Assembly (NCBI GenBank): GCA_013214205.1
Contig: JABSPQ010000363.1
Location: forward strand, 1 to 34,897
Direction: 5' to 3'
Origin: Flavobacteriales bacterium
GTDB taxonomy: Bacteria > Bacteroidota > Bacteroidia > DT-38
DNA length: 34,897 nt
Shown here piece after piece: positions 1-34,897 of this stretch. The position numbers and the translations under genes were made by a program. A model generated the notes under the pieces. The model saw only the letters and a list, made by a program, of their open reading frames with translations, did no database searches and had not been told where the DNA came from. Position 1 is the stretch's first letter; every line of letters begins with the position of its first letter.

Positions 1-163
1 ATTCATGCTTGTAAACGTTATTCCTTGCATCAGAATTACGTTTTAATTCTCTGCTTACAACTGACTTGTTTTTCCCAATAGCTTTGGCTATCTGAACTTG
101 ATTGTAACCTTCCTTGAGCATACAGGAGATTGTATATCTTTGATTAACGGTAATATGAGCCAT
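1..163 (-). CDS. IS30-family transposase, N-terminal part (cut by window edge)
   Basis: The minus strand encodes 54 residues from an ATG at 163, beginning MAHITVNQRYTISCML, and runs off the left edge without a stop. The pattern of a GYNQVQIAKAIGKNKSVVSREL-type helix-turn-helix (about residues 19-40) is the N-terminal DNA-binding domain of IS30-family DDE transposases, with the typical 'SVVSRELKRN' recognition helix. IS30 enzymes are usually about 300-380 aa, so most of the gene, including the DDE catalytic core, lies outside the window. Whether the copy is intact cannot be seen. The transposase start is close to the element's left end, so the end of the insertion sequence probably falls between about 250 and 310, but I could not identify its inverted repeat without the other end. 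Confidence 0.85.
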   Translation of the reverse strand, partial: MAHITVNQRYTISCMLKEGYNQVQIAKAIGKNKSVVSRELKRNSDARNNVYKHE

Positions 164-207
164 ACAACTTCTTTTTTAGTGATTTGAAGCAGTAAGGTAA
201 ATATTCC

Positions 208-247
208 ATCGAAACAGAAAGAGGAATTGTCCTCTTTTTGTTTCGAT
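208..247. repeat. Hairpin upstream of the IS30 transposase
   Basis: An 18-base inverted repeat with one mismatch (arm 208-225, loop 226-229, arm 230-247) lies 45 bases upstream of the transposase ATG. It starts ATCGAAACAG and closes CTGTTTCGAT-like. A strong stem here would block read-through transcription into the transposase from outside, a known protective arrangement in several IS families; that role is inferred here. Confidence 0.6.
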
Positions 248-342
248 AATTTACACATAACGCAGCAAATCTGAAAGTTGCATTTATTACTTGAATTTAG
301 GAGGTTCTGGATTTTATTTAGGACGGGATTGATACATTAATT

Positions 343-378
343 AAAAAGGTGCTGTGTTTTCGAACACAGCACCTTTTT
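343..378 (-). terminator. Rho-independent terminator, probably bidirectional
   Basis: An 11-bp perfect GC-rich stem (GGTGCTGTGTT at 348-358 and its complement at 363-373) closes on a TTCG tetraloop and is flanked by A5 (343-347) and T5 (374-378). It lies 30 bases beyond the stop of the M90 peptidase gene and has U-tracts on both strands, so it can end minus-strand transcription from that gene and also insulate it from the IS side. Confidence 0.9.
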
Positions 379-408
379 ATTTGCATATTACTATTACCAA
401 GAAAACTT

Positions 409-1296
409 TTAATCTGTAAGTTGTAGACTGTCGTTCCCCAACCACCTATAGTTATTTTTAGTATTGAGCGGATTTTGATTTAACAAGAGCGATAGTTTAT
501 TAAATAACAAAGGTAATTCCCTTTGCATTTCTTCTGGCGACTCAAAAAAGTGTTCTACACAAGCCGGGAAAAACTCATGATCCGTTGCTGCTGCATAGCT
601 CCTCAAAATAGATTTACCACCCTTTTTAATCCAAGAATACTCAACCAGTGAAGCCTCTTGCCATTCTCGGAAATGCGCTGCTACCTTATTTGTATGAGTA
701 CCGAATTCGATTACTTCTTGAGCAAATGCATGACTCATTTCATGGAGGCCCAAGTTCAAATTATCGTGCTCTATGTCGAAACCTTCTGTGATGTGCGCCC
801 ACGACAAATACATTTTTTCAGATTTTGCCGTGCCGCCCCTCATCTTATGTTCGCTAGACCATAGCTGAAATGTATTGGGGTACACATGAAAAAAATCATA
901 CATCGGAAAACTAAAATCATCTAGTCCGTAAGTAAGCTGAATGGCGGCAGAAGCTATTACTGCTTTAATTTCGTAGGTAATTCTTAAACCTTCGTGCCCT
1001 AAATAATGCTTGTCCTCAACAAAAACCAACAACCTATTCAAAAACCTTGCTTTACCTCTAATCGAAAGCTTTCTATAATAAGGGTTGTACTTTGATAATA
1101 TTTTGTCGAGAGATTTATACTTACCCCTCGTAATGTCTGTACCATATTTAATTCTGTTGAAATAAAACGCCAGAATTGACGAGGATTTCAAGACCATTAT
1201 TACACCAAAAATCAAAACAGGAACTACAAAAATCAGTATAGTTCCAAGGACATGTTCTCCTTCGGTTTGTGAAATAAGATAAATTGGATCGTACAA
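409..1296 (-). CDS. M90-family zinc metallopeptidase, MtfA-like
   Basis: The 295-residue protein has a membrane segment near the N-terminus (about residues 17-36) followed by a soluble domain. The zinc site reads HEMSH at 185-189, with a second conserved block EFFPACVEHFF at 241-251. Glu248 is 62 residues after Glu186, the spacing I recall for the third zinc ligand of E. coli MtfA (H-E-x-x-H plus E). MtfA is a peptidase that also binds the Mlc repressor in enterobacteria; in Bacteroidota no such partner is known, so only the peptidase assignment is claimed. The frame starts with TTG at 1296, with a stop upstream at 1312-1314 and no upstream ATG. The first internal ATG (residue 34) would remove most of the membrane segment, so TTG is preferred but not certain. 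A terminator follows at 343-378. Confidence 0.85.
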   Translation of the reverse strand: MYDPIYLISQTEGEHVLGTILIFVVPVLIFGVIMVLKSSSILAFYFNRIKYGTDITRGKYKSLDKILSKYNPYYRKLSIRGKARFLNRLLVFVEDKHYLGHEGLRITYEIKAVIASAAIQLTYGLDDFSFPMYDFFHVYPNTFQLWSSEHKMRGGTAKSEKMYLSWAHITEGFDIEHDNLNLGLHEMSHAFAQEVIEFGTHTNKVAAHFREWQEASLVEYSWIKKGGKSILRSYAAATDHEFFPACVEHFFESPEEMQRELPLLFNKLSLLLNQNPLNTKNNYRWLGNDSLQLTD

Positions 1297-1343
1297 ACGA
1301 CTCGTATATGGTTAACGTGAAGTTAACCCAAATAATGAATAAA

Positions 1344-1388
1344 GGAAAAAGGACTTGAGCCAATCCAATGGCTTTTAAACAAGTCCTT
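1344..1388 (-). terminator. Terminator of the carboxypeptidase-regulatory-like gene cluster
   Basis: Nested inverted repeats AAGGACTTG/CAAGTCCTT (1349-1357 and 1380-1388) and AGCCA/TGGCT (1358-1362 and 1369-1373) form an interrupted stem that, on the minus strand, is followed directly by a T-run (the A-run ending at 1350). It lies 10 bases beyond the end of the gene at 1398. Confidence 0.75.
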
Positions 1389-1397
1389 ATCCGGGCG

Positions 1398-1883
1398 TCA
1401 TTGCGTTAAATTTCTTTGTGGACTTAATGCCACCTTCCAGGCATTAAGTCGAATCTGGTCTCCTGTAATAATAGTTGATGAACGGCCTTTTTTGCTTATT
1501 AAAGGTGGATCATAACTAGGAGATGACCAGCAATCAAAAACAACTCCTCCCATGTATTCTAAGCTCAAATCCAAAACTATTTGAGAGGAATCTATTTTAA
1601 CTCCAGTCCCTTTTAGGGATAGGTACCCGATAAATCTTGCCTCCACATCATACGCCCCATAGGGAATAGCCACAATAATATATCTGCCATTAAAATCGGT
1701 TACACCACCAGCAATTACTACATCGCCTTGTTTAACAACCACATTAGCAAAAGGCATTGCTTCTCCCGTTTTAGAGTCGGTTAGTTTTCCTTTTAAGAAA
1801 CCCGTTTGAGCTTGAAGCTTCACAGCCATTAAACTCATAAATCATACGGTAATTACGACGGTAACTAATATTGATTTTTTCAT
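1398..1883 (-). pseudogene. Carboxypeptidase-regulatory-like domain protein with nonsense codon in its signal peptide
   Basis: The frame from ATG at 1883 reads MKKSILVTVVITV, then TGA (1842-1844), then FMSLMAVKLQAQTG, an obvious secretion signal split by a stop. Downstream the frame is open for 146 residues from ATG 1838: a CarboxypepD_reg-like beta-sandwich (GKLTDSKTGEAMPFANVVV, DFNGRYII, FIGYLSL) and a short tail. It is clearly a paralogue of the next gene (compare LTDGATGETLPFVNI and FIGYPTL) but stops where that protein continues into its von Willebrand domain. A restart at 1838 would give a very poor signal peptide, so export is probably lost. Either a nonsense mutation in a duplicated gene copy or a base error; the domain itself shows no other damage. 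It ends at the terminator at 1344-1388. Confidence 0.7.
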
Positions 1884-1919
1884 TGTTAACTAGTTTGTTT
1901 AAATACTTAGAAACTAAAC

Positions 1920-3893
1920 TTAATTTTTGGCTAACGACACACTAGACTGCACCATTTTAATAAACTCCATTCTATAACCGTTTTTGTCTTCGCCTTTGGC
2001 ACCTTTTGCCAATTCAAGCACATTGTTGTAATTGGCATCTGCTTTGAATTCTGAATTTCTCAATATCATACCGTACTGAGCAACAGCAGCAGAAAATCTA
2101 AAGTTTTCAGAAGGCATTTCTTCAGATTCGTTAACGTTTAGTGTTTTAACAATCAACCTACTAGTATCCTCATCAGGTTTCTTATATCTAAACTTTACAG
2201 TAAGTAGTTCGTCGGAAATTGGATCAATATCCTTTTTTTCTACATTCAATTGATACTTTAATCGATCGATACTTTTTGAAAAACTTGAATTTACTCCTAC
2301 TGGAATAATTTCGTACAACGCAGTTACCATGTGCCCTGCACCCAGTTCTCCGGCATCTTTTTTATCGTTATTAAAATCTTCGGCCTCTAACATACGATTA
2401 ACATAACCGATTAACCTGTACGACTGAACGTGTTCAGGATTAAACTCAACCTGTATTTTTACATCTTTAGCAATGGTAAAAAGAGTTGAACGCATTTCAG
2501 TCACAAAAACTTTTTGAGCCTCTCGAATGTTATCGATGTAATAATAATTACCGTTCCCAGCATTACTTATCTGTTCCATCCTACCATCTTTATAATTACC
2601 CATTCCAAAGCCTGCGATGGTTAAGAAAATACCGTCGTTACGTTTTTCTTCAATCAGCGAAACCAATTCGGTATTTGAAGAAACGCCAACATTAAAGTCT
2701 CCATCTGTAGCAAGAATAATTCTATTGTTACCATCCTCAATTAAATTTTCCTTGGCAACTTTGTAGGCCAATCTAATTCCTCGCGCTCCAGCAGTAGATC
2801 CACCAGACCTAAGGTTATCTAAAGCATCAATTATTTTTTGTTTCTCGCTTACAGGTGTTGATGGCAATACCAATCCTGCTGCCCCTGCATAAACCACAAT
2901 GGCAACTCGGTCTCTGTCATCCAATTTATTGATGAGCAATTTCATCGACGATTTTAGCAATGGTAATTTATTCTGACTTCCCATAGAACCAGATACGTCT
3001 ATTAAAAAAACCAAATTACTAGGATTTATCTCATCGTAATTCAATTGCTTTCCTTGCAAGCCAATATGTACCAATTTATGCTCGGGGTTCCAAGGTGCCG
3101 AAGCCACTTCTGTAGTTATAGAAAAAGGATATTCTCCTTCTGGATTAGGATAATCGTAGTTGAAATAGTTAACCATTTCCTCTATTCTTACTGCATCTGG
3201 CCTTGGATACGTGCCATAATTTATCATTCTTCTAATATTGCTATATGAAGTTGCATCTACATCAATAGAAAACGTTGAAAGTGGCTCTTTAAAAGGACTA
3301 GCAAAAGTATTATCGCTAAACCCTATATACTCCTCGGTATTTAGAGTTGCATGGTACGGTTGTGATATTGTAGTAACAGGTGTAGATGATCTAGCTCCTC
3401 TAATAGATTTAATTCGACCTGGATTAGAAGCAACACCACGACCTGGCATTCTCCTTAAACTTTCCCCAGAAACCACACATGATGAGCCCCCTTTCTTATC
3501 TATTAACGGAATTTTAAAAGAGACAATCATCACTTCATCCAGTTTTATACCTCCACCAGAAGTCAATTTCAGGTCAACAATATGAAGCCCTTCAGTTATT
3601 ATAATATCAGTAGTTTTAAGGGTTGGATAGCCTATAAAAGTTGCCGTTATGTCATAAATACCCATCGGAATACCTTTGATATAATACAATCCATTAAAAT
3701 CGGTTGAGCCTCCTGCAATAATTGAATCTCGTAGTGATACCTCAATATTTACAAATGGAAGCGTCTCGCCCGTAGCGCCATCTGTTAACTTACCTCTTAT
3801 GGAGCCATACGCAGATTGTGCTTGAATTTGAATAATTGTAGTACACATAATGCATAAAATGAGTACAAGTGTATTTATTATTGTTTTTTTCAT
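1920..3893 (-). CDS. YfbK-type von Willebrand factor A protein with N-terminal carboxypeptidase-regulatory-like domain
   Basis: 657 residues with a Sec signal peptide ending at about residue 26 (IQIQAQ). A CarboxypepD_reg-like domain (about 30-110) is followed by a short segment resembling the start of a TonB-receptor plug (SGESLRRMPGRG), a von Willebrand N-terminal domain (about 190-290), a vWA domain (about 292-470) and a C-terminal DUF3520-type region (about 475-655). The metal site is intact: D299-x-S301-x-S303, a Thr near 367 and D397. This architecture is common and conserved in Bacteroidota and is thought to act in the cell envelope as a protein-binding module; the partner is unknown. 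It is the only intact member of a three-gene tandem array (1398-4842). Confidence 0.9.
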   Translation of the reverse strand: MKKTIINTLVLILCIMCTTIIQIQAQSAYGSIRGKLTDGATGETLPFVNIEVSLRDSIIAGGSTDFNGLYYIKGIPMGIYDITATFIGYPTLKTTDIIITEGLHIVDLKLTSGGGIKLDEVMIVSFKIPLIDKKGGSSCVVSGESLRRMPGRGVASNPGRIKSIRGARSSTPVTTISQPYHATLNTEEYIGFSDNTFASPFKEPLSTFSIDVDATSYSNIRRMINYGTYPRPDAVRIEEMVNYFNYDYPNPEGEYPFSITTEVASAPWNPEHKLVHIGLQGKQLNYDEINPSNLVFLIDVSGSMGSQNKLPLLKSSMKLLINKLDDRDRVAIVVYAGAAGLVLPSTPVSEKQKIIDALDNLRSGGSTAGARGIRLAYKVAKENLIEDGNNRIILATDGDFNVGVSSNTELVSLIEEKRNDGIFLTIAGFGMGNYKDGRMEQISNAGNGNYYYIDNIREAQKVFVTEMRSTLFTIAKDVKIQVEFNPEHVQSYRLIGYVNRMLEAEDFNNDKKDAGELGAGHMVTALYEIIPVGVNSSFSKSIDRLKYQLNVEKKDIDPISDELLTVKFRYKKPDEDTSRLIVKTLNVNESEEMPSENFRFSAAVAQYGMILRNSEFKADANYNNVLELAKGAKGEDKNGYRMEFIKMVQSSVSLAKN

Positions 3894-3958
3894 AGATATA
3901 TGTTTTAAAAAGTTAATAAATCTGCTTGGCTGGCGATTTAATCTTAAAAAATGATAAG

Positions 3959-4842
3959 CTAGCGAACAACAATTACCTTCTTGGTTGTCATATTTCCTTC
4001 GTTTACAAAAGAGAAAAAGTAAGCCCCCGTTGGGTAATTGGAAAGATCGAATTGCTCGGTCGTTTTTCCAATCATAGAAATTGATCCAATCCGTTCTCCT
4101 GTAATGCTGGTTATCATAAGGCTTTCAACCGCAGTATTTACTTCTACCCTCACATGGCCAGTAGTTGGGTTTGGATAAACCTTAAAGTTATTCTCTTGCT
4201 TTATCACAACTTCTTCCTCAATCTCCTCTACGCTCAAGGGGGTTTCTTCAGCTAATTCTTCATCGTCTTCTACTATATATAAAACAACTTCGTCTGTTTG
4301 TAAAGGCTCATGCTCCATCCCCTTTTCAAGATTTTTTTATTGGTTTTTCGAGAGGCCCAATTAGCTTTATTCTCTTCCGACAATACTCTGCTTTCTCTTG
4401 CCTTGTACACAATTCCAAAAGGATCGCTTCTTACAGCGCGCATAGGACAGCCTCTACTGGTTACCTCTTCAATTAATTTTATCACATACCACAATTCACA
4501 TTTACTGGTACCCGACTCAACCTTTATCGCAATCTCTTTTATCTCTTCCTCGATAACTAAACTTTTTAAATACTTTGGATAAAAACCTTTATAGGTAACC
4601 TTTAAACCATAAGTACCATTTGCGATTTTATCTATATAAAACTTACCATTATAATCGCAATTAGATTTTATAACTGTAGCTCCTTCCTGTGTAAGTTCTA
4701 CACTTGCGAATGCAACACTTTCGCCAGTTTCCGTTTTTAGTACTGTTCCGAATATTGAGCCTGCCTCTACGTTGAAACAAGTACATATTACAAACAAGTT
4801 TATGAGTAAGAATGGGACAAAGTTTTTCCATATAGATTTCAT
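3959..4842 (-). pseudogene. Carboxypeptidase-regulatory-like protein with T9SS sorting domain, frameshifted
   Basis: The frame from ATG 4842 encodes a signal peptide (about 28 residues, ending near NVEAG), a CarboxypepD_reg-like domain (GTVLKTETGESVAFASVEL) and a linker, and drifts out of frame at an A7 run on the minus strand (4332-4338). The next frame carries an acidic linker and a clear T9SS type A sorting domain (VYPNPTTG, about 48-55 of the 119-residue segment from 4318) ending KKVIVVR. One extra A gives a continuous product of roughly 294 residues reading RKTNKKNLEKGMEHEPLQ. Thus this was a T9SS-exported surface protein. The defect is a single-base deletion by mutation or by sequencing. 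The A7 run could in principle slip at the ribosome, but the upstream codon pairing is poor for -1 slippage (see rejected list). Confidence 0.75.
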
Positions 4843-5132
4843 AGTCTATCAATTAAAGTGAATAAAAAAAGTTAAGAAGGATGCGGAAGTAGCAAGTATC
4901 TAATTGGACATTGACCTGATTACTTGTTACTGAGTTGATGAGTAGCTCGCGTTGCTTTTACATCCTTTGGAATTATTACCCCAAAAAAACAAAAACACCC
5001 TAAATAAGAATTTAAAAACAGCGGTATTATGCTCATTAAAAGCAGATTACCCCAGAAGTTCATTACTAAACAAAATGGTTAAAATCCAATACGACGGAAC
5101 GAAAAACGGAATATTCTTGATTACAAGAGTTA

Positions 5133-5741
5133 TTACTGAGCCTCTCTAATTATTTTTTTCAAGTTGGTAACTGTATCAAAAGGCCCATCTACAATAAACA
5201 AGTTAACCACCCAAGATGGTAAGCTTCCTGATGGGTCAGCAATAATTTCATAAGTAAGTCTTAGCTCATTATCGTTAATCTTTTCAAATAACCAATAGCC
5301 TTCCAACAGCTTAATCCTTACATAATCTTCTTTTTCATCAAGAAAATTCAGTTTTTGCTTCAAGATTTTCCTAAAAGATATGTCGCCATCAAAAACAAAA
5401 GAGGTTTCAATTACCATATCCCGGTCAGAAAATGGCCACGGTACGCCTATTTTATGATATTCTATGGTATGGTCAGGTCCAAGCGTTTTAACAACCTCTA
5501 TGCTCTCTACATCTTGAACCCAATCAGGAATTTTTTCAATATCCTTTAAAATCCCGTAAGGAATAGCCAAATCGCTGCATTTAATAATTGTAATGAGTTT
5601 AAATGCCTTAAAGCTCGATGCTTCAGAATCTTTCGTGTAAATTTTAACCCCATCATTATCCCTTGCCAATTCCCACTCTTGAGCAACAAGGAGGCATGGC
5701 ATAACCATTATTAAGAAGCATATTTTAAGGATAATTCTCAC
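5133..5741 (-). CDS. Exported START-domain (SRPBCC fold) lipid-binding protein
   Basis: 202 residues starting at GTG 5741 with a signal peptide (about 20 residues, ending LLVAQ). The remainder matches the START family: DNDGVKIYTKDSE near the start, a central VPWPFSDRDMVIE, and a C-terminal helix region ending in PSWVVNLFIVDGPFDTVTNLKK. These features are typical of Bacteroidota START proteins of about 200 aa. The family binds hydrophobic ligands in a deep cavity; the ligand is unknown. It stands alone, divergent from porU with a 169-base gap. Confidence 0.85.
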   Translation of the reverse strand: MRIILKICFLIMVMPCLLVAQEWELARDNDGVKIYTKDSEASSFKAFKLITIIKCSDLAIPYGILKDIEKIPDWVQDVESIEVVKTLGPDHTIEYHKIGVPWPFSDRDMVIETSFVFDGDISFRKILKQKLNFLDEKEDYVRIKLLEGYWLFEKINDNELRLTYEIIADPSGSLPSWVVNLFIVDGPFDTVTNLKKIIREAQ

Positions 5742-5910
5742 AAATTTAGAATTCTATATATAGAACGGTTTTATAGGTTATTTGGTTCACTTAATACAAA
5801 AATAACCATATCCTTAAATAAGTAATAAGGTGAGGCAATAATAGCATATTAAAGCGTTATTGTACCACTAATGATGGTTTGTAACTAATACGCCTTAATT
5901 TTACGTTTCA

Positions 5911-8900
5911 ATGCTTAAAAAATATCTTTTCCAACTTGCTCTTCAACTACTGTTTATCAGCTCATTCGCTGGTAAAATCAACTTAACTTGGTCTGGTATA
6001 TCTGTTGAAAAAACATCTGAATATGAGTCACATAAATACCTCTCTTTTTCTGGAGCACATTTTCAAGATGATCTGCCAATGTATCATCAAAAAATTGCAG
6101 TACAATTAAACGATAAGGTTAGCTGGTATATAGAGAATGAAACCTATGAAGACCTATCGACTGCGGAAGAAAAACTAATTGATAGCAAAGGGATTGGAAA
6201 TACTATTGAGATTTCGGAAGACATAGGCTATTACAGAAAAGCCCCTTTTGCAATCGCCTCGTTTGTCCCAATCAGAAAAAAGTCGAATTCGTCGGGTTAT
6301 GAAAAATTAATTTCCTTCGACCTTAATTACACTATTGAATCTCGAGCTTTTCAAAAATCGATTCAAAAGGCTATAAACATTCAGAAAAGTTTCACAAATT
6401 CATCGGTTCTTGCTACTGGCGAGTGGTTCCAATTTAAATTGGATAAGTATGGCATCTACAAACTGGATTACAGCTATCTGAAAACAAAAGGTGTAGATGT
6501 AGATAAAATTGACCCTAGAAATCTTCAAATTTTCGGATATGGTGGTGGCATGCTTCCCGAAAGTAATAGTGCAAAGCGAATTGATGATTTAAATGAAAAT
6601 GCCATTTATGTTGATGGCGAAAACGATGGTGTTTTCAATTCTGGTGATTATATCCTTTTCTACGGTGAAGGCCCACACAAGTGGACTTACGACACTACAG
6701 ATCAACATTACAAACACAAAAATCATCATTTTTCAGATTATTCATACTACTATCTTACCGTTAGCACATCGGGGTTTGGAAAAAGAGTTAATAGCGTTAG
6801 CTCTACAACCGAAGATGCTACGAACTCTGTAAATACATTCGACGAACATCTTTTTGTAGATAATGATAATTCTAATTTAATTAAATCAGGAAAAGAATGG
6901 TACGGAGAAATTTTCGATGTAGCTACTAGTTACAGTTTCTCTTTTAGCACGCCCAATATTGATAATTCTGTTCTTGGATTTATAAAAATTCATGCCATTG
7001 CGCGTGCAACACAGACTTCTACATACACTGTATCAATTAATAACTCCAATACCCAATACATTGGTATCGATCCAATTAACAAAGCATACACGCAAGCGTT
7101 TTATAAAGGTGACATTTTAGAAACCACCTTTACTCCCAAATCAACCAATACCATCCGTATAGATTATGCCAAATCTACAGTAGCAGGGGTAGGTTGGCTA
7201 AACTACATTGAGTTACAAGTTCGTAGAAAATTAAAACTCTATGGAAATCAGATGGCCTTTAGAGATGTTTTTAGCGTAGGTGAAGGCAACATTTCTGAAT
7301 TTACTTTGAGCGGCGCCAATTCTAGCACTAAAATTTGGGATGTTACAGATCCTGCAAACGTATTTGTTCAGGAAGCAGAACTAACAGGAAGTGAGCTCGT
7401 ATTTCGTACGGAAACAGATTCGTTAAAACAATTTGTAGCACTGGGCACTTCTGGCTTTTTAACTCCAACTTTTGTTAAAGAATTAGTTAACCAAAACTTA
7501 CACGGATTAAGTCAGTACGATTACATAATTGTGGCACATCCAACATTTTTATCGGCAGCCAATACTTTGGCCGACTTTCATAGGGAAGAGAGTGACTTAA
7601 GTGTATTTGTTGTTACACCCCAGCAAGTTTATCAAGAATTCTCATCTGGCGCCCAAGACATTAGTGCTATTAGAGATTTTATGAGAATGTTTTACGAACG
7701 TGCAACGGATGAATCGGATTTACCAAAGTACCTACTACTGTTTGGAGATGGTTCGTACGATAATAAAAATAGACTTGCCGGCAACACTAATTTCATTCCC
7801 ACCTACCAATCAGCAGAGTCTAAAGAACCTACTAAATCTTATGTATCCGACGATTACTATGGCTTGCTCGATTCAACTGAAGGCGTTTGGAGAAGTGGCG
7901 CGAAACATTATTTAGATATTGGAATTGGACGAATCCCTTGTAAGGACTTAGCTGAAGCCAATGGTGTTGTCAATAAAATTATAAATTATACTCGACCAGT
8001 TTCGCAAGGAGATTGGAGGAATGGGATAACGTTTATTGCTGATGATGAAGATGGAAACTTACACGCAACTCACAGTAATATTGTTGCAAACTCTGTGGTC
8101 GATAGTAATAAAAATTACAACATGGACAAGATTTTCTTTGATGCCTACTTTCAAGTTAACACCAGTGCCGGCCAAAGATACCCAGATGTAAAAAAGGCAA
8201 TTAACAATGCGGTTAGTAAAGGGCAATTAATAGTTAATTACACTGGGCATGGTGGCGAACTGGGCTGGGCTCATGAAAGGGTATTGGAAGTAAGTGATAT
8301 TAACAACTGGACCAATATAAACAGCTTACCTCTTTTTGTTACTGCAACTTGCGAATTTAGTAGATGGGATGATCCAGGACGTGTATCGGCAGGAGAACAT
8401 GTGCTACTTAATTCGGATGGTGGTGGCATTGCCTTAATGACTACTACGAGGTTGGTGTATGCTTCTCAAAACTTTACTTTAAGCAAGTATTTATATGCGG
8501 AAATGTTTGAGAAGGAAAACAATGAATACCAAAGAATTGGAGATATTTTCCGACTGGCTAAATTCGAAAATGGATCGCCATCAAACAATAGCAGAAATTT
8601 CTGTTTACTGGGCGACCCTGCAGTTACGTTGACTTACCCAAAAGACGATATTGTTACTACCGACATTAAAGTGAATGGGAGCAGTTCTGCAACTCAAGAT
8701 ACCTTAACCGCTTTAAGCGAAATTGAAATTATTGGCGAAATCCGAAATCAAAATGGAGTCAAAAAATCATCTTATAATGGCACTTTGTATACTACTGTTT
8801 TCGACAAATCTGTTACGCTAAGTACACTTGGAAATGATGGCGGAAGTAAAAAATATTTTAGTGTTCAAAAAAGCATATTGTTTAAGGGGAAAGCAAGTGT

Positions 8901-9720
8901 GAAAAACGGTGAGTTTAGTTTCAAGTTTGTTATTCCAAAAGACATAGGATATCAGTTTGGAACCGGTAAAATTAGCTACTATGCCGCAGATGGTGTAACC
9001 GATGCAAATGGTAGTAAAGCAGATTTTATTATCGGAGGAACTAACTTAAACGCTGTGCTTGATGAGAATGGCCCTGAAATTGAGCTTTATTTAAATGATG
9101 AAAATTTCGCAATTGGAGGCACCACAGACGAAAACCCTTATATAGTTGCCAATATTTCGGATAATGATGGTATCAACACTGTAGGGAACGGAATTGGACA
9201 TGATATTACCGCAATTATTGACGAGAAGAGTGAGAACCCAATTATTCTCAACGATTTTTACGAATCAGACTTAGATAGCTATAAATCGGGAAGTGTAAAA
9301 TACCAATTAACTGATCTTGATGAAGGCAAGCACACTTTAACCATAAAGGTTTGGGACGTTCAAAATAATTCGAGTTCTGCCACAACAGAGTTTGTTGTAG
9401 CTAACTCCGAAGAAATGGAGATTTCGCATGTACTTAACTACCCCAATCCTTTTACTACAAATACTTCCTTTTTCTTTGAGCACAATCAACCACAAAATCA
9501 GTTAGAAGTACAAATTCAAATTTTCTCATTAGCTGGTAATTTGGTTCGAACCATCAATCAATATGTAACTACTTCAGGTTATAGATCTGAAGGAATTTCA
9601 TGGGATGGACTCAACGAATATGGTGAGAAGTTGGGAAGAGGTGTGTACATGTATCGATTAAAAGTGGATGACGGAGATGGATTAACGGCAGATAAATATG
9701 AACGTCTGGTGATTTTATAG
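5911..9720 (+). CDS. porU: PorU, type IX secretion system sortase
   Basis: 1269 residues with a short signal peptide, a long beta-rich N-terminal region and a gingipain-type C25 cysteine peptidase domain in the middle (about 535-900). The catalytic dyad is visible as GHGG with His780 and the ATCEFSRWDDP block with Cys814. The C-terminus (about 1175-1269) is an FlgD-like sorting domain (LNYPNPFTTNT, then GRGVYMYRL). PorU removes the C-terminal signal from T9SS cargo at the cell surface and attaches the cargo to lipopolysaccharide; length and domain order agree with the family. In many Bacteroidota porV follows directly; here no porV homologue is in the window. Its cargo in this window would include the sorting-domain proteins at 10176-12245 and, if functional, 3959-4842. 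Confidence 0.95.
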   Translation: MLKKYLFQLALQLLFISSFAGKINLTWSGISVEKTSEYESHKYLSFSGAHFQDDLPMYHQKIAVQLNDKVSWYIENETYEDLSTAEEKLIDSKGIGNTIEISEDIGYYRKAPFAIASFVPIRKKSNSSGYEKLISFDLNYTIESRAFQKSIQKAINIQKSFTNSSVLATGEWFQFKLDKYGIYKLDYSYLKTKGVDVDKIDPRNLQIFGYGGGMLPESNSAKRIDDLNENAIYVDGENDGVFNSGDYILFYGEGPHKWTYDTTDQHYKHKNHHFSDYSYYYLTVSTSGFGKRVNSVSSTTEDATNSVNTFDEHLFVDNDNSNLIKSGKEWYGEIFDVATSYSFSFSTPNIDNSVLGFIKIHAIARATQTSTYTVSINNSNTQYIGIDPINKAYTQAFYKGDILETTFTPKSTNTIRIDYAKSTVAGVGWLNYIELQVRRKLKLYGNQMAFRDVFSVGEGNISEFTLSGANSSTKIWDVTDPANVFVQEAELTGSELVFRTETDSLKQFVALGTSGFLTPTFVKELVNQNLHGLSQYDYIIVAHPTFLSAANTLADFHREESDLSVFVVTPQQVYQEFSSGAQDISAIRDFMRMFYERATDESDLPKYLLLFGDGSYDNKNRLAGNTNFIPTYQSAESKEPTKSYVSDDYYGLLDSTEGVWRSGAKHYLDIGIGRIPCKDLAEANGVVNKIINYTRPVSQGDWRNGITFIADDEDGNLHATHSNIVANSVVDSNKNYNMDKIFFDAYFQVNTSAGQRYPDVKKAINNAVSKGQLIVNYTGHGGELGWAHERVLEVSDINNWTNINSLPLFVTATCEFSRWDDPGRVSAGEHVLLNSDGGGIALMTTTRLVYASQNFTLSKYLYAEMFEKENNEYQRIGDIFRLAKFENGSPSNNSRNFCLLGDPAVTLTYPKDDIVTTDIKVNGSSSATQDTLTALSEIEIIGEIRNQNGVKKSSYNGTLYTTVFDKSVTLSTLGNDGGSKKYFSVQKSILFKGKASVKNGEFSFKFVIPKDIGYQFGTGKISYYAADGVTDANGSKADFIIGGTNLNAVLDENGPEIELYLNDENFAIGGTTDENPYIVANISDNDGINTVGNGIGHDITAIIDEKSENPIILNDFYESDLDSYKSGSVKYQLTDLDEGKHTLTIKVWDVQNNSSSATTEFVVANSEEMEISHVLNYPNPFTTNTSFFFEHNQPQNQLEVQIQIFSLAGNLVRTINQYVTTSGYRSEGISWDGLNEYGEKLGRGVYMYRLKVDDGDGLTADKYERLVIL

Positions 9721-9865
9721 TGAAAGTCATCAATATTTAAAAGCTTCTTAACCACTAGATACATCACTAACAGCCAGTCAATTACCATCATGAAAAACGA
9801 CTAACTCTTTTGTTAATAAGTTCAAATATTAGACTGGAACCATAGGATGATTACTTCGTAACTTG

Positions 9866-9886
9866 AGCCTTAGCAAAACTAAGGCT
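9866..9886 (+). promoter_or_regulatory. Stem-loop abutting a start codon
   Basis: AGCCTTAG (9866-9873) and CTAAGGCT (9879-9886) pair perfectly around a CAAAA loop, and the second arm ends on the base before the ATG at 9887. It would hide the AAGG that is the only purine-rich tract before that ATG. No T-run follows, so it is not a simple terminator of porU. Confidence 0.5.
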
Positions 9887-10159
9887 ATGAGTTTAGTAAA
9901 TGAATTAAAGGAAAGACACGGATATTCGAATCATTCTATCAATGAGGATAAGTACCTATCGAAACCATTAGACAGAAACGGAACTCAATTTATAATGAAA
10001 GTGGTAAGCGAAAATGAATTGTATTCGCCTCAAGTATCCTTTTTAAGTAAAGAACAAGAAATAAGCTTATTAGAAGAAGTTGAAACTTTGACAGATGACA
10101 TCGAAGAGATTCAAGACTATTACTTGAAAGCCATAAAATTCGTGAAGGAAAGAGGTTAA
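9887..10159 (+). CDS. Small acidic protein of unknown function
   Basis: 90 residues from the ATG at 9887 (MSLVNELKERHGYSNHS). An upstream in-frame TTG at 9863 exists, but it would place the stem-loop at 9866-9886 inside the reading frame, so the ATG is preferred. The product has no signal peptide or membrane segment; the C-terminal half is predicted helical and acidic (EQEISLLEEVETLTDDIEEIQ), possibly a short coiled coil. I do not recognise a family. It follows porU by 166 bases on the same strand and converges on the SprB-repeat gene with a 16-base gap. Coding status rests on length, start and acidic composition. Confidence 0.55.
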   Translation: MSLVNELKERHGYSNHSINEDKYLSKPLDRNGTQFIMKVVSENELYSPQVSFLSKEQEISLLEEVETLTDDIEEIQDYYLKAIKFVKERG

Positions 10160-10175
10160 CAACCTTTATAAAGCT

Positions 10176-12245
10176 TTACTTAAACAGCAATATTTTTCTT
10201 GCAACAGTAGTTTCTGGTGTTTCCACCACAATTACATAAATCCCATTTTCTTTATTGGTAAGGTTTAACTCGAAATATTTCCCATTAAGCCCAGTCGTTT
10301 TGTAAACCGTATTGCCTACAATATCATTAACCCTTATCGAAATTATCTCCCTACCCTGCTGAGAAACAACATTTAAAATCCCTGTTGTCGGATTGGGATA
10401 AACCACTATTCCATCGTTTACATTGTGCTTATTGATTCCCACAGGCGGAAGTAGCTCTAAATCAATCCCACCCCAACTATTTGAATCTATTTCCAATTCG
10501 TGCGCATTTAAAAATCCAGTGTTGCTATAGTAATAAGTATCTCCATATCCTGGTGCCACACCAAATAATTTATAATTGCCTAGGCATATATTGGCCAATA
10601 TAAAATGACCATTTACAATACTCACGGTAGAGTCGATGTAGCTAATACTATCCTGCGAATCCATTAAATACACTGTTCCGGTAGATATCAAGTTCCCATC
10701 GCCAATTAAAGTGCCCTCTATCCAATTATCACATTCGCCCGGACAGCCAATTGTAACCAGCTGAATGGCCGAACAACCACCATTATCTGTAACAGTCACA
10801 ATGTAAACTCCCAATTCTAAATCCGAAATATCCTCATTTGTGCCGCCATCATTCCAAAGGTATTCAGGTACACCTGCTGACTCAAAGGTGCCGCCAGTAT
10901 ACGTTAAGTCAATGCTGCCATCCTTATTATTACATATCGTTTCATCAAAATGTGCTTCCGACAAAATAAACTCCAAGGGATCTGGTATAATTGTATCCTT
11001 AACTACCACACAATTGTTTTCATCCGTTAGGGTAACTGTGTACAAACCAGCACAAATATTTTGAGGTGCAATTAAGTTTACGTTTGTATTGCCCGAATCT
11101 ACTAACGAAGTTGACCATTCAACATTATAAGTTACAATGGCATTACTCGCAAAAATGGAAAGCGTACCGTCGCATGCGTCATTACAAGTAGGGCCTGCTG
11201 TGCCCCAAAAGTATATTGTAGATGCGTTTTCATCCTTCAAATTATGAGTACTCATTGTTACACATCCAGTTGAGTCTGTTATTGTAACGGTATAAATACC
11301 CGCAGAAAGATTGGATAGTAATGCGGCCGAATCTAAAACCACAGTGTCGCCCCAGAGATATGTAAACGGTGGTGCTCCCCCTACAATTGTTATTGAATCG
11401 ATATATAAGTTGCCATCATTTTCTCCACAGGTAGGCTGTATTTTCAATACCGATTTTTCAATACTATAATCGAGGAGGTCAAAATCGGTTGTAGCCGCTA
11501 CTCCAAACACATCCGACACTGTAATGGTATATTTACCAGCGCACAAACCAGTTACTATCGACGAATTTACAAGGGGGTCTAAAGTATCGCCATTAGAACA
11601 AATTATCTGAATTACATTGGTACTCCAAGCAATTCCAAGCTCGCCATTACAAGGTTCGCTGCACGTTGGGTATTTAAAATAATTAATTTGAACAATTGGA
11701 ATGGGTGTTACTAAATAAACCGAATCTGCAAAAGACGCTACACAACCTCCAGAATCGGTAATGGCAACTTTGTGATATTCTCCCCCGCAAATCCCTGTAA
11801 CCAATGAGTTTGTGCTTCCACTAGACCAACTATATGTATATGTACCTCCATAGCCACCTGTAGGCGTTGATTCGATTGAAGCAATACAATTTCCATCATC
11901 GTTGTCCGTAACCAAATTACCAACAATTGCTGGAGCCAGTATAGTAACTTCAACCTTAATGGTATCAAATGAAAATACAGAATCTGTAACTGTTACGCCA
12001 TATATACCCGGCACTAAAGATGAAACGGTTCGAGAACTAGTATCAACACTTTGAAAAACGGTTCCATCCGACCAAACCACTTGATACGGCGCAATTCCCC
12101 CGCTAACCTTAAATTCTACCGAACCCTGCTTGCTTCCTTCGCAAGTTCCATTAATAGAAATAATGTCTATTGTTTGACCAAAAGAATTAACTGCAGCAAA
12201 CATCGCCAGCACTAATAAAATTACATGTTGAAGCCTGATCATCAT
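10176..12245 (-). CDS. SprB-repeat surface protein with T9SS type A sorting domain
   Basis: 689 residues: signal peptide (about 24 residues, ending VNSFGQ), then about six SprB-like repeats of roughly 60-80 aa, each ending in a pattern such as GIYTVTITDSTGC or GVYIVTVTDNGGC, then one extra Ig-like/SpaA-like domain (about 500-595), and a C-terminal sorting domain (VYPNPTTGILNVV, ending ARKILLFK). SprB in Flavobacterium is a gliding adhesin of over 6000 aa; this small protein carries the repeat but not the length, so surface adhesion or matrix binding is inferred. Cysteines fall in pairs within the repeats. It is the last gene of a four-gene unit with a sigma factor, FecR and an STN barrel (10176-15342; gaps of 29, 64 and 34 bases), so it is probably their regulatory output. 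Confidence 0.9.
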   Translation of the reverse strand: MMIRLQHVILLVLAMFAAVNSFGQTIDIISINGTCEGSKQGSVEFKVSGGIAPYQVVWSDGTVFQSVDTSSRTVSSLVPGIYGVTVTDSVFSFDTIKVEVTILAPAIVGNLVTDNDDGNCIASIESTPTGGYGGTYTYSWSSGSTNSLVTGICGGEYHKVAITDSGGCVASFADSVYLVTPIPIVQINYFKYPTCSEPCNGELGIAWSTNVIQIICSNGDTLDPLVNSSIVTGLCAGKYTITVSDVFGVAATTDFDLLDYSIEKSVLKIQPTCGENDGNLYIDSITIVGGAPPFTYLWGDTVVLDSAALLSNLSAGIYTVTITDSTGCVTMSTHNLKDENASTIYFWGTAGPTCNDACDGTLSIFASNAIVTYNVEWSTSLVDSGNTNVNLIAPQNICAGLYTVTLTDENNCVVVKDTIIPDPLEFILSEAHFDETICNNKDGSIDLTYTGGTFESAGVPEYLWNDGGTNEDISDLELGVYIVTVTDNGGCSAIQLVTIGCPGECDNWIEGTLIGDGNLISTGTVYLMDSQDSISYIDSTVSIVNGHFILANICLGNYKLFGVAPGYGDTYYYSNTGFLNAHELEIDSNSWGGIDLELLPPVGINKHNVNDGIVVYPNPTTGILNVVSQQGREIISIRVNDIVGNTVYKTTGLNGKYFELNLTNKENGIYVIVVETPETTVARKILLFK

Positions 12246-12279
12246 ACCATTATTTAAATGTCACTACTAACAACTTACC

Positions 12280-13656
12280 CTAATTTTTGTTTATCAAATA
12301 TTCTATTCCAAAACCCACACCCAAAAAGTATCTCCTCGCTATTGGATAGCTATTTTCTTGTTCAAACGGTTTAAATGAGTGCCGATATGATATTGCCAAT
12401 TTTAGCGCTATCCTTTCATCCATGTGTACCAAAAACATAGTTGTGGCCCCCAGCGACATCACATGTTTTTTGGTAATTCCGTTAAAAATATCTTGGGCAC
12501 TTTCTATTTCTGAATTATTTTGAACAGGCGAACCAATTAAAAATGAATTTGTCCATACGGTAGAAATAGACCACGATATAACCGGATTATGTACCATATG
12601 GTAAGTTAACGACAATGGAATTTCGAAATATTTAAAGGTGTTGAGGTGATTGTAAGGCTGATTAAACGTGTCGGTCAACGAAATAATAGCACTGTCCAAT
12701 ACATATTCAATAATTGTGTCGGCGCCATAAATCTTAAACTTTTCATCCAGAATAGTAATGTTATACGCAATGTATGTAGAATCCTCTTCACGAGAAGTTT
12801 TAAGTGAATCACTGTGTTTCGCAAACTGCACGCCCAAACCGAGCCGCCAACGGCCTTGCTCTATGGCAATGCCTGAGCCATATTCTTCCAGTTGATTTAA
12901 TTTCTGATTAAATTCTAATCCATCCTTAAAATCAATGCCAATTTTACCGACAGGGAACCTGGTACAGGTATTCAGAATCTCGAAGATGTATTTTATTTTT
13001 TCTTTTCGTTTTACCGTATCAGCTGGAGGTGCATAAATGGGATCAAAAATCGTGTCTAGCCCAATTGCAAAAAGGCTATCGAGATTAATCGTATCTGGAT
13101 CTGCCCTTAATCCTATAATATGAGGTAATCCATCATCCTCAGGCTTCTTCTTTTTGATTCCTTTTGAGTTTCTACCATCATTATAAACAAACACAGAACG
13201 CCTTTCTCCTTGCACCTCTTTTTCTTTTATAGGCGCTACGTTAGTTTTCTTATTTACAACCTTAGGTTTCTTTGAAGACACTATAGAAGGCAAATCGGGC
13301 TTGTAGATACTTGCACTACCCTTGGCCTTATAAATGATCACGTTGTCTCCCAATTCTTGAAAATCGATGTTATAATTAAGAAAAAGCGTGGTTAAAATAT
13401 CCTTAATGCTTCTATTATAAACTTTAATGGTCGCTTTTTCTGAGGCAGGGATAAGCTTTGGATTGTATGAGAAAAACACATTGCTTTCTTTTTGAATCTT
13501 GCTCAGAATCTCAGAAATGGGCGCATTGTTAACATATACGCTTACTCTCACATTAAGACTAGATTGCGCAATGACTGCAGACGAAATAAAAAACAGGGTC
13601 ATTAAAACCCCAATTTTTATTATTCTAATATCTGGTTTAAAGATTCTGAAATTCAA
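12280..13656 (-). CDS. STN-domain protein with C-terminal outer-membrane beta-barrel
   Basis: 458 residues. After a signal peptide (ending about residue 31, SSAVIAQ) comes a secretin/TonB short N-terminal (STN) domain at about 33-112 (ISEILSKIQKESNVFFSYNP, then DFQELGDNVIIY), a basic low-complexity linker (KKKKPEDDG) and about 230 residues of alternating strands ending in GFGIEYLINKN, typical of a small porin-like barrel. STN domains normally sit at the N-terminus of TonB-dependent receptors and contact FecR. Here no plug domain and no full-size receptor barrel is present, so it is a minimal version. The start is TTG at 13656: the only ATG (13602) would leave a 13-residue signal without basic residues. 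Next gene upstream is FecR. Confidence 0.8.
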   Translation of the reverse strand: MNFRIFKPDIRIIKIGVLMTLFFISSAVIAQSSLNVRVSVYVNNAPISEILSKIQKESNVFFSYNPKLIPASEKATIKVYNRSIKDILTTLFLNYNIDFQELGDNVIIYKAKGSASIYKPDLPSIVSSKKPKVVNKKTNVAPIKEKEVQGERRSVFVYNDGRNSKGIKKKKPEDDGLPHIIGLRADPDTINLDSLFAIGLDTIFDPIYAPPADTVKRKEKIKYIFEILNTCTRFPVGKIGIDFKDGLEFNQKLNQLEEYGSGIAIEQGRWRLGLGVQFAKHSDSLKTSREEDSTYIAYNITILDEKFKIYGADTIIEYVLDSAIISLTDTFNQPYNHLNTFKYFEIPLSLTYHMVHNPVISWSISTVWTNSFLIGSPVQNNSEIESAQDIFNGITKKHVMSLGATTMFLVHMDERIALKLAISYRHSFKPFEQENSYPIARRYFLGVGFGIEYLINKN

Positions 13657-13720
13657 CGTTATAATATTAACTCTAAATAAAGTTAGGCAATGAAACTTTA
13701 GAATTAATTAAACGGGGTAT

Positions 13721-14728
13721 TTATTTTTGGCAGCCTTCTCCCGAGATAACTTGTCCTGCTTCGGTAGATTCAACTTTCGCATTGAAAGTAAGGCTAATCA
13801 ACTCTACGATGTAGTCGATGTCGTTACTTGTAAACGTTGTAGAAAATGGGCATTGCAGCATTTCGTCGCTTACAATAAGGTTCGAATTCCACTCTTTATT
13901 CAGCCTATCAACCACTGTTCCTAAAGCTTCTTCTTGGAAATGTAAATTCCCATCGTACCAGAATAAAAAGTTCAAATTATCATTAAGTGCTTTACTAGAT
14001 GCCAAATCTCCTTTCATTACAGAACCCTTACAACCTTCCGTTATGTAGTTTTTCGTAGCAAAGTCAGCAACATTATCGTCCATCAAATATACAAGCACAC
14101 TACCTTCTGTAACAGTAACCACGATAGAATCGGTATTGTATCCGTTCACATTAAATTTAGTACCCATTACTTGAACCCTAGTATTGCCTACCTCTATAAT
14201 AAAAGGTTTATTGGGATCGCTTTCCACTTCAAAATAGCCTTCGCCCTTTAGTTTAACCAGTCTAACGTTGTCGTCAAAAGATTCGGGATATGAAAGTGTA
14301 GAGTTTTTATTCAGCGAAATACTAGTACCATCAGCTAATTGTTGTTCAACTTGAGCATCGGTGGCTTGTGCAATTACCGATGGAATTTCTTGTTTAAGAC
14401 CTGTAACGTACCATAACCCGGCAGCAACTAACAATACAGCAGCAACTTTAACGATGTTTGTCCACATTGGAATAATAGGAACAACTTTCTCGATATCGCT
14501 TGTTTTCCTTTGTTTTAGGAATTCTTCGAATTTTTGATCGATGTTAATTCTTTCTTGCCCCTCTTTAGCTTCAGTAAGTTCTACAATAGCTTTCATCTGT
14601 AGATAATAACCCTTAACCTCCTCGTCACTATCAATTAGTGCCTTGATTTCTAGGATCTCTTCTACAGAAGCCTCTTCCACGAGATACTTCTCTATTTTTT
14701 CCTTGTATGTTATGTCGTTATTCTTCAT
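13721..14728 (-). CDS. FecR-family anti-sigma factor
   Basis: 335 residues: a cytoplasmic N-terminal anti-sigma region (1-85; begins MKNNDITYKEKIEKYLVEEAS), one membrane segment (about 89-108, IVKVAAVLLVAAGLWYVTGL), a FecR beta-domain (about 115-215, including GEGYFEVESDPNKPFIIEVG and VMGTKFNVNGY), and a C-terminal DUF4974-type domain (about 255-330; HFQEEALGTVVDRLNKEWN). These domains in this order are the standard Bacteroidota FecR: it holds a sigma factor at the membrane and senses, through its periplasmic part, the STN domain of an outer-membrane partner. The sigma gene is 29 bases upstream and the STN protein 64 bases downstream. Confidence 0.92.
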   Translation of the reverse strand: MKNNDITYKEKIEKYLVEEASVEEILEIKALIDSDEEVKGYYLQMKAIVELTEAKEGQERINIDQKFEEFLKQRKTSDIEKVVPIIPMWTNIVKVAAVLLVAAGLWYVTGLKQEIPSVIAQATDAQVEQQLADGTSISLNKNSTLSYPESFDDNVRLVKLKGEGYFEVESDPNKPFIIEVGNTRVQVMGTKFNVNGYNTDSIVVTVTEGSVLVYLMDDNVADFATKNYITEGCKGSVMKGDLASSKALNDNLNFLFWYDGNLHFQEEALGTVVDRLNKEWNSNLIVSDEMLQCPFSTTFTSNDIDYIVELISLTFNAKVESTEAGQVISGEGCQK

Positions 14729-14757
14729 CGCAACTATTATATGCCATTAAAGCTATT

Positions 14758-15342
14758 TCACCCTAGGATTTTAAATAAAATTTCTAGGAATACTAAAATG
14801 AACACGTTAACATAGCCTTTAAGACTTGAATATACCTTCTTTAAGGCAATACTCATGTGATATTCCACAGTTTTTTGATTGATTTCTAGCTTTTCTGCTA
14901 TTTCCCTATACGTGAACCCATCAAATCTGTTCATTCTAAATATATCTTGTTGTTGTTTACTCAACTCACTTAATGCTTTATTAAGCATTTCGAGGAGTTC
15001 CGTACTCGCCAACCCATCTGGGCTAACAAAACTATCCTGAGACATCATATAACGATCCTCACGCTGCTTTAATCTCCCTTCCGAGCGAATATGCATCAAA
15101 CAGTTATTATACACTGTTTTATTCAAATAGTAATAAATATTTTCGTTTTCGTCCAGTTTATCTCGATTCTCCCAAATTTTCAAGATGGTTTTCTGAACCA
15201 TGTCCTCAGCAACATCATTATCTCTAATAATTTTTTGTGCTGTAAAACATAGGGCGTGGAAATAGTTTTTGTAAACGAAGTAATATGCCTCGTCGTGGCC
15301 TTCTTTTAGAAGTCTGGTTATATTTTCTTTCGTTATTTCCAC
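14758..15342 (-). CDS. ECF RNA polymerase sigma factor (FecI-like)
   Basis: 194 residues beginning at GTG 15342 (MEITKENITRLLKEG). Region 2 includes DVAEDMVQKTILKIWENRDKL, and region 4 includes LSKQQQDIFRMNRFDGFTYREIAEKLE with a helix-turn-helix closing VEYHMSIALKKV. The size and motifs match the sigma-70 family of Bacteroidota that partners with FecR. It is the first gene of the minus-strand unit. An unusually hydrophobic tail (VNVFILVFLEILFKIL) ends the protein; other members of this family also end hydrophobic, so no functional claim is made. Confidence 0.92.
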   Translation of the reverse strand: MEITKENITRLLKEGHDEAYYFVYKNYFHALCFTAQKIIRDNDVAEDMVQKTILKIWENRDKLDENENIYYYLNKTVYNNCLMHIRSEGRLKQREDRYMMSQDSFVSPDGLASTELLEMLNKALSELSKQQQDIFRMNRFDGFTYREIAEKLEINQKTVEYHMSIALKKVYSSLKGYVNVFILVFLEILFKILG

Positions 15343-15431
15343 GAGATGTAGCAGATGCTAAAATAATCATCCTATGGCAATTATATAGTCCAAATAACAA
15401 TTATGATCGATGTAAACCTTAATAAGCTCAA

Positions 15432-15456
15432 GAACTTAGGCAGTTGGCCTAAGTTC
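15432..15456 (-). terminator. Stem-loop downstream of the three exported-protein genes
   Basis: A perfect 10-bp stem (GAACTTAGGC at 15432-15441 and GCCTAAGTTC at 15447-15456) with a 5-base loop lies 12 bases beyond the stop at 15469. Only a weak T-rich tail follows on the minus strand, so it may end or stabilise the transcript rather than be a strong intrinsic terminator. Confidence 0.6.
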
Positions 15457-15468
15457 AGGCAATTGAGA

Positions 15469-16224
15469 CTAGTTAGATAAACTAATACCTATTTTAATCC
15501 CTAATGAAAGAAACGGAACTTTTTCTTTTTCTTCGAAAAAAGCGATACTACTAACATTTCCCGTAGTAACTTCTCCAAACTGATCAATAGTTCTTGCTCT
15601 TATTCCCATTCCAACATAAGGCTCGATAAACGCGTTGTCTTCGAAGTAATATAAATATCCAAAAGACAATTTAAAATCGTGGTTAACCCTAGATAACTTA
15701 TCATCTAAATCAGAAATCGTAGCATAATCTCCATTCAAATAAGTTGTATAGCCATTTAAGATCGCATTGTATTGCTGGAATCTATAATCAATTCCAAAAT
15801 AAGGACCTTCTGATTGCCAAGAACTACCAGACGCATAATATCTAAGACCCAAATGAAAACTCATTCCTATGTCGTTAGTGATATTACTTTTTTCAATAGT
15901 AATGTCCTCATCTATATTTAAGTTATAACCGCCAAACCAACTTGAGTTTATATCAAGGTAATCTTTATGCGTAAAACCAACTCCTACTTCTACAGCCGCC
16001 TTCTCAGACAGGTTTGCTTCTACGTAAATAGGAATATTTCCTCTGAAAAATAACAAAGGATTTAATTTCACAGAAAACGATTCAAATGCGCTGCCAGAAC
16101 CTCTCGACTTACCTTGGTCATCCTCATCAATTAGTTCAACCTGAACAACTGCCCTGTTTTGTGCTATAGCGAATTGGCTAGAAACTGCTAAAAAAATCGC
16201 TAGTATTAGATATTCTTTCTTCAT
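15469..16224 (-). CDS. Outer-membrane beta-barrel protein of unknown function
   Basis: 251 residues with a signal peptide (ending about residue 21, QFAIAQ) and a beta-rich body of alternating hydrophobic strands with aromatic residues (VEVGVGFTHKDYLDI, FGIDYRFQQYNAIL, LSLGIKIGISLSN at the C-terminus), as in porin-like barrels of roughly 8-10 strands. No specific family recognised. The gene starts with MKK like its upstream neighbour (MKKIVGIALS) and lies 12 bases after it. It is probably co-transcribed with 16237-16986 and 17008-18561, all exported. Confidence 0.75.
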   Translation of the reverse strand: MKKEYLILAIFLAVSSQFAIAQNRAVVQVELIDEDDQGKSRGSGSAFESFSVKLNPLLFFRGNIPIYVEANLSEKAAVEVGVGFTHKDYLDINSSWFGGYNLNIDEDITIEKSNITNDIGMSFHLGLRYYASGSSWQSEGPYFGIDYRFQQYNAILNGYTTYLNGDYATISDLDDKLSRVNHDFKLSFGYLYYFEDNAFIEPYVGMGIRARTIDQFGEVTTGNVSSIAFFEEKEKVPFLSLGIKIGISLSN

Positions 16225-16236
16225 AATTATATTACG

Positions 16237-16986
16237 TTATTTTTCCTGTACAAGTTTAATAAACGTCTCATTTGTAATCAATTTGAACTGTGCTTCTCTA
16301 ATTGCACCTTCCATAACTACTTTCATTTTTTCAGAAACCACTAATCCCTTAGTAGAGGTTATTTTTACAAAATAACTGCCTTCTGTTTCTTCAAAGAACG
16401 TAACTTCATTCGTATTCTTGTCCAAAAGTGCCCATCGCATTTTTATGTAGCCCATCATAAACTTTGGCGACTTGTATACATGTCGAATTTGTTTAGACTT
16501 AACGACCTCTATTGACAGGCGATATCTTGAGTTTTGAATTTCATCTTTTGCACCAGGAAAAAGCGCAATACTGTTCCCTATGTAATAATTATTTTTTACA
16601 AAATTCTTATTTACAATTTCCCAAATGTCGCTTTGGTCCATGTTGGTAACAATGTCCGAAATTAAAAGCGTATCGGGAATAAGAAGCGTTTTTTGAGGAA
16701 TAGAAGCATCTTTGGGTTTTTTAACCAAATCAATCTTCATTTTGCCAATCACAGTTTCAGGCTCAATATCAACCCTTTGAGTATAATAACCTCTTTTGAA
16801 AAAGTTCAAACTACTATTAAGTTCAAAATCGATTTTTACACCTTTGGGATTTCTCCCCACCAATCTATCATCTAACACCACGTAGACATCCTCATCCTGC
16901 GCATATTGAAGTTCTACATATTCTTTCTGTGCCATGGCACAGAAAGAAATGCAGAAGCTCAACGCTATTCCAACTATCTTCTTCAT
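16237..16986 (-). CDS. Exported protein with PEGA-like N-terminal segment
   Basis: 249 residues with a signal peptide (about 19 residues, ending SFCAMAQ). Residues about 30-75 read VVLDDRLVGRNPKGVKIDF and later FKRGYYTQRVDIEP, the pattern of a PEGA-type beta-sandwich (displayed value, short loop, GY). The remainder (about 95-249) is not recognised; it contains many aromatic/basic residues and no transmembrane segment. It sits between the barrel at 15469 and the 517-residue protein at 17008 with gaps of 12 and 21 bases, so a shared role at the envelope is likely. Confidence 0.6.
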   Translation of the reverse strand: MKKIVGIALSFCISFCAMAQKEYVELQYAQDEDVYVVLDDRLVGRNPKGVKIDFELNSSLNFFKRGYYTQRVDIEPETVIGKMKIDLVKKPKDASIPQKTLLIPDTLLISDIVTNMDQSDIWEIVNKNFVKNNYYIGNSIALFPGAKDEIQNSRYRLSIEVVKSKQIRHVYKSPKFMMGYIKMRWALLDKNTNEVTFFEETEGSYFVKITSTKGLVVSEKMKVVMEGAIREAQFKLITNETFIKLVQEK

Positions 16987-17007
16987 TTTATGATTTATTT
17001 AGAGGGA

Positions 17008-18561
17008 CTAAAATAAGGTCTCTATGTTTAAAGTAATTCTCTTTAATTTTCGTTGGTAGTAAGCTACACCAATTTTACCTGGAGAATTTCTTAGAACTTT
17101 GAAAGTAGTTACTTTACCTTCTTCTAAGTTAATTTTACCTTCTTGCTTCAAGTTAACTTTTGTTTGAGCATAACTTCCAGACATAGTATATGTAAACACT
17201 TGAGGCTTTCTAGCTTCAGAGTTGTTTTTACAAACCATGATTCTTTCGCCATTTTTTCCTGTTGTACAGAAATCATAATCGAACCATCCTAGTTTAGCCA
17301 TTTCCTTAGCTAAAGTTACACCTCTGTATTTGTGGTAAGGAGGATACAATGTAATTCTATTGTACTCTTCTTTCTTAATACATTTCATCTCGCCTAACTC
17401 GCCTTTGTTGTTAAACTTGAACAACATAAAGTCCATTACTTCGAAAGTTGATTTCGGTGGAGCTTTACCATCACTTGTTCTAGACATATCTCCAACCCAT
17501 TTACCAGTGAGTAAATCTCTGATTTTCTGTGCAGGATATGGAGAAATGTTCGGCTTCTTTCTGAACATCTCAGATACGATAACGAAATCATTTCCATCGA
17601 TAATTAAATCTTCTACAAAGATTTTATCTTTTCCTAAGGAGATACCTTCACTACTTGTTTTAAGAAACTCTTGAATTTGTTCCTTATTGCTAACTTTAGT
17701 GTAAAGCTCTTTTTTACCAGCAGCATTCAACTTAAGCATGTAAATACCAGTATTGTTACCTGTCTTGTACTTTTCACCATCAACATAAGCACCACCTGCT
17801 AAAATAGAACCATCTTCTGAAATCCTAATTTGGTTGTACATTATTGTACTTGTACCATCGTATCCATCATACTGGAATAAGTTTTTTCCTGTGTTAGCAT
17901 CATATCCTAAAATAGATGGCTTAAGTTTTTTCCAACCCATTCCGTGCTCTTTCCACGTAACTAGTTTTCCTTCACTATTAACTAAGTCTGCAATTTGTTG
18001 AGCTCCTTTTGGAACAACTTCTTCTATTCTCCAAACTTCAGCCAATTGATTGTCAATTTTAGACAATGAATAACCATGTTTTCCTTTTTCCCAAATTGGT
18101 TGAACTACGTAAAATCCTGCTCCATTTTCAGCTGGATAAACAACACTTGAAGCATTTTTTTTCTTCTCAACAGGTGTTTCTCTTGTTTTAACGATCTTTC
18201 CGTTAAGGTCCAATATATTAAATACAATTTTCTTATTCTTTCTATCATCAAAAGAAATTAGAAAAAACTTACCGTTAAATACAGTATTGTTAATTTGAGC
18301 CGATTTGTGTAATGCAATTTGAGCATTTACAACTTTAGTTACTCCTTTATCTACAATGGCAAATTCGAATTGCCTCATCCCTTTTTCGCCTTTATCAACC
18401 TCGTAATAAGTATAATATCCACTTATCGTTTCACCCTTGCCGTCTCTAATCGACTTGACACCTTTGAATTTCCGACCCTTAACCCCATCTATTTGAATAG
18501 TTTGAGCCATAGAGCTAACTGCAATACATATTGCAAATGCACTAAGTAATATTCTTTTCAT
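17008..18561 (-). CDS. Large exported protein of unknown function
   Basis: 517 residues from ATG 18561, with a signal peptide MKRILLSAFAICIAVSSMAQ cleaved near residue 20. The body is rich in short strands with charged turns (GKFFLISFDDRKNKKIVFN, GAGFYVVQPIWEKG, GSILAGGAYVDG) and recurring aromatic-glycine patterns, resembling a beta-propeller, but I could not count blades and know no family. A longer frame beginning with TTG at 18600 is rejected: that codon lies in the -7 promoter element at 18598-18605. It is the first gene of a three-gene exported unit. Confidence 0.75.
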   Translation of the reverse strand: MKRILLSAFAICIAVSSMAQTIQIDGVKGRKFKGVKSIRDGKGETISGYYTYYEVDKGEKGMRQFEFAIVDKGVTKVVNAQIALHKSAQINNTVFNGKFFLISFDDRKNKKIVFNILDLNGKIVKTRETPVEKKKNASSVVYPAENGAGFYVVQPIWEKGKHGYSLSKIDNQLAEVWRIEEVVPKGAQQIADLVNSEGKLVTWKEHGMGWKKLKPSILGYDANTGKNLFQYDGYDGTSTIMYNQIRISEDGSILAGGAYVDGEKYKTGNNTGIYMLKLNAAGKKELYTKVSNKEQIQEFLKTSSEGISLGKDKIFVEDLIIDGNDFVIVSEMFRKKPNISPYPAQKIRDLLTGKWVGDMSRTSDGKAPPKSTFEVMDFMLFKFNNKGELGEMKCIKKEEYNRITLYPPYHKYRGVTLAKEMAKLGWFDYDFCTTGKNGERIMVCKNNSEARKPQVFTYTMSGSYAQTKVNLKQEGKINLEEGKVTTFKVLRNSPGKIGVAYYQRKLKRITLNIETLF

Positions 18562-19047
18562 TTGTTTAGTTTTATTCTGTTTAACTTGGTTGGTCGACAA
18601 ATATACTGCAAAACACTTTATATGCCTATAATTATCACGTAATCTCCTGCTTACAACCAGTTATTCAAAATGTTAATTAATAATAATATCCCTTCTTCCT
18701 GAAAATTTAAATCGTCTAAAAATAAAACTACATCCAATTCATTCATAACCAATTAAGTGTTTCTGCACTTTTAAAGCTAAAGATATAAACTCATTAATTC
18801 GATTTAAAAATGGGCTCTATTCAATTATGATACCAAAAAAATAATATTGTCAATTAATACAAAAATTACATTCAAAAAACATCTCAAACAGCCTGTAAAT
18901 AATGGATTTACTAGCTGACCTTCCTTAAATATAGTTTTACTATATCCAACTTTTTTACTCATCTGCATTGTAACACCTCAACACACATTTTACTTACTTT
19001 TAACCCTTTAAATTAATCTTTGCTACACAAGCAAGACTGTCTTCAAA
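18562..19047. other. Long AT-rich divergent intergenic region
   Basis: 486 bases separating a minus-strand unit from the broken OmpA gene. It holds the -7 element at 18598-18605 for the minus-strand unit and a TAATCTTTG-like element just upstream of the plus-strand gene (about 19014-19022), whose spacing to consensus is one base longer than TAnnTTTG. No RNA gene, repeat or open frame of note is seen in the rest. Confidence 0.6.
18598..18605 (-). promoter_or_regulatory. Bacteroidota -7 promoter element (TATATTTG)
   Basis: On the minus strand TATATTTG matches the Bacteroidota housekeeping -7 consensus TAnnTTTG. It is 37 bases from the ATG at 18561, leaving an untranslated leader of about 30 bases. 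No good TTTG -33 box is seen at the expected spacing. It decides the gene start at 18561 over the TTG at 18600. Confidence 0.6.
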
Positions 19048-21076
19048 ATGGTATTATTTAAGTTTTCTCTCATTGCAATAATGATGTGTATCTATAATGG
19101 AATACACGCTCAATCATTTGGGAAATCAGAAGACATTCAATGGGCTTGTGAGGTAGGAGAAAGCAGTTTACCTCATTTTAAAGATGACTATTCGCCGAAA
19201 GGATTAATTGGCAAACCCGAAAATCTGTTTTTGAGACCATATGTATTCGAGAACACATACATTCTTTGCTATAAAGAAACTGACGACATAGAAGAGCGAA
19301 CAGAAACCTTTGTTACCGTTAAGTTTTGTACTCCTCAAAAAGTAAATAGGTTGGTGGTTTTTGAGAACCATACACCGGGTGCCATTACCAAATTAATACT
19401 ACTGGATGCTGATGGAAAGGAATATTTGGTCTACGGGGAATCACCAAAGGCTGTTATGGATGCCAGCAGATTATTGCAAGTTGAATTTCCACTAACGACG
19501 TATGATGTTTTGGGGTTAGAATGTATTCCGACGCTTATAATTTTGACGAAAAATGGAACACGGTTGACGGAATTGGAATTATCAATTCTAAAAACCCAGT
19601 ACAAATTCCCGAGCGTGGTAAAAACATGGGATCAAGAGTTAATAGTCAATACAATGATTATGCTCCTCTAGTAACATCTGACGGTAAAACGCTCTATTAT
19701 ACCAGGGTGAGGTATCAACTAGATTCAGGCATGGCTCCAGAACCTTCAAACGAAGACGTCTGGGTGTCGACCATTGATAAAAATGGAGTTTGGTCGGATA
19801 GTAAAATAGCGGGTCCTCCTTGGAATATGGATGGCTACAGCTTAGCAACAGCTATAACTGCCGATGGAAATAGTGTACTACTATCTGGCCTTTACAGTTC
19901 CGACAGCAAATTTGGCGGAATTGGATTGGCAATATGCCACAAAACTGATCAGGGCTGGTCTGTTCCCGAGGAAATTATAGTAGAAAATTTTGCAAACCAA
20001 GCCCAATGGTAGGATTGCTTTCTATCCACGGATCAACAAGTTCTTCTTTTTGCAATTCACACACCTGAAAACGTTGGATCACTTGACCATTTTGCAAGTT
20101 TCAGAATTAAAAAAAATCATTACGGTGCACCCATCCATATGGGCAATGTAATTAATACTAGTACTGGAGATTATTCACCCTTTTTAGCTGCCGACTCAAA
20201 AACGTTGTATTTCTCATCTGACGGACATGGAGGGTTTGGCAACAATGATATTTTGTATCGAGGCGTTTGGATAGCACTTGGACTAACTGGACCAAGCCTA
20301 AAAACATGGGAAGTATGGTTAACACGAACGATTTCGACTCAAACTTTGGGATTTCCGCTAAGGGAGATTACGGCTATTTAGTGCGCTATACCCACTCTTA
20401 TGGCGAGGGTGATATCTTCCAAATTCCGCTGGATAAAGAATTACAACCAGACCCAGTAGTGCTTATTTTGGGTAAGGTGTATAATGCAATTACCAAAGAA
20501 CCGATGAGTGCTGAGATTATTTATGAATTTCTACCTGATGGCACAACAGCCGAACAAACCCGTGCTGCTGGTGGAGCTGGCGATTACAAAATTGTACTTC
20601 CATATGGCTCTAAGTATGGTTTTTCAGCAAAAGCAAAAGGGTTTTATCCTCAAAGCAACAATATTGATTTAATCGCCAAGAAAGAATATGCCGAAATAAC
20701 GAGAGATCTTTATTTAGTGCCTATAGAGAAAGGAGCTATAGTTAAACTGAATAACATCTTTTTTAACCAAGGAAGCGCCAATGTAATACCAAGTTCCATC
20801 CCAGAACTAGAAAGAATGGTTGAGATGCTAATTGAAAATCCTGCTGTTAAAATTGAAATTGCTTGTTATACCGACAATGTTGGTTCCACTGCCTCTAACC
20901 TTTCGCTATCCAAAGACAGAGCTTCTGCGATTGTAGCATATTTAGTTTCGAAAAAAGTACTTGAGGATAATTTAACAACTAAAGGTTATGGAGAAACTAA
21001 ACCCATCGATACCAATGCAATGGCAGCGGGCAGAGCCAACAACAATAAGATCGTAATGAAAATTACAGAGAAATAA
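19048..21076 (+). pseudogene. PD40-repeat/OmpA-family outer-membrane protein, broken by two frameshifts and one stop
   Basis: Reading on from ATG 19048: a signal peptide (ending GIHAQ), an N-terminal domain with a C-terminus in DVLG, then a one-base deletion near G4 (19512-19515) after which the frame continues RMYSDAYNFDEKWNTVDG. Next is an in-frame TAG at 20010-20012 (reading QAQW-stop-DCFLSTDQ), then PD40 propeller-like repeats (YFSSDGHGGFGNND). A second one-base deletion near T4 (20251-20254) is followed by LDSTWTNWTKPKNMG in a new frame. Restoring one base gives NDI(Y/F)VSRRLDSTWTNW, a classic PD40 repeat. The rest includes a carboxypeptidase-regulatory-like segment and an OmpA C-terminal domain with TDNVGSTASNLSLSKDRA but ending GRANNNK where family members have a basic pair. 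Peptidoglycan binding would be impaired even in the restored protein. Confidence 0.8.
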
Positions 21077-21084
21077 GTCTACTT

Positions 21085-21984
21085 TTATTCCTGAACCGAT
21101 TCGGATATATCACCTTGTTTATTCACCATTTTACCATAAACAGTGGCGGCAATTCCTCCAGTAATAAACATCAAGATTCCGTAGATAGCAGGGCCATAAA
21201 TTAATTCGGGGTAATTGGCTAACACCCCCATTAGCCCAACCGCCATCGCTAATGTCGCATTTTGAATTCCAGATTCAATTGAAATCGAAATTCTTTGTCG
21301 AAGATTTAGATTAAACACCTTGCCCGTAAAAAAGCCCAGAAGCATACAAAGTACATTCAAACTAATTACCCCAGGCCCAACAATAGGAAGCGCAATTACC
21401 ACTTTACTCCAATTGGTTGCTATTGCACCAACGATAATAATTGCCATAAATACAGCTGATACAATCTTTACCGGATTTTTCATTCTGATTGAAAATGCTT
21501 CTTTTTTACTTTTAATAAACATTCCTAACGCTACAGGTACGATAACAATGCTTACCATTTTTATAAATGCTGGCAAAAACGGCAATGATAAATCTCCTTC
21601 GGATGCCATAAAGTGAGCCAAACTTAAATTGACAATTATAGGAATGGTAAATACGGTTATCATGCTAGAAAACGCTGTAAGTGTAACCGACAAGCCAATA
21701 TCGCCTTTTGCAATGTTGCTAATAAGGTTGGATGTTGCACCGCCCGGACAAGCTGCTATAAGCATTAATCCAACCGCATAAACGCCTTCCAAGCCAAGCG
21801 CGTATACTAAACCGAAACCCAACAATGGCAAAAGAATCAATTGATTTACAAGACCTATTAAAACGGGTTTAGGATTCTCTTTCATTCTTAAGAAATCGCT
21901 TATTCTCAACGACAGCCCCATACCAACCATAATAATTGCAATGGCCGTACTCAAGCCGTAATCTATAATTTCTTTGTTTTCCAT
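21085..21984 (-). CDS. Bile acid:sodium symporter (BASS/SBF) family transporter
   Basis: 299 residues with about nine membrane segments from residue 10 on. Family motifs: MVGMGLSLRISDF near residue 20, the ACPGGATSNLISNIAKGD block (about 78-96) that forms part of the sodium sites, and GIQNATLAMAVG (about 239-250). Members move bile acids, pantothenate, 2-keto acids or other organic anions with sodium; the substrate cannot be told from sequence. It is the last gene of a minus-strand run (28-base gap from the barrel gene at 22013) and converges on the broken OmpA gene with 8 bases between stops. Confidence 0.9.
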   Translation of the reverse strand: MENKEIIDYGLSTAIAIIMVGMGLSLRISDFLRMKENPKPVLIGLVNQLILLPLLGFGLVYALGLEGVYAVGLMLIAACPGGATSNLISNIAKGDIGLSVTLTAFSSMITVFTIPIIVNLSLAHFMASEGDLSLPFLPAFIKMVSIVIVPVALGMFIKSKKEAFSIRMKNPVKIVSAVFMAIIIVGAIATNWSKVVIALPIVGPGVISLNVLCMLLGFFTGKVFNLNLRQRISISIESGIQNATLAMAVGLMGVLANYPELIYGPAIYGILMFITGGIAATVYGKMVNKQGDISESVQE

Positions 21985-22012
21985 GGTTCTAAATTAACTT
22001 TTTGAATTGTAA

Positions 22013-22909
22013 TTACTTAACATTGGTAAGATCAAATCTATAAAGTAATCTTACTTTAAAATAAGCGCCTTCGCCACTAATTTTATCTATTACTTCTCTG
22101 TCGTCTCCAAATTTCAAAAAGCTCATCGCCCAATCCATCTGATCTGCTTTGGCATAAGTTTTATAATTGGTGCCCAGCAAATAACCAGCGCCCAACTGCA
22201 AAACCAAAGCTTTGGTAAAGTAAATATCTGTAAACAAGGCCAACTCATTTTTAGAACGCTGAACATAGCCATCGCTACCGTCTTTTAATCTCATCGCATA
22301 AGAGGCAATCTGCCCGTCAAAAGAAACACCTAATCCAACTTTCTCATGAGCCTTATATAATACAGTCATAGTTCGAGGCAAAACTCCAAAGATCTGCAGC
22401 TTATCGTTAGGCTTACAATCCAGTCCTATCAACGGAACAAGAAACAATCCAAACCTTTCATAATTGTAATACAGCCCAAATTTATATTTAAACTTCTCCG
22501 ATTTTTTATAGCTAAAAGTTGAAATCAAACCATATTGAAAATGACCTTTATCAATGTCATTAAAATCCGTGTTTAACCTATTCAATAAAATGAAATCGGC
22601 AGAAAGCTTTTCGGAAAACACTTTGTGTAATCCCAAAGGCAGAGTAACATTGTAAAAATGGAATTCTGTCTCAGCAGAATCAACATGAAAAAGATTGTAA
22701 TTGGCACCAACAATTACCGCATCGCCGTTCTTAAATAGAATGGGAACCTTAAGATTAAGGCTAGAAAAGCTAGTGGTGTTCGTTTTGCATTTAGAAGACG
22801 GATTGTAGGTATAGCCCAAGTCTACTATATCTAAATAATCTTGTGCCGATGCTTGAACGGCAAACAAAACTAAAATCACTTTAAATATCCCTTTGACCAC
22901 TTTAATCAT
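22013..22909 (-). CDS. Outer-membrane beta-barrel protein (DUF6268-like)
   Basis: 298 residues with a signal peptide (about 22 residues, ending VQASAQ) and a body of amphipathic strands (VILFKNGDAVIVGANYNLFHV, KFKYKFGLYYNYERFG, VLQLGAGYLLG) ending in the classic C-terminal strand YFKVRLLYRFDLTN. The pattern and length resemble the DUF6268 family of outer-membrane barrels in Bacteroidota; that name is from memory and not certain. The role is unknown; position between the acyltransferase and the BASS transporter suggests it may be co-transcribed with both. Confidence 0.65.
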   Translation of the reverse strand: MIKVVKGIFKVILVLFAVQASAQDYLDIVDLGYTYNPSSKCKTNTTSFSSLNLKVPILFKNGDAVIVGANYNLFHVDSAETEFHFYNVTLPLGLHKVFSEKLSADFILLNRLNTDFNDIDKGHFQYGLISTFSYKKSEKFKYKFGLYYNYERFGLFLVPLIGLDCKPNDKLQIFGVLPRTMTVLYKAHEKVGLGVSFDGQIASYAMRLKDGSDGYVQRSKNELALFTDIYFTKALVLQLGAGYLLGTNYKTYAKADQMDWAMSFLKFGDDREVIDKISGEGAYFKVRLLYRFDLTNVK

Positions 22910-23015
22910 TTCTTGGTGTTTTTGATTAGGTCAAATCTATAGCGATCGATTACTCAAAGGAAATCGAATTTTACTAATGACATATTTTTGTTTTGCATTT
23001 TCTGCAAATAACATA

Positions 23016-24365
23016 TTAGGCCGTTGTGGATTCATCTTTGGTTTCCAAATAAATCTTTCTGCCTCCTTCCAATTCCTCTATAATTTGCTCTCTTACAACC
23101 GATAAATTCGTTAAACGTTTTACGTCAGTCATAAACAATTTCATGAATCTCAAATTACTTTTTAGTCGGTAAAATTGTCGGGCGTAATGCAAAGCGTGCA
23201 TCCCAGCAGGGTAAGCCAAACAGAAAAACCCTAAGGCTGCCAGTTTTCCAAAAAACAAAGAGACACCTACAGCCCAACCCAAATAAATTACCAAGAAGAT
23301 TATCATGCTACTCGCCAATTGAAGCGATCCTTTAAAATCATCACTATTAACCAGTTTTATTGCCATAATACCAGTTAGTTTGTAAGGTGGGTAATTAATT
23401 ATGTAGCCAACCAAAAACACGGGAAACATAAAAGGAAGATAGAGAGAAGTAAGGAATAAATTGAATCCCTCCTGCCCTCTCATTTGCTTGTCTCTAATAT
23501 TCAACCGATTTAAATCGCCCAAATATTTCTCGATTTTGTCTTTCAATTTAGAAAGTATTTCTGGGTCGTGTGTGTTAAAATAAGACACTGCCTCAACTAT
23601 TTCTTTCGACATTTTAAAGTTCTGTACCGACTGTTCCGAATCGTCATCAGAGTTTTCTCGCAACTTGCTCCTATATATTTTTTCGATGTTAACTATAAGC
23701 TCGTCTAGATCTTCATTCTGAATTACGACAGTATTGTTTTCTAGCTCTTGCTTTATTTTTTCTGTTAATGCCTTAACAGCCTCCCGATCGTTATTTAAGT
23801 ATTGCTCCTTGTAATCGGCCATCTTTATAGGTTCGCCAATATTCAAAAGCAAGTCGTTGTAAAACGTATGCGGATCAGAATAATTTACCCCGATTGGTAC
23901 AATGGTACAGCCTAAATTAAAATCGCTTTGAGCCTCAGCACCTAATGTTATTCGTGCTGCGCCTGTTTTAATTGGTCTTAATCGCCTTTCAGTTTTACTG
24001 GTTCCTTCTGGGAAGATGATCACAGCACCCTCATTGGTAAGGTGATCGTAACACTTCTGAAATACTGCTTTGTTTTTGTGCATTTCATCGGGCGATGTTG
24101 CCGCACGATAAATTGGAATCATGTTGAGACTGGTGTAAATAAACCGCATTACAGGATTTGCAAACGATTCGCCACGAGCTAAATAATGCAGATTCCTATT
24201 GATAAACAGCGTGATAACAATCGGATCCATAAACGCGCTAGGGTGATTGGCCACAAAAAGCACAGGGCCTTCTTTGGGAATCGCTTTGAGGTTATTGATT
24301 GTGATTGATCTGAAATATCCTTTTACCGTAAGGTGCAGCAATAATTTAAGTATGCGTTTCAACAT
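23016..24365 (-). CDS. PlsC-type phospholipid/glycerolipid acyltransferase
   Basis: 449 residues. The catalytic motif reads N40-H41-P-S-A-F-M-D47 (an HX5D form common in this subfamily) and the second acyl-acceptor motif is FPEG at 117-120 followed by TSKTERRLRPIKTGAARI. The C-terminal part has a charged helical region (about 230-295) and two or three membrane segments (about 305-400, YLPFMFPVFLVGYIIN, MIIFLVIYLGWAVGVSLFF). The enzyme would acylate a glycerol-phosphate or lysophosphatidate at the inner membrane. It is longer than a plain PlsC (about 240 aa), as many Bacteroidota members with a C-terminal membrane extension are. 71 bases downstream of the flavoprotein gene. Confidence 0.88.
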   Translation of the reverse strand: MLKRILKLLLHLTVKGYFRSITINNLKAIPKEGPVLFVANHPSAFMDPIVITLFINRNLHYLARGESFANPVMRFIYTSLNMIPIYRAATSPDEMHKNKAVFQKCYDHLTNEGAVIIFPEGTSKTERRLRPIKTGAARITLGAEAQSDFNLGCTIVPIGVNYSDPHTFYNDLLLNIGEPIKMADYKEQYLNNDREAVKALTEKIKQELENNTVVIQNEDLDELIVNIEKIYRSKLRENSDDDSEQSVQNFKMSKEIVEAVSYFNTHDPEILSKLKDKIEKYLGDLNRLNIRDKQMRGQEGFNLFLTSLYLPFMFPVFLVGYIINYPPYKLTGIMAIKLVNSDDFKGSLQLASSMIIFLVIYLGWAVGVSLFFGKLAALGFFCLAYPAGMHALHYARQFYRLKSNLRFMKLFMTDVKRLTNLSVVREQIIEELEGGRKIYLETKDESTTA

Positions 24366-24436
24366 AATTTAAATTTACAACAGCATTAGTTAATATCTGT
24401 GAACTTCAATTGTATTTCTCAACAACCTTGTAAATC

Positions 24437-26902
24437 TTAAGCCTTTACCTTCTCTAATTTAGGATCGTACATTGGACGTAATGAAACTTTAACATTGTAC
24501 CTAACGCCATCAATTTCCACATCCCATTTTCCACTTTCTATGTAATCCTTGGTAATGCGCTCATCGTCTTGAACAATTGCCAAACCTACAGCTCCACCAA
24601 GATGATGACCGTAGCCACCCACTCTAATGTAACCAACCATTTTGTCGTTGCGGTAAACCACTTCTGCATGAAACAACATTGGCTCTGGATCTTCTACCAA
24701 AACTTGGAGTAATCGCTTATTGAAGACCTTTTGTTCTTTCTGCTTAGCCAACACATCGTAGCCAACAAACTTGCCTGGCTTATCCAATTTAACAGCAAAG
24801 CCTAAGCCCATTTCAACAGGTGTATCCTTGTTGTCAATATCGTGCCCCATATCTCTATATCCCTTTTCCAAACGGAGATTTGTAAGAGATTGAATTCCGG
24901 CTAACCTTAAATTGAAAGTTTTACCTGCCTCCATAATTCTATCGAAAACATCGCAAGCTTGCTCAACAGGAATATATAATTCCCAGCCCATTTCGCCCAA
25001 GTAAGTTACCCTTACTGCATACACTCTAGCATAATCGATCTCGATGTATTTAGCTGCCAAATAAGGGAAGTCTTCAGTTGCAAAAGACGTTTCGGAAATA
25101 GAGCTCATTAAGTCTCTCGATTTAGGCCCTTGGATGGTTACCATTGCATATGCAGAAGTAACATCCGTGATAAACCAATGTTCGCCAGCAATAAAATGCT
25201 TCTCCATCCAATGCTCAACATGTCTGTGGAAACGACCAGAAGTAACCACCATAAACTTATCTGGCGACAATCTAATAACCGTTAAATCCGCTTCTATGCC
25301 ACCATTTTCATTGGTCCATTGCGTGTAAACAATTTTACCTGGTTCTACATCAATGTCGTTACAGCAAACGTAGTTTAGGTTTTTTAAAGCGTCTTTTCCT
25401 TGCACCAAAAACTTCGACATGAATGACATTTCCATCATAATCACATCATTTCTACAAGCATAATGTTCCGCTGCAACATGTTCAAATGAGCTCTGTCTTT
25501 TGTAAGTCCACTCTACTTGTTTTTCAACTCCTTCTGGCGCATACCAACATGGAACTTCCCAACCAGCACTCTGAATAAACACAGCGCCATTGGCTTTTAG
25601 TCTATCGTAAAGCACATGCTTTTTCATTTCACGCGCTGTCTCCATAGGCTTATTGGGGAAATGTATTTTATACATCTCACCAATCACCTCAACACTTCTG
25701 TCTTTTCTAAATTTCTTATTCTGATGCACTCTATGGAACCTATCGATGTTCATTCCTGTAACATCTACATCTGGTAAACCATCAACAATCCAGTTGGCGA
25801 TTGCACTACCAATACCCCCTCCCATCAAGATTCCTAATGAATTCAAACCTGCTGCCACAAAGAAATTTTCCACCTCTGGATATTCTCCAACAAGTGGAGC
25901 TATATCTGGCGTAAAGCTTTCTGGACCACAGAACATCAATTTTAGATTGGCCTCTGCTGCAATTGGTAAACGTTCCAAAGCACTCATTAAGTAAGGCAAC
26001 ATTCTGTCCATGTCTGGCTCAATTTCGCCAAAAACAAAATTGTTGTTTACACCATCCAATGACCAAGGCGCTGAAACAGATTCGAAAAAGCCAACCATTA
26101 AATCACCAACTTCTTCTCTATAATAAGCCCACTTAGAAGGGTCTTTAAGAATTGGCAAATTAGGATCAATCTTCATTTCATCACTTTCCATGATGGCGTA
26201 ATAATGCTCTATAGCTTGAAGCGGTGTGATGCAACCAGCCATTTCACCAATCTGCCGCGCCCACATACCAGCACAATTCACAGCAAATTCGCACGTAATA
26301 GTTCCTTCGCTTGTTTGTATTGATTCAATCCTTTTGTTCTTAACAGTTAATCCCGTTACCGTAATGTCTTCAAGAATTAGAGTCCCACCTGCCTTTGCAC
26401 CCTTGGCAATAGCCATGGTAACATCCACCGGATTGATACGTGCTCCTTCTGTAAAAAACCCACCAACTATATCGTCGATGTTGGCCATCGGCCACATGTC
26501 TTGAACTTCTTTAGGCGAAAGCTCTTCGGCCTCTATCCCAATTAATCGATTGAATGTTGCCTTGCGTCTAAGGTCGGTTGCATAATGCTCGTTAACAGCA
26601 ATTTGAATCATTCCAGACTCCTTAAAACCTGTAGCCTGCCCAGTTTCTTTTTCAATATCTCGATAAAATTCTCTGGTATACTTAGCCATTTTGGCACCGG
26701 TCTCGGTCATAAACCCAGAAGTAACTAAACCTGCCGCGTGCCATGTAGTTCCTGATGTTAATTTATTTTTTTCGAGCAGAACAACATCTTTAAAACCTCT
26801 TTTGGTAAGATGATAGGCGATGTTTGTGCCTATAATTCCACCACCAATAATTACCACTTGCGCGTGGCTTGGAAGACGTCCTCCCGTTAAATTATCACTC
26901 AT
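24437..26902 (-). CDS. Sarcosine/dimethylglycine dehydrogenase-like flavoprotein with GcvT domains
   Basis: 821 residues: an FAD-dependent DAO domain (about 15-385; dinucleotide fold GGGIIG at 20-25, then TSGTTWHAAGL with His55 at the place of covalent FAD attachment in mammalian dimethylglycine and sarcosine dehydrogenases), an FAO_M linker region (about 390-445), and aminomethyltransferase (GcvT, about 450-710) plus GcvT C-terminal (about 720-815) domains. This four-domain order is that of enzymes that oxidatively demethylate N-methylated glycines and hand the one-carbon unit to tetrahydrofolate. The exact substrate (dimethylglycine, sarcosine or another N-methyl amine) is not decided by sequence. 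An aldehyde dehydrogenase lies 28 bases upstream, on the same strand. Confidence 0.88.
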   Translation of the reverse strand: MSDNLTGGRLPSHAQVVIIGGGIIGTNIAYHLTKRGFKDVVLLEKNKLTSGTTWHAAGLVTSGFMTETGAKMAKYTREFYRDIEKETGQATGFKESGMIQIAVNEHYATDLRRKATFNRLIGIEAEELSPKEVQDMWPMANIDDIVGGFFTEGARINPVDVTMAIAKGAKAGGTLILEDITVTGLTVKNKRIESIQTSEGTITCEFAVNCAGMWARQIGEMAGCITPLQAIEHYYAIMESDEMKIDPNLPILKDPSKWAYYREEVGDLMVGFFESVSAPWSLDGVNNNFVFGEIEPDMDRMLPYLMSALERLPIAAEANLKLMFCGPESFTPDIAPLVGEYPEVENFFVAAGLNSLGILMGGGIGSAIANWIVDGLPDVDVTGMNIDRFHRVHQNKKFRKDRSVEVIGEMYKIHFPNKPMETAREMKKHVLYDRLKANGAVFIQSAGWEVPCWYAPEGVEKQVEWTYKRQSSFEHVAAEHYACRNDVIMMEMSFMSKFLVQGKDALKNLNYVCCNDIDVEPGKIVYTQWTNENGGIEADLTVIRLSPDKFMVVTSGRFHRHVEHWMEKHFIAGEHWFITDVTSAYAMVTIQGPKSRDLMSSISETSFATEDFPYLAAKYIEIDYARVYAVRVTYLGEMGWELYIPVEQACDVFDRIMEAGKTFNLRLAGIQSLTNLRLEKGYRDMGHDIDNKDTPVEMGLGFAVKLDKPGKFVGYDVLAKQKEQKVFNKRLLQVLVEDPEPMLFHAEVVYRNDKMVGYIRVGGYGHHLGGAVGLAIVQDDERITKDYIESGKWDVEIDGVRYNVKVSLRPMYDPKLEKVKA

Positions 26903-26930
26903 ATTACAATGTGATTTTTATCTTAAAATA

Positions 26931-28445
26931 TTATTTACTTCCAGAATAGGCTTCTTCGTCTTTGTATGGGAACCACCAAAACTCTTGTTCCGATACATTT
27001 GGATCTATCATTGCCAATTTGGTATGACGGAATGTATCTAATCCTTCCGAGCCCAACTGACGACCCATTCCTGAGAATTTCTGACCACCAAACGGGCCTG
27101 CATCATTATCTAATAAAGGAGCATTGATCCAAATCATTCCCGATTCAATTTCGTTAACACCTCTCAAGGCTTCTTTTAAATCAGTTGTGTAAACCGTTCC
27201 TCCCAATCCAAATTCTGATTGATTGGCAAATTCAATTGCTTGATCGAAACTGTCCACTTTACAAATTGGAGCAACAGGTCCGAAGCTTTCGTTGTGCATA
27301 ATGTCCATTTCTTGAGTAACTCCTGTAAGTACAATTGGACTTGTCCACCAACCTTTTTCGAAAAGTTCACCTTCTGGTCGTCCACCACCATATGCAACCA
27401 CAGCACCCTGATCAATGGCATTCGCAATAATTTTTTCGTATCGATCTAATTCACGTTTAGAAACCATTGGGCCAATATCTACCTTACCCAATCCATCGCC
27501 AATTCTTAATTTACTTACCTCAGCAATCAACTTTTCTACATACTCATCATGGATGTCTTTGTGAATATAAAATCGCTCGGCACTGGTACAAACCTGACCA
27601 CAATGAATGTTTGCAGCAAATGCGCCTCCACGTGCAGCAACATCTAACGGAGCCGACGGCATCACGATAAAAGGATCATTTCCAGACGCTTCAATCGTAC
27701 ATCTCTTAAATAGTTTGGCACACTCCGAAGCAACAATTTTTCCTGTTGGTACACTCCCTGTGAAACCCACCATATGTGTGTCTTTACTGCCAACTAATTG
27801 AGCACCTACACGGCCATGACCGGTTACACATTGCACCAATCCTGCTGGTAAACAATCGAATGCTTCTAACATTTTAAGGCTCGAAAGTGAAGTTAATTCA
27901 GATGGTTTTAAAATTACAGAATTCCCCGAAGCCAACGCTGCCGCTGCACTCCAAACAAAAAGACAATAAGGGAAATTGTAAGGCATAATTAAAGCTACCA
28001 CACCAAGCGGTTCTTTAATGGTGTAATGCAGTTGACCTTCTACAGCAGGTCCTAAAACCTTTCCGTTCTCGTGTCGTGCTACCTCTGCATAATAATCCAT
28101 TGCTGTTATAGACCAACTCACCTCATCGAATGCTTCTTTATAAGGTTTTCCGCTTTCTCTTGTAAGCAACTCGGCCATTTCTGGCTGAATTTCCCTCATT
28201 CTGCGAGCGGCTTCATGCAATAATTCGGAACGATGAAGATGATCTGTTTTCTTCCATTCTTTTTGAATCGTTTTTGCGGTGGCAATCACATCCAAAACTT
28301 CTTGCTCCGTACAATCGGCATATTTGCCAATAATTTCTTCGTTTGTAGGGTTAATTACATCGAATAATTCGCCTGCACTTTTTACTGATCCTTTGTCGGA
28401 AACATACGACCCGTTTATATTGTTTATTTGATCCAGAACACTCAT
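26931..28445 (-). CDS. NAD(P)-dependent aldehyde dehydrogenase
   Basis: 504 residues from ATG 28445 (the TTG just before it is not needed). ALDH hallmarks are intact: the oxyanion Asn157 in MPYNFP, coenzyme-loop GFTGSVPTG (about 227-235), the general base Glu252 in TIEASGNDP and nucleophile Cys286 in CGQVCTSAER, plus the C-terminal PFGGQKFSGMGR block. The EASG form of the ELGG motif still fits the PROSITE glutamate pattern, so it is only a variant. The substrate is unknown; pairing with a sarcosine/dimethylglycine dehydrogenase-like enzyme suggests turnover of an aldehyde from methylated amine or choline/betaine metabolism, though such demethylation yields formaldehyde or methylene-THF rather than a typical ALDH substrate. 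First gene of the minus-strand run. Confidence 0.92.
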   Translation of the reverse strand: MSVLDQINNINGSYVSDKGSVKSAGELFDVINPTNEEIIGKYADCTEQEVLDVIATAKTIQKEWKKTDHLHRSELLHEAARRMREIQPEMAELLTRESGKPYKEAFDEVSWSITAMDYYAEVARHENGKVLGPAVEGQLHYTIKEPLGVVALIMPYNFPYCLFVWSAAAALASGNSVILKPSELTSLSSLKMLEAFDCLPAGLVQCVTGHGRVGAQLVGSKDTHMVGFTGSVPTGKIVASECAKLFKRCTIEASGNDPFIVMPSAPLDVAARGGAFAANIHCGQVCTSAERFYIHKDIHDEYVEKLIAEVSKLRIGDGLGKVDIGPMVSKRELDRYEKIIANAIDQGAVVAYGGGRPEGELFEKGWWTSPIVLTGVTQEMDIMHNESFGPVAPICKVDSFDQAIEFANQSEFGLGGTVYTTDLKEALRGVNEIESGMIWINAPLLDNDAGPFGGQKFSGMGRQLGSEGLDTFRHTKLAMIDPNVSEQEFWWFPYKDEEAYSGSK

Positions 28446-28476
28446 CAATCTTATATTTAACTATGTTGTTTATTTC

Positions 28477-28490
28477 GACTAAATTTAGTC
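28477..28490. promoter_or_regulatory. Perfect 14-base palindrome in the divergent promoter region, candidate operator
   Basis: GACTAAATTTAGTC lies 31 bases upstream of the aldehyde dehydrogenase ATG and 22 bases upstream of the lipoprotein ATG, in a 67-base gap that must hold both promoters. On each strand its half TAAATTTAG resembles the -7 element TAnnTTTG, so a repressor bound there would block both genes. No regulator gene is adjacent. Confidence 0.45.
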
Positions 28491-28512
28491 ATTATAATCA
28501 GAAACAAGATTA

Positions 28513-29013
28513 ATGAAAAACTACCTAACCTTAAGCATAGCATGCCTTATATTCGTTTGTTCGGCATGTAATAATTCCCAACAAAAAGAAGCTTCTGCAG
28601 AAGATACTCTAACAGAAGCTAATGAATCAACATCACCTAGTGCCGACTCTATAGAAATAGCCAATTCTCTTACTAATTTATTGGCCGATTTAAAGAATGA
28701 AGACTACGATGCTTTCATTAAATATTATGACGAAACTGTAACACAAATTTCTCCAGATGGTGAAACCGTTGTGAAAAAAAGATTCCATTATAAAAATGAG
28801 ATTAAAGCATTGGTTCAATTCGAAAAATTTAAGGTTATTGCTTACGACGTTATTTCAATCTCTTTTTCAGGCAACGAGGCAACTATGAAAGCAGATTATA
28901 AGTTTTCCATTACGGTTGCTGATTCTACAATACTAGAAGACACCAATTTAGAGATCCTTTGGGTTAATAAAGATGGTTGGAAAATCAATAAGGAAAGTTT
29001 AACAATGAAGTAA
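28513..29013 (+). CDS. Putative lipoprotein with NTF2-like fold
   Basis: 166 residues with a type II signal peptide: hydrophobic core then VCSACNN, with Cys19 as likely lipid-bearing residue (the -3 position is Cys rather than Leu, slightly off consensus). Linker rich in Ser/Glu/Thr (about 22-47), then an alpha-beta domain with LLADLKNEDYDAFIKYYDE and a C-terminal strand pair (ILWVNKDGWKINKESL), as in SnoaL/NTF2-like proteins. Envelope, function unknown. Followed by the metallophosphoesterase gene 71 bases later. Confidence 0.7.
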   Translation: MKNYLTLSIACLIFVCSACNNSQQKEASAEDTLTEANESTSPSADSIEIANSLTNLLADLKNEDYDAFIKYYDETVTQISPDGETVVKKRFHYKNEIKALVQFEKFKVIAYDVISISFSGNEATMKADYKFSITVADSTILEDTNLEILWVNKDGWKINKESLTMK

Positions 29014-29084
29014 ACGCTTCATTTTTAAATATCCCTCTACGTTGTTCGTCAACATTAAAAGAACATCAATTTTATTGAACAAGA

Positions 29085-30335
29085 ATGAACAAAATTGTAT
29101 TAGTAGGGATTTTATCTACCCTTATACTTATAGTTGACTACTACGTTTTTCAAGGAGTAAAAAGTGCCACAGGTTCAGCATCCGACGATACCGATCGGTA
29201 TATAAAATTTGGATTCTGGGGACTGACTGCGCTCTCCATATTTGGTGTTGCAATCTACAATCTGCTTCCACCTGAACTAATTGGAAAAGGACTAAGAACA
29301 ATCATAATGGTTTGGTTGTTCATGTTTTACATTTCTAAAATAGTTGTACTGCCATTCTTGATAATCGATGACCTGCGCCGAGGCGTTATGTACCTCATCG
29401 GCAAATTAAGTCCCGAAACCATTACAGTTGAACCGGGCACAGGAATTACGAGATCAAAATTTATGTCGCAAATAGGGTTAGGCCTTGCAGCCATTCCGTT
29501 CTTCTTTTTGATATACGGAGTTGTTTCTGGTGCTCACGATTACAAGGTGATCAACAAGAAAGTAGCGCTTAAAAACTTGCCAGATTCCTTTAAAGGTCTT
29601 CGTATTGGTCAACTTTCCGATATTCACTCTGGAAGTTTCTACAACAAAGAAGCAGTGGAAAAAGGCGTTCAAAAATTAATAAATCAAAAAGTAGATGTGA
29701 TTTTCTTTACAGGTGATTTGGTAAATAACACCGCCGACGAGATGACAAATTACATGGATGTTTTTAATAAAGTGCAGGCTCCCCTTGGCGTATTTTCGGT
29801 ATTAGGAAACCACGATTACGGAGATTATATTCAATGGGGAAGCGCTGCCGCTAAGACTCAAAACTTGGAAGACTTAAAAGCAACACATGGTAAATTGGGT
29901 TGGCAACTTTTAATGAATGAGCATGTGATGCTGGAAAGAGGTGATGACAAAATTGCAATTATCGGGATTGAAAACTGGGGAGCTAAAGCGGATTTCCCGA
30001 AGTACGGCAGCATGGAAAAGGCACACAAAGGAACCGAAGATGCGGCAGTTAAATTGCTATTGTCTCACGATCCGAGCCATTGGGATGCGGAAGTAACTCA
30101 AAAATATAAGGATGTAGATATCATGTTTGCAGGTCATACCCACGGGATGCAATTCGGCGTTGAGATCGGTGATTTAAAATGGAGCCCTGTTAAATACATG
30201 TACAAACAATGGGCTGGGTTGTACGAAAAGTCAGATCAGTTTTTATATGTAAACAGAGGGTTTGGTTTCTTAGGCTATCCTGGTCGGGTTGGGATTTTAC
30301 CCGAGATCACAATCATTGAGTTGGATAAGGCATAG
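29085..30335 (+). CDS. Membrane-anchored metallophosphoesterase
   Basis: 416 residues: about four membrane segments in the first 150, then a calcineurin-like phosphoesterase domain (about 165-410) with the complete metal-binding set: DIHSG, GDLVNN, GNHDYG, LLSHDP and GHTHG. This layout is the YkuE/YaeI-type membrane phosphoesterase; relatives act on lipid phosphates (for example UDP-diacylglucosamine-like molecules) but the substrate here is not known. The active domain would face the periplasm or cytoplasm depending on an even or odd number of TM segments, which I cannot fix. Same strand as the lipoprotein before and protease after (42-base gap). Confidence 0.9.
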   Translation: MNKIVLVGILSTLILIVDYYVFQGVKSATGSASDDTDRYIKFGFWGLTALSIFGVAIYNLLPPELIGKGLRTIIMVWLFMFYISKIVVLPFLIIDDLRRGVMYLIGKLSPETITVEPGTGITRSKFMSQIGLGLAAIPFFFLIYGVVSGAHDYKVINKKVALKNLPDSFKGLRIGQLSDIHSGSFYNKEAVEKGVQKLINQKVDVIFFTGDLVNNTADEMTNYMDVFNKVQAPLGVFSVLGNHDYGDYIQWGSAAAKTQNLEDLKATHGKLGWQLLMNEHVMLERGDDKIAIIGIENWGAKADFPKYGSMEKAHKGTEDAAVKLLLSHDPSHWDAEVTQKYKDVDIMFAGHTHGMQFGVEIGDLKWSPVKYMYKQWAGLYEKSDQFLYVNRGFGFLGYPGRVGILPEITIIELDKA

Positions 30336-30377
30336 CTAAAAATTGGTTATTTTAGAGGCTGAACCAAACGGCTTTCT

Positions 30378-31259
30378 ATGACCCGAATTCTATTTCTTGC
30401 ATTTTTCTTTGGAAGTTTTATCAATGTTTTTGCTGGCGAAAAGAAACCACCACAATCAATAGATACATTACAATCAGTTCATTTTGATGCAATTGACCAG
30501 AAAGCAAAAATTGCTGTTGGGAAGATTATGCAATACACTGGTTTGCCTCAAAATTTTATAATCGTAAATGAGGATGTGAGAACAGCAGTGGCTTACATAA
30601 AGAACAGAAAAAGATACATTGCTTACAACGACGATTTTATTAAAAGGATTTTAGACGAAACTCAAACAGATTGGTCTGCTGTAAGCATTTTAGCCCATGA
30701 GTTGGCGCATCATTTAGCAGGTCATACAATAAACATTAGAGAACAAAGCCCTGGAGATGAACTGGAATGTGATATTTTCTCGGGGTTTATTTTGTACCGA
30801 ATGGGCGCAACTATGGAAGAAGCCAATGTCGCCATGGAAAAGTTTGTGCCAGATACTACTAATAAAATCCATCCTCCCAAATCTGCTAGGCTCCAAGCTA
30901 TTAAAACTGGCTGGCTGCAAGCCAAAGCTTTAGACAATGTCGATGCAGCTATTTCATCGGATGCTGTTAACACGAAAAAGGAGGTTAAAATGACTTACGA
31001 ACTAACGTTGACGGGAGATGACAACCTATATTTTATAGATGATAACGATCGAGTAATTTGGTTTGACAATTATGGTACCCCTATTGTTATTGGGATGATA
31101 AAAGAACCAGAATCTAAAAGTTACCAGTGGACTTATTCCTACCAAGACAAAAATTATGGTGTAGATTTTAAAGGAAAAATATGGCGATCATCTAATCATG
31201 GGGCCATGGCCATTATTGGGCAGGTATTTAAGATTATTGTGAAGGAAGAGGAAGAGTAG
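30378..31259 (+). CDS. M48-like exported zinc metalloprotease
   Basis: 293 residues with a signal peptide (ending about residue 19, INVFA). The catalytic site is H107-E-L-A-H111-H112 followed by the second zinc region GDELECDIFSGFILYRMG, in which Glu130 and Asp132 occupy the positions of the third ligand and partner Asp of the M48 (HtpX/Oma1-like) family. Residues about 195-293 form a beta-rich C-terminal domain (NDRVIWFDNYG, KIWRSSNHG). No membrane segments after the signal, so likely periplasmic. Ends 3 bases before a convergent ORF6N remnant. Confidence 0.82.
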   Translation: MTRILFLAFFFGSFINVFAGEKKPPQSIDTLQSVHFDAIDQKAKIAVGKIMQYTGLPQNFIIVNEDVRTAVAYIKNRKRYIAYNDDFIKRILDETQTDWSAVSILAHELAHHLAGHTINIREQSPGDELECDIFSGFILYRMGATMEEANVAMEKFVPDTTNKIHPPKSARLQAIKTGWLQAKALDNVDAAISSDAVNTKKEVKMTYELTLTGDDNLYFIDDNDRVIWFDNYGTPIVIGMIKEPESKSYQWTYSYQDKNYGVDFKGKIWRSSNHGAMAIIGQVFKIIVKEEEE

Positions 31260-31262
31260 CTT

Positions 31263-31613
31263 CTACCCTTTTCTCACTTTGTTTTTGAACCCAATTCTTT
31301 TTCGAGGCTCTGCGATTTCTTTACTCTCCACTAATTCGTCGAGATAACTAAACACCAATTCTATGTTTTTATCTTGATTGTTAAGTTTCTTCTTAATCTG
31401 TTCTACATCACTTTTGATTCCTAAATTCTCGGTAAAAAAAGCACGCATTTTAATAAATACACGAACAATTTGAATGTTGGCCTGAATCGCTCTATCGTTA
31501 TTTAAAACGCTTGCCAGCATTACCGCTCCGTGCTCTGTAAATACATATGGCAGAGCAGAAGAGTACTTAATATTCTCGAGGTGGTCGCAATTTGCGACCA
31601 CCTCAAACTGTTT
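31263..31613 (-). pseudogene. C-terminal remnant of an ORF6N-domain DNA-binding protein
   Basis: The open frame runs from just after a TAA (31614-31616) and encodes KQFEVVANCDHLENIKYSS, then LPYVFTEHGAVMLASVLNN, the hallmark centre of ORF6N (phage/plasmid KilA-like) proteins, and a C-terminal coiled-coil-like helix (IKKKLNNQDKNIELVF). Full members are about 190-300 aa with an N-terminal half (VMLDFDLAELY-type) that is missing here; upstream sequence is non-coding. It could initiate at GTG 31601 but lacks the first part of the fold. The gene is therefore a truncated, probably dead remnant of a mobile-element gene. A palindrome of the cluster at 31578-31925 forms its first codons (VVANCDHL). 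Confidence 0.75.
31578..31604. repeat. Palindrome unit 1 (GAGGTGGTCGCAA core)
   Basis: 13-base arms (31578-31590 and 31592-31604) separated by one T; perfect match. Read on the minus strand it is in frame with the ORF6N remnant and encodes EVVANCDHL. The central base is T on the plus strand, so this unit is in the opposite orientation to units 2 and 3. Confidence 0.9.
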
Positions 31614-31718
31614 TTATATCGTAGTTACTGAAACACAGATCATTTCTTTCTTAATAATTACAGGTAAACCAAGTGGTTTTCTATTGAAAACACTAATCAA
31701 TAAAACTAAATATAAAGG

Positions 31719-31747
31719 GAAGGTGGTCGCAAATTGCGACCACCTTC
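31719..31747. repeat. Palindrome unit 2
   Basis: 14-base perfect arms GAAGGTGGTCGCAA (31719-31732) and TTGCGACCACCTTC (31734-31747) with one central A. It is the longest perfect unit. No gene overlaps it. Confidence 0.9.
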
Positions 31748-31862
31748 AACAATACAATACCTCTAATACACCCTTAACAAAACGAGCTAAACACCAATAT
31801 CCATAGGCAAAACGAGAGCTTTTATAATAAATAAGTAATTGAAAAAAATTGATAATAAAATG

Positions 31863-31889
31863 AAGGTGGTCGCAAATTGCGACCACCTT
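31863..31889. repeat. Palindrome unit 3
   Basis: 13-base perfect arms AAGGTGGTCGCAA (31863-31875) and TTGCGACCACCTT (31877-31889) with one central A, same orientation as unit 2. Confidence 0.9.
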
Positions 31890-31896
31890 TAATGCT

Positions 31897-31925
31897 TTCT
31901 AAGGTCGCATTTTGCGGCCTTAGAA
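31897..31925. repeat. Palindrome unit 4, degenerate; possible terminator of the anti-sigma operon
   Basis: TTCTAAGGTCGCA (31897-31909) and TGCGGCCTTAGAA (31913-31925) pair with one mismatch around TTT. It lacks the GGTGG outer part of units 1-3 and has instead TTCTAA. It begins 12 bases beyond the stop of the anti-sigma gene and could end that transcript, although no clear T-run follows. Confidence 0.65.
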
Positions 31926-31937
31926 GTAATTATTCGT

Positions 31938-32909
31938 TTAAAAAATCATAATTAGCTTTTGGCGAGAGCCTATTGACTTACCGTTTTTTGTGGCTGGGTT
32001 CCACTTTGGCATTTCGTCTAATATTTTAATTGCAAATTCATTCAAATCTTTATTAGTGCTTTTCTTCACTTTAGAACGACCTATTTTTCCATTTGTATCC
32101 AAATCAAAAATGACCTCAACCTCTCCTTTAAGCTTCGTCATTTTTTTTGCCACGGCAGTCAAGTAGTTTTTTAACTCTTTATCACCTCCGGGGAAATATG
32201 CTACAGCATTTCCATTGTCCTCTGCGCCATACGCATAACCTCCCTTCGTTCTTCTCTTTTTTCTTACAGGAGCATTAATTGAACTAGAACCAATGATAGA
32301 AACTTTCTCTACAACCGAATCCATAACAAATGGCTCAATAGTATTTACAATAGCCAACTCATTAGGCTCATCTATATTGATTTCATTAATAGTCGAATCG
32401 TAATACTCTATGTTGTCATCGGCATCTATTGTTGCAACTTGCAGAATAAGCCGCTCCTCTATTCTATGAATTACTTTAATAGGAGTTTCTTCATTCGTTG
32501 TAACAGATTCAACAGGAATAGTCTCACCAAATATTATTTCGACAGGCTGTTCTTGTTTAATCTCAGCCATTGCAGCTCCATCTGTGCTAGAATTTAAATA
32601 AACGTACCCACCCCCTACTGTAATTAACAGAACAACTGCAGCAGCCATGTTTATCCAATTCTGTTCATGCTTTCTTTCCGTTGATAAATCTACTCGCTTA
32701 GCAACCTTATCATTAATATGATTAATCTTTTCGCTCCCATGTTCAGCTATCATTTCTAATGTATCCGAACACATTTCGCAATCAACTAAATGTTGCTCTA
32801 CCAAATGAGCCTTGTCGTTATCCAATTGATCTTTGTGATAAGCCGTCAATTCTTCCATCGACAAGCAACCTGATGTATCTACAATATTCTCCATATTATT
32901 TCTGTCCAT
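31938..32909 (-). CDS. Zinc-finger anti-sigma factor fused to a TonB C-terminal domain
   Basis: 323 residues. The N-terminal anti-sigma zinc finger has H40-x3-C44-x2-C47 in an HLVDCEMC context (plus an upstream Cys15), as in RsrA/ZAS-type anti-sigma factors. One membrane segment follows (about 86-105, AAAVVLLITVGGGYVYL). The periplasmic part has a linker of about 100 residues and ends (about 238-323) in a TonB C-terminal-like domain (VEVIFDLDTNGKIGRSKVKKS, then MPKWNPATKNGKS). The N-terminus would hold a sigma factor; the C-terminus could contact an outer-membrane partner, a role normally played by FecR or TonB. Two ATGs are possible (32909, overlapping the sigma gene by 14 bases, or 32894). 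Fusion of these two domains is seen in Bacteroidota but its signal is not known to me. Confidence 0.85.
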   Translation of the reverse strand: MDRNNMENIVDTSGCLSMEELTAYHKDQLDNDKAHLVEQHLVDCEMCSDTLEMIAEHGSEKINHINDKVAKRVDLSTERKHEQNWINMAAAVVLLITVGGGYVYLNSSTDGAAMAEIKQEQPVEIIFGETIPVESVTTNEETPIKVIHRIEERLILQVATIDADDNIEYYDSTINEINIDEPNELAIVNTIEPFVMDSVVEKVSIIGSSSINAPVRKKRRTKGGYAYGAEDNGNAVAYFPGGDKELKNYLTAVAKKMTKLKGEVEVIFDLDTNGKIGRSKVKKSTNKDLNEFAIKILDEMPKWNPATKNGKSIGSRQKLIMIF

Positions 32910-33477
32910 CTTTTGATAATAGAATGCCTAATTTCCTCTTTCCATTTTGAATATGACTTTTAATCTCCTTGAACGAAAAGCCCGTTTCTACCTCCATTTC
33001 TTTGTACCGCATTTTCTTCAAATAAAACAATTCTATGCAAATCCTTTGCTCATCTTTAAGCTCACCAATACAATTTTCCAACTCATCAAGCCGAGCCTCG
33101 TTGATGGTTTTATTAGATAGGTCTATTTCATCCTCATTTTCCATAAAATAAGTGAACTGATCTATCATTTTACCTTCTCGGTTGTCTTTTCTTATCTGTT
33201 TTAAACAATGATTTTTTACCACACTAAACAACCAACCCTTAAAATTGGTGACTTCTGTATGTTTTAAATCATTAGTTAAAATTTCAAAAACCTCCATTGC
33301 CGCATCCTCTGCCTTGGCCTCATTTTTAGAATATTTAAAAGCAATAGAAATAACAAGGTGTTGGTGTCGTTTGAAAAGAAACCCTACAATTTCAAGGTCG
33401 TCTTTCTCCTTATATAGTTGAACTAAATCAACATCTGAAAGTTGTTCAAAATTTCTCTTTCTATTGAAAAACAGCAC
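32896..33477 (-). CDS. ECF RNA polymerase sigma factor
   Basis: 193 residues from GTG 33477. Region 2 includes AEDAAMEVFEILTNDL and FKGWLFSVVKNHCLKQIRKD; region 4 includes LKDEQRICIELFYLKKMRYKEMEVETGFSFKEIKSHIQNGKRKLG, an intact helix-turn-helix. Its stop overlaps the anti-sigma start, giving translational coupling expected of a sigma/anti-sigma pair. The target genes are unknown; the divergent gene pair at 33575 and 34110 is the nearest candidate. It differs clearly from the sigma factor at 14758-15342, so the two are separate systems. Confidence 0.9.
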   Translation of the reverse strand: MLFFNRKRNFEQLSDVDLVQLYKEKDDLEIVGFLFKRHQHLVISIAFKYSKNEAKAEDAAMEVFEILTNDLKHTEVTNFKGWLFSVVKNHCLKQIRKDNREGKMIDQFTYFMENEDEIDLSNKTINEARLDELENCIGELKDEQRICIELFYLKKMRYKEMEVETGFSFKEIKSHIQNGKRKLGILLSKDGQK

Positions 33478-33501
33478 CTGATTCTAAAATTAAATGAAAA
33501 T

Positions 33502-33522
33502 GTTTTATGGAATTTATAAAAC
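33502..33522. promoter_or_regulatory. Inverted repeat in the divergent region, possible operator
   Basis: GTTTTAT (33502-33508) and ATAAAAC (33516-33522) flank a 7-base centre, in the 97-base gap between the sigma gene and the divergent cysteine-rich gene. AT-rich and weak; it could be chance. Confidence 0.25.
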
Positions 33523-33574
33523 CTCGTCCCTAAAGCATAAGGAACAGATATAAACTTTTTAAAATATTTTGAAC

Positions 33575-34069
33575 ATGAACCAACCTCAAATAAATAATTC
33601 TTGTCCAATGGCCAATTTTCGAATAGATGATAATAACGGTGTTAGGCATTGTGGATCTTGCAATAGAACGATAATTGATTTTTCGGATATGTCGCCTCAA
33701 GAGATTGCCAACCATTTTACCAACAACAAAACCGCCTGCGGTATTTTTAATAGCGATCAAGTGATTGTACCCAATCATGGTTTTGCATACCAAGCGAAGT
33801 ACAGTTTGCTTGTTTTAATCTCAGTTATCGGATTCAACGTTTCTCCTTTGAAAGCACAAAACACTCAGCACCCCACCGACACAATTAACGAAAGTGGTCA
33901 TCCGTATGTAAAAGAATCCAATAATGAGAGATACTCTGAACCACCTAATCTTGAATCATCGCTAAGCGATATAGAAATAACCAACAAGAAAAAGAAAGGT
34001 TTTTTAAAACGAATCTTCACTAGGAAACCGAAGAACGTTTATCGCATTACTGGTGGCGTTTCATTCTGA
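33575..34069 (+). CDS. Zinc-ribbon-like one-TM protein, paralogue 1
   Basis: 164 residues from ATG 33575. The N-terminal domain has C10-x15-C26-x2-C29-x25-C55 in contexts HCGSCNRTIIDFSDMS and ACGIFNSDQV, the pattern of an uncharacterised zinc-ribbon-like domain found at the N-terminus of many Bacteroidota membrane proteins (C-x2-C...DF...CGxF). A single membrane segment follows (about 75-92, SLLVLISVIGFNVSP), ending KAQ, and then a periplasmic, acidic/Ser-rich linker and a basic tail (KKKKGFLKRIFTRK). In larger relatives the segment after the membrane holds a carboxypeptidase-regulatory-like or TonB domain; here only the tail remains. Not recognised by function. Divergent from a sigma/anti-sigma pair and followed by its paralogue 40 bases later. 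Confidence 0.75.
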   Translation: MNQPQINNSCPMANFRIDDNNGVRHCGSCNRTIIDFSDMSPQEIANHFTNNKTACGIFNSDQVIVPNHGFAYQAKYSLLVLISVIGFNVSPLKAQNTQHPTDTINESGHPYVKESNNERYSEPPNLESSLSDIEITNKKKKGFLKRIFTRKPKNVYRITGGVSF

Positions 34070-34109
34070 TTTTATCCAAATAATTTCCATTTTAGTTCGT
34101 TAAACAAAC

Positions 34110-34589
34110 ATGCTTAGTACAGATACATTCATTATAGAAAATAACTGCCCTGTAGTTTTGGGAAATAGCAAAACTGGAAAAAATCCATTTTGCAAATCGT
34201 GTGCTTGTACGGTAATCGACTGTACGAGTAAAAGCAAAACCGAAATAAAGGATTTGTATTCCCAGAGCAACGGAAATTTCTGTGGCATTTTTAAAGACGA
34301 TCAAGTTCTGAGTCCTAAAAGAAACTGGACATACAAGCTTATGTTTTCGGGATTGATAGCCATATCATTCGTTGGCTTTAACGTTACTCCTATCAAAGCT
34401 CAGTCTTTAGTTGATACACTTATTGTAGGCGAATCACCTCAAATCAATACAGCCGACGAAGAATATGTTTCGGAGGAAAAAGAGGTGAAGCGCAAAAGTA
34501 GATTTCGAATAAGCCACATGTGGCCTTTTAGACGATTAATAAGACAAGGTAAAATGAAAATGAGCTACAAAGAAGTTCGTTACCTCTAA
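34110..34589 (+). CDS. Zinc-ribbon-like one-TM protein, paralogue 2
   Basis: 159 residues. Same plan as its neighbour: C13-x14-C28-x2-C31 (with extra Cys33 and Cys38) -x26-C58 in FCKSCACTVIDC and FCGIFKDDQVLSP, a membrane segment (about 76-93, MFSGLIAISFVGFNVTP) ending in KAQ, an acidic linker and a basic tail (KRKSRFRISHMWPFRRLIRQ). The shared 'GFNV(S/T)P(L/I)KAQ' end of the membrane segment shows it is a duplicate of gene 33575-34069, diverged mainly in the cysteine-rich loop and tail. No further recognised domain. Confidence 0.75.
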   Translation: MLSTDTFIIENNCPVVLGNSKTGKNPFCKSCACTVIDCTSKSKTEIKDLYSQSNGNFCGIFKDDQVLSPKRNWTYKLMFSGLIAISFVGFNVTPIKAQSLVDTLIVGESPQINTADEEYVSEEKEVKRKSRFRISHMWPFRRLIRQGKMKMSYKEVRYL

Positions 34590-34705
34590 TTATTGGTTCC
34601 TTAAAAATAACACGCTTTGATTGGTCACCCTTGGCAGATGGTTTTAACATTTAGTTATAGCATTGAGATCCGTAATGGCTCTACTAAACCTAACCTATTA
34701 GACAT

Positions 34706-34744
34706 AAAAAAACCCTGATAATCTTTCGACTATCAGGGTTTTTT
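34706..34744 (-). terminator. rRNA operon terminator
   Basis: A 10-bp stem (AACCCTGATA at 34711-34720 with TATCAGGGTT at 34731-34740), loop ATCTTTCGAC, flanked by A-run and T-run (34706-34710 and 34741-34744). It lies 6 bases past the 5S gene on the minus strand, where it ends the rRNA transcript. Confidence 0.9.
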
Positions 34745-34750
34745 AAAAAA

Positions 34751-34861
<111 letters not shown>

Positions 34862-34897
34862 AGACTATAGCATAATGCAAGTACAATAAATAATGTG

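Follow-up and report, generated by a model that had tools for sequence, protein, structure and literature searches.

An ECF sigma factor and its TonB_C-ended anti-sigma factor opposite two four-cysteine domain genes: a probable regulatory switch and its candidate exported targets in a Flavobacteriales bacterium

The locus and its regulatory pair

The window, by which we mean the whole stretch of DNA analysed (34,897 nucleotides), makes up an entire contig in a draft genome of 5.1 Mb, and the four genes that an earlier note had described in it were recovered by open reading frame calls and Pfam. On the reverse strand lie the gene of an ECF sigma factor (32896-33477, a 193-aa reading frame with regions 2 and 4 and a GTG start) and the anti-sigma factor gene (31938-32909, 323 aa), which overlap by 14 bp. 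On the forward strand are cys1 (33575-34069, 164 aa, with an alternative TTG start at 33569), which encodes a four-cysteine domain (Cys4), a predicted internal signal peptide and a short basic tail, and its paralogue cys2 (34110-34589, 159 aa); the two are 40 bp apart and probably form a single operon. As a 5S rRNA gene (34749-34861) stands at the contig end, the sequence beyond cys2 probably continues into a ribosomal RNA operon. Separately, three near-identical palindromes (AGGTGGTCGCAAATTGCGACCACCT) occur about 142 bp apart at 31579-31603, 31720-31746 and 31863-31889, with a partial fourth copy near 31901-31922, and the first of them overlaps the start of an ORF6N-domain remnant (31263-31601).

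The sigma factor matches Pfam Sigma70_r2 (6.7e-12) and Sigma70_r4_2 (2.5e-08), both above the curated cut-offs, and the sigma70-ECF model TIGR02937 (68.8 bits, cut-off 42.9), and with regions 2 and 4 present it belongs to the ECF sigma factors; no NCBIfam equivalog cut-off was passed among the matches listed. It is a diverged member of its family, with a long branch in the sigma tree and departures from 16 well conserved family columns; one of these is Met93 to Lys, which we place in region 2.4.

The anti-sigma factor carries H40-x3-C44-x2-C47 (about 32769-32792, reverse strand), a single membrane segment at about residues 86-106 and a TonB_C domain at residues 256-314 (about 31968-32144, reverse strand; Pfam 2.3e-08, 34.8 bits, cut-off 24.6), so the earlier description of a sigma factor overlapping an H-x3-C-x2-C, single-segment, TonB_C-ended anti-sigma protein agrees with the reading frames and, for the sigma regions and TonB_C, with Pfam. 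Its TIGR01352 score lies under the cut-off of that model, and Pfam zf-HC2 reaches only 12.2 bits (cut-off 22.2); H-x3-C-x2-C beside an ECF sigma gene is the signature of ZAS-type anti-sigma factors, and the motif is retained by most relatives. Matches to the N-terminal part occur in 149/295 genomes of the same class, about half, and nearly every locus examined has a sigma gene immediately 5' of the anti-sigma one. The C-termini differ among relatives, being TonB_C, CarbopepD_reg_2 with TonB_C (two scanned members of a large family that we call f35) or other domains. The anti-sigma factor would inhibit the sigma factor, and its TonB_C domain may sense an outer-membrane partner directly. Downstream of the nearest relatives of the pair (L097-L099) lies a shared gene of 103 aa that has a CPSC/CPIC motif. 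In the genome of the window there is another sigma/anti-sigma pair, on contig C248; the gene next to it, divergently placed, encodes a YfbK-type protein with CarbopepD_reg_2, vWF_A, VWA and YfbK_C domains.

Neighbourhood and a two-box promoter motif

In family f35 the sigma and anti-sigma genes lie beside Cys4 genes in 21 of the 40 clusters with longer flanks, always divergently and in the orientation of the window, in a sample that was chosen by Cys genes and not by sigma genes. The linked clusters often have two Cys4 genes in tandem, and between the pair and the Cys genes there is anything from almost no gap to one of about 3 kb; most loci with a gap have in it a YfbK-type or plug-domain gene that runs in the same direction as the Cys genes. 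Among 64 Cys loci with flanks the pair adjoins only in the window and in L115, which is itself an f35 member and whose arrangement the f35 relatives repeat; apart from f35, the window is essentially the only linked case. A query with the sigma factor returned eight loci, none with Cys genes. Across the class, presence of Cys4 and of the anti-sigma gene is uncorrelated, the latter occurring in 54/98 genomes with Cys4 and 95/197 of the others (p 0.27). The conservation of the neighbourhood, which the earlier note had put forward as a check, thus holds in f35 but not in most other families, where the Cys genes are scattered; this scatter, which the note named as refuting its view, concerns gene position and does not extend to the promoter. 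In the sigma tree the linked f35 sigma factors form one clade, while the window sigma factor sits among unlinked ones, and since it groups outside that clade, the association may either have arisen at least twice or be old and often lost.

A two-box consensus, TRTGBAAW-N13-GCATC, precedes Cys4 genes. It was exposed by comparing the sequences upstream of sigma genes, and its placement on the sigma strand was given up in favour of the Cys strand because it is also found before unlinked Cys genes and second tandem ones. Scores of at least 12 of 13 were obtained for 41/83 f35 Cys genes (0.06 expected) and for 18/76 Cys genes outside f35 (0.08 expected), the other 58 being without the motif. The spacer is 13 in 47 cases and 12 in four, all other lengths between 0 and 35 being absent, and the whole has the look of an ECF promoter. 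From the absence of a class-wide correlation and from the 58/76 genes that lack the motif, it follows that the Cys4 family also serves outside the sigma regulon.

Counts over 295 genomes, with the backwards motif as control, show that motif and anti-sigma gene go together: the 149 anti-sigma-positive genomes hold 747 matches against 93 for the control (8-fold), and the 146 negative ones 249 against 85 (2.9-fold). The anti-sigma gene is present in 47 of the 49 genomes with at least seven matches and in 7/45 with none; in the class sample, of 18 genomes with a Cys gene that bears the motif 17 have it, as against 7 of 32 in which none of the sampled Cys genes bears the motif. Every link between promoter and sigma factor is statistical in kind.

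A copy of the motif also lies inside 47/54 sigma genes (e.g., L096, L199), at a homologous place and directed towards the anti-sigma gene. Its T and G occupy third codon positions, following 9-10 different residues, and are fixed in 46 of the 47, against backgrounds of 0.25 and 0.27, and because these wobble bases are fixed, the site is under constraint at the DNA level and not only through the protein. A promoter in such a position has a precedent in Corynebacterium glutamicum, where PrshA lies inside sigH (PMC3489674).

Because of the shared promoter, its tracking of the anti-sigma gene and the intragenic copy, the Cys4 genes are best read as members of the regulon. The idea that the pair and the ribbon proteins make up one pathway is thereby upheld in part, with the pair as regulator and the Cys4 proteins as its probable targets, given the f35 arrangement and the promoter. 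That widespread Cys4 genes have merely come to stand beside a widespread sigma/anti-sigma pair would suit the near-absence of linkage outside f35 and the missing class-wide co-occurrence, but it does not account for the f35 recurrence with constant orientation or for the shared promoter, and we hold it to be very improbable.

Other motif-bearing genes in nine genomes encode TonB (four genomes), ExbD (two), YfbK-type or vWA proteins, MG2 proteins (two) and one DUF4139/DUF4140 protein. In the genome of the window the C248 pair has a canonical promoter as well, 22 bp in front of its divergent YfbK-type gene. We also observed a full canonical promoter at C77:26890 (L245), 27 bp before a gene for a SIMPL-domain lipoprotein, which is presumably a target of the C248 paralogue. 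A search of the literature found no description of a TRTGBAAW-N13-GCATC promoter.

In the window itself the -35-type boxes are in place: TATGGAAA at 33138-33145 (reverse strand), inside the sigma gene where the relatives have their intragenic promoter, and TATGGAAT at 33506-33513 (forward strand), upstream of cys1. TATGGAAW occurs only four times on the two strands of the 34.9 kb taken together, two of them at the two expected places. GCATC is absent from both of these sites; upstream of cys1, TCCCT replaces it at the family spacing, so the window Cys genes are preceded by an exact -35 box and not by the full motif. Since GCATC is missing at both sites and the sigma factor is diverged, the simplest reading is that the window sigma factor may have changed its -10 specificity. 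The same facts could be taken for a module in decay, with a diverged sigma paralogue, lost GCATC boxes and short Cys4 remnants that are weakly expressed or transcribed from a housekeeping promoter, and the long sigma branch, the 16 departures, the missing -10 boxes and the reduced mature parts would all fit. However, all the reading frames are intact, both paralogues have kept their presumed cysteine ligands and predicted signal peptides, and both -35 boxes are exact; we therefore find decay doubtful, and we prefer a working switch with an altered -10 box.

The Cys4 family and the predicted export of its products

The Cys4 domain of cys1 extends from C10 to F58 (33602-33748, forward strand) with the spacing C10-x15-C26-x2-C29-x25-C55-G-I-F, and that of cys2 from C13 to F61 (34146-34292, forward strand) with C13-x14-C28-x2-C31-x26-C58-G-I-F and additional Cys33 and Cys38. 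The two proteins are 39% identical (E 6e-15) and are the only Cys4 copies found in their genome; sequence, identity and charges bear out the earlier account of two paralogues with this cysteine spacing, a segment ending KAQ and a basic tail. Cys4 domains occur in 98 of the 295 genomes of the class, with up to nine copies per genome, and four cysteines and one aspartate are invariant among 59 aligned members, so the domain is not a chance pattern. Scans of these 59 members found no shared Pfam or NCBIfam family; Cys4 is a separate, widespread family without a model in either collection.

AlphaFold2 gave cys1 a pLDDT of about 78-92 over residues 21-70, and confidence in the model is limited to about residues 21-90. 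A PDB fold search with the window Cys4 model yielded no match at E <= 0.001. HMG proteins, which appeared as PDB sequence matches, were dismissed as weak and confined to a short stretch, and a match to BSAP-5i was dismissed as covering only the signal-peptide region. In many Cys4 proteins we noticed a basic stretch followed at the C-terminus by G-x-x-S-F or similar, for example GCPSF, GTPSF or GGVSF (L064, L110, L118, L137 and window 34052-34066).

Behind the domain lies a hydrophobic segment (33800-33856 in cys1 and 34338-34400 in cys2, forward strand), the core of a putative internal signal peptide with predicted cuts at Ala94/Gln95 (LKA|QN) and Ala97/Gln98 (IKA|QS), respectively. In a non-redundant set of 158 Cys4 proteins the segment ends in a lipobox in 37 and in AxA|Q in 73 (shuffles 12.7 and 19.1), cys1 and cys2 both being of the AxA|Q type, whereas 54 anti-sigma membrane segments taken as control gave three lipoboxes and no AxA|Q. 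Ends typical of signal peptidase I (Q-rule) or II are therefore found as strict matches in 110/158 proteins against 3/54 in the control; about a third of the Cys4 proteins match neither strict pattern, and most of these are AxA-like by eye. In Bacteroidetes, Gln directly follows the signal peptidase I cut (PMC5837995), and LKA|QN and IKA|QS share this feature, although the putative Cys4 signal peptide, unlike those of known Q-rule substrates, is internal and follows a cytoplasmic domain of roughly 60 residues. A combination of lipobox and C-terminal T9SS-like sorting domain, read by eye and unusual as a pairing, is apparent in L068, L107, L113, L115 and L116.

The segment ending KAQ thus looks most like a signal peptide that is internal and is removed by cleavage, at A|Q or a lipobox, and the mature products would be exported. 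Calling cys1 and cys2 membrane proteins, as was first done, is probably wrong, given these features of the segment and the agreement of KAQ with the Q-rule. Among 69 full-length Cys4 relatives, 36 have CarbopepD_reg_2 and 24 a T9SS sorting domain behind the segment; the sorting domains imply Sec export, and the window proteins are indeed reduced, as the earlier note held from comparison with larger relatives. After cleavage the mature lengths would be 70 residues (cys1) and 62 residues (cys2), with net charges of -4/+8 and -5/+9 in the two halves after KAQ, the first half acidic and the end basic. The idea that the basic tails are antimicrobial peptides was dropped, since many relatives have basic tails behind a CarboxypepD_reg domain.

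It could be argued instead that the Cys4 proteins stay in the inner membrane as stable single-pass proteins and, from its cytoplasmic face, regulate the sigma/anti-sigma pair. The conserved divergent neighbourhood in f35 speaks for this, and the cytoplasmic Cys4 domain would then lie near the anti-sigma zinc domain. Against it stand the signal-peptidase-type ends of the segment, the T9SS sorting domains downstream in relatives and the promoter evidence, which makes the Cys4 genes targets (although targets can also feed back), and we consider it unlikely. A tentative addition to the export reading, and not an alternative to it, is that Cys4 may be a cytoplasmic sensor of metal or redox state that gates export of the protein behind it, which would put expression and export alike under control; conservation of the domain before very different exported domains and the invariant cysteines and aspartate would agree with that, the lack of a solved fold match does not help it, and we give it little more than an outside chance.

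A model of the switch and its relation to known systems

The explanation that we favour, and consider reasonably probable, is an ECF sigma switch that drives the divergent Cys4 genes and its own anti-sigma gene, with Cys4 products cut at A|Q and exported. The sigma factor would be held at the inner membrane by the overlapping zinc-motif anti-sigma factor, whose TonB_C end would be periplasmic, and would be released on a signal that is probably the state of the envelope or of the TonB system. Once freed, it would transcribe cys1 and cys2 from the promoter with the -35 box upstream of cys1, and the anti-sigma gene from the intragenic site, which would amount to negative feedback; the -10 box appears to have changed in this diverged paralogue with respect to the relatives. 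The Cys4 products would have a cytoplasmic four-cysteine domain and enter Sec at the internal signal peptide, and the cut would set free the exported proteins with their basic tails, while the piece comprising Cys4 and the membrane segment would stay in or at the inner membrane. The gene set, the divergence in f35, the promoter motif with its link to the anti-sigma gene, the intragenic constraint and the signal-peptidase-type ends were established by computation; inhibition of the sigma factor, the signal, use of the promoters in the window, cleavage and any role of the Cys4 domain are inferred.

The pair resembles ECF systems with ZAS-type class I anti-sigma factors in the two-region sigma factor, the overlapping anti-sigma gene, H-x3-C-x2-C and the one membrane segment, and differs from them in the variable periplasmic end. 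Like EcfO-Reo of Bacteroidales, whose regulon includes secreted proteins, it is a Bacteroidota pair with an anti-sigma factor that reaches the envelope, but Reo is reported to span to the cell surface and the targets there are NigD and not Cys4 proteins (PMC13114119). In sigH-rshA a sigma-dependent promoter inside the sigma gene likewise drives the anti-sigma gene, in another phylum and from another promoter, whereas here the arrangement is deduced from sequence and the window has lost the -10 box (PMC3489674). The SM6 ECF promoters of Flavobacterium psychrophilum are also a Bacteroidota class that includes a sigma/anti-sigma pair, with a CGT -10 box and T9SS machinery genes in place of GCATC and the genes for TonB, ExbD, YfbK-type vWA, MG2 and Cys4 proteins (PMC9723704).

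For a module present in about half of the sampled class, the analysis yields a concrete promoter sequence, a putative feedback site within the sigma gene and a candidate regulon made up of TonB, ExbD, YfbK-type vWA proteins, MG2 proteins and Cys4 proteins. As the anti-sigma factor ends in TonB_C and the candidate regulon includes TonB and ExbD, TonB-dependent transport may be what the system monitors. The widespread, unmodelled Cys domain in front of predicted internal signal peptides is an oddity of protein export. To speculate further, the membrane-held Cys4 remnant might signal back to the inducing sigma/anti-sigma pair that export has succeeded, or what the metal or redox state is; we regard this as distinctly improbable, yet if true, it would mean an export-monitoring feedback loop in many Bacteroidota.
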